From the IMG/VR virus record IMGVR_UViG_3300037487_000470, positions 1-34,809 of that record: a stretch of DNA of 34,809 nucleotides; one strand, 5' to 3'. Numbering within the stretch: position 1 is the stretch's first letter; every line of letters begins with the position of its first letter. The position numbers were made by a program, and so were the translations under genes. The DNA comes from a virus. Shown piece after piece: positions 1-34,809 of the stretch. Below the pieces are notes generated by a model, which worked only from the letters and a program-made list of their open reading frames with translations, was not told where the DNA came from and did no database searches.

Positions 1-171
1 TCTTTTTCAAAATACCATGCGTTCCATAATAAACTCCACATACCGGCTGTCCATTTTTGTATTGGATAATCGTTTGGATGTTTATTAACATATAAATGTT
101 CGGTTTCACAAAACATTCTATATAATGCTATACTATCTTTTTCTACTTTATTCCAAAATGCAAATGTAGAA
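1..171. repeat. Terminal overlap with 34639-34809 (circular assembly)
   Basis: Bases 1-171 match 34639-34809 except G45 versus T34683. The glycosyltransferase reading frame crosses the junction in phase. In that frame the mismatch is silent (GCC or GCA, Ala). This points to a circular or circularly permuted genome of about 34,638 bp with one polymorphic site, not to true terminal repeats, though short direct terminal repeats cannot be excluded. Confidence 0.9.
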
Positions 172-689
172 TGTTTAATTAAATGTTGTGCACCACCACT
201 ATTACTATTACATATCTTTGGTATTGAACCATCTATTCCAACTATATCTAACATTCTCTGATACACATCCTCACCTTTCTGCATTATATAATCATAATTG
301 ATATAAGCGTTAGTATCACTAAAATACCAACATTTATCATGCCATAAATGATGTGATGTAAATGGTTTTAATAATATTGTATCACTATCGTGGAACATTA
401 TAGTTTGTCCTTCTAATTCAGGATATTTTCTAAAGTGTTGTTTTACACAATTGAAATAAATAGAAGGAATATATGATTTATCCTCTCTATCATCTTTGTA
501 AAAGTGAAAAGCTATATGTGGATAATTTCTTTGTAAAATGTGTATTTCATTTGGTATTTCACCATCTACTAAGAATAGAACGTGAATATCAGAAGGTAAA
601 ACTTCATTTTCTAAGAAATTATTAATATATACTTCTACTTGCCAAGCGTAATATATTGTTGCCGGTTGTGCCGAAATCCATTTCATCAT
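1..689 (-). CDS. Putative DxD-type glycosyltransferase, N-terminal 229 codons (gene split by contig ends)
   Basis: The start is ATG at 689 (a second ATG follows directly) after an A-rich leader. I translated the frame by hand. It stays open to base 1 and continues in the same phase at 34638, ending with the stop at 34392, for about 311 residues. The motif FHDSDTILLKPF (residues 99-110) has the hydrophobic-DxD-hydrophobic form of the metal/nucleotide-sugar site in GT-A glycosyltransferases. VLFLVDGEIP (about 37-46) fits an N-terminal beta strand, and a late HNAGV could supply a metal-binding His. It lies directly downstream of a protein with a Thr-rich linker, so a role in modifying virion proteins, or alternatively host surface glycans, is possible. 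The sugar and acceptor cannot be read from the sequence. The glycosyltransferase call is fairly good; the target is inference. Confidence 0.65.
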   Translation of the reverse strand, partial: MMKWISAQPATIYYAWQVEVYINNFLENEVLPSDIHVLFLVDGEIPNEIHILQRNYPHIAFHFYKDDREDKSYIPSIYFNCVKQHFRKYPELEGQTIMFHDSDTILLKPFTSHHLWHDKCWYFSDTNAYINYDYIMQKGEDVYQRMLDIVGIDGSIPKICNSNSGGAQHLIKHSTFAFWNKVEKDSIALYRMFCETEHLYVNKHPNDYPIQKWTAGMWSLLWNAWYFEK

Positions 690-702
690 AACTTATTTTT
701 AT

Positions 703-1689
703 TTATAAACATCCACCATCACAAGATGCAAAACTATCTAAGTGAAGTGTAGTTCCTACATCAACTACTTGTACGGTATAATTTGCTGTAACTAATGATA
801 CACTTCCATTATTTGTGCAATCTGCATCAACTAGTATACCTGTTGTAGATACATTTGCATATGTATCACCACCTGTACATTGGTTCTGATTTAATTCAAC
901 CCTAATTATATCACCTACATAAACTAAGTATGTTCCACTTGATGTATTTGTTCTAGTTTCAACAACCGAACCATTAACATATAAATCCATTGTACCAACT
1001 GCACCACCGGTTTCACTAAAACTCCATGCTAATGTTGCTGAGCCAGTTGGTGGTGCAGTTGTAGTAGTAGTTGTAGTTGTTGATGTAGTAGTTGTAGTGG
1101 TTGTTGTAGTACTAGTTGTTGATGTAGTACTAGTTGTTGATGTAGTAGTTGTAGTTGGTGTTGTTGGTGTATCATCAAATACATCACTTAATATCGGACC
1201 TAACAATTGTAATTTACACTCACCTGTCTTTAATGAATAATCATTTATTGCTCGTAGGTGATAATAGTTTCCTCTAAAATTAACTACATCATTTAATTCC
1301 ATATCAAAGTAATCTGCTAAAGGTATGATAGCCTCACAATTTATTAATCTCGTATATGGATTATAAAGTAATGATATATATTTTTCCCAATATGTTGTGT
1401 ATAGATTTTCGGTTGGTATTTGTCCGTATGCTGCATTTTCATTATTGAATAGAAGCGATAAACTATCTGTGGTAGGAAAACTCCCACTTACTACATTGTA
1501 GTTATCAAAATATGGAAATCTACTTTGTTCTATCGTATTACCAGATGTTGTTAATGACCCACTTTCAATATAATAAGTTTGACAATCAATCAAACCATTA
1601 TAAAACAATAAACGAGGTAATACCCTTGCAGGTGCGTATTCTGCATTGTTTATGTAAGTTGGAATGTATATTGGTATAATTTGACTCAT
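703..1689 (-). CDS. Tail-tip/baseplate-like protein with Thr-rich linker and C-terminal beta domain
   Basis: This 328-residue protein has three parts. Residues 1-170 form a domain with many aromatic residues (motifs RLINCEAIIPLADYFDM and NYYHLRAINDYS) that resembles the end of structural proteins in Bacteroidota phages. Residues about 175-212 are almost only Thr and Ser, a flexible linker. Residues about 216-328 look like a small beta-sandwich or Ig-like domain (SATLAWSFSETGG at its start, TVQVVDVGTTLHLDS near its end). The gene starts 12 bases after the 670-residue structural gene and is followed 13 bases later by the glycosyltransferase. The likely role is as a virion surface or tail-tip component with a displayed adhesion domain. 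The linker is encoded by GTAGTAGTT-like repeats on the plus strand, which could vary in length. No exact family recognised. Confidence 0.5.
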   Translation of the reverse strand: MSQIIPIYIPTYINNAEYAPARVLPRLLFYNGLIDCQTYYIESGSLTTSGNTIEQSRFPYFDNYNVVSGSFPTTDSLSLLFNNENAAYGQIPTENLYTTYWEKYISLLYNPYTRLINCEAIIPLADYFDMELNDVVNFRGNYYHLRAINDYSLKTGECKLQLLGPILSDVFDDTPTTPTTTTTSTTSTTSTTSTTTTTTTTTSTTTTTTTTAPPTGSATLAWSFSETGGAVGTMDLYVNGSVVETRTNTSSGTYLVYVGDIIRVELNQNQCTGGDTYANVSTTGILVDADCTNNGSVSLVTANYTVQVVDVGTTLHLDSFASCDGGCL

Positions 1690-1701
1690 AATAATTTTAT
1701 T

Positions 1702-3714
1702 TTAGCAGAAAAATCCTGTTCCATATCCTATTTCACCTGTTATGAAATTTATATCATATACCTCATTGCCACCACCATATGTAAAGTATCTATATCCAGT
1801 AATTGGTGTAATAGCATATTGGTCATAGTATGCAATTTGTCCTTGTGTAATCATACCATCTGCGGTATACATATCAAATTCAAATGGTGAGCCACAAGCT
1901 GCACCTTGATAAGTTTCACCTGTAAAGTGCTGATAACCTGCACTATATTTTGTAACAGCAGGATTAATACCACCTACACTGCCACTTAATCCTGTACCTA
2001 CTATTCTAAGTAAAGGGTCACTAGCAAATGTAGTTTTAACATCTAATGTACCTTGTGAATAATAATTTGTAGTATCAGTATAATATAATTTACCAAATTC
2101 TCTATTTGCACCTTTACTAAATTGTTGAGAAACATAATCTAAATCTAAAGTATCACCAAAGTTTAATTTATTTACTGCTAAATTATTTGCTGGAATTACT
2201 TCTATTTTATTATCTAAGTTAATGTATTTATTAAAATCTTTTACTCCTCCTTGCGTATACCAATTATTAAATGTTTCAACTATAAATTCATTTGGTTTAG
2301 TTTTATTTGGATATATTACTAAATTATATTTCTTTTGTATACCTGTAATAAAATCAACCAATTTAATACCTTGAGTTCCAAAAGGCATATTAGAAGGTAT
2401 ATCCATTACTCTACCATCTGCTGAATTAGTTACTTCTCTTATTTCTAAAAATGATTTAGTTGTTGACTCAGGATCTAATGTAACCACCGGTAGGGGTGGA
2501 GTTGCTGAATTAGGTGATTGACGAATTTGAAAATAATAATTACCCACCGGTATACTATTAAAGTTAAATTCACTTGCTAATTCATATGTTGTATTTATAC
2601 CACCTGTTCTACTTTGTTGTAATTGATTAAAGAAAAAGATATAAGATTGAACTGCAGTAGTTGAATAAGGTGTTGAACTTCCTGTTTCTAACATACGGAT
2701 TTGCCATGTTCCATTTGCAGAAAGTGTACCTGGCATATTATTTACTGAGCAACTTACATTAATATTAATATTTAATGCTCCTTTTAGATTGGTTGGCTTT
2801 TCAACTCTATATGCCCCATTCTGATAAAAGTTCTGTGGGTCAGATAATACATTAAACCAAGGTAAAGTTGTCCAACTACCCGATGTTAAGTTTATATCTG
2901 TCATTCCACTTCCGGATATTGAAGCTATTTTTATTTTACCATATCCTTCTAAATCAACATTACTATATTCTGGATATTTTAATGAATTATTACATACCAT
3001 ATAAACATCATCTAAAAAACTTTGGTTAATAAATGAAGAGGTATATGTATATCCTGTTTGTTCAAATATTGCATCCCATACTGCTTTTACTCTAATTGCA
3101 GGTTTGAAATTTGAAACATTTAATGCACCATTCACATCATCCATACCAAATAATTCATATTGTCCTGATGTAAATGCATATCCACTACCATAATCAGCTA
3201 ACGGATAAACAATATCACCCCCAAATAAACTCCCACTCCAACTACTTGTAATATTACTTAATGAAGATGTATGGTTATATTTTTCTAAAGTAGTTAAATC
3301 AGTTAGGTATAATCTATTAATATCTCTACCGAAAGAACTTAATGTTCCGTAAATTGTAACTTCATAACTATCAATAAACTTATTTGCTAATACATTTACT
3401 TTGTTTAATTGTAAGTAACCATTGGAAAGATACACAGAGTCAAATTCAAAGTATGCTGCAACCTTCTGGTTAGTTGCAAATAGAAAAGGTGAGTCAATAC
3501 TTATATCGTAACAATGTTGGAAAAATGCATCGTTTACTTTCGTTCCAGGTAGGGTTATCTGTCTCGTAAAATCAGAAGGTAGTAATCCAATATCAAAAAG
3601 ACCTGTTACATTGTTTGAAAGAATATAATCTTCATCATTAAATAAATCTAATTGAGTAGGAGGGTCTCCTGCCATCAATCTAAAAGTAAAACCTTGTGTA
3701 GATATAACACTCAT
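1702..3714 (-). CDS. Large tail/baseplate structural protein (670 aa)
   Basis: The N-terminus is beta-rich, with QITLPGTKVNDAFFQHCYDI and QKVAAYFEFDSVYLSNGYL, a pattern I associate with baseplate or tail-tip proteins of Bacteroidota phages and prophages. The middle holds long Ser/Thr-rich beta regions. The C-terminal third (IQKKYNLVIYPNKTKPNEFIVETFNNWY) looks like a conserved hub or docking segment. Its start codon overlaps the preceding gene's stop by one base (TAATG), implying translational coupling. It lies within a run of three structural genes that follow the gp10-like protein. I infer a tail-tip role from composition, size and position; no catalytic motif is seen. Confidence 0.55.
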   Translation of the reverse strand: MSVISTQGFTFRLMAGDPPTQLDLFNDEDYILSNNVTGLFDIGLLPSDFTRQITLPGTKVNDAFFQHCYDISIDSPFLFATNQKVAAYFEFDSVYLSNGYLQLNKVNVLANKFIDSYEVTIYGTLSSFGRDINRLYLTDLTTLEKYNHTSSLSNITSSWSGSLFGGDIVYPLADYGSGYAFTSGQYELFGMDDVNGALNVSNFKPAIRVKAVWDAIFEQTGYTYTSSFINQSFLDDVYMVCNNSLKYPEYSNVDLEGYGKIKIASISGSGMTDINLTSGSWTTLPWFNVLSDPQNFYQNGAYRVEKPTNLKGALNININVSCSVNNMPGTLSANGTWQIRMLETGSSTPYSTTAVQSYIFFFNQLQQSRTGGINTTYELASEFNFNSIPVGNYYFQIRQSPNSATPPLPVVTLDPESTTKSFLEIREVTNSADGRVMDIPSNMPFGTQGIKLVDFITGIQKKYNLVIYPNKTKPNEFIVETFNNWYTQGGVKDFNKYINLDNKIEVIPANNLAVNKLNFGDTLDLDYVSQQFSKGANREFGKLYYTDTTNYYSQGTLDVKTTFASDPLLRIVGTGLSGSVGGINPAVTKYSAGYQHFTGETYQGAACGSPFEFDMYTADGMITQGQIAYYDQYAITPITGYRYFTYGGGNEVYDINFITGEIGYGTGFFC

Positions 3715-4877
3715 TACATAATCAATTTATATGGTTGACCGAAATTGAATGTGAATGAATATTGTATTTGTTTATCCACCACACCCGTCTTAAACATTAT
3801 ATTAGATGTTGCTATTGTTAGAGGTCTTAATTTATTATTACTCTCATCATATAACCAATAGATTTCATCAGATACTAATAATTGTTTGAAAATATCATTG
3901 TATGTTTCTGGTATCCAAAATGTATTAACTGAGATAGATTGTTTACTATCGTTAATATAATTTAGATTAGAACTATCATATTCATTGTAAGCAAATGTAG
4001 AACTTTCCCAACTACCAATTTGTGGTTGATAAGTTCTTTTAGTTGTTTGGAATGATTGTTTGTTAACCATATAAAAGTTAAACCAATCAAATTGTCCAAA
4101 TCTATTTTTCCATTTAATTCTTACATTTGGATATTTTTGTAAACAATCTACTTCATAACGGATTGGTGCACCTAATGCAACTGATGCTGAATAAGGTTGT
4201 ATTGTATAATTAGTTAATCCAACTGTTGAAAGAGGAAATCCACTTTCTGTTGGTGCTATTGGATAAGATACTATTTGTGTAGAAGAACTTGTGCTTCCAC
4301 TTATTGCATAATCAGCTGAAGTTATATTTGAAGTATATACTAGTTTTGTTGGTATTGTTTCACCAATATTACCAACATATACACCACTCACACCTTTATT
4401 ATCTACGAATACACTTTGTGTAACTGGACCATCAGTAAGTAATGGATAGTAAGGAGATAAGGTATTAAGTGCTGCACCAATCGTTTCAGGAAATATTCCA
4501 TATCCATCTAATGCTTTATAAAGATTTGATTTAACATGTGAACCTGTTACATATGTTGAGCCTGTTATAAATTGAGTATAAAAATCTGCTGCAAAGAAAG
4601 TTATATTTGATTGATTAGTTTGTGCTAAATCAGTAAGAGTAGAATAAATAATTCTATTCAAATCAAATATACCAACACCTGCTGTATTTGAATATTTTGT
4701 AATTGTATAATCAGAAGAACCGCTACTATATATTGAACCTGTCCAATAGTATAATTCACCAATATATTGAAATGATGATGAGTTTATTAAAAGTGGATTA
4801 CTCTCAGCTACCGTAAAAATTATCGGTGATTGTGCTAAACTAGCAGTCGCTGGAGTTTGTGTTATTGAAATTGACAT
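3714..4877 (-). CDS. Tail/baseplate structural protein (387 aa)
   Basis: The N-terminal region (residues about 1-95, ATASLAQSPIIFTVAESNPL) looks like an Ig-like beta domain. The C-terminal half has VRIKWKNRFGQFDWFNFYMV and a long aromatic beta-rich tail, typical of phage distal tail proteins that pack against each other. It is coupled by a one-base overlap to the 670-residue protein downstream and follows the gp10-like gene by about 50 bases. The upstream spacer contains GGTTAAAT, close to the TTGTTAAAT motif found before other late genes. Likely part of the tail tip or baseplate; family not identified. Confidence 0.5.
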   Translation of the reverse strand: MSISITQTPATASLAQSPIIFTVAESNPLLINSSSFQYIGELYYWTGSIYSSGSSDYTITKYSNTAGVGIFDLNRIIYSTLTDLAQTNQSNITFFAADFYTQFITGSTYVTGSHVKSNLYKALDGYGIFPETIGAALNTLSPYYPLLTDGPVTQSVFVDNKGVSGVYVGNIGETIPTKLVYTSNITSADYAISGSTSSSTQIVSYPIAPTESGFPLSTVGLTNYTIQPYSASVALGAPIRYEVDCLQKYPNVRIKWKNRFGQFDWFNFYMVNKQSFQTTKRTYQPQIGSWESSTFAYNEYDSSNLNYINDSKQSISVNTFWIPETYNDIFKQLLVSDEIYWLYDESNNKLRPLTIATSNIMFKTGVVDKQIQYSFTFNFGQPYKLIM

Positions 4878-4926
4878 TCCTAATTCGTTTTATATTTAAC
4901 CAACTAAGATTGAAAAGTATTGGATA

Positions 4927-5337
4927 CTATTCTATATCATCAAATTTATCTAATTCTGCCATTATAGATGGAACTACATTTTCTTCAACATATAAACCTA
5001 AATATTCTTCAATCATTCTTATTATAGATGGGTCATTCATTGCTTCTTCTGCAAATGGTCTTGGTGGTTGCATTTTAACAGTTCCTTCCTCTACATATTG
5101 ACCATACTCTGCACCTGGTGGATTATAAACTAAATTAAGTTCTATTCCATAATGAACATCTTGTAGTTTCTTTCTTTGTTTACCTAATTTAGTTTTACCT
5201 AATACTCTATTTGGAGTATTATAAGAACCAATGTTTCTATAAAGATTACCCGTCTTATATGCCTTCGTAGCTCCTCTCGTTAAATTGAGTTGAGCTAACG
5301 AAGTTACTTGTTTCGCTATATCTTTAAGAGTTGCCAT
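4927..5337 (-). CDS. HK97-gp10-like head-tail/tail completion protein
   Basis: At 136 residues this has the length usual for the HK97 gp10 family. Its core GAEYGQYVEEGTVKMQPPRP (residues about 88-107), followed by FAEEAM, matches the family signature (YG..vE.GT..m..RPF..pA). The N-terminus (TSLAQLNLTRGATKAYKTGNLYRNI) matches the helical segment plus 'tGnLr.si' motif. These proteins sit at the head-tail joint or end the tail tube. It begins one base upstream of the fibre gene's stop region and precedes the baseplate genes. In most siphophages it sits between the connector and tube genes; here the fibre gene comes between it and the connectors. Confidence 0.8.
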   Translation of the reverse strand: MATLKDIAKQVTSLAQLNLTRGATKAYKTGNLYRNIGSYNTPNRVLGKTKLGKQRKKLQDVHYGIELNLVYNPPGAEYGQYVEEGTVKMQPPRPFAEEAMNDPSIIRMIEEYLGLYVEENVVPSIMAELDKFDDIE

Positions 5338-5338
5338 A

Positions 5339-8300
5339 TTACGATGGATTTATAATCATAAATGCTACTTCATCTGCATCACCATTATGGTCTGATGTTA
5401 CACTAAATGTTCCACTACCTTTTGATGTTACTGATACTGTTCCATTACCACTATTAGCATTGCTTTGTTTAGTTAAAAATATTAAACTATTAGCAGTTAC
5501 ATTTGAATTTGATATTGTTGCTGTACCTGGATTACCACCATTTAATACAAATGTTCCTGTTTGTTTATTAGAGCCCGATGGTAAGTATAATTGATTATTA
5601 TTATTATTTGATGCTATATAGATACTACTACTTACAGTTTGTTGATTTGTGAATGTATTACTATCTAAAGATGCAAATCCAGTTTGTCCGTTTAGAGTTA
5701 ATGAGCCTGTGATTTTAACACTACCTGTTGCTGATAATGCATCACCACCATTTGTATTTATGGTTAATGCTGCACTAGCACCACCTCCACTACCACTCAC
5801 ATACAATCCTTTATCCATATACACTTTCTGAGCAAATCCAGCATATGCGTAGTTATAAACTAATTCTAAACCACCTCCAGTATTTGCTAATACATCTCCA
5901 CCTTTAATTTGAGTACCACCATCTAATGATTGAGAAAGAGAACCGGATATTAGGGCGAAATAATTAGCTCCACCAAATGTACTATTACCACTACCATTTG
6001 TTTGTAATGTCATTGTAAATTGAGAACCACTTATACCATTGTATTGGTCACACTGTGTATTTACTTGAAATGCATATGGTTTTCCTTGATTTTGATAGAA
6101 TTGAAATCCATCTACTGCAACTTGTGGTACATAACTTGAAGTTCCAAATGTTAATGGAGGGAAAAATACTTTTGGACTTCCACCACCTGTTAATCTTATA
6201 TTACTAGAACTTACTGCTCCTGCAGTTATATTTGCACTACTATCAATTAATACACCTGAACCAGTCACTACTAAAGAGCCCGTTACTACCATACTACCAT
6301 TGAAAGTTGAACTACCTGTTACTGATAAACTACCAGATACATTTACTACCGATGCACTATCAATTAAGAAAGCTGTTTTTCTATTTGAAGTTGATGTTCC
6401 AGTTCCTACTGCGAATACTGTCTGTGCTGATTGTGCACTATTTCCAGTTTGTGCATTATATCTACCAAAGAATGCACTACCTTGATTGAAAGCTAATCCA
6501 CTAAAACTACTTGCATTACTACCGGTCACTCCTAAGTTATAACCTGCAATTATAGTTTGATTTAATGAGTTAGAGCCTGTTTCTGCGTATGGTAAGTTTA
6601 CACCATTGCTTTGTCCGAATATTTGGTTCCCTTCAATATGTCTTAAATATGAATTTCCACTTAAATCTCCTGCATCTTGACTTCCAGTTGCAGTTATTGT
6701 ATGTCCAGTTCCTGCAAATAAATTAGCATTTACATATATTGCGTTTGATTGACTTGCAACTAAACCTCCGCTAGCACTATTAGTAATCGTAATTCCACCT
6801 ACATTACTACCATATACAATAGAGGAGGATGCAGCAGTTAATGTGGTTGCAGTAAAGGCAGTTTGGTTATTAGTTATAGATACTGGTTGTGTTAATAAAG
6901 ATTTATTTGCAATAATATTCATAGTATTATTGAAAATATTACTAGTTATGGTTACACCAGCTACTGCTTTAGCTGCTTCGTTTGCTGTGGAGTTTCCCAC
7001 ATTAAGAGCAAAGTTAACAATATTATTTGAAATTGTCCATGCAGATGAACTTACTGGCCCTCTCATCGTTACAGCTGCATTAATATAGTTATTAGCCATA
7101 GTTGGACTAAATGCCATTGATTGACTAATTTGTGGTGTATTGGTGCTATTAATTATATTATTGCTACCACCTATATATCTATTAAATGTTGCTGTTGCTG
7201 CTGCAGGGTTAGTAAATATATTACTACTACCTGAAACTATTGTAGTTGGAGTATTATTATTATTCTTAAATATTATATTTGCAGCAGCTGCAGAACTTGC
7301 AGTTATATTAGCTAATGATGATGATGTAAATCCTTTTCCGAATAGAACTAATGAGCCAGATTGTTGACCTAATGTAATTTGATTTAATTTATCTACATCT
7401 GTTAGAGTTTGTTGACCAGTAAATGCATTTGAACTTGTTACTGCGAAACTACCGGTATCAATACTTCCACCACCTCCAGGTATTGTTATTGATGCTGTTC
7501 CTGCACTAAATGATGCAGTTACTCCAGCGCCTAAGAAATTAAATGATGTTGCATCTCCTAATATCGTTCCTTCATCTTGCACTTGTGGAGCTCCACCTGC
7601 TGCTAATAATCTACTATCTACTGAAGAACTAAACGATGCTAAACTTCCTGTTAATTCACTAAATGATGTACTTCCTGTTTGTAGTAATGAGCCAGAAACA
7701 ACTAATGGTTTTAATGCAGTAATTCTACCATCAGTCCATGTATTTTGTGATTGAAAACCAAATAATGGTCTATATGCTCCATCGTATGCAGTATAAATGC
7801 TAGGTCCTTTCCATGTTCCATCTAATCCAGTATTTGCAGATGCAGAAGGAGTCATACCTATAATATCACCTGTATTTATTTGTGCTTGAATATCTGCCGG
7901 CGAAAGTTGTGTAGCAAAACTATCATCTGCATTTTGGAATAAAGCAGTTCCTTGATTTATAATCGTATGACCAGAACTTCCTGATGTTAGGATATTGTTA
8001 GTTACACTTAAACTACCTGTTATGTCAATTATTTGTGTAGCAGGTCCTGATAATGTATAATTTGCTAAGTTAGTAACTGTACCACTACTTAAAGTTAATT
8101 CTACATAAGAACCGAAACCAACAGATGTTATTGTTGCGTTTGTTACACCCGTTCCATTTACTATTACTCCTATAAAACTATTACTACTCCAAGCACTAAA
8201 TACAGAGTCGGCATAGTTACTATAATCAACATAAAGAATATTACTTCCACCACCTTGTGATGGAGTTGTTATACTTGCTGTATATGATGTATCAAATTTG

Positions 8301-9667
8301 AAATCACCTAATATAGTTTGAGATGCAGTTGTTGCACTACCTGTTGTAATAAAACTACCTGTATTAATTGTACTACCGGTAGCTGCTATAATTCTACTAT
8401 CAAATGAAGAACTATCATTCTTGTATTGAGACCCACTAAATGTTTGTAATAATCCTATTGAAGAACTATTACTTGCTATATTAACACTCTGAGTTGTATC
8501 AGTAAAGTATAAAGATGCACTTAAACTATTTACACTACTTGTTGTTGCGAATGTAGTGTTTTTAAAATCTTGTGATGCAGTGTAAGTATTAAAAGATGCA
8601 GTAGTAACTAAACTACCCGTATCTATTGTACTACCTGTTGCTGCTAATAATCTACTATCAACACTTGCACTAAATAGAGTTACATTACCTATACCACTAA
8701 TTGTTGAAGAACTTATATCCGAACTTACTTTCAAACTACCTGTTACTTCACTACTACCCGTCATTATTGTTCTACCAACTAATGTTTGGGTATCATTCAT
8801 CGCATCACCCAATATGTTTGAGCCCGATGAATATATTACTGATGAAGTTTCGTATATTACTGATAAGTAAGTTATACTTGCAGTTCCCGCAGTTATATAA
8901 TCAAATGATTGTGTTGTTCCTGCTGAGTAAGTATTATTCTGATTATTTCTTACATATGAAGAAGTTAATGCAGTTAAAGAATTTATATTTGTACTCTGAG
9001 TTGCATCAGTTTGAAATGTAGATGCACTATTGTTTGTAATAGTAGTTGATAAACTTGCGCTAAACCCACTGGCAGTTGCAGCATTTGCTCCAATCTGAAA
9101 ACTCTGAGTAGTATCTGTTTGATAAATAGAAGCCGATAATGTGGTTGTATTTCCTGTTGAGGTACTAACTGAATTACTTACTGCTAAAATAGAAATTTGT
9201 AAAGATGCACTATATGCACTCGCTGTTGCGAATGATGCACTAATTTGTTGAGATTGAGAAACTTCAATTTGAAATTGAGAAGAACTGAAAGTATTAAATG
9301 ATGAAGTATCTAACTTACCATTTATTAAATTACTTTGTGTACTATCCGTTGAATATATACTTGCACTTAAACTATTTACACTCGCAGTAGTTGCTAATGT
9401 TGCAATTGTATTATTAGTAGATTGAGTATACGCATTAAAAGATGCAGTAGTAACAAAACTACTACTATCAATTACACTACCTGTTAAGTTAGTTGCATAT
9501 ACATTACCACTAACATATAAATTACCATTAGTTGAAACTGATACCCCAATACCATTTCCTAAACCATCCTCTAATTGAGTTGGTGTTACACTTGCTGTAT
9601 TATTACTTCCTAAATGTATTAGAGAAATAAAACTTTGTGATATGTATAAATTACTTAAGTTTCCCAT
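5339..9667 (-). CDS. Very large tail-fibre-like protein (1442 aa)
   Basis: The N-terminus begins MGNLSNLYISQSFISLIHLG, then a domain with YVSGNVYATNLTGSV. A long stalk follows, built from repeats of the type TTASFN.YT.S and ASVDSRL.A.TGS, very rich in Ser, Thr, Gly and Asn. The middle third (FKNNNNTPTTIVSGSSNIF, NNIINSTNTPQISQSMAF) looks like a beta-helix. The C-terminus (ANSLIFLTKQ, GTFSVTSDHNGDADEVAFMI then INPS) matches a common fibre-end domain with VTANS-LT and a final INP. It shares the GIGNVTL.SASVDSR module with the 398-residue fibre, so the two are paralogous in part. A receptor-binding or side-fibre role is likely. No signal peptide or enzyme motif is seen. Confidence 0.75.
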   Translation of the reverse strand: MGNLSNLYISQSFISLIHLGSNNTASVTPTQLEDGLGNGIGVSVSTNGNLYVSGNVYATNLTGSVIDSSSFVTTASFNAYTQSTNNTIATLATTASVNSLSASIYSTDSTQSNLINGKLDTSSFNTFSSSQFQIEVSQSQQISASFATASAYSASLQISILAVSNSVSTSTGNTTTLSASIYQTDTTQSFQIGANAATASGFSASLSTTITNNSASTFQTDATQSTNINSLTALTSSYVRNNQNNTYSAGTTQSFDYITAGTASITYLSVIYETSSVIYSSGSNILGDAMNDTQTLVGRTIMTGSSEVTGSLKVSSDISSSTISGIGNVTLFSASVDSRLLAATGSTIDTGSLVTTASFNTYTASQDFKNTTFATTSSVNSLSASLYFTDTTQSVNIASNSSSIGLLQTFSGSQYKNDSSSFDSRIIAATGSTINTGSFITTGSATTASQTILGDFKFDTSYTASITTPSQGGGSNILYVDYSNYADSVFSAWSSNSFIGVIVNGTGVTNATITSVGFGSYVELTLSSGTVTNLANYTLSGPATQIIDITGSLSVTNNILTSGSSGHTIINQGTALFQNADDSFATQLSPADIQAQINTGDIIGMTPSASANTGLDGTWKGPSIYTAYDGAYRPLFGFQSQNTWTDGRITALKPLVVSGSLLQTGSTSFSELTGSLASFSSSVDSRLLAAGGAPQVQDEGTILGDATSFNFLGAGVTASFSAGTASITIPGGGGSIDTGSFAVTSSNAFTGQQTLTDVDKLNQITLGQQSGSLVLFGKGFTSSSLANITASSAAAANIIFKNNNNTPTTIVSGSSNIFTNPAAATATFNRYIGGSNNIINSTNTPQISQSMAFSPTMANNYINAAVTMRGPVSSSAWTISNNIVNFALNVGNSTANEAAKAVAGVTITSNIFNNTMNIIANKSLLTQPVSITNNQTAFTATTLTAASSSIVYGSNVGGITITNSASGGLVASQSNAIYVNANLFAGTGHTITATGSQDAGDLSGNSYLRHIEGNQIFGQSNGVNLPYAETGSNSLNQTIIAGYNLGVTGSNASSFSGLAFNQGSAFFGRYNAQTGNSAQSAQTVFAVGTGTSTSNRKTAFLIDSASVVNVSGSLSVTGSSTFNGSMVVTGSLVVTGSGVLIDSSANITAGAVSSSNIRLTGGGSPKVFFPPLTFGTSSYVPQVAVDGFQFYQNQGKPYAFQVNTQCDQYNGISGSQFTMTLQTNGSGNSTFGGANYFALISGSLSQSLDGGTQIKGGDVLANTGGGLELVYNYAYAGFAQKVYMDKGLYVSGSGGGASAALTINTNGGDALSATGSVKITGSLTLNGQTGFASLDSNTFTNQQTVSSSIYIASNNNNNQLYLPSGSNKQTGTFVLNGGNPGTATISNSNVTANSLIFLTKQSNANSGNGTVSVTSKGSGTFSVTSDHNGDADEVAFMIINPS

Positions 9668-9680
9668 TTATTATTATTTT

Positions 9681-10535
9681 TTAATCGTTTATCCAAGTTC
9701 TAAAATCTGCATTAGGTGCTGATGCCCAAGTCGCTGGTGTTGTTCCCCACTTCTTTGGGTTAATCCATAATTCACATATACTACAACTAACATAGTTTTC
9801 TAAGGGTAAGGCTAATATAGGAAGGTTTACATAATCCCAAGCATCACCACTTATCTGTTCTATTATATTATAACAAATTAAATTATTATAATTCGTTGAG
9901 CCTCCTGGAACTATTTTAGTAGAAAATACTTGTCCTACTTCTGCACTCCCACTTATCACCGCCGTATACTCATCACCACTCAAACACTCTTTAATTAAAT
10001 AACCATTATCTAAGGGGTTAATCAAAAAAAAAAGACAACGATTTTTATCATTGTGAGTAGTAAGGCTAAAGGTTGCCACCCATCCTGCCAACCCATTATC
10101 AAACCTATCTGCGAAAGGTATACATTCAATTTCACCATCTATATCAAACCCTGCTATTCCTCTCTGAGTATAAGATGTTAAATCATTCAAAATACCTAAT
10201 GTATTAGAATGAATATATACATCATCATCTACACCAAAGAAAGGAATTACTTGCTTATTAGTTTCATCTTCACTTTGATTATTTTTATTCTTTCCTTTAT
10301 CTGCTACTACTAATTCAATAGTATAGGTTGTTACATTTGTTCCAAAGACTGTATTAATTATATTAACATTTCCAATTGGATACATTGGATATTCTTTCAA
10401 ATCCATATGTTGTAAATCACCATAGGTAGCAACACCAATACTAGGATGGTTCTTCATTATCGTTTTGAAATAATTTAGAACATTATAGTAGAGTGTATAA
10501 TTTATTCCGGTGTTAGCTATTATCTGTTGAGGCAT
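9681..10535 (-). CDS. Connector-region protein, longer paralog of the next gene upstream (284 aa)
   Basis: Residues 1-172 align without gaps to the neighbouring 172-residue protein (shared GINYTLYYNVLNYFK/GVNYTLYYNLINWFK, ADKGKNKNNQS, NTLGILNDLT, GLAGWV, TTHNDKNRCLF). The match stops exactly at a run of ten T (10024-10033). Beyond it lies an extension of about 110 residues (VSCSICELWINPKKWGTTP) with no internal Met, so it can only be made as a fusion. A shift of one base either way at the run would stop within a few codons, giving a short form like the paralog. Position after portal and adaptor suggests a neck or tail-terminator role; the fold is unknown to me. Confidence 0.55.
   Translation of the reverse strand: MPQQIIANTGINYTLYYNVLNYFKTIMKNHPSIGVATYGDLQHMDLKEYPMYPIGNVNIINTVFGTNVTTYTIELVVADKGKNKNNQSEDETNKQVIPFFGVDDDVYIHSNTLGILNDLTSYTQRGIAGFDIDGEIECIPFADRFDNGLAGWVATFSLTTHNDKNRCLFFLINPLDNGYLIKECLSGDEYTAVISGSAEVGQVFSTKIVPGGSTNYNNLICYNIIEQISGDAWDYVNLPILALPLENYVSCSICELWINPKKWGTTPATWASAPNADFRTWIND
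10024..10033 (-). other. T10 homopolymer at a domain boundary (possible slippage site)
   Basis: Read on the minus strand, codons CTT TTT TTT TTG cross ten consecutive T exactly where similarity to the paralogous protein ends. The zero frame reads into the extension, while -1 and +1 frames stop almost at once. It could be a programmed slippage site, a phase-variable tract or a place where assembly length is uncertain. Confidence 0.45.
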
Positions 10536-10537
10536 AA

Positions 10538-11056
10538 TTAATATAATTCAAATAGACAACGATTTTTATCATTGTGTGTTGTTAGTGTAAATGTTGATAC
10601 CCACCCTGCTAATCCATTATTATATTCATCTGCAAAAGGTTTACAAGTTATATTATCGTTTATTTCAAATCCAACAATACTTCTTTGTGTATAATCTGTT
10701 AAATCATTTAAGATACCCAAAGTATTACTCTGAATATCTATCACATCATTAACTCCGTAGAAAGGTATAACTTGATTATTAGTTTCACTTTCGCTTTGAT
10801 TATTCTTATTTTTACCTTTATCTGCTACTATTAACTGAACATTAAATCTACTTTCGTTTTCACTAAATGTAGTTGATAATATATTAACATTTCCCATTGG
10901 ATATTTAGGATATTGCTCATCATCTAATACATCAATATTACCATACGATACTTGTAGTATAGAAGGATGTTCATCCATTATATTCTTAAACCAATTTATT
11001 AGATTGTAATATAAGGTATAGTTAACTCCCGCATTATGTAGGATAGCTGTACTCAT
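10538..11056 (-). CDS. Connector-region protein, shorter paralog (172 aa)
   Basis: I place the start at ATG 11056, one base after the preceding stop, because MSTAILHNAGVNYTLYYN then aligns residue for residue with the paralog's MPQQIIANTGINYTLYYN. An upstream TTG at 11077 would overlap the previous gene and has no counterpart in the paralog. The protein is mixed alpha/beta with a conserved ADKGKNKNNQSESETN segment. The pair looks like a tandem duplication with later gain or loss of a C-terminal extension. By position (portal, adaptor, then this pair) it may be a head-tail joining or tail-terminator protein. No named family recognised. Confidence 0.6.
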   Translation of the reverse strand: MSTAILHNAGVNYTLYYNLINWFKNIMDEHPSILQVSYGNIDVLDDEQYPKYPMGNVNILSTTFSENESRFNVQLIVADKGKNKNNQSESETNNQVIPFYGVNDVIDIQSNTLGILNDLTDYTQRSIVGFEINDNITCKPFADEYNNGLAGWVSTFTLTTHNDKNRCLFELY

Positions 11057-11057
11057 A

Positions 11058-11576
11058 TTATAATTGTATTCCGCCAAAGTATTGGTTCGTCATATCAGGA
11101 TAAATCTGTGTTTGATTACCTACTGTTTCTAAATACTGAGGAATATTTTGAGAATAAGAAATAAGATAGTTTTGTAATCTTAATGCGTAATACTCAGCAT
11201 TATTCTGTGATTTTGAAAGTAAGTAATCTATTTCAGTTTTACCAGGTGCTGAACCTTGCTCTGATGTAAATTTAACTGCACCATTAGATTTGAATTGAAT
11301 AGAACTGAAAGGAATATACTCTACACAACTATACCATATCAAAGTATTTTTAATATGGTCATCTAAAAGGTCCTGATAATATACCGATAAACTACTAACT
11401 GTATTAGCTATTATTCTATCTTGTAAAAAATCAAATAGGACAGTTCCTAATAAATTTTTTAAGTATTTATCTTGTGCCGTTCTAACAAAAGGTAACAGAG
11501 CATCAGCATCTAATGCTCCCTGCAATGGTGAGTTTTTAATTATATCGTTTCTAGTTATAAAAAGTGCGTATGCCAT
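11058..11576 (-). CDS. Head-tail connector adaptor-like protein (172 aa)
   Basis: This mostly helical protein begins MAYALFITRNDIIKNSPLQG and contains LLPFVRTAQDKYLKNLLGT (about 27-45) and DLLDDHIKNTLIWYSCVEY (about 69-87). The pattern fits phage head-tail adaptor proteins, and I recall similar proteins in Bacteroidota phages listed as DUF6712, from memory only. It lies two bases after the portal stop and one base before the connector-like pair. It probably forms a ring under the portal. The C-terminus (QIYPDMTNQYFGGIQL) is extended and may reach a neighbour. Confidence 0.55.
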   Translation of the reverse strand: MAYALFITRNDIIKNSPLQGALDADALLPFVRTAQDKYLKNLLGTVLFDFLQDRIIANTVSSLSVYYQDLLDDHIKNTLIWYSCVEYIPFSSIQFKSNGAVKFTSEQGSAPGKTEIDYLLSKSQNNAEYYALRLQNYLISYSQNIPQYLETVGNQTQIYPDMTNQYFGGIQL

Positions 11577-11578
11577 AG

Positions 11579-12889
11579 TTATTTTTGTTTAATTATTTCG
11601 TATTCTCTTTCAAAAAAGGCTGAGCCCATACTAACATTAGGATGTAAATCATCTTCTAATTTTTCTGTTGGTATTGGTTCACTATCTGTTTGGTCACCTG
11701 GATTTTCTTGTGTACCAGGATTTTCCATTGCTTTATTAGTTTCATCTTCAACTTGTCCAACTGATTTACCAGTATCTTCTGCAGTTTGAGAAAGAATTAC
11801 TAATGGAGTTAATTGTTCAAAGTATAATTCGGTATCCTCATATCCACCACAACTCAATGCATAATCTAAAGTATTTAGGATTAAGTTTTGGAATGGTGAT
11901 ATAGTCATAGTTTGCATAATAGAGAACGCTGTCATCATTTCCTCTGAGGTAGAACTAAAACCATTTGCTTTTGTTCTGATACCAAATAGAAGGGGAGAGG
12001 TTACTCTATGTGCTACTAATATTCTATCTTGCACATAATCTGCTACATACTCATACTTTTCATGTAAACTTTCAATATCAATTGTATCTATCGTAGGTTT
12101 ATTAGCTGCATCATCATTAAACGATACCATAAACCTACCTGCGTTATCTGTACCTGTAAACTTAGCCTGAAGTAAATCTTCAATAGTTTGTCTTTCTTCA
12201 GGAGCTGGAACACCATTATTAAAGTTAATCATTACAGCAGGTAAGAAACCATTTGTAATATTATTAAAATGTAAGTTACTAATCTCACCATCTGATACTG
12301 CTAATTGTAAAGCTGATACCCAATCAGGTAGAGAATAATAATATAAGCCAGGACAATAGTTTTTAATGTATAGTATTTCACACTTCTCAGTAGATGTTTC
12401 AAATGCAGGTAATTTCTTTTTATTTTTAACTGCTCTTTGGTCAAACCAATCAGTACAATAGAAATAATTTTCTATCTTAGGATTATCAAATATCTTTTCA
12501 GCTCTTAAATTCTGAATAGGAACATGATACATTTTAATTATCTTAGTATGCGCATCATTCCAATATACTTGAAACGCTGAATTACCATAAAGTTTCAAAT
12601 CAAATGCTACCCTTTTAATTTCTTCTTGAGGAATTAATTTTTGTAATACATCATTGAACTGAATGTTTTTAGAATACAATCCTTTACCATATATTAAATC
12701 TGCTATACCTTCTACACAAGCTGCGTTAGAAGTAGATACATTATATGCTGCTGTTACTGCTGCAAAGAAATCATCGTGTCCATAAACACCAAATGGTACC
12801 CAGGCATAACGAGTCTTAGTATCTTCATTTATAATTGGAAGAGAATTGTTAGTTATGTTAACAATAGAAAATTTAGTTGTTTGCTTCAT
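11579..12889 (-). CDS. Portal protein
   Basis: At 436 residues it fits the short HK97-type portals. The N-terminal part has YGHDDFFAAVTAAYNVSTSN and IADLIYGKGLY, then the wing-like segment AFDLKLYGNSAFQVYWN (about 95-111) and IIKMYHVPIQNLRAEK, typical of portals. The stretch YVADYVQDRILVAHRVTSPLLFGI (about 282-305) with the following TKANGFSSTSEEMMTAF is the usual stem/crown region. The C-terminus is acidic and disordered (QENPGDQTDSEPIPTEKLED). It forms the 12-subunit ring at one capsid vertex through which DNA passes. It is far from the terminase genes, with the capsid genes in between. Confident from internal motifs and the adaptor gene beside it. Confidence 0.85.
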   Translation of the reverse strand: MKQTTKFSIVNITNNSLPIINEDTKTRYAWVPFGVYGHDDFFAAVTAAYNVSTSNAACVEGIADLIYGKGLYSKNIQFNDVLQKLIPQEEIKRVAFDLKLYGNSAFQVYWNDAHTKIIKMYHVPIQNLRAEKIFDNPKIENYFYCTDWFDQRAVKNKKKLPAFETSTEKCEILYIKNYCPGLYYYSLPDWVSALQLAVSDGEISNLHFNNITNGFLPAVMINFNNGVPAPEERQTIEDLLQAKFTGTDNAGRFMVSFNDDAANKPTIDTIDIESLHEKYEYVADYVQDRILVAHRVTSPLLFGIRTKANGFSSTSEEMMTAFSIMQTMTISPFQNLILNTLDYALSCGGYEDTELYFEQLTPLVILSQTAEDTGKSVGQVEDETNKAMENPGTQENPGDQTDSEPIPTEKLEDDLHPNVSMGSAFFEREYEIIKQK

Positions 12890-12890
12890 A

Positions 12891-13250
12891 TTAGTTCATT
12901 ATGATATATTCGTTCGTACTTATGTGCGATATATATTGATTATTTTGTGTTGTATAAGATGCCTTATCTATTGACTGAGATTGATATACTTGTATTGTAC
13001 TATTCCAAATAGGTGTAGTGCTACCACTGCTGTATAAAGTTAATCTTAGTTCTTGTCCTACACTCGCACTTACTATACTTCCTGTGAAAGCTAATAAGTT
13101 TTCATAAGAAGTAAATGAAGCTGATGAAAGACTCATGGTAGAATTTTGCAATGTATACATATCTTGCATTGACATTGTATATACATTAGATGAAGTATTT
13201 TCAGTTCTAATAGTATATGAATTAGTATTATCTAAGTAGTATGTTAACAT
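12891..13250 (-). CDS. Small Ser/Thr-rich probable virion protein (119 aa)
   Basis: The protein is beta-rich, with many Ser, Thr, Tyr and Gln residues and the repeated 'SSASFTSY', 'TGSIVSASVGQELRLTLYSSG' pattern seen in virion proteins of this phage. The start ATG at 13250 follows the TTTGTTAAAT motif by 19 bases. It is the first gene of the portal cluster and its stop (TAA) abuts the portal start. It could be a head decoration or fibre-associated protein. Function unknown. Confidence 0.5.
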   Translation of the reverse strand: MLTYYLDNTNSYTIRTENTSSNVYTMSMQDMYTLQNSTMSLSSASFTSYENLLAFTGSIVSASVGQELRLTLYSSGSTTPIWNSTIQVYQSQSIDKASYTTQNNQYISHISTNEYIIMN

Positions 13251-13269
13251 TAAGTAGTATTTATCTACA

Positions 13270-13283
13270 ATTTAACAAATATT
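13270..13283 (-). promoter_or_regulatory. Putative late promoter AATATTTGTTAAAT
   Basis: On the minus strand the motif AATATTTGTTAAAT ends 19 bases before the ATG at 13250. The AATATTTG part matches 7 of 8 bases of TAnnTTTG, and a TTG lies 18 bases upstream of it. The same TTTGTTAAAT string precedes the genes starting at 15935, 19197 and 30928. Confidence 0.45.
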
Positions 13284-13358
13284 ATGTCAAAAGTAGTTGG
13301 ACAATAGTATGGTTCTATATTTCTAATTAGGAAGTTTTATTTATAAATCTGTAAAAGT

Positions 13359-13405
13359 GATACTGACTATGTAAGTACTTGATTTCCTATTCTGTAATCA
13401 GTATC
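13359..13405. other. Inverted repeat in long leader (8-bp arms)
   Basis: GATACTGA (13359-13366) and TCAGTATC (13398-13405) are perfect inverted repeats separated by 31 bases. It sits in the gene-free stretch 13251-13586, within the presumed 5' leader of the portal operon. It may be an RNA hairpin or an operator. No open frame of useful length exists in this stretch. Confidence 0.35.
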
Positions 13406-13503
13406 TACATTTACATTTTTATTTATAATTAATTTTATTTTTAGTGTTTATGGTTTATCTGCTTTCTTTCTTATTAGAAGTTAGGACATTTTTTCCATAT
13501 TTC

Positions 13504-13511
13504 CAAATATA
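13504..13511 (-). promoter_or_regulatory. Putative TAnnTTTG promoter box
   Basis: Minus-strand TATATTTG is a perfect TAnnTTTG box. The -33 position has only TTTA, so the match is partial. It would drive the portal operon with a leader of about 250 bases. It lies just downstream of the 13-bp tandem repeat. Confidence 0.4.
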
Positions 13512-13537
13512 TTTTCATTTATTTTCAGACATAAAAA

Positions 13538-13563
13538 TAGGATACCCTATTAGGATACCCTAT
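13538..13563. repeat. Two perfect tandem copies of a 13-bp unit (TAGGATACCCTAT)
   Basis: TAGGATACCCTAT occurs at 13538-13550 and 13551-13563. On the minus strand each copy can form a short ATAGG-GTAT-CCTAT hairpin, and the last copy is followed by TTTTT. It may therefore end transcription from the capsid operon, or act as a binding site just upstream of the promoter box at 13504-13511. Confidence 0.45.
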
Positions 13564-13586
13564 TAAATATTTTTTAGTTATACTTC

Positions 13587-14153
13587 TTAAGCTGCACTAC
13601 CGTAAACGATAGTTCCACCATTTAATACACCCGATGGAACACCTGTTGTAGTATTTGATCCTGAAATCCAAGTTGCTGGGAATTGTTCCATACCAGTTAG
13701 AGTTACACTATAGCCATATAAATCGCCTAATGCTCCACCTGTTCCGATTGTTCCTGCAGTTACATCACATCCCAATTTCAAACCTGCTACAAATGCATCA
13801 CCATTGTTAGTCCAAACGATAACTTGAGGTCTTCCGTACGCCATTAACTTTAACTGAGTGTTCATCTCATTCGTTAACTTCTTCAAGTTAAGAGTTAGTG
13901 CTTGTGAAAAGAATGTAGTTCCGTTTTCTCTACTTGTATTAACTGTTTCAGTATAAGCTGATGTACCTTTCAATTCGTAGTAGTATAATGAACTACTTAC
14001 TGGAAGAGCGGTAATTAAACCTTGAGGAGTTGCTGATGTTGCAGCTGATGTAGTGAATGACCCGGTTGTGTAGTTAATAAAATACACACCCTGAATACCA
14101 CCAATACTCTCTTTACAAGGTTCGTTTCTTCCTAATGTTAATGAACATGCCAT
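13587..14153 (-). CDS. Major tail tube-like protein (188 aa)
   Basis: The order of motifs fits tail tube proteins: an N-terminal strand (GGIQGVYFINY), the central FFSQALTLNLKKLTN region, then MAYGRPQVIVWTNNGDAF (about 104-121), GLKLGCDVTAGTIGTGGALGD and YGYSVTLTGMEQFPATWI (about 147-164). The 'tG...gD.nGY.lt.tg.e..pa' ending is typical of siphophage tubes and related hub proteins. It lies downstream of the major capsid gene with a hairpin between. I cannot separate a tube from a head decoration protein with certainty, but the pattern favours the tube. Confidence 0.6.
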   Translation of the reverse strand: MACSLTLGRNEPCKESIGGIQGVYFINYTTGSFTTSAATSATPQGLITALPVSSSLYYYELKGTSAYTETVNTSRENGTTFFSQALTLNLKKLTNEMNTQLKLMAYGRPQVIVWTNNGDAFVAGLKLGCDVTAGTIGTGGALGDLYGYSVTLTGMEQFPATWISGSNTTTGVPSGVLNGGTIVYGSAA

Positions 14154-14176
14154 AATGATAAGTTTTTTGTTTTGTT

Positions 14177-14216
14177 AAAAGGGTGAGTTTCTGTTCTACG
14201 ATACTCCTCACCCCTT
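14177..14216 (-). terminator. Intergenic hairpin after the capsid gene
   Basis: Minus strand: AAGGGGTGAG, a 19-base loop, then CTCACCCTTTT. The stem is 9-10 pairs with one bulged G and ends in a short T run. It lies between the capsid stop (14229) and the next start (14153), so it may act as a partial terminator that keeps capsid expression above that of downstream genes. Confidence 0.5.
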
Positions 14217-14228
14217 AATATTGTTTAA

Positions 14229-15200
14229 TTATGATGCTTTGTAGTAAACGATATCAGATGCAACACCAATTTGTGTACCAGCTGTATATCTCATAATTAT
14301 TCTAAAGTTTTGAGAACCATCAATGTTAGCCATATCTAATACTTTAACTTCGTTGTAATCAGATAATAAACCTGTACCGAAATATAAGTTAGATTTTTGT
14401 GCTGCTACCATTGTAGATGCTGTCATACCAGGACAATGAGCCAAATCAATACCATTGAAATTCAAAGGTTTTTCACCAACTGTTGTTTGATTTAAGTACC
14501 CATTAGCTAAAGCTGGAGTTCCGATACCACCTAATGCTGATTGATAAGCCTTAACAACATTTGTAGGTACATAGATTAATAAATCCTCTTTACCATAAAC
14601 TGTTGTAGGAATAGCGTCAACTACTGAAGCCAATGCAGTTAATACATTTGCTGCTGTGATTGAACCAGAGTAAGATGCAGATACTGCTGCACTACCAGTG
14701 ATGTTTGGATATAAACCACCGAATTGTCCGTTAGTTGATGCATCACCTGTCCAAATAGATTGTTCAGTTGCTTGTGCTACTGTTCCACCTACATAAGAAA
14801 TCAAGTAATCCGTGAAGCTCTTTGGAATTTCATCAAAAGCACTATATCCTAATTGTAATGCTTCCCAAGATTGTACGAAAGTTTGCTTACATAATTGTAA
14901 GTTAACTTGTAATTCTTTTGGAGTAATTACTTGCTCAGATAAAGATACTGCTGAACCGGTAGATGCTGCGAAATCACAACTTGCATCTGCAACGATTGTT
15001 AATAAATTTAATTTTTGGATAACTTCTTTGTACTTCACGTTTGGCATGATAGTTACATATTTGTTGTCCAAAGTTTTTGCACTCAATAACGCTGCTGCGA
15101 TATATTGACCTGCGAACTCACCTGCGTAGGTTGGAGTTGATGGGTTTGCGAACTGTGGAGATGCTCCAGCGATGTTTGCAAAGTTTTGTTTTTTGTTCAT
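14229..15200 (-). CDS. Major capsid protein, HK97-like
   Basis: At 323 residues it starts after an A-rich leader and follows the scaffold-like gene by 18 bases. The N-terminal arm (MNKKQNFANIAGASPQFANP) is followed by YVTIMPNVKYKEVIQKLNLL, typical of the E-loop and spine region of small HK97-type capsids from Bacteroidota phages. Later motifs include QATEQSIWTGD (about 141-151), TTVYGKEDLLIYVPTNVVKA (about 198-217, the usual 'mn....l.' segment) and a C-terminal strand FRIIMRYTAGTQIGVASDIV. The N-terminus is not rich in charged residues; a separate scaffold gene precedes it. Scaffold before and tube-like protein after support the call. Confidence 0.85.
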   Translation of the reverse strand: MNKKQNFANIAGASPQFANPSTPTYAGEFAGQYIAAALLSAKTLDNKYVTIMPNVKYKEVIQKLNLLTIVADASCDFAASTGSAVSLSEQVITPKELQVNLQLCKQTFVQSWEALQLGYSAFDEIPKSFTDYLISYVGGTVAQATEQSIWTGDASTNGQFGGLYPNITGSAAVSASYSGSITAANVLTALASVVDAIPTTVYGKEDLLIYVPTNVVKAYQSALGGIGTPALANGYLNQTTVGEKPLNFNGIDLAHCPGMTASTMVAAQKSNLYFGTGLLSDYNEVKVLDMANIDGSQNFRIIMRYTAGTQIGVASDIVYYKAS

Positions 15201-15218
15201 AATAATGATTTTTATTTT

Positions 15219-15935
15219 TTAATTATTTTTATAAAGTTTTGATAAGAAGCTAGATTGTGCACTAGCTGATTTCTTACCATATCTTTTTTGATTATCTTCT
15301 TGTGAGAACATTTGATTTGACTCAACCGGTGCACCATCTAATTTCGGTAACTCTTCTTCGGTTTCGCTATCTTCTTCTGTTTCTACTACTTCTTTTTCAC
15401 CCATTGCTTTTTCTAATTCTGAAATTCTGAATGTTAATTCTTCAAACTTACTTACTAACATACCCATATCCATTTCAGGCTTATCGGTTGTTTGAGGTAT
15501 AGGACCAACAGTTATATCTTCAGGATTAGCACCTAAAGCACCACTTGCTTCTGATACACCCATTTCAACTTCTTTAACATCACCAGGTAATGGTTGTGCT
15601 TTAATTGTTTCAGCATCTGCATCAGCCATTTCAACTTCAGCTTCAACTTCAGGCTTCTCTTCTTCAACATTTTCTCTTTCTACGATTTTACCATCTTTAG
15701 TAATTACTCTGATTAGGACTTCGTTTCCTTCACTATCTTTAAGAGAAATTTGATGTTCACCATCTGGTGCTGGAGTTTTACTTCCATCTTCCGAAACTAC
15801 TTCTACACTTTCACCTAAATCAAAAGTTGGTGATTGTAATATCGTTCCATCTGCTGTTTTAGCATCTACGAATTGTACTTCTGTGTTTAATGATAACATA
15901 GTAGCAATTCTATTAAGGACTTGTTTTGCGTTCAT
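15219..15935 (-). CDS. Capsid assembly scaffold-like protein
   Basis: This 238-residue protein is very acidic in the middle (EEEKPEVEAEVEMADADAET) and has a coiled-coil segment MGMLVSKFEELTFRISELEK (about 158-177) and a basic C-terminus ending SFLSKLYKNN. Acidic body, coiled coil and basic tail that docks to the capsid protein are the usual features of scaffolds. It lies directly before the major capsid gene. The N-terminal 80 residues form a small beta domain (EDGSKTPAPDGEHQISLKDS) seen in similar Bacteroidota phage proteins. Expression probably comes from the promoter-like motif just upstream. Confidence 0.7.
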   Translation of the reverse strand: MNAKQVLNRIATMLSLNTEVQFVDAKTADGTILQSPTFDLGESVEVVSEDGSKTPAPDGEHQISLKDSEGNEVLIRVITKDGKIVERENVEEEKPEVEAEVEMADADAETIKAQPLPGDVKEVEMGVSEASGALGANPEDITVGPIPQTTDKPEMDMGMLVSKFEELTFRISELEKAMGEKEVVETEEDSETEEELPKLDGAPVESNQMFSQEDNQKRYGKKSASAQSSFLSKLYKNN

Positions 15936-15953
15936 TTTCTTTTTATTTTACTT

Positions 15954-15967
15954 ATTTAACAAATATA
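15954..15967 (-). promoter_or_regulatory. Putative late promoter TATATTTGTTAAAT
   Basis: The motif contains a perfect TAnnTTTG box and the TTTGTTAAAT string, 18 bases before the scaffold start. The bases that follow, through to ATGAA, are almost identical to those before the gene at 30928 (shared TAAATAAG, AAAATAAAAAGAAAATG). No clear TTTG is found 20 bases upstream. Confidence 0.5.
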
Positions 15968-15988
15968 TATTTTTTTATACTGAAATTT

Positions 15989-16165
15989 TTAATTCAATCT
16001 TCTTTGGATTAGTAATAGATTATTATATTCTTCTACCAAATCTTTATTTTTATGGTGTAAATACTCAATGTAACCATATAGGCTATCTAATTCGTATTTC
16101 AAATCTTCGTTTTCTTCTTCTGCTAATTCTAGCATTACTTCGTATAGTATGGTATCTTCGTTCAT
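15989..16165 (-). CDS. Small coiled-coil protein (58 aa)
   Basis: I read this frame by hand: ATG at 16165, stop TAA at 15989. The product starts MNEDTILYEVMLELAEEEN and is acidic and strongly helical, with a coiled-coil-like middle (EDLKYELDSLYGYIEYLHH). It starts 4 bases after the LamG gene stop and ends about 50 bases before the scaffold start, so it fills a gap in a tight operon. The leader contains TTTGTTAATA. It might assist assembly; function unknown. Confidence 0.55.
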   Translation of the reverse strand: MNEDTILYEVMLELAEEENEDLKYELDSLYGYIEYLHHKNKDLVEEYNNLLLIQRRLN

Positions 16166-16169
16166 ATTA

Positions 16170-17690
16170 TTAACAAAGTAAATTATTAGTAATGTAAGAA
16201 TAATTCTGTTCTATTTCTAATTGAGATAAAGGCTTATTATAAAGTAATAAACTATTAGTGACTCCTTTCCAATATGTTGCATCCCCATTTGTATTAAATC
16301 CAAACTTTAATGGTGAGGTAGATGCATTAAATGCATTAATTATGAATTGTGATGATACACTAGATATTAATGTTTGATTTATATATAAATTCATAAATTG
16401 CCCACCGCCAAGAGTACATACAATAGTTACTAATACAGGTGTATTTGCAACAGAACCAGTCCAAGGTAATTGAATATCACTACCAGCTTGATCTCTGAAT
16501 ACAAATTTATCTGCATATGGTTCCCAAATTGTATCCCAACCATCATTATAAAAATCTTTAACAAAGAAATCTCTACCAACGGCCGTTGTATCTATTGTTC
16601 CATAATATTGCATTGTCCAACTACTACTTGGTTGTCCTACTAATGTAGCTGGGAATGTTACATAATTATCAGTTCCATTAAATGTATAACCTAAACTTCC
16701 GCTTAATACTAATGCACTTCCGCTCACTAATCCATTATTTCCATTACCACTCTTATCATTCCAAACACTACCCGAAAGTGTATCACATCCTGTAAACAAT
16801 ACTAAACCATCTGTTACTACTGTTGTAGGTGCTAGTGTAGTAGTTGTTGTTGTAGTTGTAGTAGTTGTTGTTGTAGTAGGTATTGATGCACTTAAGAATG
16901 GTAACCATCCTGCTGCTAATGATGATGATACTTGTGTTATTTCTGCATCTGATAATGCTCTATTCCATACAACAAAAGATTGTATATCACCTGCCCATGC
17001 ACTATCAAATCCGCCGGATGAAGAATTACCTATAAATAAATTAGTAGGATTAGGACCTAAATTTCCAACTACTGAGCCGGTTGTTTTATATGTACTACCT
17101 GTATCTAGTAATGCCGTCGGCTGTATTTGTGTTTCAAAAATTGTTCTATTCCATTTTGCACTAAATAGCGCTTTAGGTACTGTCTCATATCCACCAAATC
17201 CTGTTTTATACCATCCATATAAATTTACATTTTGATAATATGGACTACCTGCCGCGTATGGTACATGATTAATAAGAGTATTCGTACTTACACCATCTAT
17301 CCACCATCTTCTTCCTGATCCACCACTCCACACTAATGAAGTTCCTTTCCACCAATATGTCAATGTAGGATTAGTTCCATACTCACCATTTTGCGCTGCT
17401 CTTTCTGCTGTTACAATTAATGTATAGCCTGGACTTAATTCATTCAAAAAGGATTGTGAAGAAAATAATATATAATTTGATGCACTAAAATATAATGCTT
17501 GAGTTGAATTATTCCACGTTGCATTAACACTTCCCGTAACACCATATGCTAAATCAGTAATTAAATTTGGATTAGATGCTGGATTAAATGATGATGAACA
17601 TCTTGTATCTATATAGAATGCGTAATCCGATGGGAATGCTCTTGTCGCTACATCTCCACTATCAAATAATCCTGTTGCTAAATAAATCAT
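16170..17690 (-). CDS. Two-domain LamG/concanavalin-like virion protein with poly-Thr linker
   Basis: This 506-residue protein has two concanavalin-like (LamG) domains. The first (about 20-265) includes WAGDIQSFVVWNRALSDAEI, the usual last strand of these domains. Residues 272-285 are fourteen Thr in a row. The second domain (about 290-503) includes WNDKSGNGNNGLVSGSALVL, SSSWTMQYYGT and FGFNTNGDATYWKGVTNSLL. It is clearly related to the single LamG domain of the protein at 29848-30645. Such domains bind sugars or proteins, so it may be a fibre tip or head decoration that attaches to host glycans or mucus. The gene starts one base after the stop of the 398-residue fibre, suggesting they act together. 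Confidence 0.7.
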   Translation of the reverse strand: MIYLATGLFDSGDVATRAFPSDYAFYIDTRCSSSFNPASNPNLITDLAYGVTGSVNATWNNSTQALYFSASNYILFSSQSFLNELSPGYTLIVTAERAAQNGEYGTNPTLTYWWKGTSLVWSGGSGRRWWIDGVSTNTLINHVPYAAGSPYYQNVNLYGWYKTGFGGYETVPKALFSAKWNRTIFETQIQPTALLDTGSTYKTTGSVVGNLGPNPTNLFIGNSSSGGFDSAWAGDIQSFVVWNRALSDAEITQVSSSLAAGWLPFLSASIPTTTTTTTTTTTTTTLAPTTVVTDGLVLFTGCDTLSGSVWNDKSGNGNNGLVSGSALVLSGSLGYTFNGTDNYVTFPATLVGQPSSSWTMQYYGTIDTTAVGRDFFVKDFYNDGWDTIWEPYADKFVFRDQAGSDIQLPWTGSVANTPVLVTIVCTLGGGQFMNLYINQTLISSVSSQFIINAFNASTSPLKFGFNTNGDATYWKGVTNSLLLYNKPLSQLEIEQNYSYITNNLLC

Positions 17691-17691
17691 A

Positions 17692-18888
17692 TTATACTAA
17701 ATTTTTAACACCACCCATATATAAATTAGTAGTATCAAACGAAACAAATGTAACTAAATCAATTGCGTTTGCTATCGCACTTCCTGTGAATGCTGCAGAG
17801 CCAGATGAGAATTTACAATTGGATGGCCATCTAACTGAGCCCGTTGGATTATTTTGTGTTAATAATACACCAACTGTTTGACCTGCTTGTATATTAGTTG
17901 GATTTATTAAAGTTACTGTTGATGCAGGTATTGTTAAGGTGAAGAAATTTCCAGTACTACAATCTAATGATGCAGTTGAACTAGCTACTGATAAAGCAGC
18001 TACCTTACCTTTTGCACTACCCGTTATAGTTTGATTAGCTGTATAATTGTTTGCTACTGCTAATTGTGAGTATGTTGTATATGCACTGCCGCTATATGAA
18101 GATGCACTTTGGAATGCTCCCCATGCACTTTGTGAATTTATTGTTGTTCTACTATCTACTGATGCAGAATATAAAGTTACATTACCTATACCATTTACAC
18201 TACCCGTATAAGATGATGCAGTGATAGAGCCCGTTACATAAACATTACTTGCTTCTAATAATCCTGTTAAGTATACCGAACCCGACATTATTTGAGTACC
18301 TACAAATGTATTACTACCAGTCGTTGCATATGCTCCACTTATATAATTTATTCTACTATTAAAGGATGCTGATGTTACAGAGTTAGATGAACTAACTGAT
18401 GAAGTATATGAATTGAAAGATGCCGTAGTTAATAATCCACTTCCTACAATAATATTTGTAATTCTACTATCAAATGAACTACTATCCGCTTTATACTGAC
18501 TACCACTAAATGTTACATATGAACTAGTCAATGCTGCTACTGATGTACTAACACTCGCAGTAAATGTATTTGTACTTTGAGTAAATGAATTAGTAGAAGA
18601 ACTAAATTGATTGAATGTAGTTGCAGTAGATTGTGTATAAGAATTGAATGAAGATGTATCTAACTTAGTAGCAATTGTATTTGCTAAAGATGAACTCCAA
18701 GCATCTAAGCTATCTATTCTCGTATCAAACGATGCACTCTCTGTATTGTATGTTGTTTGGTTAACATTACTATCAATCATATCAGTATTGAAAGTTCTTA
18801 AACCTACTGGCGTTATAAAGCCCGTTGAGTTATTGGGGAAAGATGTCTGATTTTCTACATCTAATTGTTGTTTACTTAATGTTGACAT
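17692..18888 (-). CDS. Tail-fibre-like protein (398 aa)
   Basis: The N-terminus (LDVENQTSFPNNSTGFITPV followed by GLRTFNTDMIDSNV) matches a short attachment domain often found at the start of fibres in Bacteroidota phages. Then come stalk repeats (SFNSYTQSTATTFNQF, SFDSRITNII). The C-terminal part (SLDCSTGNFFTLTIPASTVT, GQTVGVLLTQ, DLVTFVSFDTTNLYMGG) matches a widespread beta domain of phage fibres. It shares the module NGIGNVTLYSASVDSR with the 1442-residue fibre. It is followed directly by the LamG protein. Likely a short fibre or fibre adaptor. Confidence 0.7.
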   Translation of the reverse strand: MSTLSKQQLDVENQTSFPNNSTGFITPVGLRTFNTDMIDSNVNQTTYNTESASFDTRIDSLDAWSSSLANTIATKLDTSSFNSYTQSTATTFNQFSSSTNSFTQSTNTFTASVSTSVAALTSSYVTFSGSQYKADSSSFDSRITNIIVGSGLLTTASFNSYTSSVSSSNSVTSASFNSRINYISGAYATTGSNTFVGTQIMSGSVYLTGLLEASNVYVTGSITASSYTGSVNGIGNVTLYSASVDSRTTINSQSAWGAFQSASSYSGSAYTTYSQLAVANNYTANQTITGSAKGKVAALSVASSTASLDCSTGNFFTLTIPASTVTLINPTNIQAGQTVGVLLTQNNPTGSVRWPSNCKFSSGSAAFTGSAIANAIDLVTFVSFDTTNLYMGGVKNLV

Positions 18889-18903
18889 ATTTTTATTTCG
18901 TTA

Positions 18904-19197
18904 TTATATTACTTCTGGTCCGTATGGTGTTCCGTTAAATCCACTACCAAATCCCATATCAAATCCACCTAATGAATTACCAATGTATGGTGATTGTGTT
19001 TGACCGATACCTTGCTGTATTAAAAATCCATCACAACATCTTCTATCGTATGTATCAGTACCTAAACATAAACACGCATTACGGCTATCCTTTGGAGATG
19101 ATAGACCTTTAGTAGGACCTATAAACACACCACTATTATTCTGTCTATTAACTGAATAACGAAGTGAACCATTTCTACTATTTGACCATATACCCAT
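18904..19197 (-). CDS. Small Cys-rich protein of unknown function (97 aa)
   Basis: The sequence is Gly/Ser/Asn-rich with a cluster of four Cys (ACLCLGTDTYDRRCCDGFLI, about 42-61) that could bind metal or form disulfides. The C-terminus is Gly/Phe-rich (GFDMGFGSGFNGTPYGPEVI). The start is ATG at 19197, 16 bases after a TTTGTTAAAT motif (19214-19223 on the plus strand). It lies between the tail assembly chaperone and the fibre. Similar tail-region proteins exist in Bacteroidota phages, from memory only; role unknown. Confidence 0.45.
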   Translation of the reverse strand: MGIWSNSRNGSLRYSVNRQNNSGVFIGPTKGLSSPKDSRNACLCLGTDTYDRRCCDGFLIQQGIGQTQSPYIGNSLGGFDMGFGSGFNGTPYGPEVI

Positions 19198-19240
19198 AAG
19201 GAATGAATTTATAATTTAACAAACAACGAAGGGATTATTA

Positions 19241-19501
19241 TTAAGACATTTTTCTTAGTGACTCTTTATGCATTAAATCTTCTAATTGTATCTTATCTGC
19301 TTTGTAAGCGAGATATAGTAAACATTTCTCTAAAGGGTGTTCTACTGCGGTATCAATCTTATCTATATCCTCACCACTTAACGCCATGATTGTAGAATAA
19401 TTTCTCCACTTCTTTCCAAAATTGACCTGATGTTGGGTTGGGTCACCTCCTCCTTCGTAGAGTTCAGGATACTTTTCACTAAGTCCGTTGACAAATTTAC
19501 A
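19241..19501 (-). CDS. Tail assembly chaperone second part, in the -1 frame
   Basis: If the ribosome slips one base back on the T9 run, translation continues CKFVNGLSEKYPELYEGGGD and on for 86 residues to the stop at 19241. The end, from FGKKWRNYSTIMALSGEDID through HPLEKCLLYLAYKADKIQLE, has the pattern W...Y..I..L...DI.KID.....PL...L.YLAYK.DK..LE that I associate with tail chaperone C-terminal parts. An internal ATG at 19387 could also give a separate 48-residue protein that overlaps the zero-frame stop by 10 bases. The long open frame and protein-like sequence support coding. Whether the extension is made by slippage or the T run is one base short in the assembly is not settled. Confidence 0.6.
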   Translation of the reverse strand, partial: CKFVNGLSEKYPELYEGGGDPTQHQVNFGKKWRNYSTIMALSGEDIDKIDTAVEHPLEKCLLYLAYKADKIQLEDLMHKESLRKMS

Positions 19502-20004
19502 AAAAAAAACAGTGTACCGAAGTGCTTATCCATTGATACATCTAAGAACTTATCACTATGGACTTCGCCTGTATATCTTTCTATCTCATATGTATCTCTT
19601 ACCTTCTTTGTTACAGGTCTATAAAGTATACTCATTATCTTTGCCCAATTCTCGTCAATGGTTATAGTATCGTATTGTGTTATATCTGCATATGCACCAT
19701 AAGACATATTAGATAAGTTAGGTTCTAATCCATACTCTACACCATCTATGGATATCAATTGCTGTAATGGGTGATTAGTGTTTCCTATCCAACTGCTTAT
19801 CTCTGAACTAATGTTAACATAATCTCCTCTACCTAATCCAATTAAATCATCACTATCAATACCACATAGATAAGTTACTAATACAGCCGCCTGTGCTTCT
19901 TCGTTATCTTCGTAGTTCTTTAATTCCTTTTGTAATGCTAAATACTTTCTTAGTGTAATATCCTCATAACTTTGTGGGATACTGATTTCTATTTCTTTTC
20001 TCAT
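19378..20004 (-). CDS. Tail assembly chaperone, zero-frame product (208 aa)
   Basis: The N-terminus MRKEIEISIPQSYEDITLRK matches the start of chaperone-like proteins in Bacteroidota phages ('v.iP.s..diTl.qy......'). The middle is mixed helix/strand (GVEYGLEPNLSNMSYGAYAD). At codons CTG TTT TTT TTT GTA (19512-19498) a T TTT TTT slip site occurs inside the frame; the zero frame goes on for about 43 residues to the stop at 19378. In phages such as lambda, the G and GT chaperones are made by a -1 shift of just this kind. The tape measure gene is about 15 kb away, an unusual distance. Role from pattern, slip site and context. Confidence 0.6.
   Translation of the reverse strand: MRKEIEISIPQSYEDITLRKYLALQKELKNYEDNEEAQAAVLVTYLCGIDSDDLIGLGRGDYVNISSEISSWIGNTNHPLQQLISIDGVEYGLEPNLSNMSYGAYADITQYDTITIDENWAKIMSILYRPVTKKVRDTYEIERYTGEVHSDKFLDVSMDKHFGTLFFFVNLSTDLVKSILNSTKEEVTQPNIRSILERSGEIILQSWR
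19501..19509 (-). other. T9 slippery site
   Basis: Nine T on the minus strand are read as TTT TTT TTT, preceded by CTG. The heptamer T TTT TTT fits the X XXY YYZ rule for -1 frameshifting. The downstream -1 frame is open for 86 codons. Confidence 0.55.
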
Positions 20005-20198
20005 TATGCTTCGTATGTGTTGTTTGTAAATGCTTGTGATATAAAATATAATTGTTGTTTCAGTTTATGTACTTTCTTTTCTTCGTTCTCTAACTTTGCA
20101 TTCATAGCTATTATGTTTGCATTTAGTGTTTCGTTTGTTTGTAATAGTTCTCTACATAGTGCAACTATCTGTTCTATTTCTTTATCTGTGTATTCCAT
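20004..20198 (-). CDS. Small coiled-coil protein (64 aa)
   Basis: The whole chain is helical with heptad-like spacing (IEQIVALCRELLQTNETLNA, KLENEEKKVHKLKQQLYFI). It shares one base with the chaperone start (TAATG) and lies one base after the terminase large subunit stop. In this position similar small coiled-coil proteins occur in related phages, but I cannot name its function. Confidence 0.5.
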   Translation of the reverse strand: MEYTDKEIEQIVALCRELLQTNETLNANIIAMNAKLENEEKKVHKLKQQLYFISQAFTNNTYEA

Positions 20199-20199
20199 A

Positions 20200-21387
20200 T
20201 TAGTATTGATATCTTCCTATTGTGATTGCGTACTTACCTTTTGCTACTGCCTTCTGAGATAACTTCATCATTGCCACATAACGAAGTGCATCTATTAAAT
20301 GGTCTAGTCCACCTTCGGGTACATCAGTAGTATAACCATGCTTATCGGTTTGGTATTGATAGGCATACATCTCATTGATTAAGTTCTGTGATTTCTTATT
20401 GATGTGTATGTTATAGTTTTGTAAGACACCTATACCAAACTTAATACTATCCGGTCCTTTCTTAACAGGCTTTGCATTGAACCCACTACGATATAGTTCT
20501 TCTACTAAGCGAGGTTCTGCACTATCACACCATATCTCTTCACTCTTTGTAATATCTAATGATTTTAATTTATCTGCTATATCCTTTGTAACTAATCCTT
20601 TATCATACATTAGTTCTTCAACATATACTTCATCGTTATGTTTGTATACAGCACATAAAGTAGTTGGGTCATTACTAAAACCAAAGTCCATGCCAAACGC
20701 AACGAACTCAGCACTAAACGCATCAGTATCTTCATTCCAATCATCAACGATATCAAAACCAAACACAGCTTTATCATTAGGAGCAAATTCACCTTTTCCA
20801 TATATCTTCCAATATTTAGGGTTCTTAATTTCTAAATCTTCAATCGCTGTAATTATCTCCTTCTCTAAGTATGGGTTGTCTCTATATGTGGTGACGAACC
20901 TATCACAATCTTGCATTTGTCTAAGCCAATGATAGGGTGAGATAGTAGGGTTGTATGCGAGTATGATACGATTAGTAGTTCTGATAGATAACTGAAAATA
21001 ACTTTCTTCATCAATCTCACTTGCCTCATCAATAAAAAGTATATCAGATTTAATACCACGTAACTTATCAGCATCATCAGTAGAGAGGAATTGAATAGAA
21101 CTATCGTACAACTTATAGACCCTATCAGTAATATTAAAGTTCTCATCTCGCCATAAATTTAATTTTGTAAGAATATCTTTGAAATCTTTTATAATAGTTC
21201 TTTTAAGACTTGGTATCGTCTTTCTTACTATTGTTATTGTAAGTCCTTTTTGTAATGCTTCTACTATTATCCATTGTAATATACCATAAGATTTACCACT
21301 ACGGGTACCTCCTATGTGCTGTGTTACTCTACTCTTTGCATCTAATAGGTGTTGGAAACTAATCGTTGTGTCTATCTGTACTTCCAC
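20200..21387 (-). CDS. terL: Terminase large subunit
   Basis: This 395-residue protein is the DNA packaging motor. It has a Walker A motif GGTRSGKS (26-33), a Walker B with catalytic Glu ILFIDE (116-121) and a coupling-like segment ILAYNP. The C-terminal nuclease domain has FGMDFGFSNDPTT (D234), IWCDSAEP (D288) and DHLIDALRY (D362, D366), the acidic residues that bind metal. It belongs to the PBSX/Terminase_3-like group by these motifs. Its start overlaps the small subunit gene by 29 bases, indicating coupled translation. It cuts concatemers and pumps DNA through the portal; the portal gene is about 8 kb downstream rather than next to it. Confidence 0.93.
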   Translation of the reverse strand: MEVQIDTTISFQHLLDAKSRVTQHIGGTRSGKSYGILQWIIVEALQKGLTITIVRKTIPSLKRTIIKDFKDILTKLNLWRDENFNITDRVYKLYDSSIQFLSTDDADKLRGIKSDILFIDEASEIDEESYFQLSIRTTNRIILAYNPTISPYHWLRQMQDCDRFVTTYRDNPYLEKEIITAIEDLEIKNPKYWKIYGKGEFAPNDKAVFGFDIVDDWNEDTDAFSAEFVAFGMDFGFSNDPTTLCAVYKHNDEVYVEELMYDKGLVTKDIADKLKSLDITKSEEIWCDSAEPRLVEELYRSGFNAKPVKKGPDSIKFGIGVLQNYNIHINKKSQNLINEMYAYQYQTDKHGYTTDVPEGGLDHLIDALRYVAMMKLSQKAVAKGKYAITIGRYQY

Positions 21388-21664
21388 TGCTATTAATGTT
21401 TACTGATATTTGTTGTATCTTTTGCTCTATCTCTGCTCTCATCTCTACTCTACTTAACTTCGGTATATGAAACTCCATCAACTTAATTGCTAAATCTACT
21501 GCCGCCTTCGGGTCCTCTTTGATTAACTTATCTAATATCATTGGCATATCATCCAACACTCTATTAGTAGCTCTCGCAATACTTAACTTCATTTGTTCGG
21601 TAGACCTATTAGGTGCTCCCAATGGTCTTCCCTTTCCATACTTATGTCCTACTTCAAATCCCAT
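21359..21664 (-). CDS. Terminase small subunit-like protein (101 aa)
   Basis: The N-terminus GHKYGKGRPLGAPNRSTEQM matches a motif common in small terminase-like proteins of Bacteroidota phages ('G..yGkGRP.GapN', DUF5681-like). A helical region follows (ATNRVLDDMPMILDKLIKED, PKAAVDLAIKLMEFHIPKLS). Position directly before, and overlapping, terL supports a role in DNA recognition for packaging. It is short, and the HTH cannot be proven by eye. Confidence 0.65.
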   Translation of the reverse strand: MGFEVGHKYGKGRPLGAPNRSTEQMKLSIARATNRVLDDMPMILDKLIKEDPKAAVDLAIKLMEFHIPKLSRVEMRAEIEQKIQQISVNINSSGSTDRHND

Positions 21665-21713
21665 AATATATTATTTGCACATTATTTTAATGTATATTCA
21701 TATATATAACATC

Positions 21714-21872
21714 TTATGCTTCTTTTGTAGTTGATGCCTTCTCTGCTTCCTTTTCTTTCAACTTCTTATACATCTCATTGTATTCTCTTTCTAATTGGTC
21801 TAATTCTTCTAATCCTAATGTAGCTTTAATTTGTTCTACAATGTTTTTTAATTCGTTTTTATCGTTAATCAT
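21714..21872 (-). CDS. Small coiled-coil protein (52 aa)
   Basis: I read this by hand from ATG 21872 to the TAA at 21714. The product MINDKNELKNIVEQIKATLG continues LEELDQLEREYNEMYKKLKE and is a charged coiled coil. It overlaps the sigma-like gene's end by 8 bases and ends about 50 bases before the small terminase start. It fills an otherwise empty stretch in a tight operon, so it is probably real. Function unknown. Confidence 0.55.
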   Translation of the reverse strand: MINDKNELKNIVEQIKATLGLEELDQLEREYNEMYKKLKEKEAEKASTTKEA

Positions 21873-22428
21873 CTTGGAATGGGTTTTGTATATTATTCTT
21901 TAAGATACCTTTTATTTTCTTTACTGCTAAGAACACAGTTGATTTACTTATCCTTATACCTTTACTTACTTCATCTAATGTCTTATCACTCATCCAATAG
22001 TGTTCATATATCATCGCACTACTCCATCCTTTCTTTTTCTTTAATGAATTTAATTCTTCCCTTACTTCTTCATATGCTCTATCTATCTTTTCATCTTTCT
22101 CACAATCATATTCTACATCTTGTCCTTCCCAACTATTACCGATAAAGTTTTCTCTGAGTATCATCTTCTTATCTCTCTTTACTTTATTTATAAATCTGCT
22201 TAACATAAATTGTCTGCAGTATTGTAAGTTAAAACTATCTAAGTACCATATCTTTTCGTTGCACTTTTCTGAAAGGTATACATATAACTCACCGACTAAA
22301 TCCTCAGTTACTACACTATCTTTACTTATATTATATGCTACCGCTCCTAACCATTGGTGATGCTTTCTATATAAAGTATCTAATCTTTGATTACATTCTA
22401 TACCCATTGATTGCGTTACTTCGTTCAT
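21865..22428 (-). CDS. Sigma-70-like factor (possible late transcription regulator)
   Basis: At 187 residues it has the layout of small sigma factors. LYRKHHQWLGAVAYNISKDS and DLVGELYVYLSEK (about 19-55) resemble region 2. A charged linker follows, then a C-terminal helix-turn-helix, TLDEVSKGIRISKSTVFLAV (about 151-170) with KKIKGILKNNI, resembling region 4. The spacing fits an ECF-like factor. It would redirect host RNA polymerase, possibly to the TTTGTTAAAT sites upstream of late genes; that link is inference. A terminase small subunit also carries an HTH and lies nearby, so an HTH-only packaging role is the main alternative. Confidence 0.55.
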   Translation of the reverse strand: MNEVTQSMGIECNQRLDTLYRKHHQWLGAVAYNISKDSVVTEDLVGELYVYLSEKCNEKIWYLDSFNLQYCRQFMLSRFINKVKRDKKMILRENFIGNSWEGQDVEYDCEKDEKIDRAYEEVREELNSLKKKKGWSSAMIYEHYWMSDKTLDEVSKGIRISKSTVFLAVKKIKGILKNNIQNPFQDD

Positions 22429-22664
22429 TATACTCCTTCAACTCTCTTTATATAATCTTTAATTATTGTTACCGCCTTTAACCAATGTGCCGCTGCACTT
22501 CCACATCCACAGGGTTGAGGCTCATTCACATTACCACTAATCAATTTATAGTTGTTCCATATATACGATAGTAAGTTATCTGGTACGAAATCTTTAACAG
22601 GTCCTATCTTTGCTTTCATATCCTTATATTGTTCTTCATTGAACGGAAAGTATTTATCACTCAT
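22428..22664 (-). CDS. Conserved small protein with CGCGS motif (78 aa)
   Basis: I use ATG at 22664 after GGAGGAGAATAAT, a good leader with an SD-like GGAGG; the TTG at 22679 would overlap the previous gene. The protein has PQPCGCGSAAAHWLKAVTII (about 50-69), a Cys/Gly/Trp motif I have seen in small proteins of Bacteroidota phages and prophages. It overlaps the sigma-like gene by one base. The Cys pair could bind metal. Function unknown. Confidence 0.5.
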   Translation of the reverse strand: MSDKYFPFNEEQYKDMKAKIGPVKDFVPDNLLSYIWNNYKLISGNVNEPQPCGCGSAAAHWLKAVTIIKDYIKRVEGV

Positions 22665-22665
22665 A

Positions 22666-22953
22666 TTATTCTCCTCCAAATATTCTTTTCTCTAATGGTG
22701 TATCTAATTTATCTAATGGAACAAATGGTGGCTTTTGTTGTTGATTAGGTAATGGTATTGGATTAGTTACATTTAAGAACTTACTTAATTGTTCTATGTT
22801 CGGATGGTCATAAGGAAATACTATACCCATACTTGCTAAGATTAGTATTAAATCATTTACACTTTGTAATTTACTGAAGTCTATCATATACATATATCCT
22901 TCTTTTACTTCTGCTTTTGTTTCACCATTTAAGGTACTTTGTAATTCTATCAT
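22666..22953 (-). CDS. Unknown protein (95 aa)
   Basis: ATG at 22953 overlaps the zinc-ribbon gene's stop by four bases (ATGA). The protein has a helical middle (FSKLQSVNDLILILASMGIV) and a Pro/Gln-rich part (NPIPLPNQQQKPPFVPLDKL). No family recognised. It belongs to the packaging-side operon. Confidence 0.45.
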   Translation of the reverse strand: MIELQSTLNGETKAEVKEGYMYMIDFSKLQSVNDLILILASMGIVFPYDHPNIEQLSKFLNVTNPIPLPNQQQKPPFVPLDKLDTPLEKRIFGGE

Positions 22954-23339
22954 ATTATTTGTTTTTCGTTATTTCTTTGTTCTTCCTTACTCATTGAATT
23001 TAGATACTTCATTAGATTTTCATCCGCTAATATCCTATCCATTTGCTTACTGATGAATTCTCTTACATCCTCTCTCTTTGTTAACCCTTTTATTTCTTTA
23101 TTAAGTTCTTTCCAAAATCCTTTTCTATTCTCCAATTTATAATCTCTATATAATTCTACTCTATTTATGGCTGCTCCTACTTCTGCTCTCTTTTCCCTTT
23201 GTACCTTACATAAGTTTTGGAATTCAATTTGATAACAGGCCTTACATAGTGCTCTCTTAGGTTGTTTATTACTTAGGGTTTCATCAAATACTACACCACA
23301 CTCACCACAACTTTTACTTAACTCTCTTTTGAATGGCAT
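22950..23339 (-). CDS. Zinc-ribbon protein (129 aa)
   Basis: Two CxxC pairs, C11-C14 (SCGEC) and C32-C35 (LCKAC), separated by 17 residues, form an N-terminal zinc ribbon. The rest is basic and helical (KGFWKELNKEIKGLTKREDV). It may bind DNA or RNA and regulate transcription or packaging, but there is no direct proof. It shares one base with the upstream gene stop and four with the downstream start. Confidence 0.55.
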   Translation of the reverse strand: MPFKRELSKSCGECGVVFDETLSNKQPKRALCKACYQIEFQNLCKVQREKRAEVGAAINRVELYRDYKLENRKGFWKELNKEIKGLTKREDVREFISKQMDRILADENLMKYLNSMSKEEQRNNEKQII

Positions 23340-23524
23340 TAGAATAATTTAATTCGGTTATCACAATGGAATAGTTTATCTAAATAATCCCTTCTCCTAT
23401 CACATCCGCAATCTGATAAACGGAATATCTTTAGTGCTATCCATCCAGCTATTTGTTTAGAGTGACCTAAACTAATTACATTTAGTAATCCTTCTAACCA
23501 TGTTCCGAAACGAAATATACACAT
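23339..23524 (-). CDS. Small protein with CGC motif and hydrophobic helix (61 aa)
   Basis: An amphipathic N-terminal half (FGTWLEGLLNVISLGHSKQI) is followed by LSDCGCDRRRDYLDKLFHC. The CGC followed by basic residues and a helix is a pattern I recall from small proteins in Bacteroidota prophages. The ATG overlaps the endonuclease stop (TAATG). Function unknown. Confidence 0.45.
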   Translation of the reverse strand: MCIFRFGTWLEGLLNVISLGHSKQIAGWIALKIFRLSDCGCDRRRDYLDKLFHCDNRIKLF

Positions 23525-23973
23525 TAGTTATTTACATTTAATGATTTACCATTGGATTTCAGATTGATAATCATTCTACTTTCTATCTCTCTTAAATCTT
23601 TCTTATTGATATCACCACAATCTTTTACTACTTCATATGAATGTGCATATACTCCCCACTTTTCAAAAGAAGCATCTAATAAAGGAATTATATATTGTGG
23701 ATTGATTGGATTAGATTGATTAAACTTAAATCTCGCTCTATGATTTGAAAATCTATATTCAACTTTCTTTTTAGTAGAACCAATGTAAGTTTCACCTAAT
23801 GGATTAACGATACGATATATTATACCATTTCTATCTGCTTTAAGAATTTTATCAGTCCTTTCTTTTTGACATGCTTTACAATGTGTTTGTAATCCGTCTT
23901 TAGCTCTTTTATACTTTGAGAATTGTGTTGTAGGTTTAGAGTGATTACAACTACCACATAGTTTTTTTACCAT
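23524..23973 (-). CDS. GIY-YIG endonuclease with N-terminal zinc finger (149 aa)
   Basis: I place the start at ATG 23973, downstream of both a promoter and a terminator; an upstream extension to 24066 would run through the terminator. A zinc finger (C6-C9, C32-C35) precedes the nuclease domain: GIIYRI (50-55), YIGST (63-67), an Arg in VEYRFSNHR (about R74) and an acidic helix KDLREIESRMI. This is the GIY-YIG layout with the gap between the two motifs near normal length. It is likely a free-standing homing-type nuclease, or one acting on host or rival phage DNA. It is the first gene of the packaging operon. Confidence 0.8.
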   Translation of the reverse strand: MVKKLCGSCNHSKPTTQFSKYKRAKDGLQTHCKACQKERTDKILKADRNGIIYRIVNPLGETYIGSTKKKVEYRFSNHRARFKFNQSNPINPQYIIPLLDASFEKWGVYAHSYEVVKDCGDINKKDLREIESRMIINLKSNGKSLNVNN

Positions 23974-23996
23974 TATAATTAATTTTTGTTTATAAT

Positions 23997-24028
23997 TAAA
24001 GATACTACATATAAGTATCAATTCCAAA
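23997..24028 (-). promoter_or_regulatory. Bacteroidota-type promoter for the endonuclease/packaging operon
   Basis: Minus strand: TTTG (24028-24025), 20 bases, then TATCTTTA (24004-23997). This is a 7/8 match to TAnnTTTG with a correctly spaced -33 box. Transcription would start about 20-25 bases before the ATG at 23973. Confidence 0.65.
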
Positions 24029-24051
24029 TAAAATAAGGTAAATCTTTTAAT

Positions 24052-24080
24052 AAAAAAACCCCCCATAAGAATATGGAGGG
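24052..24080 (-). terminator. Rho-independent terminator
   Basis: Minus strand: CCC-TCCATA, loop, TATGGGGGG then TTTTTTT. The stem pairs 5 bp, one mismatch and 3 bp, followed by seven T. It ends the candidate RNA and separates the early region from the next operon. Confidence 0.8.
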
Positions 24081-24160
24081 AGAGAGTGTATTATTTGTAC
24101 CACTCTATATTAATTATAAGGATGTTCAGCCTAAATGGCATTAAAGAACTGAACATTGAT
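24052..24160 (-). ncRNA. Candidate small structured RNA (~100 nt)
   Basis: It runs from the start implied by the promoter at 24165-24196 to the terminator at 24052-24080. No useful open frame is present. Three hairpins can be drawn: ATGTTCAG/CTGAACAT (24122-24129 with 24149-24156, 8 pairs), AGAGTG/CACTCT (24083-24088 with 24101-24106) and the terminator. A dedicated promoter, compact stems and a strong end are the marks of a small RNA. It could also be a terminated leader controlling the endonuclease operon. Confidence 0.5.
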
Positions 24161-24164
24161 ATAA

Positions 24165-24196
24165 CAAAGATAGTTTATTTTATATTCATATCCAAA
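24165..24196 (-). promoter_or_regulatory. Bacteroidota-type promoter for candidate small RNA
   Basis: Minus strand: TTTG (24196-24193), 20 bases, then TATCTTTG (24172-24165). This is a perfect TAnnTTTG box with a perfect -33 TTTG and the same 20-base spacing as the promoter at 23997-24028. The rest of the gap 24197-24367 holds two C6 runs (24260-24265 and 24271-24276) and nothing else I can name. Confidence 0.7.
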
Positions 24197-24367
24197 TCTT
24201 TATTACTATTTTTTTATTTTGCTATTGTCTTTCATTTGGGAAATTGTTTTCAGTAGCAGCCCCCCTGTGTCCCCCCAAACTATTTCATTCGGTGTAATTG
24301 TATCATCGCAGTTGCCCCAGTAGTTTACTACCATATTATTAAATATAAGAAATTTAATTCAAAGCAC

Positions 24368-24401
24368 AAAAAAAAAGCAGTAATATTTCTACTACTGCTT
24401 T
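24368..24401 (-). terminator. Strong rho-independent terminator after the early module
   Basis: AAAGCAGTA (24374-24382) pairs perfectly with TACTGCTTT (24393-24401). On the minus strand the stem is followed by a run of nine T (24376-24368, partly in the stem). It lies 36 bases after the last early gene. Confidence 0.85.
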
Positions 24402-24437
24402 GAAAGGGAAAATATGAGTAAACCCTTTTTACATAAA

Positions 24438-24767
24438 CTATTTTAATTTTGCTGTTTTATTTAATATACGATACCATTTAATCTTACCCATTTGTTTTAC
24501 CTTATCTAAGTTAGGTTTCATTATATCTACATCACATAGATAACACGCTTGTTTTTCAGTATAGGCTTTTACATCAAATGATTTAGTGTAAGTTCCTTTA
24601 TCAGTTTCAAAGTGAACTGATACTATATACTCCTTACCATTATTATTCAATTCTACACCCTTAGCATCCTCAATAAGAGGTTCAAATTCACTTCGGTATA
24701 GTACATACTCGATTGGGCGAAATCTCCTCTCTAAATCGGTTAATCGTTCTTCAATTGTTTTGTTCAT
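24438..24767 (-). CDS. Unknown early protein (109 aa)
   Basis: I use ATG 24767 (MNKTIEERLTDLERRF) after AAAACAAAAGTT; an upstream alternative start at 24806 lacks a good leader. The N-terminus is a short coiled-coil helix. The middle is beta-rich (GKEYIVSVHFETDKGTYTKS) and the C-terminus contains CYLCDVDIM. It is the last gene of the early module, before a strong terminator. No family recognised. Confidence 0.5.
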   Translation of the reverse strand: MNKTIEERLTDLERRFRPIEYVLYRSEFEPLIEDAKGVELNNNGKEYIVSVHFETDKGTYTKSFDVKAYTEKQACYLCDVDIMKPNLDKVKQMGKIKWYRILNKTAKLK

Positions 24768-24868
24768 AACTTTTGTTTTTAATGTAAGTCCCGATTTATA
24801 AACCACCCTCTACAACCCAATGATAGAGTAAACATAGAGGATGATTTGTTATAACGGTCACTTCGTTT

Positions 24869-25072
24869 TTATTTAATTATTTCGTATTCGTATGATATTA
24901 CACACCAACCCCATTCATCAGAAAGTATATCCGGCATACAATCTTCTATTTCCGCATCGGTTATGTTATCATTGTAATCAATTGGGAAATCAATCGTTGT
25001 TGGTAACATACAGATTTCATTATCTGTATCCCATACTATGTTACTTATTCTTACTATCTTATCTTTTTTCAT
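24869..25072 (-). CDS. Small acidic early protein (67 aa)
   Basis: The protein starts MKKDKIVRISNIVWDTDNEI and contains TDAEIEDCMPDILSDEWGWC, very acidic, ending VISYEYEIIK. It starts three bases after the helicase stop, so it is probably translated from the same message. The leader AAATAAGTTATGA is the same as that before the glycosyltransferase gene. An acidic DNA mimic or helicase partner is possible but unproven. The spacer 24768-24868 downstream may hold a weak hairpin (CCTCTA with TAGAGG). Confidence 0.5.
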   Translation of the reverse strand: MKKDKIVRISNIVWDTDNEICMLPTTIDFPIDYNDNITDAEIEDCMPDILSDEWGWCVISYEYEIIK

Positions 25073-25075
25073 AAC

Positions 25076-27073
25076 TTATTTTTTAATTGTGTTGAATAAA
25101 CCAGTTCTTCTTAATCTACGATACTCTTTAGGGTATTGTTTTCCGAATTCTTGTTTATTACCTACAAATGATTTCCATAATTGAATATATTCTTTATCGT
25201 TTGTACTAGAGCTTGATAAATGTTTTGTGTATTTTTCTATCCAAAATCCTTTTCTATAAAGGTACGTGTATACACCATTTTGTTTTTTCATGAAACTACT
25301 TTTATTTCCTTTGAAGGATTTTAATAAACTCAAACATTCTTTAGTATCATATTTGTTAAGTAATCGTTTCATATGAGAAGTATATTTTACATGTAAGTTA
25401 CGAGCAGTTAACCAACTTGAAATTGCTTGTTGTTCATTCTTAAATGACTTGTATAGTGTGTATGAATTACATATTTTTATTACCTCTTTTAATGACCTAT
25501 TACGATCTTGACTTCTTTCCATATGAGAAGTATACTTTTCTGATAATCCTTTTATTTGTAACCATTTTATGAGTTGTGGTTCCTCTTTAGAGAATAGTGT
25601 GTAGTTATCATACTTTTTAGTTATTTCTATAACCTCTTTTATTTCCCATGTCGAATTATCTCTTATACCATAGAATACATTACGAACCTCACCCAAAGTA
25701 GTTTCGGCAATTGTATCAAATCCACCATTGATTTTTTCATTTACTTTAGTAAGGAATTGCAAATCCAATTCAAATCCTAACTTTTTAGTTCTGATTGTTG
25801 GTTTGTAACTTACAGATGTATTACCACTTTTGTTTCGTTTAGTTTTGATAATGATACCATTTTTATTTCTACCATTGTAAGTAGAATACCCTTCCATATC
25901 GGTTAAGGTTAACATACCCTCAACTAAAGTCATATACCATTCCTCACTACCCTTTGGTGATACTTTGTAATACACTTTTCGTTTATTACTATTTGATATT
26001 CTCAATAACCTACCATACATTTGTAACATTGTATTTAAGTTTTGAGTGAAACTGAAATCAATGATATTCATTAACTCCGGTATATTGAAACCAATTCTAC
26101 CTCTATCCACACATATCAATAGTTTCATATTACTATCCTCTTTGAACAACATAAATAATTCACTATCACTATCACTTTCACTATGAGATAACAATACTTT
26201 ATTTTTCAAACCTTTGATGTTATTTAACTTTTTGTAGAAGGTATCTGCTTGGTTTTTTGACTTACAAAACAATATAGTTTTATCTAAGTCATTGAACATT
26301 TGTGAGATTTTAGTATTACTTAATCTACCATTCTCATATCCTAATTTAGATAACATTTCTTTGAATACTTTATCTAATGAAGATGTATTTAATTTAGTAT
26401 TATTTACAATACTTTCTTTAACCTCATCATTTTTGTCAAAATCCTTATTACTTAATTCATAAGTTGAAGATACTACCTCAATTTTTACATTACTAACCAA
26501 TCCTAATTCATATAATTCCATAACAGGAACTAACATAAACTCATACTTATTACCTTCGGCAATGAATTTTGATGGAGTACCGGTAAGTAGATATTGTTGT
26601 GTAGGTTTACACCAATCCAATACTGATTGAATAGTTTGTTTGAAATACCATTCGTGGGCCTCATCCAATATGAATGTATGTATCTTAGGTAATAACTCAT
26701 AGTTTCTTTGTAAGGTTTGTGGTAATACTATAATCACATTACACCCCTTATCTCTGATACTATCAATCAAATCTCTTTTACTTTTACACACACAATAGTT
26801 GAACGATGGATTGAACTTTACTAACTCTGTTTCAAAGTTATCTCTCAATATCGTTTTACTCGCAGGAACCAACAATGTTTTGTGTTTCTTATTAGTTGGT
26901 TCTGAATAGAACATTTCCAATTTCATAAGAGTAGTAATTGTTTTACCGGCAGATGTACCCATACCCACAACAATAGGTTTCTTATTGTTTGAATATTTTG
27001 GATTAGTTAAGAACTCCTTTTGATAAGGTAATTCATTTAACCCTCTTTGTTTAATAATACTTTTGTAACTCAT
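25076..27073 (-). CDS. SF2 DEAH-box helicase with C-terminal repeats (665 aa)
   Basis: The core has Walker A GMGTSAGKT (37-45), DEAH (137-140), motif III TGTPS (164-168), and a second RecA-like domain with ILFCKSKNQADTFYKKL (267-283), CVDRGRIGFNIPELMN (321-336) and motif VI QMYGRLLR (351-358). It is therefore an ATP-driven DNA or RNA translocase. Residues about 488-660 hold four imperfect repeats of 30-40 residues with the pattern F..........WL....L..KYTSHM.R (KYTSHM at 513-518 and 563-568, KYTKHL at 614-619), like short DNA-binding repeats in some phage nucleases. It is the only recognisable replication-type protein in the window and may open the nearby putative origin or restart forks. A role in restriction-like defence is less likely as no nuclease domain is seen. 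Confidence 0.85.
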   Translation of the reverse strand: MSYKSIIKQRGLNELPYQKEFLTNPKYSNNKKPIVVGMGTSAGKTITTLMKLEMFYSEPTNKKHKTLLVPASKTILRDNFETELVKFNPSFNYCVCKSKRDLIDSIRDKGCNVIIVLPQTLQRNYELLPKIHTFILDEAHEWYFKQTIQSVLDWCKPTQQYLLTGTPSKFIAEGNKYEFMLVPVMELYELGLVSNVKIEVVSSTYELSNKDFDKNDEVKESIVNNTKLNTSSLDKVFKEMLSKLGYENGRLSNTKISQMFNDLDKTILFCKSKNQADTFYKKLNNIKGLKNKVLLSHSESDSDSELFMLFKEDSNMKLLICVDRGRIGFNIPELMNIIDFSFTQNLNTMLQMYGRLLRISNSNKRKVYYKVSPKGSEEWYMTLVEGMLTLTDMEGYSTYNGRNKNGIIIKTKRNKSGNTSVSYKPTIRTKKLGFELDLQFLTKVNEKINGGFDTIAETTLGEVRNVFYGIRDNSTWEIKEVIEITKKYDNYTLFSKEEPQLIKWLQIKGLSEKYTSHMERSQDRNRSLKEVIKICNSYTLYKSFKNEQQAISSWLTARNLHVKYTSHMKRLLNKYDTKECLSLLKSFKGNKSSFMKKQNGVYTYLYRKGFWIEKYTKHLSSSSTNDKEYIQLWKSFVGNKQEFGKQYPKEYRRLRRTGLFNTIKK

Positions 27074-27096
27074 ATTTTTTCTTTTTAATTAAAATA

Positions 27097-27120
27097 ATTG
27101 GGGGAACTTAATCCCCCAAT
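27097..27120 (-). terminator. Hairpin between early genes (8-bp GC-rich stem)
   Basis: ATTGGGGG (27097-27104) pairs with CCCCCAAT (27113-27120), loop of 8. On the minus strand it is followed by TATTTTAATT. It lies 4 bases after the stop of the 185-residue gene and just before the helicase start, so it may be a weak terminator or an RNA-stabilising element. Confidence 0.6.
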
Positions 27121-27123
27121 CTT

Positions 27124-27681
27124 TTAGAACACTACTTTCATATTATCTATTTTATTTTGTAATTTAGATATTCTGTTCTTTAACTCTTTCAGTTCCTTTT
27201 TAGTTTCAGTAGGAATGATGGAATTCCAATCGTTTTGGTATCTGTTTCTATAATCAACCCATTTCAATTTGTACAAAGGATAAGTTTCACCTTTAACAAA
27301 TACATCACTACCATTTACTTTGAACCAATCCCACTTTGTAGTAAGAAACTTTGTGTAGTTATCACCCTTACACATTGTTTTACCTTCGTACTTAGTGAAC
27401 CCAATTTTTCGGTAGATACAACCTAATGTACCACACGAAGTAGGAAGTGCAGTACCTTTTAACTTTACTACATCTCTGAAGTTTGGTTTCTTTAATTTAT
27501 CCAAACATTCAATTACGAAAGGGATATAACCCATCAGTTGTAACTTACCCAAATTTTCAGAAGTAACATCTTCTTCTTTCAATAGGTTTCCCTCTCTATC
27601 TCTGATAGGATAATAACCAAATTGAACTTTGAATACTTTGTTGAAGATTTCGGTTTGGTTTTTAGAATAATTCTGTTTCAT
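27124..27681 (-). CDS. Unknown early protein (185 aa)
   Basis: It starts MKQNYSKNQTEIFNKVFKVQ, with VKLKGTALPTSCGTLGCIYR in the middle and a C-terminal coiled coil (KKELKELKNRISKLQNKIDN). It is basic and could bind nucleic acid; being directly upstream of the helicase it could be a loader or initiator, but no family motif supports that. Its start region, from the A-run before the ATG through AGAATTATTCTAAAAA, is almost the same as that of the gene at 28185-28499. Confidence 0.5.
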   Translation of the reverse strand: MKQNYSKNQTEIFNKVFKVQFGYYPIRDREGNLLKEEDVTSENLGKLQLMGYIPFVIECLDKLKKPNFRDVVKLKGTALPTSCGTLGCIYRKIGFTKYEGKTMCKGDNYTKFLTTKWDWFKVNGSDVFVKGETYPLYKLKWVDYRNRYQNDWNSIIPTETKKELKELKNRISKLQNKIDNMKVVF

Positions 27682-27735
27682 ACTTTTTTTTGTTTCGTTG
27701 TTACCTACGATACTTAGAGGTTTATATTAAAATAG

Positions 27736-27753
27736 TGGGGGATTTCTCCCCCA
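27736..27753 (-). terminator. GAAA-tetraloop hairpin after the 113-aa gene (28-bp repeat copy 1)
   Basis: Minus strand: TGGGGGA-GAAA-TCCCCCA followed by CTATTTTAATA. The 28 bases 27727-27754 are identical to 28141-28168. The stem starts 4 bases after the gene's stop. The T-rich tail is short, so it may process or stabilise mRNA rather than fully stop transcription. Confidence 0.6.
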
Positions 27754-27757
27754 TATA

Positions 27758-28099
27758 TTACTTTCGTAATCTTTCAATACCACATATATCAGCGGTAATA
27801 TCTAATTGTTTTCTAATGAAACTACATAGTGTTTTCAATTCAATGTTTTCATAGTGAACATTCGCAATTTCAGTTTCAACTACCGGACCAAATGAATGTC
27901 CGAACTGAAACTTTACCAATGGTAATTGGTTATTATCCAATTCATTGTTCACTTTGATAGTGAAAACGAAATCATCACCACCTCTGTTACTTTGATAAAG
28001 GAACTCTGTGTAGTATTTTTGTTCCTTAACCTTACCCTGATAAGATAAATACTTTGAGATTGATTTCAATGTACCATCGTTTAATCTTTGAACTTTCAT
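27758..28099 (-). CDS. Unknown early protein (113 aa)
   Basis: It starts MKVQRLNDGTLKSISKYLSY, then strands (DFVFTIKVNNEL, PLVKFQFGHSFGPVVETEI) and a C-terminal helix (LKTLCSFIRKQLDITADICG). The fold looks alpha/beta, with no motif I know. The leader contains ACCT-(10)-AGGT followed by TAACC, like that of the genes at 28974 and 27681, and the gene ends at a conserved hairpin, so it seems to be controlled as a single unit. Confidence 0.5.
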   Translation of the reverse strand: MKVQRLNDGTLKSISKYLSYQGKVKEQKYYTEFLYQSNRGGDDFVFTIKVNNELDNNQLPLVKFQFGHSFGPVVETEIANVHYENIELKTLCSFIRKQLDITADICGIERLRK

Positions 28100-28149
28100 A
28101 ATCTAATTGGTTAACCTACTCACCAAAAGGTTTTTGTTTATTAAAATAG

Positions 28150-28167
28150 TGGGGGATTTCTCCCCCA
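28150..28167 (-). terminator. GAAA-tetraloop hairpin after the 104-aa gene (28-bp repeat copy 2)
   Basis: Same TGGGGGA-GAAA-TCCCCCA hairpin as at 27736-27753, in an identical 28-base block (28141-28168), about 17 bases after the stop at 28185. Confidence 0.6.
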
Positions 28168-28184
28168 TTGGTTTGTTTTATTGA

Positions 28185-28499
28185 TTATGATAATATTTGC
28201 AAATACTCATCAACATTACCAACATTTACCTTACTATCTTTGTAATCAAAATACAATTTAGCAAATCCTTTGAATGGTTTTTTTCTTGCAACTATATCAT
28301 TACCCCACATTTCATATAATTCATCAAATGATACATTGGGAACATTTTTACCCTCACATACGGAAGGTTCACATATATCAGCTAACATATTAGCTAACAA
28401 TATCATAAACGGAGTCCATTGTGCGTTTTGTTTAGTTGATTTTTTCATAGTGTTTTTCGTTGTAGTTTTTTTTACTTTTTTAGAATAATTCTTTTTCAT
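28185..28499 (-). CDS. Unknown early protein with basic N-terminus (104 aa)
   Basis: The first 28 residues are Lys/Thr/Asn-rich (MKKNYSKKVKKTTTKNTMKK) and probably disordered; the rest is helical (WTPFMILLANMLADICEPSV, FKGFAKLYFDYKDSKVNVGN). The basic tail suggests nucleic acid binding. The start region is shared with the gene at 27124-27681. No family recognised. Confidence 0.5.
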   Translation of the reverse strand: MKKNYSKKVKKTTTKNTMKKSTKQNAQWTPFMILLANMLADICEPSVCEGKNVPNVSFDELYEMWGNDIVARKKPFKGFAKLYFDYKDSKVNVGNVDEYLQILS

Positions 28500-28521
28500 A
28501 CTTTTTTTTTGTTTATTAAAA

Positions 28522-28974
28522 TTATAGGTAATAGTATTTATTACCTATCTTAACTAATTCTTTCTTTTCTTTAATTTCCTCATTAATCCAAATACCATTG
28601 TTACATTCCCAAATTGTTAAGATACTCCAATCACACCAATAATTAGGTTTTATATCTTTAGTATCTTTCCACGCATTTTTATTCTTATCACCCAATACGA
28701 TAATACAATTATGTGTATCGTTTACATAGAATAAATGATTATGTTGGTATTTTTCAGTTTTACCTCTTAAACCCATAATACATTGATTAGTTAAGTTTTT
28801 AGGTAAGTTATCATATAAAGGATTATATACCCAACAATCCTCAAAAATATCAAATAAATCTTTACCATTAAATCGTTGGTTTAATCTATCTAACATATGA
28901 TTAGATACACCCACACTCATATAATCACCTCTTTCTTTTTTTGTAGGGATTTGAATATTACTATTATAACTCAT
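28522..28974 (-). CDS. Unknown protein, first gene of the early module (150 aa)
   Basis: ATG 28974 follows a leader containing an ACCT-(10)-AGGT element and a GGGG-ATGTA-CCCC hairpin. The protein has SVGVSNHMLDRLNQRFNGKD (about 20-39), then beta strands HNHLFYVNDTHNCIIVLGDK and many Trp (NYWCDWSILTIWECNNGIWI). An internal ATG (codon 19) is an alternative start. As the gene nearest the putative origin it may be an early take-over or replication-initiation protein; nothing in it proves this. Confidence 0.5.
   Translation of the reverse strand: MSYNSNIQIPTKKERGDYMSVGVSNHMLDRLNQRFNGKDLFDIFEDCWVYNPLYDNLPKNLTNQCIMGLRGKTEKYQHNHLFYVNDTHNCIIVLGDKNKNAWKDTKDIKPNYWCDWSILTIWECNNGIWINEEIKEKKELVKIGNKYYYL
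28524..28548 (-). terminator. 10-bp hairpin overlapping the 3' end of the first early gene
   Basis: ATAGGTAATA (28524-28533) pairs perfectly with TATTACCTAT (28539-28548), loop of 5. It covers the last codons and is followed on the minus strand by TTTTAATAAAC, the same tail found after the other early hairpins. Confidence 0.5.
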
Positions 28975-29114
28975 ATTTTGAATGGTTTACCTTTACTCCA
29001 ATAGGTTTTTATATGTAAGGTAGGGGTACATCCCCAACCGATAATACATAAAGATACACCCATTTTTTGGATATTCCTACTGCTTTTGGAACTATTTTTG
29101 GGGTTTTTTGTAAC

Positions 29115-29312
29115 TTGTTGATTATCAATGAGTTATAAAGTGTTGATTATCAACGACTTATGAAGTATTTGATGAGTGGTAAAATAGATGGATAAGCGGT
29201 AAAATAAGGTGACGAATGGTAATATATGTAATTTGTTGATAATCAATGAGTTACGTCTTATACACATTTTATCAACGACTTATGTATATAAAAATTTATG
29301 TATATATAACCC
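29115..29312. other. Putative origin of replication
   Basis: The gene-free stretch 28975-29435 holds a dense set of repeats. Unit A (29115-29162) and unit B (29233-29284) each contain a TTGTTGATWATCAATGAGTT block followed by ATCAACGACTTATG; the core TTGATWATCAA is a palindrome. Between them are three 20-base direct repeats (29171-29230). Unit B encloses TTATACACA (29258-29266), a perfect match to the DnaA box TTATNCACA, and an AT-rich tract follows (29281-29309). Iterons, DnaA box and AT-rich DNA together are the classic parts of an origin. A regulator-binding array is the alternative. Confidence 0.6.
29171..29230 (+). repeat. Three 20-bp iteron-like direct repeats
   Basis: Copies at 29171, 29191 and 29211 start GATGAGTGGTAAAATA, GATAAGCGGTAAAATA and GACGAATGGTAATATA. 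The period is exactly 20 bases, about two helical turns, so a bound protein would sit on one face of the DNA. Confidence 0.7.
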
Positions 29313-29327
29313 ATTGATAAAGGACAC

Positions 29328-29352
29328 AAAAAAACCCTTTTTTAAGGGGTTT
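29328..29352 (-). terminator. Terminator of the late operon
   Basis: Minus strand: AAACCCC-TTAAAAAA-GGGTTT followed by a run of T (29334-29328). It lies about 85 bases beyond the last late gene (29436). A second, weaker hairpin (TTAGGTT/AACCTAA, 29401-29426) lies right after that gene's stop. Confidence 0.65.
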
Positions 29353-29435
29353 AATTTAGTTTGGTATGTTTACCTTATTTAGAGTTTATCCGTTCTTATT
29401 TTAGGTTATAATAGGTAAGAACCTAATCCTGATTC

Positions 29436-29555
29436 CTATCTACCTTGTCCAACATTCTTTTTTGTTGGTTTATCTTTTGGACCTGAACCTTTCTTTGCTT
29501 TTCCTTTCTTTTTACTCTTTAGCACTTTTACTGCCGCGTTCATTCCTTTTGCCAT
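29436..29555 (-). CDS. Tiny Lys-rich protein (39 aa)
   Basis: I read this by hand: ATG 29555, stop TAG 29436. The product starts MAKGMNAAVKVLKSKKKGKA and ends with NVGQGR; about a third is Lys, with no acidic patch. It starts directly after the stop of the membrane/coiled-coil gene. Small, strongly basic proteins occur in many phages and may bind DNA in the head or nucleic acid in the cell. It is the last gene of the late operon. Real by spacing and composition; role unknown. Confidence 0.55.
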   Translation of the reverse strand: MAKGMNAAVKVLKSKKKGKAKKGSGPKDKPTKKNVGQGR

Positions 29556-29837
29556 TTATATACTTTTATTTTTACTTTGTGTTTGTAAGAATGCAATTTC
29601 AGTTTGTAGTTTTGCTACTTCGGTTGATAGATGTAATACTAATGCTCTTAGTTCATCTTTTTCATTACTATTTCTTTCTAATAGAGCTTCTAATTTAGTT
29701 ATTCTGCTTTGACAATCATTTCTGATATATCTTTCATCATCCTCTTTATGTGATGCTCTTTTCTCAAAGTATTTCCACGCATTCACACCACCTAAAGTAG
29801 AAACTATTGTAATTAAAACTGTATATATATTTTCCAT
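29556..29837 (-). CDS. Membrane-anchored coiled-coil protein, possible holin or spanin-like (93 aa)
   Basis: A hydrophobic N-terminal segment (about 5-20, YTVLITIVSTLGGVNA) is followed by a charged region and a long coiled coil (ITKLEALLERNSNEKDELRA, LVLHLSTEVAKLQTEIAFLQ). One membrane segment plus a coiled coil fits several small lysis proteins and occurs late in this operon, where lysis genes often are. However, no endolysin lies next to it, so the lysis role is inference. Confidence 0.5.
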   Translation of the reverse strand: MENIYTVLITIVSTLGGVNAWKYFEKRASHKEDDERYIRNDCQSRITKLEALLERNSNEKDELRALVLHLSTEVAKLQTEIAFLQTQSKNKSI

Positions 29838-29847
29838 TACTTATCTT

Positions 29848-30645
29848 TTAGAAACAAGCATCTATCGTACTCAATGTGTTGTAATTGTTTGTAACTTCTT
29901 CTGGCGTTAATACTCTATTATATAAAATTATATCACTCATTGTTCCTTTGAAATAAGTTGCATCACTATTCGCGTTAAAACCAAATGTTAACGAGCCAGT
30001 AGATACACTAAAAACAGCTATATCAGAAAGTGCTGAACTTGATACAAATGTTTCATTATAATATGCAAATGCTTGGTTTGTTGTACTATTTACTGTCATA
30101 GTGTATAATATTTTAGTTGCAGGAGTATTTGTAACATCGTAGTTTCTATCTTGTCCACCTACATCTCTAAATACTAATTTTTGTCCTAAAGGTCCGTATA
30201 TTGTATCCCATCCATCTTCAAAATCAGTTTTACAAAATAAATCTCTATTTGAACCTGTATTATAAAAAGTACCATACCACTGCATTGTCCAACTACTACT
30301 CGGAGTTGCGGTTAGAGAAGCAGTATAAGTTAAAAAGTTATCCGTTCCGTTGAATGCTAATCCTAATGAGCCACTCTGTACTAATGCACTTCCGCTTACT
30401 AATGCGTGATTACCATTACCACTTACATCATACCATACTGAGCCACTCATTGAACAACATCTATTGTATAATACTAATCCCTCAGAAACAATTGTTGATG
30501 GTGGACATGTAGTTGATGTTGATGTTGTAGTAGTAGTTGATGTTGATGTTGTAGTAGTTGTAGTAGTTGATACCGGAGCATCACCTCTACCTATTCTACT
30601 ACCCATTGCACTACTTAAAATTATATTTTCAAAAGTGTTTATCAT
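29848..30645 (-). CDS. LamG-domain virion protein with Thr/Ser linker (265 aa)
   Basis: A short N-terminal segment (about 1-25, TFENIILSSAMGSRIGRGDA) may dock to the virion. Residues 26-46 are almost all Thr and Ser. The LamG/concanavalin-like domain (about 50-263) has WYDVSGNGNHALVSGSALVQ, SSSWTMQWYGTF, GWDTIYGPLGQKLVFRD and FGFNANSDATYFKGTMSDII. About half its residues match the second LamG domain of the 506-residue protein by eye, so one copy came from the other or both from a common source. It is probably a surface protein that binds glycans. One base separates it from the 93-residue spike-base-like gene. Confidence 0.7.
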   Translation of the reverse strand: MINTFENIILSSAMGSRIGRGDAPVSTTTTTTTSTSTTTTTSTSTTCPPSTIVSEGLVLYNRCCSMSGSVWYDVSGNGNHALVSGSALVQSGSLGLAFNGTDNFLTYTASLTATPSSSWTMQWYGTFYNTGSNRDLFCKTDFEDGWDTIYGPLGQKLVFRDVGGQDRNYDVTNTPATKILYTMTVNSTTNQAFAYYNETFVSSSALSDIAVFSVSTGSLTFGFNANSDATYFKGTMSDIILYNRVLTPEEVTNNYNTLSTIDACF

Positions 30646-30646
30646 A

Positions 30647-30928
30647 CTATCTTAATACTACAATGTTTGCCGCTGTTGTTGATGCCGATACCGCTGTAAA
30701 TATACCTGGGATAAATCCACTTGCAGATACAAAAGTAAGTATTGAACCATCTACTGTTTTAGCAACCAATGTTCCAACTTGTCCTACATACAATCCACCT
30801 GCTACAAATCCAAAAGAAGGACTTGAGAATGATGCACTTGCAAATGCTGAACCTGATGTTACAGTAACACCTGCTCCACCACTAAATTGTGGGTTGGTAC
30901 TATACTGTTGTTGATTTTCTATTTTCAT
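30647..30928 (-). CDS. Small beta-rich virion protein, spike-base-like (93 aa)
   Basis: The motif order LYVGQVGTLVAKTVDGSILT (about 46-65), FVSASGFIPGIFTAVSASTT then AANIVVLR matches a small conserved virion domain ('d..G.l.v...dG....f..v..G..lp....rv..tgTta..ivaL') found in many phages and described as spike base protein. The match is from memory, not a search. The start at 30928 follows a TTTGTTAAAT motif. It lies next to the LamG protein, which could be held by it. Confidence 0.55.
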   Translation of the reverse strand: MKIENQQQYSTNPQFSGGAGVTVTSGSAFASASFSSPSFGFVAGGLYVGQVGTLVAKTVDGSILTFVSASGFIPGIFTAVSASTTAANIVVLR

Positions 30929-30945
30929 TTTCTTTTTATTTTCTT

Positions 30946-30959
30946 ATTTAACAAATATT
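30946..30959 (-). promoter_or_regulatory. Putative late promoter AATATTTGTTAAAT
   Basis: Minus-strand AATATTTGTTAAAT ends 17 bases before the ATG at 30928. From this motif to the ATG the sequence is almost the same as before the scaffold gene at 15935. No good -33 TTTG is seen. Confidence 0.45.
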
Positions 30960-30968
30960 ATTATAATT

Positions 30969-31301
30969 TTACTTAACTATGTATAATTTGTTTTCAAATC
31001 TACATTTACTTACTGTCTGTAATGATAGTGTTCTCCACTTTGCTCTGCCCGTTAAAGATGTTAGTGTTGTTTGAATATTAAACATACCTTCACTTTCTTT
31101 TGTATCACTTGCTTCATTACCTACATACGCTCCTTCATCCCACCACATCCAATAGTAATCGTTATTACCCTCTAAGGTTTCCCACGCTACTCTTATCTTA
31201 TTACCTCTATCACTACTCTCTAATAGGTCCTGAAACTCACTAAGTGATATAGTTTGAGGTGCAAACTGAATAATCTTTTTATGTACTAAATTATTCGTCA
31301 T
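30969..31301 (-). CDS. Unknown small protein after the protease (110 aa)
   Basis: I use ATG 31301 (MTNNLVHKKIIQFAPQTISL), which follows AAAAAGAAAAAGA; an upstream GTG at 31331 would add ten residues. The gene overlaps the protease's end by 11 bases. The protein has SLSEFQDLLESSDRGNKIRV and a Trp-rich strand YYWMWWDEGAY. The fold may be SH3-like beta. It could be a head or neck component by position. No family recognised. Confidence 0.45.
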   Translation of the reverse strand: MTNNLVHKKIIQFAPQTISLSEFQDLLESSDRGNKIRVAWETLEGNNDYYWMWWDEGAYVGNEASDTKESEGMFNIQTTLTSLTGRAKWRTLSLQTVSKCRFENKLYIVK

Positions 31302-32328
31302 TCTTTTTCTTTTTATTTGCTGCCGACTCACCAGGATATGTAGATGTAATTGAAGGTGACACTTCTGCTTCTATCAATCCTAATTTCTTTAATTTATTTC
31401 TACTCCAACTTAATGCACTCTTACCACCCCACGCATCATACATTAACTTTCCACATCCATCTCCGTATGCAGTTGATGATATTAAATCACCTTCATGTCT
31501 ACTTAGAAATGAATACATTCTTTTTATAGTATCTATTGAGATTGGTTCTCCTTTTGCTAATTGATTTGCTCTTTGTTTTCCAACAGGAGTTCCACAACTA
31601 CCCCAACCATTTTCCTCTGCCCACTCTAATGCTCTTTTTGCATTTCCTTTAACTCCATCCGGATAATCTGAATGAGACTCTTCTACTAACTTTTGTCCCC
31701 TACCATATCTCTTATCTTTCTTAATAAGATTTTTGATATATCCTAAAAGAACTTCTGCTTCTTCGTTAGTTAAATCTTCAATATTTTTATCTTCAATTGC
31801 TGATAATTTCAAATCACTTTTCTTATGCTCAAATAGGCCTTCAATAGAAAATCCTCTAAACTCACCCTTCTTTACTTTATCCCACACATCATCATTCTCT
31901 ACTTTATATACACCGAACCAAGTTCCAATAGGTAATGTAAATCCATATATATTACTCTTATCTTTTCCACTTTGTCCAACTAACCAACTTTCAGTTAAGT
32001 AAACACCTTTTACACTTTTTTCATGCTCAGTAGTTACATTATCATTAAACTTCTTAGTCATAAACTTTCTTGCAATTGCTTCAATAGTATCAGGCTTAAA
32101 GAATACATAGTAAGGTTTACTTTCACCATCTAATCTTAATATCTTTTTATTCGGTATTAAAAGTGGACCGGCTACTAATCTCTTTTCTTCATCAATCGCT
32201 TGGAATTGTATTTCCTTACCAAAGAATACGAAATCTCTTTCTATCGCTGGTTTATCTACAAACGAAACTGCAAACACCTCATCTTCTGGATCTTGTAATA
32301 TTAGTTCGTATAATAATTCTTCATTCAT
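31291..32328 (-). CDS. Prohead protease (XkdF-like) with C-terminal extra domain (345 aa)
   Basis: The N-terminal part has EVFAVSFVDKPAIERDFVFF (17-36), the XkdF-like start. The catalytic His is likely H102 in VTTEHEKSVKGVYLTESWLV and the Ser S161 in GEFRGFSIEGLF, the order and spacing of U35/XkdF-type proteases. It would cut scaffold and capsid during head maturation. Residues about 207-315 form an extra domain (RALEWAEENGWGSCGTPVGK, MYSFLSRHEGDL, YGDGCGKLMYDAWGGKSALS) seen as an add-on in other phage head proteins. The C-terminus is Lys-rich. It lies after the tape measure, about 17 kb downstream of the scaffold and capsid genes. Confidence 0.8.
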   Translation of the reverse strand: MNEELLYELILQDPEDEVFAVSFVDKPAIERDFVFFGKEIQFQAIDEEKRLVAGPLLIPNKKILRLDGESKPYYVFFKPDTIEAIARKFMTKKFNDNVTTEHEKSVKGVYLTESWLVGQSGKDKSNIYGFTLPIGTWFGVYKVENDDVWDKVKKGEFRGFSIEGLFEHKKSDLKLSAIEDKNIEDLTNEEAEVLLGYIKNLIKKDKRYGRGQKLVEESHSDYPDGVKGNAKRALEWAEENGWGSCGTPVGKQRANQLAKGEPISIDTIKRMYSFLSRHEGDLISSTAYGDGCGKLMYDAWGGKSALSWSRNKLKKLGLIEAEVSPSITSTYPGESAANKKKKNDE

Positions 32329-32353
32329 ACCTATTTAACAATTTAGTTTTTAT

Positions 32354-34243
32354 TTATCCACCACTCAGAGTTGCTGCTCTATTGGTTCTTCTATCTAATG
32401 CTTGCATTGATGAAACTTGTTGCGAGATTACATATGCCTGAATTGGTTTTTGTACTCCACCTATTGTTTCCCCTATTTTACTTGTCGGGTCTTGTCCACC
32501 ACTTGTATTAATTTGTGGTGCTGATGCCGCTGCGATAGTTGGTAATGCAGGTGCTGCCATTCCTCCACTTCCTCCACTACTTCCACCACCACCCGGAACT
32601 TGTACTGCATTAATTTCATTGATTGCTTGCACACCAGTCGCGATTGCAGCCGCTGTTCCTAATACTGCTGATATAGTATTGATAGTAACCCAAGGTTGTC
32701 CAAAGGTTAATGGAGATGCTGCAATTGCTTTTGCATTTGCTATTGAGTTATTAACCCATATCTCACCTATCGCCGCTGCTTTACCGATTACTAAACCTGC
32801 AATTGCTAATGCTTTATTCTTTCCCGCTAATTGACCTAATGAATTACCTATTTGAGTTGCTACTTGTAATCTTCCTAATTGAATTTCTTTTTCAGCAATA
32901 AATGCTTTTAACTGAATATCTTTTAGATTTTTAGCATGCTCTATGTTTATTGCTGCAATCTTAGTTGCATTATTTTTAGCATTAGCTAATTTAATTTGAT
33001 ATGCTTCATTTTCAATTGCAATAGAATTATCTAAGTATGCCTGTGAACCTTCTGTTAGAACTTTTTGTTGAGCTTCTAATAAAAGTAATTCATCACTCAT
33101 TGCCTGAATGCGTTTATTTTCCGTTTCTTCATCTAACTCTTTTAGTCTCTTTGCTAATTGAACTTCAAAATCAATAATTGCTTTAGCATTATCATCGTGA
33201 ATTTTTTGCTCCTGTTCACTAAATGATTTTAACTGATTTAATCTATCTGCATCTAATTGTATTTTTTCTGCTTCTACTGCTTTATATTCAACACTATCTT
33301 TCTTATATAATACCTGCTTATCTTCTAAATCTTTCTTTTTAAGGTCATATGATTTCTTTGCAAATTCTTGTTCTACTGCTAATTTTTGTTCTTCACTAAA
33401 TGCAGTTTCCATTGCTTCGGCTTTCAATTTAGCTAAACGAGCATCATCTAACTTATCTTCCACCTCCATTCTTTTTAACTTTTCTGCTAATGCTTTATCT
33501 GCATCATCCTTCTGAGTTTTAAGATTTTCTCTTTGAGTTTTAGTTATCTTTTTAGTACCTTCTTCAAATCTTTGTACCCCAGCATCATATGCTTCAACTG
33601 TTTTACTCCAACTACCTTTAAGTTGCTCATATCCCGCAGTAATACTATCAGTATCTAATGTGAATATACCTTTAAGGATTTTACCAACACCTTGTCCTGC
33701 TTGCGAAATTAATGTAAAAAATGCAACAAACGCTGAATATAATTTACCAATACCTGAGGTTACATATGGTAATGCCTTTAATGCTAACTCTAAAAATATA
33801 TCTAAAATAGGTTGCATTACTTCTATAATACCACCAAATATTTTTTCTAATCCAATTAGCAATGGTTCTAATTTTTTCATAGAACCTTCAGTTTGGCTAA
33901 ATGCCGCAACTAATCCAGCTATAAGTGAAACTACTAAACCAATACCTGTCGCTTTTAATGCTGCACCAAATGATTGTGTAGATAATTTTAATTTATTTAA
34001 TGCTCCACCTAATGCACCTAAAGGTCCACCTGCAGACTCTAATGTATCTATCCAATCGGATGAAGTATTCTTAGCTGATTTAATTTTATCTTCTAAATCA
34101 TCAATTTCATTGTATATCCTTTTGAATTCTTCAGAACCAGCCGCAACATTCTTTAACTCTTTCTTAAGAGCTTTAAGCTGAGCAATTGATGGTTCTGCAT
34201 CTACATCAATTTCAATACCTACTTTAATTTTCTTATCAGCCAT
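32354..34243 (-). CDS. Tape measure protein (629 aa)
   Basis: The N-terminus is coiled (SIAQLKALKKELKNVAAGSE). Two hydrophobic stretches lie at about 96-116 (ALKATGIGLVVSLIAGLVAAF) and about 156-195. Then comes a long charged coiled coil (about 225-450), a second hydrophobic part (IAGLVIGKAAAIGEIWVNNS) and a Gly-rich hinge (GGGGSSGGSGG). The C-terminus PIQAYVISQQVSSMQALDRR matches the end of tape measure proteins in Bacteroidota phages. At about 0.15 nm per residue a tail of roughly 90-95 nm is expected. The chaperone that normally precedes it is about 15 kb away. Confidence 0.85.
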   Translation of the reverse strand: MADKKIKVGIEIDVDAEPSIAQLKALKKELKNVAAGSEEFKRIYNEIDDLEDKIKSAKNTSSDWIDTLESAGGPLGALGGALNKLKLSTQSFGAALKATGIGLVVSLIAGLVAAFSQTEGSMKKLEPLLIGLEKIFGGIIEVMQPILDIFLELALKALPYVTSGIGKLYSAFVAFFTLISQAGQGVGKILKGIFTLDTDSITAGYEQLKGSWSKTVEAYDAGVQRFEEGTKKITKTQRENLKTQKDDADKALAEKLKRMEVEDKLDDARLAKLKAEAMETAFSEEQKLAVEQEFAKKSYDLKKKDLEDKQVLYKKDSVEYKAVEAEKIQLDADRLNQLKSFSEQEQKIHDDNAKAIIDFEVQLAKRLKELDEETENKRIQAMSDELLLLEAQQKVLTEGSQAYLDNSIAIENEAYQIKLANAKNNATKIAAINIEHAKNLKDIQLKAFIAEKEIQLGRLQVATQIGNSLGQLAGKNKALAIAGLVIGKAAAIGEIWVNNSIANAKAIAASPLTFGQPWVTINTISAVLGTAAAIATGVQAINEINAVQVPGGGGSSGGSGGMAAPALPTIAAASAPQINTSGGQDPTSKIGETIGGVQKPIQAYVISQQVSSMQALDRRTNRAATLSGG

Positions 34244-34374
34244 AATCGTTTAATTTTCTTTAATCCATCTCTTAATGTATATGCGATAGAATGTTTACCC
34301 TTTGCTATTTCAACTCTTTGTGAAACATTATAGTGTTCTGATGTTCCTAATAAATCAATTATATCTTTTATCAT
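34219..34374 (-). CDS. Small basic protein before the tape measure (51 aa)
   Basis: I read this by hand from ATG 34374 to the TAG at 34219. The product starts MIKDIIDLLGTSEHYNVSQR and ends basic (LRDGLKKIKRLWLIRKLK). It starts 17 bases after the glycosyltransferase stop and overlaps the tape measure start by 25 bases. It fills the only gap here; the leader has ATTGTTAAAA. Function unknown. Confidence 0.45.
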   Translation of the reverse strand: MIKDIIDLLGTSEHYNVSQRVEIAKGKHSIAYTLRDGLKKIKRLWLIRKLK

Positions 34375-34391
34375 ACTTTTTAACAATTCTG

Positions 34392-34809
34392 TTAAACTAA
34401 ATTAGTGAGGGGAGAGATTTTTTCTACCTTTTGAATTGCTTCATAATATAAATTAGATGCAAATTCTTTATTAAATTTCAAATCTAAATTATATGGTAAT
34501 TTATTTGTATATTCTCCTTTGTAAAATAAATCACTTCTATCTGATGTAACCCCTGCATTATGTAAGAATTGTCTATTGTGTAATATATGAACCGAGTCTG
34601 TACTCCAACCAAATGCTAAATCATTACTTACTTTAACTTCTTTTTCAAAATACCATGCGTTCCATAATAAACTCCACATACCTGCTGTCCATTTTTGTAT
34701 TGGATAATCGTTTGGATGTTTATTAACATATAAATGTTCGGTTTCACAAAACATTCTATATAATGCTATACTATCTTTTTCTACTTTATTCCAAAATGCA
34801 AATGTAGAA
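34392..34809 (-). CDS. Putative glycosyltransferase, C-terminal part (continues from 689-1)
   Basis: This is the rest of the gene that starts at 689. The unique part is 34392-34638; 34639-34809 repeats bases 1-171. The part includes YPIQKWTAGMWSLLWNAWYF (residues about 207-226), FGWSTDSVHILHNRQFLHNA and NLYYEAIQKVEKISPLTNLV at the end. HNAGV may hold the metal-binding His of the GT-A fold. Read across the junction, the whole protein is about 311 residues. Confidence 0.65.
   Translation of the reverse strand, partial: STFAFWNKVEKDSIALYRMFCETEHLYVNKHPNDYPIQKWTAGMWSLLWNAWYFEKEVKVSNDLAFGWSTDSVHILHNRQFLHNAGVTSDRSDLFYKGEYTNKLPYNLDLKFNKEFASNLYYEAIQKVEKISPLTNLV

Follow-up and report, generated by a model that had tools for sequence, protein, structure and literature searches.

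A conserved two-frame gene, probably for a tail assembly chaperone, joined at a T9 or T10 run in an uncultured phage clade

We found that a gene close to the terminase large subunit gene (terL) of IMG/VR virus record IMGVR_UViG_3300037487_000470 consists of two conserved, overlapping reading frames which are joined at a conserved run of nine T, with the second frame at −1 relative to the first. On balance we think it probable that this gene encodes a tail assembly chaperone in two forms, the frame being slipped most likely by RNA polymerase. The phages which carry it belong to a large, uncultured clade related to flavobacterial phages. Among frameshifted tail chaperones, a known kind of gene, it stands as a conserved two-frame gene which is new as a family and has uncommon features.

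The window, by which we mean the whole stretch of DNA analysed, is 34,809 bases long. Its ends (1-171 and 34639-34809) overlap by 171 bp at 99.4% identity and the record is therefore probably a complete, or nearly complete, genome which is circular or terminally redundant. The initial annotation had placed the gene correctly and its description of a 208-codon frame containing nine T agreed with the sequence (Table 1). The run lies at offset 495 of the gene, in codon phase 0. From the first TTT the zero frame stays open for 43 codons, to a stop at 19378-19380, and the −1 frame is likewise open as described, starting at the run and ending in a TAA at 19241-19243; its length of 88 codons takes in two TTT within the run. 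Elsewhere in the window, three proteins were found to have long Thr-rich linkers (TTTTTTTSTTT; 703-1689, 16170-17690 and 29848-30645 (-)), and those at 16170-17690 and 29848-30645 (-) have similar domains after the linker (GLVLF..C..LSGSVWND..GNGN..LVSGSAL).

Table 1 Coordinates of the two-frame gene, the second gene with a conserved run, and two landmark genes in the window
Feature	Coordinates	Strand	Remarks
Whole two-frame gene	20004..19241	-	
Zero-frame ORF, 208 aa	20004..19378	-	contains CTG TTT TTT TTT GTA
N-terminal part common to both products, 165 aa	19510..20004	-	41 relatives, 26 invariant columns; AF2 pLDDT 86.9
T9 slip run, zero-frame codons TTT TTT TTT	19501..19509	-	exactly nine T
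Zero-frame C-terminal tail, 43 codons including run, and stop TAA	19378..19509	-	short product 208 aa; conserved peptide
−1 frame C-terminal part, 88 codons and stop TAA (19243..19241)	19241..19507	-	predicted long product 254 aa
Dual-coded overlap of both tails	19381..19507	-	synonymous identity observed/expected 1.44 in overlap core
Second late gene with conserved slip-type run, 284 aa	9681..10535	-	about 171 aa if the frame slips
T10 run, CTT TTT TTT TTG	10024..10033	-	stops close by in both other frames
Terminase large subunit gene (terL)	20200..21387	-	Pfam Terminase_3 8.9e-22
Probable tape measure protein, 629 aa	32354..34243	-	PHROG 1538 tape measure match weak, E=0.06

Relatives were collected using the fused protein as query (80 relatives), the C-terminal part alone as query (another 80 loci, out of 494 confirmed relatives) and P12024S-type proteins (further loci), and separate profiles for the N part (A1) and the C part (A2) were applied to them frame by frame. 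Among the matches listed, the C part was in the −1 frame relative to the N part in 168 of 168 related loci, with T9 at the joint in 141 and T10 in 27, a count in which some contigs appear twice; the 41 non-redundant genes contained T9 in 30 cases and T10 in 11. The −1 segment is itself a conserved protein (profile A2: 39 relatives, mean column identity 67%, 12 invariant residues) and this, together with its constant −1 relation at T9 or T10, indicates that it is more than a chance open frame. Homologues were also present in the isolated Nonlabens phages P12024S and P12024L. In P12024S the two profiles matched independently at a T9 (N part E = 1e−17; C part, in the −1 frame, E = 9e−12), and the homologue has been entered in GenBank as two hypothetical proteins.

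In a scan for distant relatives whose N parts have diverged strongly, 72 loci were collected, and the C part was recognisable in 71. The −1 relation was found in 70 of these 71, at T9 or T10 in 67 of the 70, and T9 or T10 was present in 68 of the 71 loci with a detected C part. Among the exceptions, L393 is damaged in its N part, and two mutually identical loci from one genome (L431 and L432) have only T7 at the joint, which is exactly U_UUU_UUU (L431:1962-1968). At L424 (L424:1947-1956) a T10 joins N and C parts lying in one frame, and the −1 frame stops at once; this is either an error or a naturally occurring variant whose product slippage would shorten. In BFVD, a few proteins of 234-258 aa were hit by the N model as well as the C model, suggesting that a minority of relatives may be single-frame; with L424 counted in, the split is thus not quite universal. 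No prophage relatives were confirmed in a search of genome contigs, and the terminase-based neighbours Fpv5 and BV674P5 had no detectable homologue of the gene.

Coding selection also acts on the 43-60 codons which follow the run in the zero frame, so that both ends of the gene are conserved while overlapping in two frames. In 39 genes we re-drew the synonymous codons of the −1 protein and scored the open length of the zero frame: the simulated mean was about 9 codons with a minimum of 4-5, compared to an observed mean of 51 and minimum of 42. The overlap core contained 0 zero-frame stops, whereas about 81 were expected and none of 100 simulations had fewer than 68; pairwise identity in this frame was 56%, vs 39% in simulations which kept the −1 protein. 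The lack of stops and the raised identity indicate that the short product has a conserved tail of its own. Synonymous identity in the −1 frame (observed/expected) reached 1.44 in the overlap core; the N part gave 1.15 and the stretch after the overlap 1.11. In annotated phage chaperones the mean distance from slip site to stop is 26 nt (SEA-PHAGES set) or 36 nt (Xu set) (PMC10274946), whereas in these genes it is about 129-180 nt with the run included; beside these reported distances, coding selection on both frames over so long a stretch is unusual.

We then considered which machine slips. Each of the 45 distinct contexts has an in-register U_UUU_UUU heptamer, which is inevitable in any T9, and the number of T before/after this core is 2/0, 1/1, 1/2 or 2/1, as well as 0/2 in L422 and L433. 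On the N-part tree the position of the run has changed about 11 times, and no T8 was seen; T9 or T10 is kept in all codon phases, the one T7 genome being the exception. Selection therefore appears, from these alignments, to act on a total run length of at least 9 and not on the heptamer. A downstream stem-loop or pseudoknot stimulator was looked for in structure tests on the relatives and none was found (41 genes: mean z −0.03; alifold −0.26 kcal/mol, no covarying helix), and an SD-like motif lies upstream of the run in only 12 of the 41 genes, leaving no consistent stimulator. Such downstream structures or upstream SD-like elements are common at −1 ribosomal frameshift sites and are not obligatory. 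Coding runs of at least 7 A or T are avoided in this genome relative to synonymous-shuffled sequence (T: 3 vs 5.7 expected; A: 4 vs 15.4), and its coding regions hold two T runs of at least 9, both of which are conserved in relatives. In bacteria, transcriptional slippage becomes evident once A/T runs reach 9 (PMC1088944, PMC5009743).

Because run length is kept wherever the run sits with respect to the codons, without conserved RNA structure, we favour RNA polymerase over the ribosome as the probable slipping agent; such a slip is the most likely one as a homopolymer of at least 9 can re-pair along the RNA–DNA hybrid. The ribosome remains a serious rival. That the ribosome makes the same products from the same gene, by a −1 frameshift of the classical kind on U_UUU_UUU such as other phage tail chaperones use, is a realistic possibility which falls short of being likely: it accords with a heptamer in register in 45/45 contexts, with the G/GT and E/E' shifts cited in PMC5009743, all of which are ribosomal, and with the T7 genome, which keeps exactly the heptamer and favours the ribosome at least there. 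However, a ribosomal shift offers no reason for at least nine T to be kept in every codon phase, nor for the invariant T10 of the second gene described below, and it would have to work in these genes with neither conserved downstream structure nor a consistent SD-like stimulator. In the open-licence literature we found no report of transcriptional slippage in a tail chaperone, or of this gene family as frameshifted.

The other long run lies in a second late gene, where T10 was exact in 81 of 81 loci (39 non-redundant) with the pattern CTT TTT TTT TTR, although Leu and Phe codons otherwise vary. In all 39 non-redundant loci the −1 frame meets a stop within 2-6 codons of the T10 and the +1 frame meets one at once, although it should be noted that the +1 stops follow partly from the encoded amino acids. 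The gene is one of two adjacent paralogues (11077..10538 and 10535..9681 (-)), and the shorter, upstream one ends (RCLFELY*) where the other has its T10; a slipped product of the second gene would end at about residue 171, the end point of this paralogue. P12024S has a single short homologue of the pair, P12024S_41 (L082:12826-13242), and a solved-structure search with the second gene gave no significant relative. It may be, and we hold the matter to be evenly balanced, that the clade uses RNA-polymerase slippage at fixed T runs as a programmed means of setting the ratio between forms of two late proteins: the chaperone would be extended at T9/T10, where conserved tails overlap, and the second protein cut short at its invariant T10, with stops close by in both other frames.

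The identity of the two-frame protein was examined by family searches, in which the matches to tail families were all sub-threshold. Pfam Phage_TAC_7 (PF10109) was matched by 19 of the 41 members (best E 6.7e-4; 20.1 bits, below the cut-off of 25), PHROG 166 'tail protein' by 33 of 41 (best 1.5e-4) and PHROG 3140 'tail assembly chaperone' by 8 of 41 (best E 0.0039). A profile comparison (hhalign) with eleven relatives of P2 gpE gave P=0.009 over 39 columns, in the same stretch as the Phage_TAC_7 match. The single-sequence comparison with P2 gpE found nothing, a scan of viral contigs with P2 E returned only near-identical P2 copies, NCBIfam gave no match, and the N part matched no named curated family above cut-off. 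AlphaFold modelled the N part confidently (pLDDT 86.9), and the C part as mostly helical and with less certainty (pLDDT 71.6). Neither part had a significant solved-structure match in a PDB fold search; BFVD matches to the N part were mainly unnamed phage proteins, with one of the weaker ones named tail assembly chaperone (prob 0.80, E 0.059).

When the two-product design is also considered, the protein is best read as a tail chaperone, which we take to be likely. The initial annotation had called the gene a tail assembly chaperone: its two products by a −1 shift at the T run were upheld, and the sub-threshold Phage_TAC_7 and PHROG matches make the identity likely without securing it. We consider it rather doubtful that the two-product gene encodes some other late protein, for example a packaging or head-tail accessory protein. 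Such a protein would fit a gene beside terL both here, where it lies one small ORF downstream, and in P12024S, which has the same order, and the lack of a TAC family above cut-off or of a PDB fold match; it would not explain why independent weak matches point to Phage_TAC_7, PHROG 3140 and PHROG 166, nor a −1 two-product design typical of chaperones. It would also fit the distance from the tape measure gene. This distance had been noted in the initial annotation and was confirmed, the probable tape measure protein being encoded at 34243..32354 and the two-frame gene at 20004..19241. The tape measure assignment is a probable one based on protein character and the weak PHROG match, and the 629-aa protein has homologues in four related contigs. 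Tail chaperone genes usually lie directly upstream of the tape measure gene, a position which is not strictly defining; the two-frame gene does not lie there, and its position beside terL, a long way from the probable tape measure gene, is unusual.

Two further readings fared much worse. A phase-variable tract, in which the long product is turned on and off as run length varies within the population, would be in keeping with a homopolymer and with L424, whose T10 has both parts in one frame, but is very improbable: the −1 split is found with T9 and with T10 alike, flanking codons compensating, conservation extends to the zero-frame tail, and in-frame variants are essentially absent (1 of about 240 loci). 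The suggestion in the initial annotation that the T run is one base short in the assembly, the true gene having ten T and one plain frame, draws on the error-proneness of long homopolymers and again on L424, and was ruled out by the −1 split in 168/168 listed loci, 70/71 distant loci and the isolate P12024S, and by coding selection on a zero-frame tail which a plain single frame would not lead one to expect.

For the probable chaperone we propose the following mechanism. Without a slip, expression would yield the 208-aa protein, which ends in the conserved 43-residue tail. If a U is added in the copying of the T9, or if some equivalent −1 shift takes place, reading would continue in the −1 frame and yield a 254-aa protein with an 88-residue, predominantly helical domain; the two forms would have 165 residues in common and differ at the C-terminus. 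By analogy with lambda gpG/gpGT, we infer that coating of the tape measure protein would fall to the short form, and recruitment of tail tube subunits to the long form, presumed the rarer.

In phage lambda G/GT there is likewise one gene with two products which have a common N-terminal part, the long form being made by a −1 shift, and a role with the tape measure protein is probable here on the likeness of arrangement. The description of the gene as having the lambda G/GT arrangement thus holds for the two-product −1 shift, but not beyond it: the zero-frame tail here is a second conserved coding sequence of 43-60 codons in a double-coded overlap, T9/T10 is conserved instead of a short heptamer, and the gene neighbours terL, with the probable tape measure gene far away. 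P2 gpE / E+E' (PF10109) also acquires a second C-terminal domain by a −1 shift and has weak profile similarity over about 39 residues; P2 E, however, has 91 aa and its gene lies immediately before that for the tape measure protein, and the match here is below the Pfam cut-off. Genes 38/39 of Nonlabens phage P12024S (PHROG 32199) are a true homologue, with the same N and C parts, T9, −1 relation and place after terL, differing in being annotated as two hypothetical proteins and in a shorter zero-frame tail (about 26 codons). Thermus dnaX (A9), Shigella mxiE/spa33/mxiA and IS element fusions likewise have a coding run of about 9 with an extended or truncated second product, and likewise avoid such runs elsewhere (PMC1088944, PMC5009743); these are bacterial or IS genes, whereas the slippage proposed here is read from sequence. 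The T10 of the second gene resembles Thermus dnaX, in which slipped transcripts meet a nearby stop (PMC1088944).

These results have a consequence for annotation, as the long product is missed by automated methods, the P12024S gene having been entered as two hypothetical proteins. The part of greatest interest is the putative slippage by RNA polymerase. Frameshifting in tail chaperones is taken to be ribosomal, and polymerase slippage, if true, would be another route to the same product ratio. Run length would then be a simple mutable handle on this ratio and, through it, on tail assembly.
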